Shown piece after piece: positions 1-44,027 of a stretch of 44,027 nucleotides of DNA (positions are counted from its first letter, which is position 1; each line of letters starts with the position of its first letter). The stretch comes from Hydrogenimonas sp. (GTDB lineage: Bacteria; Campylobacterota; Campylobacteria; Campylobacterales; Hydrogenimonadaceae). A program made the position numbers and the translations under genes. The notes beneath the pieces were generated by a model. The model ran no database searches and was not told the DNA's origin. It saw nothing but the letters and a program-made list of their open reading frames with translations. The stretch is taken from contig NZ_JAOZPV010000004.1 in assembly GCF_029932565.1 (NCBI RefSeq), forward strand, positions 17,641-61,667. Reading direction: 5' to 3'.

Positions 1-261
1 AGCCATGGATGTATACGGCTTGCACGTCCCGTCGATCTTCTCGAAAAATTTTCGAAAATCGATACGAGCATCGACTTCGACGAGGCGAAAAAGATTTTGG
101 ATAGTGATGTCCATACACGCCTTTATCCGAAAAAACAGGTTCCGATCGATACAGTCTACCTGACCATCTGGGTCACGCGGAACGGTATGGTGGAATTCAG
201 AGAGGATCTGTATGGCTATGACACGCTGCAATTGGCGTGTCAGAAAGACCATTTCCAGTAA
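1..261 (+). CDS. L,D-transpeptidase (YkuD/YcbB-like), C-terminal part, truncated by window start
   Basis: Frame 1 is open from base 1 to TAA at 259-261: SHGCIRLARPVDLLEKFSKIDTSIDFDEAKKILDSDVHTRLYPKKQVPIDTVYLTIWVTRNGMVEFREDLYGYDTLQLACQKDHFQ*. SHGCIRL is the YkuD catalytic signature. Not in the supplied ORF track because the start is outside the window. Confidence 0.9.
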   Translation, partial: SHGCIRLARPVDLLEKFSKIDTSIDFDEAKKILDSDVHTRLYPKKQVPIDTVYLTIWVTRNGMVEFREDLYGYDTLQLACQKDHFQ

Positions 262-2606
262 AGTACGATCGTCTCGATGCGAATATCACTGCGTCTCGGT
301 TTGATGAAAAAGGTTTCGATGGTGTAATTTTGGATCGAGTACTTCTCATCGACGGTGTCGAGTTTCTCTTCCAGTTCGGTCTTCATGGCTTCGATCTTTT
401 CAAGGGCTGCGGCTGCCAATGCCTCGGCTCTCTCGACATCCGCTTTCTCCTTCAAAATCCGTGACCCTCCTTTGATCGCCTGACCGACTTTCGAAGCGGC
501 GGAACGTTTGCTGCCGAAAAAGGCTCCGAACAAGGCCATTCCCGCATCGATGATGGAACCGGTCGCAGCACCCGAAACATCCTCTTTCTCCTTCTGCAGT
601 TTTTGAAGGGCGCGCTGATAGCGCTCCTGCAGTCTCTGCAGTTTTTTGGAGTAACGCTCCTCCAGCTTCTGTGCCTCCTCGCTGCGTCTCTCTTCCAATA
701 TCTCCATCAACCGGTTTTTGAACATCTCCAACTCCTCACCGGGTCTCGATTCGCTCTTGAGAGATCTGCATCGATAGAGTTCGAGTTTCTGGGTGGCGTA
801 GAGTCTCTCTTTCAAGGCTTTTTCAAATGGTTTGAGGGTTTTCGCTGCGGTGATGGTGTCGGGAAGTGGTTCGAAACCGGTACCGCTGCCCGCTGTTTTG
901 GGCGCTCGGGTGAAATCCTCTTCGCATGGCTCCGCCGATTCCCAGTCGATCGACTCATTCCGTTGGTCGAGTGGATGGAGCAGACAGAGTTCTTTCTCCA
1001 TGTCGATCCCCCGTGATGTGTTGAAGAAGCGTACGACTCCTTTTGCCGCGAGGTAGGGCAGGTAAATGCCGTTCGGCTGCATTGCCGGTTCGAAGCGCTG
1101 TTCGATTCGGGATGAGAGAATCGGTGCTTTTTGGATCTGTACGGTATTCGTGGCAGCTTTGGCCGCTGCTGTTCCGGCACTCTCTTTTTCGACGGGAGCG
1201 CTCCTTCTCTTTGGCTCCATCAGTCGGGAAATTTCACGTTTTTGCAGGGGACCTTTGAGATAACTCAGCACCCAGCGTGTCTGAAAAATCCTGATCTCTT
1301 CGATATGGGAGCTTTTGAGAAAGAATGTGCGTTTGGGCAGGTTCGATATGATCTTTTGGATTGCCGTTTTGGAGAGTCCTCCACCTCTTTTTCCGCTGAG
1401 CCCTTCGATCACTTTGGCGATATCCTGTTTCGTCTGAAGACGTCCGATGAACCAGGTACCGATGTTGGAGAGTCCTTTGTAATCCAGATCTACCGGATTC
1501 TGGGTACTGAGTACCATGCCCACGCCGAAGGCACGCGCCTGCTTGAGCATCAGCATCATCGGCTCTTTGGAAGGGGGATTTTTGGAGGGAGGAAAATAGC
1601 CGTAGATCTCGTCCATATAGACCAGTGTCCGCAGTCGTCCGGTACCGCTTTGTCGGCGCATCCAACCGAGAATTCTGTTCAGAAGCAGTGTGACGAAGAA
1701 CATCCGCTCCTGGTCACTCAGATGGGCGATGGAGAAGATGGAAATTTTCGATTTCTGCCTGGCGTCGTACATCAGCGTATCGATGTCGAGAGGATCGCCT
1801 TTGAGCCAGTTTTCAAACGTGGGACTGGCCAGGACGTTGTTGAATTTCGAAGCGAGTTTAAAACGGTCCGAGGGGGGATAGAAGCTCTCCAGGGGCAGCA
1901 CGCCGATTTTTGAAAAAGGGGGCGTGATGATCCGGGCGATCAGAGTTCCCATATCGAGCGGTGTACCCTCCAGCCATGCCTTTTTGATGATCTGGGCGAT
2001 CAGAATGAACTCACGGCTCTCGAGTGGATCGGCATCGACGGATATCAGTGAAAGCAGCGATGCGACCGTGGAGTTGACCGATTGGGCAAAGATGTCCGTA
2101 TCTTCGAGAATCGATGGATCGGGAACATCCAGACTGCTCAATACGTTGATCGGAACGCCGGCACTGCTGCCAGGGGTGTAGATGGTGACGTCGTGCTCTT
2201 TGAAGCGTCTGATACGGTCGGGAGACTGGCCGAAACTTCCGATTCCTTTCTCCCAGATCTCAGCCGTTTTTTTTGCCTGCTCCATCGGGTCGACACCTTT
2301 TTGTCTGGCATCCTCCTCCACCCATGGCAGAAAATCTTCCGGTGCCAGATTGTCGAAAGCGAGGCATAGATTGCCCATATCCCCTTTCGGATCGATCGCG
2401 ATGATCGGAATGTTGTCGATGGCAGCTTCTTCGAGGATGTCGATGCCAAGTCCCGTTTTGCCGCTGCCTGTCATGCCGATAATGGCGGCATGGGTCGTGA
2501 AGTTTTTCGATTTTATCAGCGTCGGTGTTTCTGCAGGCTCCAATGTCTGCCGGTCGAGGTCACGCCCCAGGTAGAAAATACCCAGTTTTTCAAAAATTTT
2601 CTCCAT
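240..2606 (-). CDS. HerA-like / DUF853-type ATP-binding protein
   Basis: 788 aa; Walker A GMTGSGKTGLG, Walker B-like TLVYMDEIYGYFPPS, C-terminal coiled coil rich in E/K/R. Confidence 0.85.
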   Translation of the reverse strand: MEKIFEKLGIFYLGRDLDRQTLEPAETPTLIKSKNFTTHAAIIGMTGSGKTGLGIDILEEAAIDNIPIIAIDPKGDMGNLCLAFDNLAPEDFLPWVEEDARQKGVDPMEQAKKTAEIWEKGIGSFGQSPDRIRRFKEHDVTIYTPGSSAGVPINVLSSLDVPDPSILEDTDIFAQSVNSTVASLLSLISVDADPLESREFILIAQIIKKAWLEGTPLDMGTLIARIITPPFSKIGVLPLESFYPPSDRFKLASKFNNVLASPTFENWLKGDPLDIDTLMYDARQKSKISIFSIAHLSDQERMFFVTLLLNRILGWMRRQSGTGRLRTLVYMDEIYGYFPPSKNPPSKEPMMLMLKQARAFGVGMVLSTQNPVDLDYKGLSNIGTWFIGRLQTKQDIAKVIEGLSGKRGGGLSKTAIQKIISNLPKRTFFLKSSHIEEIRIFQTRWVLSYLKGPLQKREISRLMEPKRRSAPVEKESAGTAAAKAATNTVQIQKAPILSSRIEQRFEPAMQPNGIYLPYLAAKGVVRFFNTSRGIDMEKELCLLHPLDQRNESIDWESAEPCEEDFTRAPKTAGSGTGFEPLPDTITAAKTLKPFEKALKERLYATQKLELYRCRSLKSESRPGEELEMFKNRLMEILEERRSEEAQKLEERYSKKLQRLQERYQRALQKLQKEKEDVSGAATGSIIDAGMALFGAFFGSKRSAASKVGQAIKGGSRILKEKADVERAEALAAAALEKIEAMKTELEEKLDTVDEKYSIQNYTIETFFIKPRRSDIRIETIVLYWKWSF

Positions 2607-2615
2607 ATTCGTCTC

Positions 2616-5600
2616 CTATTTCAAGGTTGCAAGTCCAAGTTTCAACGGAACCGTGCCGGTTTCCGTCTGTTTCGCTACGGCTTTGGCCGGTTTGATCGCC
2701 ACACGGTTGATCGCCACCTGTTTGGATGTCAGATAATCGGCAATATGATGTGCACGTGCATCGCCGAGAGCCCGAAGTTCCGATTTTTCGACTGGAACGG
2801 TCTCCAGCAGCGCTTCGTAAAGGCGTTTGAGGTATTCCCGCTTATCAGGTTTCCGTTTTTTCTCTTTCACCTCTTTGAAGTAGGCTTTTCGGAAGGCAAA
2901 GAGCGTTTTGCTCCCTTCCCGTTCTTTGTAGACACCTTCCAGAAGCTCCTGAGTCATGGTGCGTTTGAGCTCTTCCGTTTTTGTCAATTTCGCCTTGGTG
3001 ACAAGAATCTGGCGCAGTTTGATTGTTCTCAACCCCCGTGTGTCGGCCTTTTGGTGATAGGCACCGGTGAGTTCCAGTTTCAACAGGGGGCGTTTTTCAA
3101 AAATCTGAACGATTTTGTCCAGTTTTTCGAGTTCCGTCGGGTCCACCGTATCGCTGCCCGGTTCGAAATCGATGCTCTGCAGCTCTTCGCCTTTGATACC
3201 CAGTAGGCTGCCCAGGAAGCGGAAGGGTGCCGTAACGATACCAGAAAGCATGTTGCCGATTGCCTGCCAGACCACTTTGCCGATTTTGAATTTCGGATCG
3301 GTGACATTGCCCTCGACCGGAATATCGAGATTGATGACTCCCCTGGAATCCTTGAGCAGAGCCAGCGCCAGTTGAATGGGTGCGTCGATGCTCTCGTTGC
3401 TCTCGATTCTATCTCCGAGTTCCAGCTTCCTGAGAACGATTTTGTTTTCACTCACCAGTTTGCCGTCGTCGATTTCGTATTTGAGTTTCAGCCAGAGACG
3501 GCCGTCTTTGATGGCGTAGCCGATGTATTTTCCGGTATAGGGCGAGAGGTTCGTTACGTCCAGATTGCGGAAATCGACATTGATTTCACTTTTTTTGACC
3601 GGGTCGGCCGCAACCAGAAGCGCCTTGATGTTCGCCATTCCGTATTTGTCGACGATGCCTTTGAGACGGATGCTGGCAACATCGTTCGGTTCGTTACCGA
3701 TACCAAGTGCTTCGCCTTCCAGATCGTGAATGTGGGTTTGAAACGGCAGTGGAAGCGAGAGATCGGAGAAATCGCTTCGACCCTCTTTGATGCCGAGGCG
3801 TGTCAGGAAAAAGTCGAAACCGGCTTCCGCTTTTCTCTTTTTTTGGATGGATATGGCGCTCTGGGCTTTCTTCTGTTTGACAATCAGGCCGTCGAGATTG
3901 GTCGAGCGGTCTTTGCCGATGTGAATTTTCGCATAGGGTTTTTCAAAGAGAATGTTTTCGATCTTCATCGCATTTGGCATCAGCTGCAGTTTTGCCGGTT
4001 TGACGGTGATCGTTTCGACTCGGAAAATCGTTTCGTGTTTGAGAGCGTGGTCGATCTGCAGATCTTTGATTTTCAATGAATAGTCGATCGTCGCTTTGGG
4101 CTTGCGTCGGTCGTCGTAGGAGATCTTTGCATGGGTGTCGAGCGATCCTTTCGGAATGTCGAGATTGACAAACTCCTGGAGATAGGGGATATAGGGTGTC
4201 AGTGCCACGCCGGAAGTCGTGACTGTCGCGCTCACTTTGGCCGGATCGAGCAGAAAGGTGCCGTTTGCCGCTATCTTTCCCCGTTTCGGCGTGTTGAGAG
4301 AGAGTTTGAAAGGGGTGTTTCTTTTTTGCGGATATTGCATATTGTCGATGCGCAGGTTGAAATCATCCACTTCCAGATCGGTATCATGCTTCAGCATCCT
4401 CTCTTGCAGTTTCAGATGTCCGTTGCCGATAGTGAAGTGACGGAGTGATACGACAAAGGGTCTCCCCTTTTTTGCCACGGTTCTCTTCCGTGACGAAGTT
4501 TTCATGGCGGTACGCTGCGGTGTGGCGAAAATTCTCTGGAAATTCAGTTTTCCATTTTTGTCACGTGTGGCCAATATGTTCGGTCTGGCCAACACAACAC
4601 TTTCGATTTCGAAACGCTTTTTTTTCAAATCGAGCAGACCTTTTCGCAGGGTGATGTCGGCAAGTTTGAAAGGTCTGTTGCGAAGGCGTTTGTCGAGCAG
4701 TGCGATGTCGGCGAGCCGGAGATTTGTCGCGTTGAGTTCGAGCGAGCCGCTGGTGTTGAACCGAATGCTCTCCAGTTTGTGGAAGTGGTCGGTGTCGAAC
4801 AGGTAGGCGGGAGTTTCGAAACGGCTGTGGAGATTCGAAATCTCCAACCTCTCCACGTTGGTCCTCCAGGAAGTCGAAGGAACCTCCCCCGATTCCGGTT
4901 GAACCGGATTTCTGCTCTTCCGTTCGGATTTGAAGCCGCTCGATTTCATCCATTTTTCAAAAGAGAAGCGGCCTTTGGCATCCTGCGCGAGATAGATCCC
5001 GCTTTGCTGAAGTGTGATGGCGGCAATGTCGATGTGCCGTTCCGGCCAGGCCGCCCGAATGTCGTCGATACGGAAATTTCCGATTTGCAACGGTGTTCCG
5101 ATCGGGTCGTCGACTCTCAAATCGGAGATACCGATGCGTCCGTTCGTCAACTTCGCATGGATCCCATCCGGTGTGTCGAGGATTTCAAAATGGAAAAAGA
5201 GTTCTCCGGTGCCATCTTTGAGTTCCAGGTGGGTGTATTCCTCGAGGTAACTGTTCAGATGGGGAAAGTTGGCCCGGCGGATATCGATCTTTCCGCGGAT
5301 ATGGAGGGGGTTGAGGCCGATCTTTGCAAACGAACTGACGAACGCGGTCTCTCGGGTTTCGATTTCGTAGGCCAGAAAACCGTATTCGTTCGGAACGGTG
5401 GAGATGTTTTCGATACCGAAGTTGTAGTTGGTCGCCTCGATATGGGTCGGTTCCGGTGTAGAGTTGTCGTCGAACATGACGTTTGCCGTTTCGATGGCGA
5501 ATTGACGGATACGGATTTTTGGAAGTCCCTTGTCTTGATCGCTTTTCGACTCTTTCTGTCCGGATCTCTTTTTGTTCAGGTGTTCCAGGATATCGGCGAT

Positions 5601-5954
5601 GTTGAGAGTATGGTTGCTGTCGATGGCGATATGGAGCGTCGGATGTCTGAGGCGTAACTCCTGGAGATCGATGGAGAGATGGAAAAGCGATGATAGAGGG
5701 GAAACGTTTACATAAAAAGCTCCCAGTTTGAAAAAGGGCTGCCCGTTTCTGTCTTCAATACGGATGTCTGGAACGGTCAGCTGAAAGGTCAGGGGGTTGA
5801 AACGTATGTCGCCCGTCGTGACACGGGTACCGAGTGTTTGACTCAGCAGAGGCCCCGCCTTTTTCGTCGCAATCGATGGAACGATCCAGAAACCTGCCAC
5901 CAGGTAAAGTAGAAAAAGAGTGCCGAGCAGACCCAAAAAGAGCTTTTTCTTCAT
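2616..5954 (-). CDS. DUF748 / AsmA-like large membrane-anchored protein
   Basis: 1112 aa, N-terminal TM helix (LFLGLLGTLFLLYLVAGFW), repeated AsmA-like beta segments (LDIPVEGNVTDPKFKIGKVVWQAIGNML), OmpA-like tail. Confidence 0.8.
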   Translation of the reverse strand: MKKKLFLGLLGTLFLLYLVAGFWIVPSIATKKAGPLLSQTLGTRVTTGDIRFNPLTFQLTVPDIRIEDRNGQPFFKLGAFYVNVSPLSSLFHLSIDLQELRLRHPTLHIAIDSNHTLNIADILEHLNKKRSGQKESKSDQDKGLPKIRIRQFAIETANVMFDDNSTPEPTHIEATNYNFGIENISTVPNEYGFLAYEIETRETAFVSSFAKIGLNPLHIRGKIDIRRANFPHLNSYLEEYTHLELKDGTGELFFHFEILDTPDGIHAKLTNGRIGISDLRVDDPIGTPLQIGNFRIDDIRAAWPERHIDIAAITLQQSGIYLAQDAKGRFSFEKWMKSSGFKSERKSRNPVQPESGEVPSTSWRTNVERLEISNLHSRFETPAYLFDTDHFHKLESIRFNTSGSLELNATNLRLADIALLDKRLRNRPFKLADITLRKGLLDLKKKRFEIESVVLARPNILATRDKNGKLNFQRIFATPQRTAMKTSSRKRTVAKKGRPFVVSLRHFTIGNGHLKLQERMLKHDTDLEVDDFNLRIDNMQYPQKRNTPFKLSLNTPKRGKIAANGTFLLDPAKVSATVTTSGVALTPYIPYLQEFVNLDIPKGSLDTHAKISYDDRRKPKATIDYSLKIKDLQIDHALKHETIFRVETITVKPAKLQLMPNAMKIENILFEKPYAKIHIGKDRSTNLDGLIVKQKKAQSAISIQKKRKAEAGFDFFLTRLGIKEGRSDFSDLSLPLPFQTHIHDLEGEALGIGNEPNDVASIRLKGIVDKYGMANIKALLVAADPVKKSEINVDFRNLDVTNLSPYTGKYIGYAIKDGRLWLKLKYEIDDGKLVSENKIVLRKLELGDRIESNESIDAPIQLALALLKDSRGVINLDIPVEGNVTDPKFKIGKVVWQAIGNMLSGIVTAPFRFLGSLLGIKGEELQSIDFEPGSDTVDPTELEKLDKIVQIFEKRPLLKLELTGAYHQKADTRGLRTIKLRQILVTKAKLTKTEELKRTMTQELLEGVYKEREGSKTLFAFRKAYFKEVKEKKRKPDKREYLKRLYEALLETVPVEKSELRALGDARAHHIADYLTSKQVAINRVAIKPAKAVAKQTETGTVPLKLGLATLK

Positions 5955-5987
5955 AAAGACACCTTCTTTGTGTCAGGATCATATATT

Positions 5988-6920
5988 TTACGATTTTTTT
6001 CTTAGTTTACAGAGAAAGAAGCCGTCCATCGTTTCGGTAGGCAGGATGCGAACGCATGTTTGCACTTCCTCTGAAAAGTGCTTTTTGCCCCACTGCATCA
6101 GGCCCGGTTGTCTGTTTTCGACAGGCAGGTGCAATGGCTCGACGGTGAGTTCGGGATGCTTTTTGAGGGTTTTGTCGATGACTGCTTCATTCTCTTCCGG
6201 TGCGAAAGAGCAGGTGGCGTAGAGCAGAGAACCGCTGGGTTTGAGAGATTTGAGAGCCGACTCCATCAGCCGCAGCTGCAGCTTGGCCATCTCCTTTATT
6301 TTCCGCTCGCTCCAATAGGCATAGCTTTTCGGGTCGTAGCTCTTGAATTTTGCCTCGGTCGAGCAGGGGGCGTCGAGCATGACCCGGTCGAACATCGCCG
6401 GACATTTGTTGCCCACGCTTCGTCCGTCGGTCATGTAATGGTGGGCGATGGTGACGCCGCCCCGCTCCAGGTTGGCTTTGAGCCGGAAAAAACGGTCTTT
6501 TCCCGGTTCGACGACCGAAAGCCACCCTCTGTTTTCCATCTGTGCCGCCATCATCAGCGACTTGCCGCCGGGCGCCGCCGTAAGGTCGAGGATCGTTTCG
6601 TCCGGTTTCGGGTCCAGCGCCAGGGGGGCCAGCATCGACGAGAGACTCTGGATATAGATCTCGCCCCGTTCGAAGAGTTTGGAATGGGTCAGCACGTCGC
6701 GCAGGGAAGGATCGATGGTAAAAGCATAGGGATACCATGCGACCGGTTCGCAGGATACCCCCTCCTTTTCGAGGTCTTCCAGTACAGAATCGACATCCGT
6801 TTTGAGGGGGTTGACGCGAAACGAGACGCGTGTTGGACGTTCGAATGTGGCCAGAAGCCGATCGGCGTCGTCCGGATAGATCGACCGGAAGCGCATGATG
6901 AAAGATGCGGGAAGGGACAC
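5988..6920 (-). CDS. RsmB/NOP-family RNA (cytosine-5) methyltransferase
   Basis: LDLTAAPGGKSL, MLDAPCSTEAKF, LLYATCSFAPEENE motifs. Confidence 0.9.
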   Translation of the reverse strand: MSLPASFIMRFRSIYPDDADRLLATFERPTRVSFRVNPLKTDVDSVLEDLEKEGVSCEPVAWYPYAFTIDPSLRDVLTHSKLFERGEIYIQSLSSMLAPLALDPKPDETILDLTAAPGGKSLMMAAQMENRGWLSVVEPGKDRFFRLKANLERGGVTIAHHYMTDGRSVGNKCPAMFDRVMLDAPCSTEAKFKSYDPKSYAYWSERKIKEMAKLQLRLMESALKSLKPSGSLLYATCSFAPEENEAVIDKTLKKHPELTVEPLHLPVENRQPGLMQWGKKHFSEEVQTCVRILPTETMDGFFLCKLRKKS

Positions 6921-6924
6921 AGGA

Positions 6925-7398
6925 TTATCCCAATATATGGTAATGGTTCAAACCCTCCATGACCAATGCGCTGGAGAGCCCCGCCGCAATGCCGGCGATG
7001 AGGTCGTCACCCATGACACCCCATCCGCCGGGGGCATCCCGATCGATCCGTCCGATAATCGAAGGTTTCCAGATGTCGTAGATACGGAAAAAGATGAAGC
7101 TGAGAATCGCAGCAACAGGAGCCGTTCCGCTGATGCAGAGTGCCAGCCAGATTCCCGCGATTTCGTCGACGACGATGCGCGAGTCGTCATGAATGCCGGT
7201 GCGGACCTCGTACACGTTCGTCATTCGCACACCGAACAGAAAGATCAGGATCGTCAATAGAAAGAGGGTTTCAAGAGGAAAATAGGCCAGTATCGCAACG
7301 CCGCTGACCAATCCCACCAGCGTACCCCATGTTCCGGGTGCTTTGGGCAGAAAGCCGCTTCCCAGACCGGCAAGAAAGAGTTTTTCCTGAAAATTCAT
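6925..7398 (-). CDS. pgpA: Phosphatidylglycerophosphatase A
   Basis: MNFQEKLFLAGLGSGFLPKAPGTWGTLVGL...; start at 7398 preceded by GGAGG; the ORF-track extension to 7539 runs through repetitive intergenic DNA. Confidence 0.9.
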   Translation of the reverse strand: MNFQEKLFLAGLGSGFLPKAPGTWGTLVGLVSGVAILAYFPLETLFLLTILIFLFGVRMTNVYEVRTGIHDDSRIVVDEIAGIWLALCISGTAPVAAILSFIFFRIYDIWKPSIIGRIDRDAPGGWGVMGDDLIAGIAAGLSSALVMEGLNHYHILG

Positions 7399-7417
7399 CG
7401 AAACCTCCGATTTTTTT

Positions 7418-7540
7418 AGTGAAAAACTAAAAGTGAAAAGTGAAAAGTTTTCGTGAACCGCACTTTGTGCGGACAACTTTAAATAAAAGGAGCGAAGCGA
7501 ACCTCCTCGACTTTTAGTTTTTCGTTTTTGACTTTTCACT
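7418..7540. repeat. Intergenic element with inverted degenerate heptamer arms and two GC hairpins
   Basis: Left AGTGAAA|AACTAAA|AGTGAAA|AGTGAAA|AGTTTTC; reverse complement of right AGTGAAA|AGTCAAA|AACGAAA|AACTAAA|AGTCGAG; hairpins CCGCACtttGTGCGG and GGAGcgaagcgaaCCTCC. Confidence 0.88.
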
Positions 7541-8724
7541 CACTTCAGTGAAGTGGTCTGATACAGCTTCATCAGCTTGATGTAAAAATCCTCTTCGCTC
7601 TGGCTCTCGAGCAGTCCCGATCCCGGCATCAGGTCGTAGTAGATCTTTTCGAGATTGTCGAAACGGTTGGGATAGAGGTGGGCCAGAATCATCGCCGAGA
7701 CCTCTTTTCTGATCAGAACGGCGGGTGGAAGCAGCCCCTTTTTCAACAATTCGAGAATCGAGTCGGCATGATAGGAGATGTGATGATGTTCACCGTGCGG
7801 GCATGTCTTGTTGCTCACCAGTGTGCGGCAGATATCGCAGTAGGCATACTCCGGTGCCGTGTGAATTTTAATCTTGAACCCCTTGAGATGGTCGAAAACG
7901 GACTGAATGCGGTTTTTGTCGTAAAAACTGCCGAGCCCTGCGTGGTTCTGCCCGATGACCAGTTCGTCGCACCCGAAGTTTTCGGCGACAAGTGCATCGA
8001 GGATCACTTCGTTGTAGCCGGCGAAGATATAGGTATACTCCAGCGGAACGATGATGACACGGTTGGCCGGCAGATAGTTCTTGACGAAATAGTCCATCGA
8101 GCGGTAGCGGAGCTCATAGGGCAGAGTCGGGTCTTCCTGATAGGGTTTCAACAGAAAAATGACGACGAGGTCCGAGCGGTCGAGTGTCGTACGGATAAGA
8201 CGTTCATGGGCTCTGTGAAGGGGGCGTGCCGCCATCATCAGTGCGCTGGTCTGCTTGGCTCCGATACGGTTTTTCGCCGTCGAAATCTGCTCTTTTATCT
8301 TCCGGAATTTCGGATACGCGACATGGTAGCTACCGCTGATGGCGTAATGACCCAGCCGTTTCATCGTGGCCTGCACACCGGGGTGTGCGGGGTTCTGGGT
8401 TCCGTAGATCTCCTGAACACGCACCTGCGGGTCGATCTCGAACACCTCTTTCGTTTCGATCCAGCCTACGGGTTCGTGATCGACCATCAGTGTCACTTTC
8501 TCACCGGGGTTCAGGGACTGGAGGACTTTTTCATTGCGACGACCTTTGGGTGCGAGGATAAAAGGGAAAGGGAAGCTGTGCTCCCTGTAGCACTTGGTTC
8601 GCGTCACCTCTTCGGCAGTCTTCTTGTCCATCAGGCCATCGACGGGCTTTAGGAGTCCCTCCTGTACGAGGGCGAGGGTCGAGAGCGCCTCCCGGTCGAT
8701 ATAGAGAATTTTATTGGAACCCAT
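7540..8724 (-). CDS. Sulfate adenylyltransferase (ATP sulfurylase) family protein, altered active-site motifs
   Basis: Global ATP sulfurylase similarity (RPLHRAHE, ...CPHGEHHHISYHADSILELLKKGLLPPAVLIRKEV); Cys pairs CDIC...TCPH; expected QTRN and GRDHAG motifs replaced. Confidence 0.8.
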   Translation of the reverse strand: MGSNKILYIDREALSTLALVQEGLLKPVDGLMDKKTAEEVTRTKCYREHSFPFPFILAPKGRRNEKVLQSLNPGEKVTLMVDHEPVGWIETKEVFEIDPQVRVQEIYGTQNPAHPGVQATMKRLGHYAISGSYHVAYPKFRKIKEQISTAKNRIGAKQTSALMMAARPLHRAHERLIRTTLDRSDLVVIFLLKPYQEDPTLPYELRYRSMDYFVKNYLPANRVIIVPLEYTYIFAGYNEVILDALVAENFGCDELVIGQNHAGLGSFYDKNRIQSVFDHLKGFKIKIHTAPEYAYCDICRTLVSNKTCPHGEHHHISYHADSILELLKKGLLPPAVLIRKEVSAMILAHLYPNRFDNLEKIYYDLMPGSGLLESQSEEDFYIKLMKLYQTTSLK

Positions 8725-8751
8725 TTCAAGACCCCCTATAGGCGGTAACGG
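8716..8751 (+). repeat. Dispersed repeat copy A: GGAACCCATTTCAAGACCCCCTATAGGCGGTAACGG
   Basis: Matches copy B at 17911-17941 (AGAACCCATCTCAAAAGCCCCTATAGACGGG). Confidence 0.8.
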
Positions 8752-8789
8752 AAGCGATTTTGCTTCCTCTATGTATCGGTTTTCCGGTT

Positions 8790-9680
8790 CTACTTCTTCT
8801 TGAAGATGCCATACTTTTTCCTCTTTTCCCAGAGAGATTTGCGTGAAATACCCAGTTTTTTGCTCAACTCCGTATCGGGAAACTTGCTCTGGTAGTTGTG
8901 GATGATGAATTTGACATAGTCGTCGATCGTCAGGATTTCGGTACGGTCGAAGATTTTGTGTTCGCTGACCAGTTCGATGGTGTCGAGCTCCTCCGCATCG
9001 AATTTTTCCGTCGTGGATGTGATGACGTCATGTCCTTTGATCCTGTTCAGGAAGGTTTCCCTTTCACTCTTTTTGAGTGTCTGAAATTCCGGCATATAGG
9101 CAATGTAATCGCTGTCAAGCTCCTCCAGTGCACCCATCGAGGAGGCATTGCTGAGTGGCAGATATTTCAAGGGACGCTCCAGTTCCTCGGCCAGGGCGAA
9201 AGCGAAGGCATCCGCCTGTTTCTGGTAGTTGGTTTTCACCATCAGCGGAAGCGGCTGTTTGATCGGTTCCGGAAGCTGGATGTTTTTGAGTTGATGATCG
9301 AGATACTCTTCATAAAATTCGCATCGTTTCTGCAACTGTTTGAAGTCATGGTAATGGTTTATTTTTCGAATCAGCTCTTCGATCATGAAAGGTTTCTGGA
9401 TGTAGTCGTGCGCACCGGCTTTGAGCGGGTCGGTTACGGTGTCGTTGCTGATGTAGGAGACCATCAGAAGGATGATCTCGTCGAGATACTTTTTGATAAC
9501 CGGATAGAAATCCTGTCCGGAAAGATTGGTCGAAAGCAGAATGACATCGTATCGTCCGCTGTTTTGCTCCAGTGCATCGTTGACCGTTGCGAAAATATCG
9601 CAGTCGTGGCCAAAATCGATCAATTTGCCCGCGATACTCTGGGCGAGATAGATTTCATCTTCTATGATTAATATTTTCAT
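8790..9680 (-). CDS. Atypical orphan response regulator (HP1021/Cj1608-like)
   Basis: Receiver domain with IIEDE acidic pocket but Ser at the phospho-acceptor position (DVILLSTNLSG); C-terminal Fis-like HTH (TELSKKLGISRKSLWEKRKKYG); next to ispDF. Confidence 0.85.
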   Translation of the reverse strand: MKILIIEDEIYLAQSIAGKLIDFGHDCDIFATVNDALEQNSGRYDVILLSTNLSGQDFYPVIKKYLDEIILLMVSYISNDTVTDPLKAGAHDYIQKPFMIEELIRKINHYHDFKQLQKRCEFYEEYLDHQLKNIQLPEPIKQPLPLMVKTNYQKQADAFAFALAEELERPLKYLPLSNASSMGALEELDSDYIAYMPEFQTLKKSERETFLNRIKGHDVITSTTEKFDAEELDTIELVSEHKIFDRTEILTIDDYVKFIIHNYQSKFPDTELSKKLGISRKSLWEKRKKYGIFKKK

Positions 9681-10810
9681 GATTGGGTCCAGTCGAAAAA
9701 TTTCAGTGTGGCGGCTGCCTGTACGGCGACACCCTCTCCGCGTCCGACGAAACCAAGCTTTTCGCTCGTCGTCGCTTTGATATTCATATGCTGCGGCGGC
9801 AGTTGCAGCAGTTCGGCGAGGCGAAACCGCATCGCGTCTTTGTAAGGGGATATCCGGGGTGTCTGGGCGACGATCGTGATATCGGCCTGCACGATCTCAT
9901 AGCCTGTATGGGTCAGGAGGTGTACTACGTGACGCAGGAGTTTGGCCGAGTCGGCACCCGCCCATGCCGCATCGGTGTCGGGAAAGAGTTCGCCGATGTC
10001 GCCCATGCCGGCCGCTCCCATCAGGGCGTCGATGAGGGCGTGGATCGCCACATCACCGTCGGAGTGGGCTTTGAAGCCCATCGGAGCCTCTATGTTCACA
10101 CCCCCAAGGCGCATCGGTTTACCTTTTTCGAACGCGTGCACGTCGAATCCCGTACCCATGAATCGGACGGACGTGTCGGGAGAGGTGAGGCAGGGAAGCA
10201 ATGCGATGTCACCGGCGAAAGTGAGTTTGTGCAGCGATGCGTCACCGGCGATGAATGCTACTTTTCCACCCATTGCATGGATGGCGCTGCTTTCATCGGT
10301 GAACTCTGTGCCGCTGTCAAGGGCTTTTTTGAGGATTTCGGTACGGCTGAGCTGAGGTGTCTGGATGCGTAACAGGTGCTTGCGATCGATGGGCTCGCCA
10401 TCGTACCAGACCGTGTCGGGTACGGGCAGAGTGGGCACGGTGCAGTCGGCCCGTTCTACCGCGCTCAGAAGGGTTTTGCAAACGGTTTCGTCGACGCAGG
10501 GTCGCGCTACGTCGCTGACGAGTACCAGCGGGGTGTCGACCGATTCGAGGGCATTGTTCAACGAAGCCTGACGGCTTGTGCCGCCTTCGACAAAACGGAC
10601 CTTTTCGTCGTTCGTATGTCTTTTCATATAATGGAGTTCGTCGGCGTGACCGACGACGACCAGCCTGTCGAAAAGCTGCATGGCCCGGAAGGTTTCGAGC
10701 ACATGCAGCCAGAGCGGATCGCTTCCGATGCGAAGCCACTGTTTCTTGACGGGTTTTTTGAAACGGGTCGCTTCTCCTGCCGCGAGAAGCACCAGTGTTA
10801 AATCAGACAA
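9677..10810 (-). CDS. ispDF: Bifunctional IspD/IspF (MEP cytidylyltransferase / MEcPP synthase)
   Basis: N-terminal nucleotidyltransferase LLAAGEATRFKKPVKKQW; C-terminal IspF GTGFDVHAFEKGKPMRLGGV...HSDGDV... Confidence 0.95.
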   Translation of the reverse strand: MSDLTLVLLAAGEATRFKKPVKKQWLRIGSDPLWLHVLETFRAMQLFDRLVVVGHADELHYMKRHTNDEKVRFVEGGTSRQASLNNALESVDTPLVLVSDVARPCVDETVCKTLLSAVERADCTVPTLPVPDTVWYDGEPIDRKHLLRIQTPQLSRTEILKKALDSGTEFTDESSAIHAMGGKVAFIAGDASLHKLTFAGDIALLPCLTSPDTSVRFMGTGFDVHAFEKGKPMRLGGVNIEAPMGFKAHSDGDVAIHALIDALMGAAGMGDIGELFPDTDAAWAGADSAKLLRHVVHLLTHTGYEIVQADITIVAQTPRISPYKDAMRFRLAELLQLPPQHMNIKATTSEKLGFVGRGEGVAVQAAATLKFFDWTQS

Positions 10811-10894
10811 AAATACTCCTAAACAACCTTATGTGTTACGAAAGTATACATAAGAAAAGCTTGCTTTTATCTTTTTTGTGATAATTTTTCCTAA

Positions 10895-12280
<1,386 letters not shown>

Positions 12281-12281
12281 C

Positions 12282-12305
12282 CGGCGAAGATTACCAACTT
12301 CGCCG
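12282..12305. repeat. Inverted repeat CGGCGAAG-attaccaa-CTTCGCCG immediately after thiC stop
   Basis: 8-bp perfect arms at 12282-12289 and 12298-12305, 8-nt loop; no T-run. Confidence 0.7.
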
Positions 12306-12402
12306 TCTCGAAAGCGAAAGCTTTCGAAGCGTTAGGGGGGTGCAGGGGACGGTCAGTCCCCGTCCGATAGGGACTCTGTTCATGTCCGGCATCATTGAGT
12401 AG

Positions 12403-12481
12403 AAGGCGCTTTATGCGCCTTTCATCCTTGGCCATTGGCAATTAATCATTGGGATTAATGGAATGCCAAGGATGAAAGGCG
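12403..12481. repeat. Nested and mutually exclusive inverted repeats between thiC and mrp
   Basis: AAGGCGC-tttat-GCGCCTT (12403-12421); perfect 17-bp arms CGCCTTTCATCCTTGGC (12416-12432) / GCCAAGGATGAAAGGCG (12465-12481); inner stem ATTAATC/GATTAAT (12441-12459). Confidence 0.9.
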
Positions 12482-12537
12482 TATCTTTCGCTACATCATT
12501 TCAATAAAACAAAACCATCATAACAGGAGAAAAGTGA

Positions 12538-13650
12538 ATGACTGAAACACGAGTAAAAGAAGTACTCTCGACCGTGACCTATCCCGGATTTACGAAAGAT
12601 ATCGTCACGTTCGGATTTGTCAAAGATATCGAAATCGACGGCGGTCGTGTCGCCGTTACGATCGAGATCACTTCGAGTGCACCGGAAGTGAAGAAACAGC
12701 TTGAAGATGAGATCCGCAACAAACTGATGCGAGAAGGAGCGTCGGAAGTGATCACGATGATCCAGCAGCCGAAAATGCCGCGTGAGACCTCCAGCCACGG
12801 CAAAAACATCGCCCCGCAGGTCAAGAACTTCGTCATGGTCAGCTCGGGCAAAGGCGGCGTCGGCAAATCGACGACATCGGTCAACCTGGCGATCGCGCTG
12901 GCGATGGAAGGCAAAAAGGTGGGTCTGCTGGATGCAGACATCTACGGCCCGAACATTCCGCGGATGATGGGCATTGAAGAGATGCGTCCGGAAGTCGTCG
13001 GCAACAAGGTCAAGCCGATCGATGCCTACGGCGTCGAAGTGATGAGTATGGGTGTCCTGATGGAAGAGGGACAGTCACTCATCTGGCGCGGTGCCATGGT
13101 CATGAAGGCGATCGAGCAGTTCCTGCGCGACATCCTCTGGAGCGATCTCGATATTCTTGTTATCGACATGCCGCCGGGAACGGGCGACGCGCAGCTGACA
13201 CTGGCGCAGAGCGTACCGGTGACGGCGGGTATCACCGTTACGACGCCGCAGAAAGTCTCTCTGGACGATTCACGCCGAAGCCTCGACATGTTCAAAAAAC
13301 TGCACATCCCGATCGCGGGTGTCGTGGAAAACATGAGTGGATTCATCTGCCCGAACTGCGGAACCGAAAGCGACATCTTCGGCCGCGGTACGGCGGCGGC
13401 GGTCGCCGAAGAGTACGACAGCAAGCTCCTGGCGCAGATTCCCATCGAGCCGGCGGTCCGCGAGGGCGGCGACGAAGGCAAGCCGATCACCTACCACTAC
13501 CCCGAAAGCGAAACGGCCAAACGCTACATGAAAGCGGCCGAGGATCTGTGGCAGATCATCGAAAAGATCAACGAAGAGGGCGGCGTCAGCAACGAAGCGA
13601 TCCAGCCCACCACACCTCCGGGCGTCAGCGCCTGCTCTACCGGCCACTGA
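12538..13650 (+). CDS. mrp: Mrp/NBP35-family iron-sulfur cluster carrier ATPase
   Basis: N-terminal MIP18-like domain; SGKGGVGKSTTSVNLA deviant Walker A; CPNCG. Confidence 0.93.
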   Translation: MTETRVKEVLSTVTYPGFTKDIVTFGFVKDIEIDGGRVAVTIEITSSAPEVKKQLEDEIRNKLMREGASEVITMIQQPKMPRETSSHGKNIAPQVKNFVMVSSGKGGVGKSTTSVNLAIALAMEGKKVGLLDADIYGPNIPRMMGIEEMRPEVVGNKVKPIDAYGVEVMSMGVLMEEGQSLIWRGAMVMKAIEQFLRDILWSDLDILVIDMPPGTGDAQLTLAQSVPVTAGITVTTPQKVSLDDSRRSLDMFKKLHIPIAGVVENMSGFICPNCGTESDIFGRGTAAAVAEEYDSKLLAQIPIEPAVREGGDEGKPITYHYPESETAKRYMKAAEDLWQIIEKINEEGGVSNEAIQPTTPPGVSACSTGH

Positions 13651-13661
13651 GCCGACTTTCC

Positions 13662-13683
13662 CCGAAAGCCGAAAGGCTTTCGG
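13662..13683. repeat. Hairpin CCGAAAG-ccgaaagg-CTTTCGG between convergent mrp and glnD
   Basis: 7-bp perfect arms 13662-13668 / 13677-13683; possible bidirectional transcription barrier, but no T-run. Confidence 0.6.
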
Positions 13684-13709
13684 ACCACTCCAAAAAATTC
13701 AAAAATCGA

Positions 13710-13728
13710 CTTCTGAAATGGGTTCTAA
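13710..13728 (-). repeat. Dispersed repeat core, copy D, overlapping the glnD stop codon
   Basis: Minus strand TTAGAACCCATTTCAGAAG. Confidence 0.6.
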
Positions 13729-16256
13729 CCATTCCTGGTAAGCTCCTTTAGGATCTTCTTTCGATTGTTGCAGAACTTTCTGTTTTTTTCGATTAGAAAG
13801 AGGTCGTTGACCCGGTGTTTGCGCGTCGTGATGATGGCGGTGGCGATTTCGATGCCCAGTTCGTCGAAATAGTGGGCGACATAGGCCATCAGCCCCCGCT
13901 GGTTGGCGGTTTTGATCTGCATCAGTGCGTAGGATTTCGAGTGTTCGCAGTCGATCGTGATCTCCTTGGGTTTGATGGCCGGTTTGGTCAGCTTGATCGA
14001 CTTTTCCATATCGAAGGAGTCGTGGATGATCTGCTCCACCATCGGAACCTCTTCGGCCGCGATCGTGTCGTTGAACTCCAGAACGAAATATTTGACGCCG
14101 TCGAAGAGTTTGAAAATCTCCATCGTCACCAGTTCCAAATGGCTCAGTTTGCCCAACAGGTATCCCAGGTTGATCGGCACTTTCCGGTAGATTTCGATTT
14201 TGAGAATCTCCGTGGGTGTAATTTTCATGTCGTAATCGATGACACCCCGTGCGTGCTGGGCGATATCGAGAATTTCACGGGCCGTATGCTTGATAAAGAA
14301 GAGGTTCGATTCGATGGCACGGATCTTGCGCTGAAGGGTACGGGGTAGTGCTTTGAATTCGGGCAGTTTTTTGAGCGCACGCTCCCGGCGCAGGCGTTTG
14401 GCGGTTTCGTCGATGATCGCCGGTTTGTCGAGCATTTCGGACGCTGCGAAATAGAGTGTTTTGAGCATGCGGTCCGTAAAGGCGTTGTAGACTCCGACTC
14501 CCACCGCACTGACATCGCAGTAGGTGAGAATGAAAAGCATATCGAGCAGTTTCTGGCTGTTCAGCGGCGCGACGAATTTCGAAACGGTCGACTCGTCGTA
14601 GATGTCTTCGTTGTGGATCGTCCGCGTCATCCGCGTGTGGTAGCGGATCAGCAGGATGCCCTCTTTGATGAGCTGCTCCGAAAATCCCAGCTTTTTGGCA
14701 TAGATTTTGAAGAGATCGGCACCGACATCGTGATGGTCGCGGACTCTTCCTTTGCCGGCATCGTGAAGCAGAGCGACCAGTTTCAGCATCGCTCTGGAGT
14801 CTTTGTCGAGCTTTTCGAACATCGGTTTGAGAAGCTCGTGCTGGAGGTTGTCGAGCGTTTCGAGAGTGTAATAGGAGTGGAAGTCGACCGGGTAGTGATG
14901 ATAGCCGTCGAACTGCGGCAGGTACATGACCCGTTTGAGCGGTGTGATGGCCTGGGGCAGCTTGCCGCTTTTGTAGAGCGCTTTGATGACGGATGCGCTG
15001 TAGGGCAGGTAGAAGATATGGCGGATGGCGCTGATGAGCTGCCTGCCCTTCGTTTTCGGCACCTCCGTGCGGTCGATCAGGTGTTCGAACGACGCGTCGG
15101 TTTCGACAGGGAACCGGCCCGCCTCTTTCAGCAGCAGTTTCAGGTAATAGAGGAAGGTTTTGGGTTTCAGATGGCGTCGGGCGTAAAGGGTGTCCTGGCA
15201 GCGGAAAATGCCCGGTTCGAGATGCTCCTTTTTGAGCAGGGGGATGTGGCCGGCGTCGTAGAGGTAGGGTTTGCTCAACAGTCCGATCCAGTAGGAGGTT
15301 TTTTTGCGGATGATGTCCAGTGAATGGAGTGTGCGGCTGACCAGTTCCCGCTGCGCTTTTTGCGGATCGTCCTTTTCGATACCCAGCAGGGTGGCGACAT
15401 TGGGGACCAGTTCGAGCCGAAGGGTGTCGTCCTTCTTTCTTGCACTGAGGTGAAGGGCGGCGCGCACCCGGAAGATGAATTCGAGTGCCGAGCGGTATTC
15501 GGTATAGTCGGTTTCGTCGATGACGCTGCCGACCAGTTCGCGCAGACGGAAGACGTTGTGGCGTACCGAAGCGATCCAGAACGCGAGATTCGCGTCCCGC
15601 GTCCCGCCGATGCACTCCTTGATGTTCGGCTCCATCGAGATCGGGTACTTTTGATGGCGGCTCTCCCCCTCCTGCAGTTTGCTCAGTACATAGGCTTTCG
15701 GCTCGTCGCGCCGTATCTTTCCGAGCTGCCGCTGCGTTTCCATCCAGATGAAGTTGGAACCGATGATGAACCGCGACTCCATCAGCGCCGTCTTGATCGT
15801 GATGTCCTCCTTGGCCACCTCGGGAAGTTCGGAGACTTCATGGACGCGGTGTCCCAGGTGGAACCCGGCATCCCAGGCGATGTAGAGGATCTTTTCGATG
15901 ATCTCTTTGATGTTGTAGCCGGGTGTCTCCTTGAAGACGATCATCAGGTCGATATCGCTGTGGACACAGAGCTGTTCGCGCCCGTAGCTGCCGAGTGCCA
16001 CGAGGGCGATAGGGACAGAGTTGCGCATGGGCTGGAACTCCAGAAACATCTTGCGCAGTACGACTTTGTAGATGATGGCTAGAAAGTGGTCGATCTTGCG
16101 TGTATGGTGGACAAGGAAGGCTTTTCCCTGGGTCTCTTTGAAGATCTCTTCGAGATTGTCGAGGTACTCTTTTATCGCCTGTTTCAGAAGCTTCGAGATT
16201 TCGAAATCGGGTGCATCCTTGTCGAGGAGCTCTTCGATGGCAATGTTCAGATCCAA
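13725..16256 (-). CDS. glnD: [Protein-PII] uridylyltransferase GlnD
   Basis: Nucleotidyltransferase GSYGREQLCVHSDIDLMI, HD domain LHDAGKGR, C-terminal ACT-like regions. Start assigned to TTG at 16256 behind AAGGAGG; the ORF-track ATG at 16331 lies in repeat-like intergenic DNA. Confidence 0.9.
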   Translation of the reverse strand: MDLNIAIEELLDKDAPDFEISKLLKQAIKEYLDNLEEIFKETQGKAFLVHHTRKIDHFLAIIYKVVLRKMFLEFQPMRNSVPIALVALGSYGREQLCVHSDIDLMIVFKETPGYNIKEIIEKILYIAWDAGFHLGHRVHEVSELPEVAKEDITIKTALMESRFIIGSNFIWMETQRQLGKIRRDEPKAYVLSKLQEGESRHQKYPISMEPNIKECIGGTRDANLAFWIASVRHNVFRLRELVGSVIDETDYTEYRSALEFIFRVRAALHLSARKKDDTLRLELVPNVATLLGIEKDDPQKAQRELVSRTLHSLDIIRKKTSYWIGLLSKPYLYDAGHIPLLKKEHLEPGIFRCQDTLYARRHLKPKTFLYYLKLLLKEAGRFPVETDASFEHLIDRTEVPKTKGRQLISAIRHIFYLPYSASVIKALYKSGKLPQAITPLKRVMYLPQFDGYHHYPVDFHSYYTLETLDNLQHELLKPMFEKLDKDSRAMLKLVALLHDAGKGRVRDHHDVGADLFKIYAKKLGFSEQLIKEGILLIRYHTRMTRTIHNEDIYDESTVSKFVAPLNSQKLLDMLFILTYCDVSAVGVGVYNAFTDRMLKTLYFAASEMLDKPAIIDETAKRLRRERALKKLPEFKALPRTLQRKIRAIESNLFFIKHTAREILDIAQHARGVIDYDMKITPTEILKIEIYRKVPINLGYLLGKLSHLELVTMEIFKLFDGVKYFVLEFNDTIAAEEVPMVEQIIHDSFDMEKSIKLTKPAIKPKEITIDCEHSKSYALMQIKTANQRGLMAYVAHYFDELGIEIATAIITTRKHRVNDLFLIEKNRKFCNNRKKILKELTRNG

Positions 16257-16278
16257 AAACCCTCCTTTTTGGTGACGC

Positions 16279-16348
16279 GGGAATCGAAAATCGTGAATGG
16301 GGAGCGGCAAATTGGGATCTTTCCGACTCACGATTCACGTTTTACCCC
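16279..16348. repeat. Inverted degenerate heptamer arms in the glnD-mqnE divergent spacer
   Basis: Left GGGAATC|GAAAATC|GTGAATG|GGG; reverse complement of right GGGGTAA|AACGTGA|ATCGTGA|GTC. Confidence 0.65.
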
Positions 16349-16362
16349 AATCAAGGTATAAT
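16334..16362 (+). promoter_or_regulatory. Putative sigma70-type promoter of mqnE (TTCACG-17-TATAAT)
   Basis: TATAAT at 16357-16362, TTCACG at 16334-16339, 17-nt spacer; upstream of ATG 16390. Confidence 0.45.
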
Positions 16363-16389
16363 ACCGAAAAATTTTTACGGGATGATGGT

Positions 16390-17451
16390 ATGGACGTTGT
16401 GGAAAAAGTGAAAAGCGGTAAGCGCATCGGGCTCGACGATGCCCTGAAACTCTATGAACTCGACCTTTTCACTCTGGGCGAACTGGCCGACGAGAGACGA
16501 AAGGCGCTGCACGGAAAGAAAACCTATTTCAATATCAACCGCCATATCAATCCCACCAACGTCTGCAAAGATATCTGCAAATTCTGTGCCTACAGTGCCA
16601 GCCGGAAAAACCCGAATCCCTATACGATGCCGATCGAAGAGATTGTCGCCATCGCGAAGCATACATGGGAAAAGGGAGGCAAGGAGGTCCATATCGTCTC
16701 GGCGCACAATCCGGAAGCGGGTCTCGAGTGGTACCTGGGAATGTTCAAGGCGATCAAAAAGGAGCTTCCCGATATTCACGTCAAGGCTCTGACGGCGGCG
16801 GAGATCAACTTTCTGGCCGAAGAGTACGGTCTCACCATCGACGAAGTGCTGGACCGGATGGTCGAAAACGGTGTCGATTCGATGCCGGGCGGCGGCGCCG
16901 AGATTTTCGACGAAGAGGTCCGCGACTATATCTGCAAGGGAAAAGTAAGCAGCGAAGGGTGGCTCGACATTCACAGAAAGTGGCACCAGCGCGGGAAAAA
17001 ATCCAATGCCACGATGCTATTCGGCCATGTCGAGACACGTGCGCACCGCATCGACCATATGCTGCGCCTCCGCGATCTGCAGGACGAGACGGGCGGGTTC
17101 AACTGTTTCATTCCGCTCGTCTACCAGAAAGAGAACAACTACCTCAAAGTCGAGGAGTTTCCGACTGGCCAGGAGATTCTGAAGACGATGGCGGTCAGCC
17201 GCATCGTGCTCGACAACATTCCCAATCTCAAAGCCTACTGGGTGACGGCGACGATCAATCTGGCGCTGATCGCCCAGGAGTACGGAGCCAACGATCTCGA
17301 CGGCACGATCGAGCGGGAATCGATTCAGGCGGCGGCAGGTGCCCAAAGCGCCCATGGCATGCCTTTATCGGAATTCGTCCACCTGATCAAAGACAGCGGT
17401 TTCATTCCTGTCGAACGGGACAGCCTCTACAACGAATTGAAGGTGTGGTGA
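16390..17451 (+). CDS. mqnE: Aminofutalosine synthase MqnE (radical SAM)
   Basis: CKDICKFCAYSASRKNPNPYTM radical SAM CxxxCxxC; start MDVVEKVKSGKRIG at 16390, shorter than ORF track. Confidence 0.92.
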   Translation: MDVVEKVKSGKRIGLDDALKLYELDLFTLGELADERRKALHGKKTYFNINRHINPTNVCKDICKFCAYSASRKNPNPYTMPIEEIVAIAKHTWEKGGKEVHIVSAHNPEAGLEWYLGMFKAIKKELPDIHVKALTAAEINFLAEEYGLTIDEVLDRMVENGVDSMPGGGAEIFDEEVRDYICKGKVSSEGWLDIHRKWHQRGKKSNATMLFGHVETRAHRIDHMLRLRDLQDETGGFNCFIPLVYQKENNYLKVEEFPTGQEILKTMAVSRIVLDNIPNLKAYWVTATINLALIAQEYGANDLDGTIERESIQAAAGAQSAHGMPLSEFVHLIKDSGFIPVERDSLYNELKVW

Positions 17452-17912
17452 TGAAACGGGTCCGGTACGATTACGAAACTTTCGCGAAAGATCTGCACGC
17501 CCTTGCCGATTCTATTCCGGAACGGTTCGATGCGATCGTTGCCATCGCCCGGGGTGGCATGACGATGGCGCATCTCCTGGGTGAGTACTGGGGTATCCGC
17601 AACGTTTTCGTCATCAATTCCATCGGTTACAACGATACACGGAAGCTCGAAAAGGTGAAAATTTTCAACGTCCCGGATCTGACCACCTGCCGAAATGTAT
17701 TGATTGTCGATGATATCGCCGACAGCGGCGAGACGCTCAAAGCGGTGACGGAAACATTGACATCACGCTATCCCGGCAAAACTTTCAAAACGGCGACACT
17801 TTTCTACAAACCCGACAAATCGATCGTCGAACCCGACTATTGGCTCAAATCGATTGAGGACGAGTGGATCGACTTTTTCTGGTCGGACGATCTGAAAATG
17901 CAATCCTTTTAG
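17451..17912 (+). CDS. Phosphoribosyltransferase family protein
   Basis: MKRVRYDYETFAKDLHALADSIPERFDAIVAIARGGM...NVLIVDDIADSGETL PRPP loop; start overlaps mqnE stop (TGATG). The ORF-track entry from 16665 is an over-extension. Confidence 0.9.
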   Translation: MKRVRYDYETFAKDLHALADSIPERFDAIVAIARGGMTMAHLLGEYWGIRNVFVINSIGYNDTRKLEKVKIFNVPDLTTCRNVLIVDDIADSGETLKAVTETLTSRYPGKTFKTATLFYKPDKSIVEPDYWLKSIEDEWIDFFWSDDLKMQSF

Positions 17913-17941
17913 AACCCATCTCAAAAGCCCCTATAGACGGG
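17911..17941 (+). repeat. Dispersed repeat copy B, immediately after the phosphoribosyltransferase stop
   Basis: AGAACCCATCTCAAAAGCCCCTATAGACGGG. Confidence 0.8.
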
Positions 17942-18013
17942 AAGGGCAGGCAAACGGTGCGATGGCGGGGCGAAAAGCGCAGGGCACAGCCGAAGCTACG
18001 TTAGCGTTTGATG

Positions 18014-18676
18014 CTAATTTCCGCCGAATCCTCCGAACATCTGTCCTAAATCCATCGCTTTGCAACCGACAGCATCCGAGACGGGAATGAGCGGTTTTTC
18101 CCCGCTTCCGAAATCTTTCAGATAGATGAGATCTTTGCCGTTTTTGACCATCCTGACAATGCCGAAAGGCGTGTCACTGCTCACCCATACCTCTCCCTCA
18201 TCCGATTTGAAAACGGCTACATGCACTTTTTTCCCAGTGGGTGTCGTATAGGTGTCGTAGCGCAGTACCGGTTTGTCGGGGCTGAATTCATCGGGTGTTT
18301 TCGTCATGGGTTTGGAATTTTCATCCGTCATACCGGGCATGGAAGCCGACATGCACATCAGCTGTTCTCCCTGTTTCATGACAAATTTCATCTCTTCGTT
18401 CGTCTTTTTGTCTGTCCAGAACTGGGAAATCATGGTTCTTTGCTGCTGCGGCAGATGGATTCTGGCTTCGACACCGTAAACGGTTTTTCCGTTCATCATC
18501 GCTTCACCAAGATAGACCATCTTTTCCTCCATCTCTCTTCCCTTTTCCAGATTCATCACGAGAATGGCCCACTCTCCCTTTGCCGGTTCTTTGAATCCGG
18601 TATATTTGGCGGCTAAGGCAGAGGATGTGGCAAAGAGCAGAGTTATGAACAGCAGCAAGATTTTCACGATTTTCAT
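18014..18676 (-). CDS. Predicted secreted protein of unknown function
   Basis: Signal peptide MKIVKILLLFITLLFATSSALAA; start at 18676 with upstream AGGAG. Confidence 0.75.
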   Translation of the reverse strand: MKIVKILLLFITLLFATSSALAAKYTGFKEPAKGEWAILVMNLEKGREMEEKMVYLGEAMMNGKTVYGVEARIHLPQQQRTMISQFWTDKKTNEEMKFVMKQGEQLMCMSASMPGMTDENSKPMTKTPDEFSPDKPVLRYDTYTTPTGKKVHVAVFKSDEGEVWVSSDTPFGIVRMVKNGKDLIYLKDFGSGEKPLIPVSDAVGCKAMDLGQMFGGFGGN

Positions 18677-18687
18677 GAGATATGACT

Positions 18688-18706
18688 CCTTGAGATGGGT
18701 TCCAAT
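18688..18706 (-). repeat. Dispersed repeat core, copy C, between the nhaC-type gene and the secreted protein gene
   Basis: Minus strand ATTGGAACCCATCTCAAGG. Confidence 0.6.
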
Positions 18707-18713
18707 ATGATCA

Positions 18714-20097
18714 TTATGCCATGATGAAGCCAAAAGCGAGGAAAAAGAGGAGTGCCAACAGAGCTGCCAGGAGCGCCCATGGAAGCTGCGTTTTGACATG
18801 GGCGATCAGATCACAGCCCGCCGCCATCGCGGCGATGATGGTGGTGTCGGATATGGGGGAGGCGTGGTCGCCGAAGACACCGCCCGAGACGACGGCGGCG
18901 ATTGCCAGGGGCATGATGGCCATTGTATCGGCATCCATGCCAGCCGCCATCGTGATGGCGATGGGCATCATGATGGAAAAGGTTCCCCAGCTGGTCCCTG
19001 TCGAAAAGGCGATGAGAGCCGAAAGCAGAAAGATGCCCGCCGGCAGAAGTGCAGGATGAAGAATGGCGTTGGCGAAATGGGCCATATAGATTCCGGTACC
19101 CATTTTGACGGTCACGTCGCCGATCGCAAATGCGAATATCAAAATGGCGGCGATCGGAATCATCGTTTTCGCACCGCGAAGGATAGCAGGCAGAATCTCG
19201 TTTGCCGGCATGCTTTTTTTGATCAGATAATAGATGCTGGAGAGAACGATGGATCCCAGAACGGCGGCGAATACCGATGTGGAACCGCTTCCCTTGAGCA
19301 TGTTGCCGCCGCCGGTAATGTAGAGAAACACGAAGACAAGAAGCAGCAGGGACGCGATCGGAACGATCAGCGCGTAGATATCGCCTTTGCCCTCCGGCAG
19401 ACGGAAATCGGGCGGGTCGATGCGTGTATAGGCGGGAAAGTCTATCCCTTTGAGGATCGTATAGAGCACAAGAAGAATCGAGAAGAAGGCGTAGAAATTG
19501 AAAAGCAGCGCCTCTCCAAGCAGTTCGAGGGGTTCGGCCGTTATGATGCCCGCTTCGATCTGCGAACCGATGAGTCCGAGAAGCAGCGCTCCCCAGGCGT
19601 TGAGGGGAAACATCGTGCAGACCGGAGCGGCTGTCGAGTCGCAGATATAGGCGAGCTTCTCTCTCGAGGTTTCGAATTTGTCGGTCAGGGGTCTCGAAAC
19701 GGTGCCGGCGATCAGCGAGGTGATGGAGGATTCGATGAAGATGGCGAGCCCTACGAAAAATGGCAGCAGTTCCGCATCCCTTTTTGTCGTGATCACTTTC
19801 TTGCGTCTTTGCAGAAAGTCCACAAAGCCGTCGACACCGCCGCTTCGCTGGATCAGTTCGATAATGGAACCGACGAAAACGGCAAAAACAAGGGTTTTGA
19901 CGACCCACCCCTTTTCAAAAAGCGCCAGAATACCTTTTGCCGTCTCCAGAAGAGCTGTCAGAACGTTATGTTCGATAATCAGGTAGCCCGAAAGAACACC
20001 GATGAAAAGTGAGACGATGACGTTTCGCGATATAATGGCGAGAACGATTGCAATAAGCGGAGGGAGCAATGAGTAGATGCCGTAACTTTCCTGCACT
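18714..20097 (-). CDS. Na+/H+ antiporter, NhaC family
   Basis: Polytopic membrane protein with conserved FSTGTSWGTFSIMMPIAI and GGVFGDHASPISDTTI. GTG start at 20095-20097 preceded by AAAGGAGA. Confidence 0.85.
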
Positions 20098-20743
20098 GAT
20101 TCTCCTTTGGAGTATTTTATCAATTTTGACGTTCGGTGCCGATGAATTGAAGACCATTCCCGTGAAGAGCCGGCAGATGGTCAAAGTTTTCGATGCGACG
20201 GGACATGCTGCAAAGATGGCACGGTTCGAAAAGGATGGGAGCGGATGGAAACAGGTGGGCGCATCGTGGCGTGTCGTCATTGGCAGAAACGGCCTGGGAA
20301 AAGAGAGAGAGGGAGACGGCAGAACACCCACAGGCATATTCGGATTGGGAGAGGTCTACGGTAACCGGATGGTCGAGACGCCTATGCCGTTTTTCCTGAC
20401 TGCCGACAGAAAACTGATATGCGTCGACGATGCGGCATCCCGTTATTACAATCGCATTGTCGACCGTTCCCGCATCGTGAAGGATTTCGGCAGTTTCGAA
20501 GAGATGTATCGGGAAGACGGCCTCTACGACATCGTCGTCACACTCGGCTACAACACCCAACACGAACCGGGCAGAGGGTCATGCATCTTTCTGCATATCG
20601 CCAACGGTAACAGCCCGACGGCCGGGTGTATCGCGATGACGAAAGAGAAACTCGAGGCCCTGGTGAAATGGCTCGATCCGAAAAAGAGGCCGGTTGTCGT
20701 CATTGAACGGTGGAAGCCTGCCGCGCGCTTCGCGATGCGATAA
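20069..20743 (+). CDS. L,D-transpeptidase (YkuD) family protein
   Basis: Signal peptide MSRCRNFPALILLWSILSILTFGA; GDGRTPTGIF; FLHIANGNSPTAGCIAM catalytic Cys; RBS GGAGGG. Confidence 0.88.
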   Translation: MSRCRNFPALILLWSILSILTFGADELKTIPVKSRQMVKVFDATGHAAKMARFEKDGSGWKQVGASWRVVIGRNGLGKEREGDGRTPTGIFGLGEVYGNRMVETPMPFFLTADRKLICVDDAASRYYNRIVDRSRIVKDFGSFEEMYREDGLYDIVVTLGYNTQHEPGRGSCIFLHIANGNSPTAGCIAMTKEKLEALVKWLDPKKRPVVVIERWKPAARFAMR

Positions 20744-20746
20744 ATC

Positions 20747-20868
20747 GTTAGAGTGTGGGAGTGTGTGATCGCCGCTATGCGGCTTTGTGGGAGTGTTAGA
20801 GTGTGAAGATGTCGAATTGGATAGAGCAGAACGATTTTTCTAAATTTTTCACTTTCGTTCTTCACTCA
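20747..20868. repeat. Intergenic periodic repeat (octamer GAGTGTKR left, degenerate heptamers right)
   Basis: GTTAGAGTGTGGGAGTGTGTG + hairpin GCCGCtatGCGGC (20771-20783) + GGGAGTGTTAGAGTGTG; reverse complement of right end reads TGA|GTGAAGA|ACGAAAG|TGAAAAA. Confidence 0.75.
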
Positions 20869-21594
20869 ATAGATGACCCTTGCCAGATAGAGCCCCTGGG
20901 GTTCCGCTAGCAGAGTGGTGTGCTGTTTCCTTCCCTTTAACTGTTCTTTTATCTGCTGCAGGTTCAGTTCACCCCGCATCGCCTGGAGGGCGGCAGCGGT
21001 GATCATACGGACCTGGGAACGCAGGAATCCGTCCGCTTCGAGGTAGAGGAGGGTGTAGCCGCGAAAGGTAGCAACACGGGTTTGGTAGATGGTGCGCACC
21101 ATCGAGCCGGGGTCGCTGCCTTTCTTGTGAAAGAGCGCGAAGTCGTGGGTTCCTTCGAACTGCTTCAGAGTGTTTTGGAGGCGTTGTGCATCGATATCCG
21201 GTACATGCAGGCAGTATGGCATCTCGAAAGGTGACGGCTGCCTCTCTTTCAGAACGTATCGGTAGATGCGTTTTTTGGCGTCGAAGCGCGCATGAAACGC
21301 ATCGTCGACAGGTGTGACGGTTTTGATCTGGATGTGAGGCTTCAGAAGGCGGTTGAACATCGTTTTGAGTTTTGTCAGATCGTTTTGCCAGTGGGAGGGG
21401 AGGTCGAAATGGATAATCTGCCCGGTGGCATGTACGCCCCGGTCTGTACGGCCGCTGCCGACAATGGGAGAGTGGATGCCCAGCCGCTCGGCACTCCGTC
21501 TCAATGCGCCTGCTACGGTTTTGGATGTTGTCGTCTGGGACTGAAATCCGTAAAAAGCCGAGCCATCGTAGGCCAGAACCGCTTTGACGCGCAT
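20866..21594 (-). CDS. truA: tRNA pseudouridine(38-40) synthase TruA
   Basis: AYDGSAFYGFQSQ, GSGRTDRGVHATGQ motifs. Confidence 0.95.
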   Translation of the reverse strand: MRVKAVLAYDGSAFYGFQSQTTTSKTVAGALRRSAERLGIHSPIVGSGRTDRGVHATGQIIHFDLPSHWQNDLTKLKTMFNRLLKPHIQIKTVTPVDDAFHARFDAKKRIYRYVLKERQPSPFEMPYCLHVPDIDAQRLQNTLKQFEGTHDFALFHKKGSDPGSMVRTIYQTRVATFRGYTLLYLEADGFLRSQVRMITAAALQAMRGELNLQQIKEQLKGRKQHTTLLAEPQGLYLARVIY

Positions 21595-21602
21595 ATCGAT
21601 CT

Positions 21603-22622
21603 CTAGAACCTTTTTTGAACGGTAATATAGAAGAGCAGGGCACCTGTAACCAAAAAGAGCGCCAAAAATGCCATGGAGCCCATTGGAGAGATTTTCGCGA
21701 TGGCGGAGATGATACCGTAATAGATGATTGTCACACTGAAAATGGCCAAATAGGAGTGATTTTTGTGGTATCTCGGGTGCAGAATACCGTAACTCATCGC
21801 ATAAAAGAGTGTAATGAGCGGAAAGAGACTGACGGCAATGAAGACGATGAAATCTTTCAACCGTTTGCTGTCGGTTATCGCCATGAACCAGTATTCGGTC
21901 AGATTGCGATAGGTAAAGGGTTCATGGGTCGATGTGTCGTAGATTTTCATCGTTTTGAAATTGATCTGATCCATTGCATCGTGCTGAATGCGGTAGGCCT
22001 CACCCCTTTCGAGTTGTAGTCCGATGATACCGTTTTCGTTGACGAAACTGCCGGATTTTGCAATGAGAATCTGCTCCTCTTTCGGATTGGATGCATTGTA
22101 GAGAACGATATTGTGAAGTCTCCCTTCATCGTCTTTCGACTCCAGAAAGACGAGCCAGTCGCCAAATTTCTGGCCGAACTGACTTGGTTCGACATTGAGA
22201 ACGGCATGGACACTCTTGTAGCTGATGAACGATTTGATCAGCTGTTTTGTGATCGGGATGAGTGCCAGAGAAAGAAGCAGAAGCAGACCCACGATCATGA
22301 ACGTAACCGGAGCGAAGAAGCGCAGCAGTTTGTGGGGAGAAATGCCGAAGGAGAAGAGAACGATGTTTTCGAAGTCGTTGGAGAGCTTCACCATCGTCAG
22401 TGTCAGCGCCGCGAAAAAGGTGATGGGCAGGGTGTAGAAAAGGATGGTGGGCAGAAAATAGCTGTACATCAGAAGCATCTCCGAAAAGCTCATCTGCGTC
22501 ACTTCGGTGATTTTCGCGATACGGACAAAAAGAATCAGCGAGCCGATCGCGATAATCGGAAGAAAGATCGAGAAGAAGAGAGCGCTGAAACTTCTGATGA
22601 GGTATCCCGAAATGTTACGCAT
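21603..22622 (-). CDS. LptF/LptG-family permease (YjgP/YjgQ)
   Basis: N-terminal TM segments, periplasmic domain, C-terminal TM segments; SYFLPTILFYTLPITFFAA. Confidence 0.85.
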   Translation of the reverse strand: MRNISGYLIRSFSALFFSIFLPIIAIGSLILFVRIAKITEVTQMSFSEMLLMYSYFLPTILFYTLPITFFAALTLTMVKLSNDFENIVLFSFGISPHKLLRFFAPVTFMIVGLLLLLSLALIPITKQLIKSFISYKSVHAVLNVEPSQFGQKFGDWLVFLESKDDEGRLHNIVLYNASNPKEEQILIAKSGSFVNENGIIGLQLERGEAYRIQHDAMDQINFKTMKIYDTSTHEPFTYRNLTEYWFMAITDSKRLKDFIVFIAVSLFPLITLFYAMSYGILHPRYHKNHSYLAIFSVTIIYYGIISAIAKISPMGSMAFLALFLVTGALLFYITVQKRF

Positions 22623-23400
22623 AGAGCAGGCTCCACCATCTCATAAAGGTATCGGAAAAGATATAGGTGATCCACGTGCCGAGAGCGAGAAAAGGGACAA
22701 ACGGCACCATGTGGCCACGCGCAAAAAGAGCCGGCACGATGGCGAGGAGGGCCGAAACGTAGATGGCGACCAGGACGAGGGGAAACCCGAGCATGGCGCC
22801 CATCGTACCGGCGATGATGATATCGGCCTCTCCAAGTGCATCTTTTTTGATCAGCAATTTGACGAAGAGGCCAAGCGCGAAGAAAGAAGCCGCCATGATT
22901 GCGGCATCCTTGAACCGTGTCACCAGCATCTCCTGATACCAGGAAAAATCTTTCAGGCCATCGGTCGCCCAGTCCCATCCGAAAATGAAGAGAGGCAGAA
23001 GAAGGGCCAGTCCCAATGCGGTAAAGTTCAGCGAATCGGGAACGGCATAATATTCGAAATCGATGACCGAAAGTGCCAGCAGAAGGGAGAAAACCAACGA
23101 TGCAACGAACCATTCTGCGGTCAGTCCCAGTTTCATGGCGAGTATCAGGAAGAGCAATCCCGTGATCAATTCCACTGTGGGATAGAGGCGGCTGATAGGA
23201 CTCTGGCAGTAGGCGCATTTTCCTTTCAGCAGAATCCACGACACGAGAGGGATGTTGTGCCACCACTTCAGAGCGTTGTCACAGACGGGACAGTGGGATG
23301 GCGGAAAAGCCACGTTTTCGCCTTTGGGAATCCTGACGATCAGAACATTGAGAAACGATCCGATGGCCAGACCGACAAACAGTGCGAAAAGAAGAGCCAT
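22615..23400 (-). CDS. Prepilin peptidase (A24 family)
   Basis: MALLFALFVGLAIGSFLNVLIVRIP, CPVC...CAYC zinc motif, ALGEADIIIAGTMGAMLG; start at 23400, shorter than ORF track. Confidence 0.92.
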   Translation of the reverse strand: MALLFALFVGLAIGSFLNVLIVRIPKGENVAFPPSHCPVCDNALKWWHNIPLVSWILLKGKCAYCQSPISRLYPTVELITGLLFLILAMKLGLTAEWFVASLVFSLLLALSVIDFEYYAVPDSLNFTALGLALLLPLFIFGWDWATDGLKDFSWYQEMLVTRFKDAAIMAASFFALGLFVKLLIKKDALGEADIIIAGTMGAMLGFPLVLVAIYVSALLAIVPALFARGHMVPFVPFLALGTWITYIFSDTFMRWWSLLYA

Positions 23401-24083
23401 TATATACCTCCGAAGCGGCGTTGGCGCTTCTTGAATTCCTCGATGATACGTTCGAGTTCGTCCGGATTGAAATCGGGCCAGAGTGTCGGCGTAAAGAAAA
23501 GTTCGGCATAGGCCGACTGCCAGAGAAGGAAATTGGAGAGGCGCTGTTCGCCGCCGGTGCGGATCAGAATGTCCACCGGGCCGAATTTCGAACTTTCGAT
23601 ACGCTTTTCGAGCGATTCGACCGTGATGCTCTCTCCACGATCGCACATCGTGCGTGCTGCCCGGGCGATTTCGTCCTGCGATCCGTAATTCAGGGCCAGT
23701 ACCTGCGTCAGCTTGCTGAATCGTTTCGTCGCCTCTTTGGTTTTTGCGATCCGATCCTGTAATGCGGAGGAAAATCGGCTGATATCGCCGATCGTTTCGA
23801 ATCGGATCTGGTGCCGGATGTAGGTTTCCATCTCGTTTTTGAGATAGTTGTTCAGCAAGCGCATCAGAAAGTCGACTTCCATTTTCGGCCGTTTCCAGTT
23901 TTCGGTACTGAATGCATAGAGGGTCAACACATCGATTTCCGGATGGTTTGAGGCATATGTCGTAATGGTGCGGACCGCTTCGGCACCACGCTCATGCCCT
24001 TTGACACGCTTGAGGCCGCGTTCGTTGGCCCAGCGTCCGTTGCCATCCATGATGATGGCGATATGTCTTGCAATATTACTCAT
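23400..24083 (-). CDS. uppS: Polyprenyl (undecaprenyl) diphosphate synthase
   Basis: MSNIARHIAIIMDGNGRWA...; RTGGEQRLSNFLLWQSAYAE. Confidence 0.95.
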   Translation of the reverse strand: MSNIARHIAIIMDGNGRWANERGLKRVKGHERGAEAVRTITTYASNHPEIDVLTLYAFSTENWKRPKMEVDFLMRLLNNYLKNEMETYIRHQIRFETIGDISRFSSALQDRIAKTKEATKRFSKLTQVLALNYGSQDEIARAARTMCDRGESITVESLEKRIESSKFGPVDILIRTGGEQRLSNFLLWQSAYAELFFTPTLWPDFNPDELERIIEEFKKRQRRFGGI

Positions 24084-24090
24084 CTGCATC

Positions 24091-24849
24091 TCAACCTTTG
24101 ATATCCAGCAGTCCGGGCTGTGCACCGTCCCAAAAGGGTTCAATGGATTCCGTTTTCAGTCGGATCTCGATTTGGTCAAATCCGTTGAGATGCTCTTTCT
24201 CTCTCTCCAGAAGTACAAGACTTTTGGGATAGAAGAGTTCGAGCTTCAGGAGCTGACGATGTTCCGTACGGTGTATCGTTCCCTCAATGGGGCCCAGATT
24301 GTTCATCGCTGCGTAAAATTCTACACTGTTTTGGTTTAAACCTTCGCGTTTTTTCTTCTTCCTCATCTGCAGAAGCATCTTTTTCCCCCGCTCCTCTATC
24401 GGCAGTGTCACGATGCCCTGATGCAGCGAGAGAAGAAGCTGTGTCAGATTCTGAAACTGCTCTTTGCTGCCTGCCGACGCCATGTTCTGCAGCAGCTGCT
24501 CTTTCAAATGGGTGGATGGATCCGGTTTTTCAGTCAACCGTTCCAAAAAGTCAGACCCGAAATGTTCCGGGAAATGTTTCTGGAGCATATGCGGTTTGGG
24601 GTGGAGCCGTTTGAGGTGAACGATGCCTTCGCGTGTCTGCGCCATTTCGACCCAGTAGTCCCTTCCGGGTTCAAGCGGTGTCTCGCTTTTGGTCGTGAAC
24701 GTGTGCCGTCCCATCTGGATAAGAAAGTGCTGCGAATCCTGTTTCTCGAGCACTTTGATACCGATCTGCAGGAGTGCGTTCATTTCGATGGCAGCCAGTT
24801 TGCCAAGAAGCGCCTGGGTCGCCTTGACGGGAGTGAGTCCGAAAATCAT
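24091..24849 (-). CDS. Conserved hypothetical protein, between coaBC and uppS
   Basis: 252-aa ORF, overlapping coaBC by 4 bp; no family recognised. Confidence 0.75.
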   Translation of the reverse strand: MIFGLTPVKATQALLGKLAAIEMNALLQIGIKVLEKQDSQHFLIQMGRHTFTTKSETPLEPGRDYWVEMAQTREGIVHLKRLHPKPHMLQKHFPEHFGSDFLERLTEKPDPSTHLKEQLLQNMASAGSKEQFQNLTQLLLSLHQGIVTLPIEERGKKMLLQMRKKKKREGLNQNSVEFYAAMNNLGPIEGTIHRTEHRQLLKLELFYPKSLVLLEREKEHLNGFDQIEIRLKTESIEPFWDGAQPGLLDIKG

Positions 24850-26111
24850 ATATCTTTGAGACTCTCCAGCATGGAAAAGGCGATATCGGTTTTGTTGGCC
24901 TGGGGGATCTCGATGCGGCCATCAGCAGTAATGAGTGTGATGGCGTTGGTGTCGCTGCCGAAACTTTTGCTGTCGCGAAGCATGTTCAGCGCCACGGCGT
25001 CGACCCCTTTTTCGACTAGAGTCCGCTGGGCATGTTCCAACCCCCTTTCCGGATCCATTTCCGCTTTGAATGCAACGGTTTTCACGCCGCTTCTATCCAG
25101 TTCTTTCAGAATATCCGGATTTTTGACCAGTTCAAGCTGCCATGTTTCGCCGAGCGTCTCTTTTTTGAGTTTTCCCTGCTGCGGATAGGCGGGACGATAG
25201 TCACCGACTGCCGCGGTCATGAAGAGCCATGGTGTTTTCCGGATCAGCTCTGGCTGGTTCGATTCGGAGTGGAAAGAGGGCTTGCTCAGCACCCCTTTTT
25301 TCGCCACACGCAGGGCATCCTGTGTATACTCCAGCATTTCACGGGCACTTTCGACTTTGATAACATGAACCGGCGGAATGCTTTGCGGTTCCCGTGTCGT
25401 GATGTAACAGACATCGGCACCTCTGGCATAGAGTGCCGTGACGAGCGCTTCGGCCATCTTGCCGCTCGAAAAGTTGGAGAGATAGCGGACTTCGTCGATT
25501 TTTTCGATCGTGCCGCCTCCCGTTACGACGACGCGGCGCTGTTTCCAATACGTATCTTCGAAAAGATGCTTGAGAGATGCCGCGAAAATCGTTTCCGGTT
25601 CCGCCATCGCCCCTTTGCCGACCGTATTGCAGGCCAGCATTTTGGTTTGAGGTTCGACCGTCTCGATATGGTGCAGGGCCAATCTTTTCATGTTGGCGAC
25701 CGTAATCGGATGTTCGATCATGCGTGTGTTGGCTGCCGGTGCCAGGAGCATCATTTTCGGAAAGGCGAGGGCGGTCTGGAGCAGCAGATTGTCGGCGATG
25801 CCCGCCGCCATCTTGTTGATCGTGTTGGCACTGGCCGGTGCGATAACAAACAGATCGGCCCAATCTCCCAGCGCGATGTGGTTGATGTCGTTTGCCCAGC
25901 TTTCGGTCTCTTCGTGTAAAACGGCGCAGTTGCCGAGCGCTTCGAATGTCAGTGGGGAGACGAATCGTTTGGACGATTCGGTCATGACGATACGAATATC
26001 CGCCCCCGCCTTTACATAGAGACGCACCAGCTCGCATGCTTTGTAGGCGGCTATGCTTCCTGTCACACCAATGAGAATTTTTTTGCCGTCGAGGCGCACC
26101 TGCTCAAGCAT
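24846..26111 (-). CDS. coaBC: Bifunctional phosphopantothenoylcysteine decarboxylase/synthase CoaBC
   Basis: ILIGVTGSIAAYKACEL; VVVTGGGTIEKIDEVRYLSNFSSGKMAEAL. Confidence 0.95.
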   Translation of the reverse strand: MLEQVRLDGKKILIGVTGSIAAYKACELVRLYVKAGADIRIVMTESSKRFVSPLTFEALGNCAVLHEETESWANDINHIALGDWADLFVIAPASANTINKMAAGIADNLLLQTALAFPKMMLLAPAANTRMIEHPITVANMKRLALHHIETVEPQTKMLACNTVGKGAMAEPETIFAASLKHLFEDTYWKQRRVVVTGGGTIEKIDEVRYLSNFSSGKMAEALVTALYARGADVCYITTREPQSIPPVHVIKVESAREMLEYTQDALRVAKKGVLSKPSFHSESNQPELIRKTPWLFMTAAVGDYRPAYPQQGKLKKETLGETWQLELVKNPDILKELDRSGVKTVAFKAEMDPERGLEHAQRTLVEKGVDAVALNMLRDSKSFGSDTNAITLITADGRIEIPQANKTDIAFSMLESLKDI

Positions 26112-26114
26112 CGG

Positions 26115-27413
26115 TTATCTCTTTCCTGTTTTGAAAAATCGATGGAAAAAGTTGGCGACGATCTTTTGCGGCGTGCGGGAGATGGCCAACGATCCTTCCC
26201 CCACATCGTCGGTCACGGTCGTTCCGGCCGCTATCATCACATTGTCTTCGATCGTGACGGGTGCGACCAACTGCGTGTCGCTGCCGACAAATACATTTTT
26301 CCCGATTTTCGTCTTGTATTTTTTCACACCGTCGTAATTGCAGGTGATGGTGCCGGCGCCGATGTTGGTCCCCTCGCCGATTTCCGCATCGCCGAGATAG
26401 CTGAGATGGCCCGCTTTGACCCCTTTGAGGTGTGATTTTTTGACTTCGACAAAATTGCCGATATGGGTATCTTCGAGAATGCTCCCGGGCCGTATGCGTG
26501 CCATCGGACCGCAGCTCGAATGCCGTATGTCGGCCTCTTCGACAACGGTGTGCGATCTGATATGGCTCGATGTGATGATCGTTTCGCCGTGAATCGTGAC
26601 ACCGTTGTCGAGGGTGCAGTCACCATGAAATGTCGCACGGGAGTCGATGTAGATGGTCCGAGGCAGATGCATCGTGACGCCGGCACGCATCCATCTCTCT
26701 TTGATCCGATTCTGCATGATCTCTTCGGCGTGGGCGAGGTCGAACCGCGAATTGACCCCTTTGAACGCCTCCTCTTCGACCCAGACCGGAATGATGTGTC
26801 TCCCTTCATCACGCGCCATTTTGACGATATCGGTCAGATAGTATTCAGCCTGGGCGTTTTCGTTGGAAAGGAGAGGAAGATAGCGTTCCATGATCTCTTT
26901 TCTGAATACATAGACGCCGGCATTGACGGTCTTGATGCGTTTCTGCTCCTCGGTACAGTCTTTCTCTTCGACAATCGCCTGGACCTCTCCGTTTTCAACG
27001 ACGACTCTGCCGTATCCGGAAGGGTTTTCGAGATCGAAAACACTCATGACGATATCGGCATCGCTGTTTACCAGTGGTTCGAGTGCTTCGGCGGTAACGA
27101 GCGGCATATCGCCGTTCAGTACGAGAATTCGGTCATGGTCCGTTTCGATATCCATGACGGCGCCGCCCGTTCCCGGATAGTTTGAATGATCCTGAATTTT
27201 GAATGCGATACCTTCGAACGAAGCCGTGATGGCATCTTTGATCCGGTCGGCCTGATGATAGAGAACGACGGTGATGTCGTCGCTGAGAGCCTGGGCCGCC
27301 CTGATAGCGTAGTGCAGCATCGGCAGACCGCTGATCGGGTGCAGAACTTTCGGAAGATCGGATTTCATTCGCGTGCCCTGACCGGCTGCGAGAATGATCA
27401 CAGATAGAGACAT
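26115..27413 (-). CDS. glmU: Bifunctional GlmU (UDP-GlcNAc pyrophosphorylase / GlcN-1-P acetyltransferase)
   Basis: LAAGQGTRMKSDLPKVLH; C-terminal left-handed beta-helix GAGTITCNYDGVKKYKTKIGKNVFVGSDTQLVAPV. Confidence 0.96.
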   Translation of the reverse strand: MSLSVIILAAGQGTRMKSDLPKVLHPISGLPMLHYAIRAAQALSDDITVVLYHQADRIKDAITASFEGIAFKIQDHSNYPGTGGAVMDIETDHDRILVLNGDMPLVTAEALEPLVNSDADIVMSVFDLENPSGYGRVVVENGEVQAIVEEKDCTEEQKRIKTVNAGVYVFRKEIMERYLPLLSNENAQAEYYLTDIVKMARDEGRHIIPVWVEEEAFKGVNSRFDLAHAEEIMQNRIKERWMRAGVTMHLPRTIYIDSRATFHGDCTLDNGVTIHGETIITSSHIRSHTVVEEADIRHSSCGPMARIRPGSILEDTHIGNFVEVKKSHLKGVKAGHLSYLGDAEIGEGTNIGAGTITCNYDGVKKYKTKIGKNVFVGSDTQLVAPVTIEDNVMIAAGTTVTDDVGEGSLAISRTPQKIVANFFHRFFKTGKR

Positions 27414-27635
27414 GGTTTACCTTACGCAAGAACATTGAATTTTAGGTGATTTTAACGCAATAAAGATTAAAATGTACCAAATTTTGGCGACGATTTCGAT
27501 ATTGGACTGCATTCCATCGGTACCTGTCGTTTAGCATTATTTTCAAATTGCCGATTTATAGCACGATGCCATTGGTCAAAACAACAAAGAGCCGTGGCGG
27601 TAAACAAAGAAAAAAATTTTTTATGAAAATCAGGA

Positions 27636-28406
27636 GTGTCGATGGACTTAGGTAGTGTCATCGGTTTGGTATTGATTCTTGGCCTGCTGTTCGGTGCGAT
27701 GGCCATGGGGGTCGGTGTCGGTGCCTATATCGACATCCCCTCCGTCTTGATTGTCATCGGGGGTTCCATCGGGGCGCTGCTGGTGGCGTTCAAAATGGAG
27801 CAGATGAAGAATTTTGTCAAAATCTTCATGATCGCCATCAAACCGCCGCAGGAGAATGTGGCGGAGCTGATCAAAAAACTGGTCGAATATTCGACGCAGG
27901 CACGACGTGACGGCATTTTGTCGCTCGAGGCGGCCGCCAACAACGAAGAGAACGAATTTTTGAAGAAGGGCCTCTCCATGGCGGTCGACGGAAACGAGCC
28001 CGACACGATTCGCGAACTCCTGGAGATCGAAATGGAACAGACGAGCGAACGCCACAAAGCGAATGCGGCCATTTTCGATCAGTGGGCGGGTCTGGCCGGT
28101 GCGATGGGTATGATCGGTACCCTGATCGGTCTGGTCGCGATGCTTTTGAACATGTCCGATCCGAGTGCGATCGGACCTTCGATGGCGGTCGCGTTGCTTA
28201 CGACGATGTATGGCGCGATGATCGGAAACATCTTCGGTACGCCCATCGCGAATATCCTCAATATCCGTGATGCCGACGAGAACCTCGTCAAAACCATCAT
28301 CCTCGAAGGAATCATGTCGATTCAGGCCGGGGACAACCCCCGCACACTCGAAGCGAAACTTCTCTCATTCCTACCTCCGAACGAGCGGATCAGTCAATTT
28401 GAATAG
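27636..28406 (+). CDS. motA: Flagellar stator protein MotA/PomA
   Basis: MDLGSVIGLVLILGLLFGAMAMGVGVGAYIDIPSVLIVIGGSIGALLV; AGAMGMIGTLIGLVAMLLNMSDPSAIGPSMAVALLTTMYGA. Confidence 0.93.
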   Translation: MSMDLGSVIGLVLILGLLFGAMAMGVGVGAYIDIPSVLIVIGGSIGALLVAFKMEQMKNFVKIFMIAIKPPQENVAELIKKLVEYSTQARRDGILSLEAAANNEENEFLKKGLSMAVDGNEPDTIRELLEIEMEQTSERHKANAAIFDQWAGLAGAMGMIGTLIGLVAMLLNMSDPSAIGPSMAVALLTTMYGAMIGNIFGTPIANILNIRDADENLVKTIILEGIMSIQAGDNPRTLEAKLLSFLPPNERISQFE

Positions 28407-28416
28407 GTCTTCATAG

Positions 28417-29250
28417 ATGGCGAAACAGAAGTGTCCGGAATGTCCGAAATGTATGCCTGGCTGGCTGGCGGCATTCGGAGATCTGATGAGTCTGCTGCTC
28501 TGTTTTTTCGTACTCCTTCTTTCGATGTCGACGATGGATGCGAAAAAACTCGAAGAGGCGATCGGATCGTTGGCGGGTGCGCTCAGCGTACTGGAAGGAG
28601 GCGAGCGGTCGGAGTTGCAGGAACGCCGTATGGAGAGCGGTACGGGGGGCGGGGCCGCCGCCACTTCTCCGACCGAGATAGAGACGTCGCAGCAGAGCCA
28701 GTCGCAGATGGCGGACCAGATCAGCAAAATGTGGATGCAGATGGTTTCTCTGAAAAACGAGATGAACGAAATCATGATGAGCCAGGGTGCTACGCCCGTC
28801 GCGCTGGAAGAGTCGGAGAAAGGATTTCTGCTCCGTCTGCCTGCCGAACTTCTTTTCAGGCCGGAAGAGGCGAAAATCGAAAACATGGATGCGATTCTGT
28901 TTCTGAAACGGATCGCAATGATTATCGACAGACTTCCCAATACGCTTCTGGTAAATGTCCGCGGCCATACCGACAACACGCGGCCCGGTCCCAGCAGCCC
29001 GTTCCGGGACAACTGGGAACTCTCTGCAGCGCGTGCCGTCTCCGTGGTGAAAGAACTCATCAAAGACGGGGTCGATCCCAAACGCCTTTCGGCATGCGGC
29101 AATGCCGAGTTCAAACCGATCGCAACCAATGCGACACCCGAAGGCCGGGCCAAAAACAGGCGGGTCGACCTCTACTTCTTCTCGAATGAACCGGAATTGG
29201 AAGGCAAAGCGAGAAAATCGATTCTTGATGCTGGTTTAAAGCCTGAATAG
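28417..29250 (+). CDS. motB: Flagellar stator protein MotB/PomB (OmpA-like C-terminus)
   Basis: N-terminal KCPECPKCMPGWLAAFGDLMSLLLCFFVLLLSMSTMD; VNVRGHTDNTRPG OmpA/MotB motif. Confidence 0.93.
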   Translation: MAKQKCPECPKCMPGWLAAFGDLMSLLLCFFVLLLSMSTMDAKKLEEAIGSLAGALSVLEGGERSELQERRMESGTGGGAAATSPTEIETSQQSQSQMADQISKMWMQMVSLKNEMNEIMMSQGATPVALEESEKGFLLRLPAELLFRPEEAKIENMDAILFLKRIAMIIDRLPNTLLVNVRGHTDNTRPGPSSPFRDNWELSAARAVSVVKELIKDGVDPKRLSACGNAEFKPIATNATPEGRAKNRRVDLYFFSNEPELEGKARKSILDAGLKPE

Positions 29251-29264
29251 GCTAAAATAGTCGA

Positions 29265-30008
29265 ATGAAATTGATGCCGAAACTGCTGTTTGCAAGCCTC
29301 CCTTTTTTGCTTTTGCCTCTTTTCGGTGCGGTCGATGTGCCAACTGTCAATCTGACGATGAGCGCACCGGCGGAACCGAAGGATCTCGTCAATACGCTCA
29401 ACATCATTATCGTTCTGACACTTCTCGTTCTGGCACCTTCCCTGATTCTCGTGATGACGAGTTTCCTTCGGCTCATCGTCGTCTTCGCCTTTCTGCGGCA
29501 GGCGCTCGGTACCCAGCAGACGCCGCCGACGCAGCTTCTGGTTACTCTGGCACTGGTACTGACCCTTTTCATCATGGAACCGATGGGAAAAGAGGCGTAC
29601 GAGAAGGGCATCCAACCCTACATGGACAAGAAGATCGGATATGAAGTGGCCTATGACGAAGCGGTCAAACCTTTTAAAAGTTTCATGCTTCGGAATACCC
29701 GCGAATCGGATCTTGCCCTCTTTTACCGTATCCGGAACCTCCCGAATCCGACCACCGAAGAGGAGGTGACATTGCCGATCCTCCTGCCGGCATTCATGAT
29801 CAGCGAACTCAAGACGGCGTTCGAGATAGGTTTTCTGATCTTCCTTCCCTTTCTCGTCATCGATATGGTTGTCAGTTCGGTCCTGATGAGTATGGGTATG
29901 ATGATGCTGCCGCCGGTCATGATATCGCTCCCTTTCAAAATCCTGATTTTTGTGTTGGTGGACGGATGGCATCTGCTCGTCGGCAATCTGGTAGAGAGTT
30001 TCAAATGA
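29265..30008 (+). CDS. fliP: Flagellar type III export protein FliP
   Basis: MTSFLRLIVVFAFLRQALGTQQTPPTQ; ILLPAFMISELKTAFEIGFLIFLPFLVIDMVV. Confidence 0.95.
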   Translation: MKLMPKLLFASLPFLLLPLFGAVDVPTVNLTMSAPAEPKDLVNTLNIIIVLTLLVLAPSLILVMTSFLRLIVVFAFLRQALGTQQTPPTQLLVTLALVLTLFIMEPMGKEAYEKGIQPYMDKKIGYEVAYDEAVKPFKSFMLRNTRESDLALFYRIRNLPNPTTEEEVTLPILLPAFMISELKTAFEIGFLIFLPFLVIDMVVSSVLMSMGMMMLPPVMISLPFKILIFVLVDGWHLLVGNLVESFK

Positions 30009-30022
30009 AACATTTGAAACTC
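29996..30022. repeat. 12-bp perfect hairpin spanning the fliP stop codon
   Basis: GAGTTTCAAATG (29996-30007) - AAA - CATTTGAAACTC (30011-30022). Confidence 0.9.
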
Positions 30023-30087
30023 GGTCATTTCGCACCCTGTGGGCGCTGGTCATTTCGTGTGCTGCGCACACTGTCATTGGTCATTCG
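30023..30087. repeat. GGTCATT heptamer-type repeat interrupted by small GC hairpins
   Basis: CGGTCATTTCG-caccctgtgggcgc-TGGTCATTTCG-tgtgctgcgcaca-CTGTCATTGGTCATTCGG. Confidence 0.8.
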
Positions 30088-30096
30088 GAGATATGT

Positions 30097-31212
30097 TTGA
30101 TGCATTGTAAGCATTTTGGGGCATGTGGAAGCTGTTCGCTTTACGAGAAGAGTTATGCGGCGCAGCTGGCCGGGAAGATGGGGCGGCTCAGCGCCATGCT
30201 GGAACCTTTCTACCGGGCCGCGATCACGCCGTTCCCTTCTCCCGACGCCCATTACCGTGCCCGCGCGGAATTCAAGATCTTCCACGATGATACCGGCTGT
30301 CACTACGCGATGCGACACCTGGACAAAAAGCGGTTCGTGGTGCTGGAAGAGTGCAACATGGTGGCCGAGCCGATCGCGAAACGGATGTGGAAACTGATGG
30401 ATCTCATCAATGAAGAGAAGGAACTTTCGCGCAAACTTTTCGGCATCGAGTTTCTCTCTGCAACTACCGATGAGATTTTGGTAACGATGCTCTACCATCG
30501 CAGATTGGATGCGGTATGGGAGGAGCGTGCGCGAAAGTTGCAGGTGGAGCTTGGTATTAAAATCATCGGCCGCAGCCGGAAGCAGAAGATTGTACTGGAT
30601 GAAGAGTTCGTGACGGAATCGCTCGACATCGCCGGACACACCTGGCATTACCGCCAATACGAGCAGAGTTTCACCCAGCCCAACCCTCTCGTCAACGTCA
30701 AAATGGTCGAATGGGCGATGCGGCAGGTTTCCCGGTTCGGGGAAGGGGATTTTTGCGAACTCTACGCCGGCGCCGGCAACTTCACGATCCCCCTTTCGAC
30801 GCTTTTTGAGAAGGTGATCGCCACCGAAATCTCCAAACGCTCCATCAAGGCGGCTCTTGAAAACTGTAAACTCAACGGCGTTACAAACATCACGTTTGTA
30901 CGGATGAGCAGCGAAGAGTTTACCGAAGCACTGGAGGGGAAACGGCAGTTCACACGGCTGAAAGAGGTGGATCTTTCCGATTACAATATCGGAACCGTAC
31001 TGGTCGATCCGCCCCGGGCAGGGCTTGACGAAGGGACCCGCAAGCTCATTTCGCGTTTCGACACGATCATCTATATCTCCTGCAATCCCGAAACCTTGAC
31101 ACGGGACCTGGATAGACTGACGCAGACCCACAGGGTGATGGATGCGGCACTTTTCGACCAGTTTCCCTATACGGAGCATATGGAGGCGGGAGTCGTTTTA
31201 GTGAAAAGTTAA
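30097..31212 (+). CDS. trmA: tRNA (uracil-5-)-methyltransferase TrmA
   Basis: FCELYAGAGNFTIPLSTLFEKV, VLVDPPRAGLDEGT, IIYISCNPETLTRDL. Confidence 0.93.
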   Translation: MMHCKHFGACGSCSLYEKSYAAQLAGKMGRLSAMLEPFYRAAITPFPSPDAHYRARAEFKIFHDDTGCHYAMRHLDKKRFVVLEECNMVAEPIAKRMWKLMDLINEEKELSRKLFGIEFLSATTDEILVTMLYHRRLDAVWEERARKLQVELGIKIIGRSRKQKIVLDEEFVTESLDIAGHTWHYRQYEQSFTQPNPLVNVKMVEWAMRQVSRFGEGDFCELYAGAGNFTIPLSTLFEKVIATEISKRSIKAALENCKLNGVTNITFVRMSSEEFTEALEGKRQFTRLKEVDLSDYNIGTVLVDPPRAGLDEGTRKLISRFDTIIYISCNPETLTRDLDRLTQTHRVMDAALFDQFPYTEHMEAGVVLVKS

Positions 31213-31333
31213 TAGTGAAAAGTTGGGGAAGCTGCGCTATGCTCGCTTTTTATTTTGAATGAAAAAATCAGGAAAGATGGAAGCGACAAAGCCGCCTCCT
31301 AAACTTTTAGTTTTTAGTTTTCAACGTTTCACT
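31200..31333. repeat. Intergenic element with inverted degenerate heptamer arms
   Basis: Left AGTGAAA|AGTTAAT|AGTGAAA|AGTTGGG; reverse complement of right AGTGAAA|CGTTGAA|AACTAAA|AACTAAA|AGTTTAG. Confidence 0.85.
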
Positions 31334-31823
31334 AAAGGAATGCACTCCACGCCTGTTTCAGCAGGCTGACATTCTCCGGCGTGGCGTATTGTTTGATGTA
31401 GTCGAGTAGAACCGGGGCGAATTTTCCCACCATGCCGCTATCCATGCCGAGTGCTTTGAAAGTACTTCCAACCATGTCGCTGTTGCCTAACATCTGAGCG
31501 GCGCCGTTGACGAGTGTTTCGTTGCCCTGTACCAGTGAGGAGAGGCCCGGTACGCTTTTGAGCAGTTCCGCATAGTTGGTCTGGGGCATGCTTTGGGCTG
31601 CCGTGCTCATCAGCGCTGCCGTACCGCCCGCTGCCTGTTTGTCGGTGATGCCAAGATTGCCTGTAAGTGCGGAAAGGAGGCCGGCAGATTCCTGCTCCGT
31701 CTCCGTTGTTTTCTGGCTGCTTTGTGTATAGCTTTCTGCCTGTTTCATGGCATCGTCGAAAATGCCGGCCTGAAGGGAGAGACCCATGCCCAGAAGTGCG
31801 ATTAGAACACTTTTTTTTATCAT
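31332..31823 (-). CDS. Secreted DUF2780-like protein
   Basis: Signal peptide MIKKSVLIALLGMGLSLQAG; VPGLSSLVQG...SDMVGSTFKALGMDSGMVGKFAPVLLDYIKQ resembles DUF2780 as remembered. Confidence 0.65.
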   Translation of the reverse strand: MIKKSVLIALLGMGLSLQAGIFDDAMKQAESYTQSSQKTTETEQESAGLLSALTGNLGITDKQAAGGTAALMSTAAQSMPQTNYAELLKSVPGLSSLVQGNETLVNGAAQMLGNSDMVGSTFKALGMDSGMVGKFAPVLLDYIKQYATPENVSLLKQAWSAFL

Positions 31824-31841
31824 TTCGGTATCCTTTGCAAT

Positions 31842-32357
31842 TTATTCTCCGCCGGAGGGGAGTCCTTCGGCTTTCCAGTCGAAGACGAATCCGCCTTCGA
31901 GATTGTAGACGTTTTCAAATCCGTTTTTTGCCAGTTTGTTGGCGGCATAGACGGAACGTTCCCCGCTTCGGCAGAGAATGACAATCGGTTTCTGCGTATT
32001 GCCTTTGGCAAGTTTTCTGACCTCCTCGACAAATTTTTTATTTTCGTCCATCATCGGTCGGTAGGTCTTTTTGGCATGTACCGCTTTGCCGTTTTTCTCT
32101 TCGACTTTCGCCACTTTCAGGCGGGTGTCGAGCGGAGGAAGATCGATCCGTACGAAAAAGACGGGAATATTGACCGAACCGACGGCATGTCCGGCATAGA
32201 GAAATTCGACGGGATCACGTACGTCGATCAGGATGGCACTCTCCTCTTTGATCATCCGTGCCGCCTCCTTTCCGTCGATATCGTCGGCGTATTCCATCTC
32301 CTCGGCGAACAGAAGGGTTGAAACGAGCAGCAACGAGGCAAAGATTATCTTTTTCAT
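31842..32357 (-). CDS. Periplasmic rhodanese-like protein
   Basis: Signal peptide MKKIIFASLLLVSTLLFAEE; ILIDVRDPVEFLYAGHAVGSVNIP; VILCRSGERSVYAANKL active-site loop CRSGERS. Confidence 0.88.
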   Translation of the reverse strand: MKKIIFASLLLVSTLLFAEEMEYADDIDGKEAARMIKEESAILIDVRDPVEFLYAGHAVGSVNIPVFFVRIDLPPLDTRLKVAKVEEKNGKAVHAKKTYRPMMDENKKFVEEVRKLAKGNTQKPIVILCRSGERSVYAANKLAKNGFENVYNLEGGFVFDWKAEGLPSGGE

Positions 32358-32445
32358 AACTCTCCCTATGTGCAAATTTGTGGAATTGTAACATAAACGG
32401 CGTGGAGCGATTGTGAACGAATGGGAATCGGAACGGAGTGTAGAT

Positions 32446-32460
32446 TGAAAATGATTATCA
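32446..32460 (+). promoter_or_regulatory. Fur box upstream of feoAB
   Basis: TGAAAATGATTATCA matches the 7-1-7 Fur consensus TGATAATnATTATCA at all specified positions but one. Confidence 0.8.
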
Positions 32461-32466
32461 ACATGA

Positions 32467-32495
32467 TTGACTTTGAAATTTTTTTGCTCTATAAT
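32467..32495 (+). promoter_or_regulatory. Sigma70 promoter of feoAB (TTGACT-17-TATAAT)
   Basis: TTGACT 32467-32472, 17-nt spacer, TATAAT 32490-32495. Confidence 0.8.
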
Positions 32496-32535
32496 TTGGC
32501 CAAATTATGCGTAGATGCCATCGTAAAGGGAGAGG

Positions 32536-32775
32536 ATGAAGCCGATTACGAAATGTAGAATCGGATGCGAAGGGACGATTGCCCGGATTCGTGCCCGGGA
32601 GCCGATCAAAGGGAGGCTCTTCTCTTTGGGGCTTGCCAAAGGGAGTCACATCAAAATTCTCGATCATACCCTCGCCAAGCAGACTTGGGAAGTCGAGAGT
32701 GACGGTACCAAGATCGCGTTGCGCGAGGAAGAGGCCGCATCGATTTTCATTGAGTCGCAGGAGTGTGATACGTGA
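32536..32775 (+). CDS. feoA: Ferrous iron transport protein FeoA
   Basis: 79 aa SH3-like: GRLFSLGLAKGSHIKILDHTLAKQTWEVESDGTKIALREEEAASIFI; overlaps feoB start. Confidence 0.85.
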   Translation: MKPITKCRIGCEGTIARIRAREPIKGRLFSLGLAKGSHIKILDHTLAKQTWEVESDGTKIALREEEAASIFIESQECDT

Positions 32776-34871
32776 AAAAAATCAGGGTCGCGCTGGCCGG
32801 ACAGCCGAATGTCGGTAAATCGTCCATCATCAATTCGGTGACCGGAGCCAGACTCCATGTCGGAAATTTTTCCGGTGTGACAGTCGAAAAAAAAGAGGTC
32901 TTTATCGAAAAAGGCGATTACGAAATCGAGATTATCGACCTGCCGGGCATCTATTCACTCAATGCCTATACGCCCGAGGAGCATGTCGCCAAAAAATACC
33001 TCTATGAAGAAGATTACGACCTGATAGTCAATGTCGTCGACGCCAATACACTCTCACGCAATCTCATCTTTACGATGCAGCTGATGGATATGCAGAAGAA
33101 GATGATTCTCGTTGTCAATATGATCGACGAGATCGAAAAGCAGGGTGGAGAGATTGACAGACACAAGCTCGAAGAGCTTCTCGGGATTCCCGTCGTTCTG
33201 ACATCGGCGAAAGAGCATCGCGGGGTCGACGAAATCATCGATCAGATCATCGTTACCTACGAAAGTGAAAAACCGAAAAACAAACTCTATTACGATGAGC
33301 GGATCGAAGAGCAGGTCAACCGGATCGTCAAAGTCCTTCACAAATCACCCCATTTCAAGGATCCGGAGTATGCCCGTTTCATTGCAATCCGGCTTTTGGA
33401 CAGGGATGAAGATATATACAAAATCATCCATGATCTGCCGATTTTCATCGAGCTGCATGAAATGCTCGGGAAGATCTACCGCGAACTTGAGCTGGAATAC
33501 GATGAAGAGAGCACCAGCGACGTCCTGAGCGGTGACCGCTATGCGCTCTCGAAGGCGCTGGTGATGGAAGCGGTCCGGAAACCGCAGAAAAAAGTGACGT
33601 TGACCGATCGTCTCGACAAACTGCTGATCCATCCGGTTTTCGGGCTGCCGATTTTCCTCTTTTTCATGTGGCTTCTGTTCCAGCTGACGTTCGAAGTCGG
33701 ATCGATACCGATGGATATGATCGATGCGGCTTTCACCGAAATGTCGAATCTCGTCAAAGCCGTGCTTCCGGACGGAGCGATCCAGTCGGTTCTGGCCGAT
33801 GGCGTGATTCCGGCTGTCGGATCGATCATCATGTTTCTGCCGAATATTCTGATTCTTTTTATGGGGATCAATCTGCTCGAGCAGACCGGCTACATGGCAA
33901 GAACGGCGTTTCTGCTCGACGGCTTTATGAAGAAGTTCGGTCTGCAGGGGAAAGCGTTCATTCCTCTTGTCAGCGGTTTCGGCTGTACCGTACCGGCATA
34001 TATGGCTGCCCGTACGCTCAAAAATCCGACCGATCGGATCATAACGATGCTGATACTCGGATTTATGAGCTGCTCCGCCAGACTTCCGGTCTATGTGCTG
34101 TTGATCGGTGCATTTTTTCCGATGGCACAGGCCGGAAACATCCTTTTCATCATCTATATCAGCGGTGCGATACTCGGACTGATTGTCGCGAAAATCCTTC
34201 GTACACTCCTTTTCAAGGGAGAGCCCGAACCGTTCGTCATGGAGATGCCACCCTACCGTTTCCCCTCGATGAAAGCGCTCGCAATGGAGCTCTGGATCAA
34301 AACCAGGCTCTTTTTGAAAAAAGCCGGAACGTTCATCGCCGGGGCTTCGATGATCATCTGGTTTTTAAGCACATACCCGCATCAGCCGGAAATCGAAGCC
34401 CGCTATCTGCAGAAAATCGAGATGACACAGGATGGGGAAGCGAAGGCGCAGCTGCAGAACGAGATGATCTCCAAAGTGCTCGAACGGAGTTATCTGGGAG
34501 AGATCGGCAAGACGCTCGAACCTGTTTTCCATCCGATCGGATTCGACTGGCGCATGTCTGTGGCGGTGGTAGCCGGACTGGCAGCCAAAGAGGTTGTCGT
34601 TTCGACGCTCGCGACGCTCTATGCAGTGGGAGATGCGGATGAAAAGAGCAACACGCTTCTGCAGAGACTCCGAGAAAATGTTACATTCAAGGCCGCGATC
34701 GCATTGATCGTCATCATCATGATCTATTCGCCCTGCATCGCTGCCATGAGTACCTTCTGGGTGGAGGTTCCGCAGTGGGTCTGGCGGGGATTCTATCTGG
34801 TCTATCCCAATCTGCTGGCCTGGCTGATGGCATTCGCTGTCTACAGATTGTTGGATTTTATGGGCTATTGA
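32772..34871 (+). CDS. feoB: Ferrous iron transporter FeoB
   Basis: GQPNVGKSSIINSVTGARLHVGNFSGVTVEKKE G domain; FGCTVPAYMAARTL gate region. Confidence 0.97.
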   Translation: MKKIRVALAGQPNVGKSSIINSVTGARLHVGNFSGVTVEKKEVFIEKGDYEIEIIDLPGIYSLNAYTPEEHVAKKYLYEEDYDLIVNVVDANTLSRNLIFTMQLMDMQKKMILVVNMIDEIEKQGGEIDRHKLEELLGIPVVLTSAKEHRGVDEIIDQIIVTYESEKPKNKLYYDERIEEQVNRIVKVLHKSPHFKDPEYARFIAIRLLDRDEDIYKIIHDLPIFIELHEMLGKIYRELELEYDEESTSDVLSGDRYALSKALVMEAVRKPQKKVTLTDRLDKLLIHPVFGLPIFLFFMWLLFQLTFEVGSIPMDMIDAAFTEMSNLVKAVLPDGAIQSVLADGVIPAVGSIIMFLPNILILFMGINLLEQTGYMARTAFLLDGFMKKFGLQGKAFIPLVSGFGCTVPAYMAARTLKNPTDRIITMLILGFMSCSARLPVYVLLIGAFFPMAQAGNILFIIYISGAILGLIVAKILRTLLFKGEPEPFVMEMPPYRFPSMKALAMELWIKTRLFLKKAGTFIAGASMIIWFLSTYPHQPEIEARYLQKIEMTQDGEAKAQLQNEMISKVLERSYLGEIGKTLEPVFHPIGFDWRMSVAVVAGLAAKEVVVSTLATLYAVGDADEKSNTLLQRLRENVTFKAAIALIVIIMIYSPCIAAMSTFWVEVPQWVWRGFYLVYPNLLAWLMAFAVYRLLDFMGY

Positions 34872-34872
34872 G

Positions 34873-35424
34873 ATGGATCGTACATGCAGCATACTTCTTG
34901 TCCCTTTTTTCGCAGGGGAGTGGCGGTTTGCATCCCCGCTCTCGTTGAAGCTGGAAGAGATATTCTCTCTCGAGGTGGTCTGGAGTTCGCCCGAACCGCT
35001 TCCCGCGGGGAGTTTTGACAGCCAAAGAGGACAGCACAGGGCATTTGAGCTGCTGCGGGCCGCCTGCATGGGCAAAACCGCGGAAAACCAGATCGTACTC
35101 GGAATCACCCATGAAGACATCTACGAAGGTCAGCTCAATTTCGTTTTCGGTCTTGCATCGGCGGCATACCGCTGCGCCGTCATTTCTACAGCCAGACTCT
35201 CCAACCGTTTCTACGGGATGGTGGAAGACGAGAACCTGTTTTTCCGACGCCTCGTAACCGAAGCGGTCCATGAAATCGGCCATACACTGGGGCTCGAGCA
35301 TTGTCCCGATCCGCACTGTGTCATGCATTTTTCCAACTCCCTTTCCGAAACCGACATCAAAGGATACAGATTTTGCGAGGTGTGCCGCCGAAAAGCCGAC
35401 AGGGCATTGGCCCCGTGCCGTTAA
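34873..35424 (+). CDS. Archaemetzincin-family metallopeptidase
   Basis: HEIGHTLGLEHCPDPHCVMHFSNSLSETDIKGYRFCEVCRRK: HExxHxxGxxH metzincin site plus two Cys pairs. Confidence 0.9.
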   Translation: MDRTCSILLVPFFAGEWRFASPLSLKLEEIFSLEVVWSSPEPLPAGSFDSQRGQHRAFELLRAACMGKTAENQIVLGITHEDIYEGQLNFVFGLASAAYRCAVISTARLSNRFYGMVEDENLFFRRLVTEAVHEIGHTLGLEHCPDPHCVMHFSNSLSETDIKGYRFCEVCRRKADRALAPCR

Positions 35425-35537
35425 GTCATTCCGATTCCACATCGTGAATTTCAGTCCTCTTTTGCTATACTTTTCCCAATTTAACGTACATAATGACAGT
35501 TGCAAAAATTGTCAGAATTGTAAACAAAGGATGAACT

Positions 35538-35966
35538 ATGGAGTGTGAATTTCCAACCATCAATGCCGATCCGGACGAGATCCGGGATATTTTCAAAGAG
35601 GTCAAAACGATTGCGGTGATCGGACTCTCTCCCGATGCGACAAAAGACAGCCATCGGGTTGCAAAGTATCTTCAGAGTGTCGGATACAAGATCATTCCGG
35701 TTTATCCGAAAGAGGAGACCATTCTGGGCGAGAAGGTCTATCGTTCGCTGAAAGAGATTCCCGGACAAATCGATATGGTGGATATTTTCAGAAAACCGGC
35801 AGCCGTCGGACCGATTGTCGAGGCATGCATAAAGCGGGGTGATGTGAAGGTGGTCTGGCTTCAAGCCGGGATTGTGAACAATGCCGCGGCGGAAGAGGCG
35901 AAAAAGGCCGGCATGAAAGTGGTGCAGAGCCGCTGCGCCATGGTGGATCATAGAAACCTCGCATGA
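35538..35966 (+). CDS. CoA-binding domain protein (YccU-like)
   Basis: TIAVIGLSPDATKDSHRVAKYLQSVGYKIIPVYPKE; VVWLQAGIVNNAAAEEAKKAGMKVVQSRCAMVDH. Confidence 0.9.
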   Translation: MECEFPTINADPDEIRDIFKEVKTIAVIGLSPDATKDSHRVAKYLQSVGYKIIPVYPKEETILGEKVYRSLKEIPGQIDMVDIFRKPAAVGPIVEACIKRGDVKVVWLQAGIVNNAAAEEAKKAGMKVVQSRCAMVDHRNLA

Positions 35967-37174
35967 TTCGACTGGACGATATTCAAACGGCCTATGAGCA
36001 GGTACGGAAAGTAGCTGTCGACACTCCCTTCTCCTATGCCCCGAAACTGAGCGAGGCGAGCGGGTTCGAAGTCTATTTGAAGAAGGAGAATCTTCAGACC
36101 ACCGGTTCGTTCAAGATCCGTGGAGCTTTCAACAAAATTGCATCGCTGAGTGACGAAGAGCGTGCCAAAGGTGTCGTAGCGGCGAGTGCGGGCAACCATG
36201 CACAGGGTGTGGCCCTTGCAGCGAAATATTTCAATATCCCTGCCACGATTATTATGCCGGAGACGACGCCGCTGACAAAAGTGGACGGTGTCAAGTCGTA
36301 TGGTGCCGAGGTCGTGCTTTCGGGGACAAACTACGATGAAGCGTATGCGTATGCGGTAGAGTTCGCGGAAGAGAAAAAACGTGTCTTCATCCACCCATTT
36401 GCGGACGATCAGGTGATTGCGGGACAGGGAACGATTGCACTCGAAATCCTCGACAGATGCGAGTACCCCGATGCACTGCTTGTTCCAGTCGGCGGCGGGG
36501 GACTTATCAGTGGGATCGCTACAGCGGTCAAAGTACTCTCCCCCCGGACCAAGGTGATCGGTGTCGCTGCCGAAGGTGCACCGGCGATGAAACTCTCGTT
36601 CGATGCGAGAAAGCCGATCGATACGACGGGAGTCAGAACGATTGCCGACGGTATCGCCGTACGTGATACCTCGCCGACGACACTTGCCTATATTCTCCGC
36701 TATGTCGACGATATTGTGCTTGTCAGCGACGATGAAATCGCCAATGCGATTCTCTACCTTCTGGAGAAACAGAAGCTGGTGGTCGAAGGTGCGGGTGCCG
36801 TCGGAGTCGCAGCTCTGCTTCACCGACGCCTCGATCTGCCCGAGAATGCAAAGGTCGTCACGGTATTGAGCGGCGGGAATATCGATGTGACGATGCTCTC
36901 CGTCATCATCGAAAAAGGTTTGTTGAAATCCTATCGGAAAATGAAACTCGTCGTGACGCTGGTCGACAAGCCCGGCAGTCTGATGAAACTGACCGAAATT
37001 CTGAAAGATGCGCAGGCCAATATCGTTCAGATCGGCTATGACCGGACTTCGCTCGATCTGAAATTCGGTGATGCCTACGTGTCGATTGCACTGGAAACGA
37101 AAGGCAAAGAGCATCAGCAGCTGATCAAAAGGCTGCTGCACGACTATGGGTATCGTTTTGAAGAGGAACACTGA
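35963..37174 (+). CDS. ilvA: Threonine ammonia-lyase
   Basis: KKENLQTTGSFKIRGAFNKI PLP lysine; VPVGGGGLISGIA; C-terminal ACT domain. Confidence 0.93.
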   Translation: MIRLDDIQTAYEQVRKVAVDTPFSYAPKLSEASGFEVYLKKENLQTTGSFKIRGAFNKIASLSDEERAKGVVAASAGNHAQGVALAAKYFNIPATIIMPETTPLTKVDGVKSYGAEVVLSGTNYDEAYAYAVEFAEEKKRVFIHPFADDQVIAGQGTIALEILDRCEYPDALLVPVGGGGLISGIATAVKVLSPRTKVIGVAAEGAPAMKLSFDARKPIDTTGVRTIADGIAVRDTSPTTLAYILRYVDDIVLVSDDEIANAILYLLEKQKLVVEGAGAVGVAALLHRRLDLPENAKVVTVLSGGNIDVTMLSVIIEKGLLKSYRKMKLVVTLVDKPGSLMKLTEILKDAQANIVQIGYDRTSLDLKFGDAYVSIALETKGKEHQQLIKRLLHDYGYRFEEEH

Positions 37175-37182
37175 ACGACGCC

Positions 37183-39282
37183 ATGATTGTTGAAAAAAGG
37201 CTCCAGTTCAAGTGTGCCATCACCGCGATCAAGCCTGTCGAAGGCCGGAGGGTGGCCATTGTCGATGTCGACAATACGGTCCGGTTTTTCAAACTCGGAC
37301 CGGTCGAACTTCTCGATGGTTTCAAAACCTCCATCCAGCAGGATCCCCATCTTCTCAACGGCAGTGACGTATCACGCGACGGACGTTTTGTGGCCTTTGC
37401 TGTCAAAAAAGAGGGGGTGGCCGTTTTCAGCGGTATCCACAAACGTCTTTTGTACCGTTTCAAACGCCATGACGGAGATGTGGAGAGTCTCCGTATCAGT
37501 GACAGACACGAATATCTCGCGACCGGTGGGCAGGATGGCAAGACATTTCTCTGGAGTCTGGTGACCGGACGCATGATCGCTTCGCTCCCCCACCATGCCG
37601 ATTTCGTCACTGCGATCGATTTCAGTCCCAACGGACAGTGGATCGCGACGGGAAGCTTCGACCGCAAAGTGCTGGTGACCAATATCTCGTCGCTTTCCCA
37701 GAGTTTCCGCCTCCGAGGGCACGGCGGTGCGATCAATACGATCAAATTCATCAGTGACCATCGGCTTGTGGCAGCCGACAAAAGCGGAGAAATCGTCGTA
37801 TGGGATTATTTCAACAGCAAGGTGGTCAAACGGCTCAAAAAAATGCTGGACGAGGTAACATCGTTCTGCACGACGCCCGATGACAGATTTCTGTTTGCAG
37901 CCGACAAAAACGGCCTCGTTTCGCTCTATGATCTCAATACGTATGAGATGCTTTCACTCCGCTATCTCTCCTACAGCAAATCGATCAAAAAGATTGCCTA
38001 TGCCAAATCGGGCAATTATCTCATCGTGGGTCTGGAAAACGGAGAAGTGACCTTCAACTCTCCGCTCAAAGAGAGCGCGAAGATGGAGGAGGCCATCGAC
38101 TCCGACGACCTTGTCGAAGCCTACCGACTGGCCGAAGAGAATCCGCTGCTGCGCTACAGCAGTGCCTATATTCGTCTCGAAGCGTTGTGGAACGATGCCT
38201 GCGAAGAGGCAGTCAAACTGCTCGAAGAGGGGAGACGCAACGAAGCGAGAGAGCGCCTGGAACCGTTCAGTGCCGAAAGTTCGAAACGTCTTCTGACGCA
38301 GCAGCTTCTGAATGATTACAGAGAGTTCGAACGATTCAAAACGGCCGTCGAAAGCCGAAAATATCAGCTTGCCTATTCGCTCGCTGCGCAGTATCCGATG
38401 CTCAAACACAATCGCTATTATGCACGAATGGAGCAGGAGTGGGAAGCGGTCTTCTCGCAGGCGAAAAAAATCATCCTCCAAAACGGAGGCGAGGAGCGTG
38501 TGAAAGAACTTTTCAAACCGTTTCGCGGCATTTCGGGGAAAAGTGTTCTGATACAGACGCTTCTGGCCGAAAAAGAGATCTACAAGCTCTTCATGAAACT
38601 TGTTGTCAAAAAAGATTTCAAGGGAGCCATTGAGCTGGCCAAACGCTATCCGGCGATTCGTGAACTGAAAGAGTACAGAAAAATCGAACGCATGGCAGAG
38701 GCTATTACGCAAAAGGCGAAGATGGAGTTGGAGAGAGGGAACTATGCCGAAACGGCACGGCTCGCTTCCAGGTTGATAGAGTTTCCCGATCAGCGCGAAC
38801 TGGCGGAGGAGCTGAAAGAAGAGGCGAACCTTTATGCATCCGCGATGCGCTATTTTGCCGAGAAGAATTACGAGGCGATTTATCGGATGTTGGAGCAGTA
38901 TCCCTATCTCGAAGAGACTCAGATCGTCAAAAATCTCGAAGAGGCATGGCAGAAAGTGGTCAAACGTGCGGAAGTCTCTGCATCGAAAGGCGACGTTGCA
39001 GGACTGAAGAATCTGTTTGATCCCTTCATCCATTTGTCGCAGAAACGTGTCAAAATCATTTCGCTCTTCAAGCAGGCCTATCTCGAACAGCTCGAAAACA
39101 TTTCAGAGCGCGAACCCGGCAGCCTGGCACCGGCTCTCCGGAACTATCTTGACCTTTTCGGTATGGATGACGAACTCGATGCGTGGCTCAGGGATCATGG
39201 GCTGAGCGATATGGGCGAAGAGATTGAAGCCAAAGAGATCGGGACAATCGATCCGATCGGATTGCCCGAGACGATCGTATGA
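37183..39282 (+). CDS. WD40 beta-propeller protein with C-terminal tandem helical repeats
   Basis: WD-type blades (YLATGGQDGKTFLWSLVTGRMIASLPHHADFVTAIDFSPNGQWIATGSFDRKVLVTNI...), then four ~84-aa repeats (38088-39095); no signal peptide. Confidence 0.88.
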   Translation: MIVEKRLQFKCAITAIKPVEGRRVAIVDVDNTVRFFKLGPVELLDGFKTSIQQDPHLLNGSDVSRDGRFVAFAVKKEGVAVFSGIHKRLLYRFKRHDGDVESLRISDRHEYLATGGQDGKTFLWSLVTGRMIASLPHHADFVTAIDFSPNGQWIATGSFDRKVLVTNISSLSQSFRLRGHGGAINTIKFISDHRLVAADKSGEIVVWDYFNSKVVKRLKKMLDEVTSFCTTPDDRFLFAADKNGLVSLYDLNTYEMLSLRYLSYSKSIKKIAYAKSGNYLIVGLENGEVTFNSPLKESAKMEEAIDSDDLVEAYRLAEENPLLRYSSAYIRLEALWNDACEEAVKLLEEGRRNEARERLEPFSAESSKRLLTQQLLNDYREFERFKTAVESRKYQLAYSLAAQYPMLKHNRYYARMEQEWEAVFSQAKKIILQNGGEERVKELFKPFRGISGKSVLIQTLLAEKEIYKLFMKLVVKKDFKGAIELAKRYPAIRELKEYRKIERMAEAITQKAKMELERGNYAETARLASRLIEFPDQRELAEELKEEANLYASAMRYFAEKNYEAIYRMLEQYPYLEETQIVKNLEEAWQKVVKRAEVSASKGDVAGLKNLFDPFIHLSQKRVKIISLFKQAYLEQLENISEREPGSLAPALRNYLDLFGMDDELDAWLRDHGLSDMGEEIEAKEIGTIDPIGLPETIV

Positions 39283-40217
39283 TCGCAGTCGACCTGGGGT
39301 CCAATACATTTCGTGCGGTGGCATTGTCATGCGAAACTCTTGAACCGCTGGCGCAGTATGAGAAGATCGTCAGAACGGCCGACAGGATCACGGAGACCGG
39401 GAAAATTTCGAAAGAGGCGGTGAATAGAATCGTGGCGGCCGCGAAAGAGATGCGGGAGAGACTCGACGGAACGGAAGAGATTGTCGCCGTCACGACCGAG
39501 GCGATTCGCCGCGCCGGGAATGCCGGGGAGGTGCTTGAAGAGATCGATCGTCGCAGCGGTATCTGCTTCAGGGTGATATCGGGTGAAGAGGAGGCAAAAT
39601 ATACACTCCTTGCAGTCAAAACCCGTCTCAAAAAACTCCGTTTGGAGAGCGAACGTTTCGTCATGGCTGACATTGGCGGCGGATCGACCGAAATCGTCTT
39701 TTTCGATCGGGGAAACATTCTGATCGAAAGTTTTCCTGTCGGGATCGTCACGGTCGCGCAGCGCTACCGGGAACTTGCCAGAATTGAGGAGGCACTTCCC
39801 TCGCTGATGGGGGAGATGCGCTCACATATCGAGATGGCCGGACACCGGGGATTCCAACCGAAAATATTTGTTGCGACGGCAGGCACGCCGACGACTGTGG
39901 CCGCGATGAAGCTGGGAATGGAGTATGCCACCTATGACGCGGGCAGAGTCAACGGGACACTATTGAACCGCGACGATCTCCATGCGCAGCTTGAAAGACT
40001 CCTCAGCCTCGGAGACGAAGAGAGGCAGAGGCTTGTGGGTGTCGGCAGGGAAGATCTGATAGCGGCCGGCATTCTGATTTTTGATCATCTCTACCGCCTG
40101 CTGGGCTTCGAAGAGGCTGTCGTTATCGATGACGGACTCAGAGAGGGTGTCGCGATTGCCGCCTGTCGGAACCTGGATATAAATGATCTGTTTTCCGAAA
40201 AACATTTACCTGCATGA
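39279..40217 (+). CDS. Ppx/GppA phosphatase family protein
   Basis: MIAVDLGSNTFRAVALSC; FVMADIGGGSTEIVFF; VATAGTPTTVAAMKLGM. Confidence 0.92.
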   Translation: MIAVDLGSNTFRAVALSCETLEPLAQYEKIVRTADRITETGKISKEAVNRIVAAAKEMRERLDGTEEIVAVTTEAIRRAGNAGEVLEEIDRRSGICFRVISGEEEAKYTLLAVKTRLKKLRLESERFVMADIGGGSTEIVFFDRGNILIESFPVGIVTVAQRYRELARIEEALPSLMGEMRSHIEMAGHRGFQPKIFVATAGTPTTVAAMKLGMEYATYDAGRVNGTLLNRDDLHAQLERLLSLGDEERQRLVGVGREDLIAAGILIFDHLYRLLGFEEAVVIDDGLREGVAIAACRNLDINDLFSEKHLPA

Positions 40218-40366
40218 CAAAGGTGGCGAGGTCCGTTTTCGTATGGTCCGATCTGTCATCTTGCCGCTTTTGAAATCCAATATTTTCTTTCTCGTAACGA
40301 TCTTCAGCCTTTTTAGAGGTGCTCTGGGATATAATCAGCAAATTTCTAACCTTAGGAGATGCGGCG

Positions 40367-42058
40367 ATGGAGATGACCGGCGCGCAGATGGTGATCGAAG
40401 CGATGAAGCTGGAAGGGGTCGATACGGTATTCGGCTACCCTGGCGGCGCTATCATGAACGTTTACGATGAAATCTACAAGCAGAACGACTTCAGGCATAT
40501 ATTGACCCGTCACGAGCAGGCAGCGGTCCATGCGGCGGACGGCTACGCGCGGGCAACCGGAAAAGTGGGTGTTGCATTTGTAACCAGCGGCCCCGGTTTT
40601 ACGAATGCCGTAACGGGACTGGCCACGGCCTATATGGACTCGGTGCCGATGGTGGTCATCAGTGGGCAGGTTCCGATCACGATGATCGGAACCGACGCCT
40701 TTCAGGAGATCGATGCGACAGGTATCAGCCGCTCCTGTACCAAACACAACTATCTCGTCCGCAGTGCCAAGGAGCTGCCCCTTATCCTGAAAGAGGCGTT
40801 CTACATCGCATCGTCGGGTCGACCGGGGCCGGTGCATGTGGATATTCCCAAGGATGTAACGGCAGAGTTGGCGACGTTCGAGTATCCCACCCATGTCGAT
40901 CTTCCGACTTACCGTCCGACGACGAAAGGCAATGTGCGCCAGATCAAAAAGGCAGCCGAAGCGATCTGCAATGCCAAACGTCCCGTCTTCTATCTTGGCG
41001 GTGGTGTCATCAGTTCGGGCAGTGCCGATCTGGTCCGGGAATTTGTCCAGACGACCCAGATTCCGGCTGTGGAGACTTTGATGGCCCGGGGAGCTCTGCG
41101 CCATGACGATCCTCTGCTGCTGGGCATGGTGGGTATGCACGGCAGCTACCAGGCCAACATGGCTATGAGCGAAGCGGACCTGATGATCGCCCTGGGCCCC
41201 CGTTTCGATGACCGGGTTACGGGAAAACTCTCCGAGTTCGCCAAACATGCAAAAGTGATCCATGTCGATATCGATCCCAGCAGTATTGGCAAACTGGTCG
41301 ATGTGGACTATCCGATCGTCGGGGATCTCAAAGAGGTATTGGAAGTGATGATGCCGAAAGTCAAGGAGTGTGTCGATCCGGACCGCTTCCAGGCATGGCG
41401 GAACATTCTGAAACGCTACAACGAAATCCATCCGATGCAATTCGAGGACAGTGACAAAGTGATCAAGCCCCAATGGGTTATCAAACGGGTCGGAGAGATC
41501 CTGGGTGAGAGGGCAGTTGTCTCCACCGATGTGGGGCAACACCAGATGTGGACGGCGCAGTTCTATCCTTTCAGCTATCCGCGTCAGCTTGTTACGAGCG
41601 GCGGACTGGGAACCATGGGCTTCGGCTTCCCTGCGGCGATGGGGGTCAAACGGGGTATGCCCGACAAGGTGAGTATCAACTTCACGGGGGATGGCTCGAT
41701 TCTGATGAATATTCAGGAGCTGGTGACGGCAGTGGAGGCCCGACTGCCGGTTGTCAATATCATCCTCAACAACCACTATCTCGGTATGGTGCGTCAGTGG
41801 CAGACATTCTTTTACGACAAGCGCTATGCCGAAACCGATCTCAGCTTCCAGCCGGATTTTGTCCGTCTGGCTGAAGCGTGTGGAGGAGTCGGATATCGGG
41901 TCGAGACCAAGGAGGATTTCGACGAGGCGCTGGAAGATGCGGTCAACAAAGGGGTTGTCGCGATGATTGATGTCATTGTGGATCGGGAAGAGAATGTTCT
42001 TCCGATGGTTCCGAGCGGCGGAACGCTCTACAATATGATGCTGGAATACAAGGATTGA
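40367..42058 (+). CDS. ilvB: Acetolactate synthase large subunit
   Basis: MEMTGAQMVIEAMKLEGVDTVFGYPGGAIMNVYDEI; start 40367 behind TAGGAG; ThDP motif FTGDGSILMNIQEL. Confidence 0.96.
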   Translation: MEMTGAQMVIEAMKLEGVDTVFGYPGGAIMNVYDEIYKQNDFRHILTRHEQAAVHAADGYARATGKVGVAFVTSGPGFTNAVTGLATAYMDSVPMVVISGQVPITMIGTDAFQEIDATGISRSCTKHNYLVRSAKELPLILKEAFYIASSGRPGPVHVDIPKDVTAELATFEYPTHVDLPTYRPTTKGNVRQIKKAAEAICNAKRPVFYLGGGVISSGSADLVREFVQTTQIPAVETLMARGALRHDDPLLLGMVGMHGSYQANMAMSEADLMIALGPRFDDRVTGKLSEFAKHAKVIHVDIDPSSIGKLVDVDYPIVGDLKEVLEVMMPKVKECVDPDRFQAWRNILKRYNEIHPMQFEDSDKVIKPQWVIKRVGEILGERAVVSTDVGQHQMWTAQFYPFSYPRQLVTSGGLGTMGFGFPAAMGVKRGMPDKVSINFTGDGSILMNIQELVTAVEARLPVVNIILNNHYLGMVRQWQTFFYDKRYAETDLSFQPDFVRLAEACGGVGYRVETKEDFDEALEDAVNKGVVAMIDVIVDREENVLPMVPSGGTLYNMMLEYKD

Positions 42059-42534
42059 CGATGAAAATAGAACGACGTGTAATTTCCGTAATCGTACAAA
42101 ACGAACACAGTGTCCTCGCCCGCATCACGAGTCTTTTCGCTGCAAGGGGATACAATATCGAAACCCTGACGGTTGCGCCGATTCCTGAGAGCAATATGTC
42201 ACGCCTGACCATCGAAACGAGAGGAAACGTCCGGGTCATCGAACAGATCATCAAACAGCTCCACAAACTCATTCCGACCTATAAAGTGATCGAACATGAG
42301 GAGATGGTCGAAAAAGAGATGGTGCTGATGAAATTTCCGATCAACGAGTCGCTGGCCAACATCCAGGCCCTCTGCGAAGCCTACAACGGAGGGATCGCCA
42401 ACGTCAGCAGCCAGCATATCATCACGATGGTGGCCGATGAACCGAAGCGGGTCAAACACTTTATCGAAGCTGCCCAGCGCTTCCATCCTGTGGAGATTGT
42501 CCGCGGTGGTGTCGTGGCGATGGAGCGTGAATGA
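42055..42534 (+). CDS. ilvN: Acetolactate synthase small subunit
   Basis: VISVIVQNEHSVLARITSLFAARGYNIETLTVAP ACT domain. Confidence 0.96.
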   Translation: MTMKIERRVISVIVQNEHSVLARITSLFAARGYNIETLTVAPIPESNMSRLTIETRGNVRVIEQIIKQLHKLIPTYKVIEHEEMVEKEMVLMKFPINESLANIQALCEAYNGGIANVSSQHIITMVADEPKRVKHFIEAAQRFHPVEIVRGGVVAMERE

Positions 42535-43508
42535 GACTGAGGGAACTGGCTCATGCCATCGGCATTCCCTACGATGGAGCCGACATCGAGATTTCGGGAC
42601 TGGGAACGCTGAAAAATGCCAAATCCGATCAGCTTAGTTTTCTCGACAATCCGAAGTATCTGAACGATCTCAAATCCACGAAGGCGGGTGCGGTTATCAT
42701 AGCGCCCAAACATGCCGGAGACGTACCGGAAGGAGTCATCGCGCTGGTCGACGAGGAACCCTATTTGAAATTGGCACTCGCCAGCCGGCTCTTCGCACCC
42801 GCACCTATGAAAACGGAGGGTGCGGATCCGGTATTCGGCGAGGAGTGCCGCATCGCCGAGAATGTCTCTTTCGGCAAAGAGGTCGTGCTTGGCGACAGGG
42901 TGACGATCATGCCGGGGTGTTACATCGGCGACGGTGTCACCATCGGCAACGACACGCTTCTCTACCCCAATGTCGTGCTCTATCACGATACCCGAATCGG
43001 TGCACGCTGCATCATACATGCCAATACAGTCATCGGCAGTGACGGATATGGTTTCGCCCACACGAAAACGGGTGAACATATCAAGCTCTACCAGCTGGGG
43101 AACGTGATCGTCGAAGATGACGTGGAGATTGGTTCCAACACCTCCATCGATCGGGGTACCATCGAACCGACGATCATCAAACGAGGTGCCAAACTGGATA
43201 ATCTGATCCAGATCGCTCATAACTGTGTGGTGGGGGAACACTCTCTCATGACCGGACAGGTGGGTCTTGCAGGTTCGACGATTTTGGAACGCAATGTTGT
43301 CATGGGAGGCCAAAGCGGTGCCATGGGGCATCTGACTATCGGTGCTTTCAGTACGATCGCTGCCAAAGCCGGGGTTACCAAATCCCTGAAAGGTGGCACG
43401 GTGTATGCCGGCTATCCCATCATGGAGCATAAGCGGTGGCTCAAGCTCAACGCGATGCTGTCGCGTATGCTGAAACAGTTCAACCCCATCTCAAAGGAGA
43501 GCGAATGA
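42531..43508 (+). CDS. lpxD: UDP-3-O-(3-hydroxymyristoyl)glucosamine N-acyltransferase
   Basis: Hexapeptide repeats; IGSDGYGFAHTKTGEHIKLYQLGNVIVEDDVEIGSNTSIDRG. Confidence 0.95.
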   Translation: MRLRELAHAIGIPYDGADIEISGLGTLKNAKSDQLSFLDNPKYLNDLKSTKAGAVIIAPKHAGDVPEGVIALVDEEPYLKLALASRLFAPAPMKTEGADPVFGEECRIAENVSFGKEVVLGDRVTIMPGCYIGDGVTIGNDTLLYPNVVLYHDTRIGARCIIHANTVIGSDGYGFAHTKTGEHIKLYQLGNVIVEDDVEIGSNTSIDRGTIEPTIIKRGAKLDNLIQIAHNCVVGEHSLMTGQVGLAGSTILERNVVMGGQSGAMGHLTIGAFSTIAAKAGVTKSLKGGTVYAGYPIMEHKRWLKLNAMLSRMLKQFNPISKESE

Positions 43509-43732
43509 AAGAGTCCCAAATCATCAAAGAGATTCCTCTGGCAAACACAGAAAGCGGCATCATCACCATCGCGACGGTCAGGGAACCCTACGGAGAGGAG
43601 AGCGAACCCGTTGTCAGCGTGGGCATTTGGCTCAATAAAAGCAGTGACGAACCCGACTGGAAAGTCCACATCCCCGTAGACAGTCTCGACGAAGTGATCG
43701 CAGCCCTCCAGGAAGCGAAGAGAACGCTTTAA
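43505..43732 (+). CDS. Small conserved hypothetical protein
   Basis: 75 aa from ATG 43505 overlapping the lpxD stop, RBS AAAGGAG; ORF-track start 43436 is an over-extension into lpxD. Confidence 0.75.
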   Translation: MKESQIIKEIPLANTESGIITIATVREPYGEESEPVVSVGIWLNKSSDEPDWKVHIPVDSLDEVIAALQEAKRTL

Positions 43733-43920
43733 GAGGAGCCGGTTCCGGGAGCCGCCTGGCGTCCAGCGCAGGCGGCCGGGCTTCGCCCCAGTTGCGTGGG
43801 AAAAGCAGAAATGTTTCGGTTCCCGGAATATCGAAGATGGTCCGTCTGCCCCGCGAGGGGCAAGCTTCAGCGGCCCAGTGCCCGGACGTCGTATCAATCT
43901 TATAATGAAAGGAAAACATC

Positions 43921-44027
43921 ATGAAACTCGCCAAAGGTTTTAGAGGACGCTACTTCTCCCTTGCTGCGATCGCCGCGACAGTCGGCTGTATCAATCTGCA
44001 GGCGGTGGAAAACAGCGTACAATCCCA
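43921..44027 (+). CDS. N-terminus of a secreted/outer-membrane protein, truncated by window end
   Basis: MKLAKGFRGRYFSLAAIAATVGCINLQAVENSVQS: signal-peptide-like; RBS AAAGGA. Confidence 0.6.
   Translation, partial: MKLAKGFRGRYFSLAAIAATVGCINLQAVENSVQS

Follow-up and report, generated by a model that had tools for sequence, protein, structure and literature searches.

An intergenic element of inverted heptamer arrays and GC hairpins between sat and pgpA of Hydrogenimonas sp., a probable copy of a dispersed modular repeat

Among long simple repeats, heptamers are the most frequent in many bacteria, and the reason for this has been an open question since its first description (Mrazek 2007, cited via PMC4679880 and PMC4692102). 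In Xanthomonas, the heptamer GGGAATC forms 70-75 inverted pairs and follows a strand rule: it occupies the sense strand when located up to 50 bp from a stop codon and the antisense strand when located up to 50 bp upstream of an ORF (Rehm et al. 2015, PMC4692102). Intergenic palindromes represent another described group, among which the CGTC-type REP is defined by a CGTC (or TGTC/CCTC) tag beside a stem of 8-9 bp with A/T at the first two pairs. Here we describe an element from a Hydrogenimonas genome that joins heptamer arrays with GC hairpins. It is probably a copy of a dispersed, modular and semi-selfish intergenic repeat, which possibly has a role as RNA at the 3' ends of genes.

The window, i.e. 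the whole stretch of 44,027 nucleotides that was analyzed, contains the following features.

6925 to 7398, minus strand: pgpA, phosphatidylglycerophosphatase A (PF04608), the downstream gene
7404 to 7408, minus strand: ribosome binding site GGAGG of pgpA, about 9 nt past the left arm (direct sequence reading)
7418 to 7452, plus strand: left heptamer arm, AGTGAAA AACTAAA AGTGAAA AGTGAAA AGTTTTC (sequence reading)
7453 to 7475, plus strand: core hairpin module A, GTGAACCGC-loop-GCGGACA; the same module occurs in copies L002, L003, L028 and L029 and in L152 of genome G407
7485 to 7506, plus strand: core hairpin module C, AAAAGGAGCGAAGCGAACCTCC; the same module occurs in at least 7 copies of the own genome and in G407/G409
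7509 to 7540, minus strand: right heptamer arm, on the minus strand AGTGAAA AGTCAAA AACGAAA AACTAAA AGTC (sequence reading)
7540 to 8724, minus strand: sat, ATP sulfurylase (PF01747), the upstream gene
16278 to 16346, plus strand: weaker inverted heptamer pair with another word (GGGAATCG... / ...TTCACGATTCACG) and a 17-nt core
31199 to 31333, plus strand: second full copy between convergent genes, with an AGTGAAA/AGTTAAT left arm, two hairpins and an AACTAAA-type right arm

The spacer between sat and pgpA is filled by the element at 7418-7540, in which two inverted arms of degenerate heptamers flank two GC hairpins. This architecture had been proposed in the initial annotation from the letters alone, and the heptamers are indeed present as written; the lag-7 self-match of the spacer (17/21) was equalled in only 1 of 5000 dinucleotide-preserving shuffles (P=0.0002). 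The right arm is purine-rich in the sense of sat and lies directly 3' of the sat stop codon, and the abutment described before was confirmed, with the first A of the arm being the A of TGA (7540-7542). The left arm is located immediately upstream of the pgpA start and antisense to pgpA. Complementarity between the arms reaches 74% across 31 nt, and RNA folding of the region in the sat-pgpA sense, a check that the initial annotation had suggested, gave -41 kcal/mol (z=-2.7). Automatic ORF calling would use a GTG start that prolongs pgpA across the whole element (6925-7539, minus strand; 204 aa). However, relatives conserve the ATG at 7396-7398, which identifies this codon as the true start. The window contained no Rfam match, and phage records gave no match to the element.

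The element is not unique, which would have counted against the initial annotation, but belongs to a family. Blastn with the element identified about 20 further sites in the host genome (1.86 Mb, 127 contigs), and the search with degenerate words that had been proposed for the host and related genomes yielded 50 matches to (ARYKAAA)3 with at most 1 mismatch, compared with 4 for the reversed control. The same word search was positive in 49 of 397 genomes across the class, with dense occurrence in this genus and in family f5. In the following, the host genome is labelled G000 and its closest relative G407, while G409, G074, G145, G397 and G006 are other genomes. Among the copies, the hairpins fall into module A (GTGAGCCGC-loop-GCGGACA), module B (GGATGCGGC-loop-GCCGCTTCCAT) and module C (GGAAGGTCGCTTCGCTCCCTTTTATT), which recur across dispersed sites in varying pairings and as inverted pairs, i.e. 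palindrome dimers of opposite orientation are present. The folding z score was below -2 in 20 of 25 elements with a mean of -3.8; RNAalifold on a mixed alignment of modules B and C returned no consensus structure and was uninformative.

The period of seven is shared between the sites, and the words are local. A 412-kb sample of the host genome, the contigs of which were known through carrying matches, contained 25 lag-7 arrays compared with 0 in the Markov-shuffled control; other lags gave 0-11, lag 14 being the harmonic. When spacers were tested individually, the lag-7 signal was unreached by 200 shuffles in 17 of 151 spacers with 0.8 expected, and the other lags from 5 to 13 stood out in 0-4 spacers and the harmonic lag 14 in 9. 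The genome-wide excess of 7-nt periodicity over shuffled spacers, on which the initial annotation had staked its reading, is hence found and is specific for this period. The arm words differ from locus to locus and include AGTGAAA, AACTAAA, AGTTAAA, AACGAAA, AGTGGGA, AGTGGGT and AACAGTG as well as AATGAAG, AATTGAG, TTGGTCA, AGTGTTG, GGTAAAA and GGGGATT. The number of arrays per 100 kb amounts to 9 in G074, 1 in G409, 1 in G145 and 24 in the AT-rich G006, which belongs to another family.

Some arrays deserve separate mention. Very long and near-perfect facing arrays exist in G074 (L102 12121-12366), with about 11 units of (GGGCATT)n and about 9 of (ACTACCC)n. In the host genome, a (CTCTTCA)n array is situated inside a gene (L063 11422-11474, G000 C1:71422-71474) and encodes an apparent lipoprotein signal peptide, MRYLLLSLFALHSSLFTLAGCGYKP. 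Heptamer arrays also coincide with N gaps and contig ends (L067 1543-1704, L013, C59/C113, C77); the end of C59 and the start of C113 overlap within one element and these contigs are apparently adjacent, and gaps such as (CTCAACA)nNNN(CTCAACA)n suggest that the true arrays are longer than assembled.

Array positions in the host genome were evaluated with home-made gene calls. Outside genes or at gene edges are 33 of the 38 arrays, at an intergenic share of bases of only 8.5%. The purine-rich strand was the sense strand in 16/16 scored arrays located up to 40 nt from a gene 3' end, and it was antisense in 10/13 arrays within 40 nt of a gene start. Of 17 arrays at 3' ends, 11 contain or adjoin the stop codon. 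Hence, the constant feature is polarity, with the purine-rich strand running 5' to 3' toward the core and, for the gene that is touched at its 3' end, in sense orientation. Stop codons in all three frames were considered as reason for the period, since 7 mod 3 = 1 and every frame would meet a stop. This idea is not supported: all sense frames are closed in only 8/17 3'-end arrays versus 4/17 for antisense, and it is also countered by the Xanthomonas words, which contain no stops.

The comparison among relatives, likewise suggested at the outset, revealed presence and absence among congeners. The gene sat was found in 14 genomes of the genus, and only G000 and G407, whose sat genes are 92% identical, carry the element at sat-pgpA; the spacer is about 10-45 nt long and free of the element in 11 congeners, and 1 further genome has another neighbour. 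The short spacer of G397 (L085) reads GATGGAG AATGGAA GATGAAT, three heptamer units that also supply the pgpA start codon and could be an incipient array or a coincidence. At sat-pgpA, G000 and G407 have nearly identical arms, but their cores read C'-A' and B'-C, respectively (sat sense), i.e. G407 has one inverted and one replaced module. At C1:68765, modules A and C are both kept in G409 in opposite orientation. The core inversions are thus based on two comparisons, one of which also includes module replacement.

At the other compared sites, the array is kept in G407 in 11 of 12 cases, mostly with a different word, and in G409 in 4-5 of 13, again mostly with other words; gain and loss are not polarised in these counts save at sat-pgpA, because the sites were picked for G000 having an array. 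Both arms changed from AGTTAAA/AACTAAA to AATTAAA/AATGAAA at C127:6180, where module B was also exchanged for C, and both arms became AATTAAA in G407 at C21:15229. Elsewhere one half is affected: at C17:66217 the right half is kept and the left half replaced, at C27:7180 the left arm changed from AACTAAA to AACGGTG next to a kept other half, and at C1:28864 the right arm turned from AATGAAG into AATGAAA throughout with the left arm kept. These comparisons show that site and polarity persist while words and modules turn over.

Among the own-genome loci examined, 18 elements have two arms. These arms share their word class above permuted partners (P=0.003 by match, 0.0003 by duplex energy). In the AGTGAAA class (5 elements), however, an arm fits its own partner no better than others (P=0.87 and 0.62). 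Hence, the word class is common to the arms of an element and base-by-base pairing is not maintained, and exact stem pairing as a selected feature was rejected on this ground. About a third of the 18 elements have arms of different words. The imperfect inverted repeat seen initially is therefore correct for the copy at sat-pgpA, but it is no defining property of the family. These data also bear on the possibility that the heptamer stem and hairpins form a functional RNA, which stabilises the 3' end of the sat mRNA or insulates pgpA translation and is selected for its structure. The strong folding of most copies, the location past a stop codon and ahead of the next ribosome binding site, and the retention of sites despite word change are in line with such a function. 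However, any inverted repeat yields a low energy, structure selected as a stem agrees poorly with different-word arms and with an AGTGAAA class that shows no pair-specific complementarity, and eleven congeners manage sat-pgpA free of the element, which together make this explanation quite unlikely.

Even less probable is a REPIN or BIME in the strict sense, i.e. a GTAG-type REP dimer that a RAYT (Y1 transposase) moves in trans, the heptamer arms being decoration. The element consists of dispersed hairpin dimers in inverted orientation and shares with REPs the location 3' of genes (PMC3733652), and one RAYT-like gene exists in the host genome. However, neither GTAG nor CTAC occurs in 7418-7540. 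When the genus was searched with PF01797 and the flanks were read, the RAYT genes of G000 and G074 (L119, L121) showed no flanking element, and no Y1 transposase was found in G407 (88% complete) and G409, both of which have elements. The RAYT link was consequently rejected, and the single Y1/RAYT transposase gene of the host leaves the element with no link to a mobilising enzyme in this genome. Apart from this question, inverted GGGGTCAGGGCTTGAATTTTGAA sequences were observed on both sides of the Y1 transposase gene of G074 (L121, about 1084-1110 and 1916-1936), and a similar GGGGTCAGG/CTGACCCC palindrome is situated between AGTTAAA heptamer arms in Sulfurospirillum cavolei (L207 5753-5843).

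A purely mutational hot spot, at which arrays arise de novo repeatedly at transcribed, ribosome-free 3' ends (for example by R-loops or slippage) and no mobile unit exists, appears to us similarly improbable. It would account for a polarity fixed relative to transcription, for the stop-proximal location, for the word change at kept sites and for the same phenomenon with other words in unrelated phyla (PMC4692102). However, modules A, B and C are common to dispersed sites and need copying, and arms near gene starts show the opposite polarity. Finally, a bidirectional intrinsic terminator between sat and pgpA is extremely unlikely, because the GC hairpins followed by T-rich sequence on both strands and one weak terminator-like call (7509-7493) are outweighed by T runs that are interrupted by the heptamer period and do not directly follow the stem, by calls at background level (3 versus 1.9 expected) and by co-directional flanking genes whose distance in relatives is 10-45 nt.

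How could a dispersed modular repeat with these properties be built and maintained? A full copy may be regarded as two inverted half-elements, each with an array of about 3-6 degenerate 7-nt words and then an imperfect palindrome of REP-like type. The array of a half-element runs purine-rich strand first from the gene end inward. Arrays are located at gene 3' ends, where they often include the stop codon, and most of the spacer tends to be occupied by them. Words could turn over by slippage, with 7-nt gains and losses homogenising an array. The near-identical inverted arms might allow template switching in replication or recombination, which could copy a word class from arm to arm, invert the core and swap halves among dispersed copies. 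Slippage and template switching are the turnover mechanisms that we infer. New sites would stem from copying of an existing element by a putative enzyme; no target-site duplication was recognised at sat-pgpA, where the empty congener sites are too diverged. The persistence of arrays at 11/12 orthologous sites in spite of changed words could also reflect selection or recurrent de novo genesis instead of copying. Sites at gene ends may perhaps be kept since insertions are tolerated or mildly useful there. A possible use might be sense-purine RNA past the stop codon and then a stem ahead of the next gene, and any such use would presumably derive from period, composition and structure and not from a specific word.

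The initial annotation knew of no described equivalent in Campylobacterota, and the inverted pair is not restricted to this phylum. A scan of 85,462 species genomes found at least 120 stretches with the inverted pair AAAAGTKAAAAGT-N40..70-ACTTTTMACTTTT, which come from many phyla; the matches listed include Bacteroidota, Acidobacteria, CPR lineages, Clostridia, Cyanobacteria, Nitrospirae, Planctomycetes, Gammaproteobacteria and Sulfurospirillum. The cores of these pairs differ between lineages. Among the matches listed, the distance from array to gene 3' end had a median of 8 nt at 94 such loci, and 73/101 were within 30 nt, as determined with rough ORF calls. The matches document presence; they show neither homology or common descent nor a common mechanism. 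In rumen Bacteroidaceae loci (L154, L172, L186, L197 and similar ones), the inverted AGTGAAA arms are near-perfect palindromes, often with TACCTTTGC on one or both sides, a sequence that resembles the Bacteroides -7 promoter box.

A more far-reaching idea, which we regard as unlikely, is a bacteria-wide system, either an enzyme or a specific replication or transcription process, that writes 7-nt repeats onto gene 3' ends, such that site, period and purine-sense polarity are kept and the word is rewritten between sister species, sometimes in both arms. Regardless of this, the question of heptamer prevalence becomes testable in terms of gene-end arrays, a polarity set by the neighbouring gene, a replaceable word and a fixed period. 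Quadruplexes are not the general reason, because the same polarity rule holds for the non-quadruplex words found here and for the G-rich Xanthomonas words. Since it comprises both array-rich and array-poor species and shows flip-like core inversions, the genus is well suited for seeking the mechanism.

Regarding known systems, the cyanobacterial STRR sequences (Calothrix, via PMC4692102), which had been named as the nearest analogy, share tandem heptamers and several words per genome with the arrays. In the open-licence literature, however, inverted pairing with hairpins was not found described for STRR, and the inverted heptamer pairs of Xanthomonas (PMC4692102) and REP/BIME dimers are nearer. 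TAACTGA repeats of Beggiatoaceae, Cyanobacteria and Bacteroidetes (MacGregor 2015, PMC4679880) are likewise intergenic tandem heptamers with small copy numbers in distant phyla, but they consist of a single invariant word, which is repeated directly with one indirect exception and lies immediately 5' of start codons, and this word is absent from the element. The heptanucleotide elements of Geobacter metallireducens (PMC2700814) also form families of 4-5 tandem heptamers, some classes of which are mostly paired; they differ in their words (GGACCGG, MTYCTGA) and were read as regulator sites. As regards the terminal inverted repeats of MITEs, the arms are inverted in this copy, but they consist of different words in about a third of the 18 elements.

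The GTAG- or CGTC-tagged REP, BIME and REPIN sequences (PMC3733652, PMC2817692, PMC3116915) resemble the element as short imperfect palindromes 3' of coding regions with alternative subtypes, often in inverted dimers 20-100 bp apart. Regarding CGTC-type tags, TGTC (minus strand, 7472-7475) borders module A and the following stem begins with CGC, and CCTC occurs at 7502 and 7505. In contrast to REP, BIME and REPIN, the element has neither a GTAG tag nor a linked RAYT, and its palindromes are set within heptamer arms. Among described systems, the heptamer pairs of Xanthomonas come nearest, and the element is neither a GTAG-REP nor forms G-quadruplexes. It agrees with Xanthomonas GGGAATC and Nostoc GGGGA(T/C)T (Rehm et al. 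2015, PMC4692102) in the 7-nt period, the dispersed and mostly intergenic location, the inverted pairs and the polarity rule. The words of Rehm et al. (2015) are G-rich and were explained by G-quadruplexes (PMC4692102), whereas AGTGAAA and AACTAAA contain no GG; the quadruplex explanation fails to cover the geometry, because AGTGAAA words are unable to form quadruplexes. What the present genus adds to the pairs of Rehm et al. (2015) are GC hairpin modules between the arms, words that change at orthologous sites, and inversion of the core.
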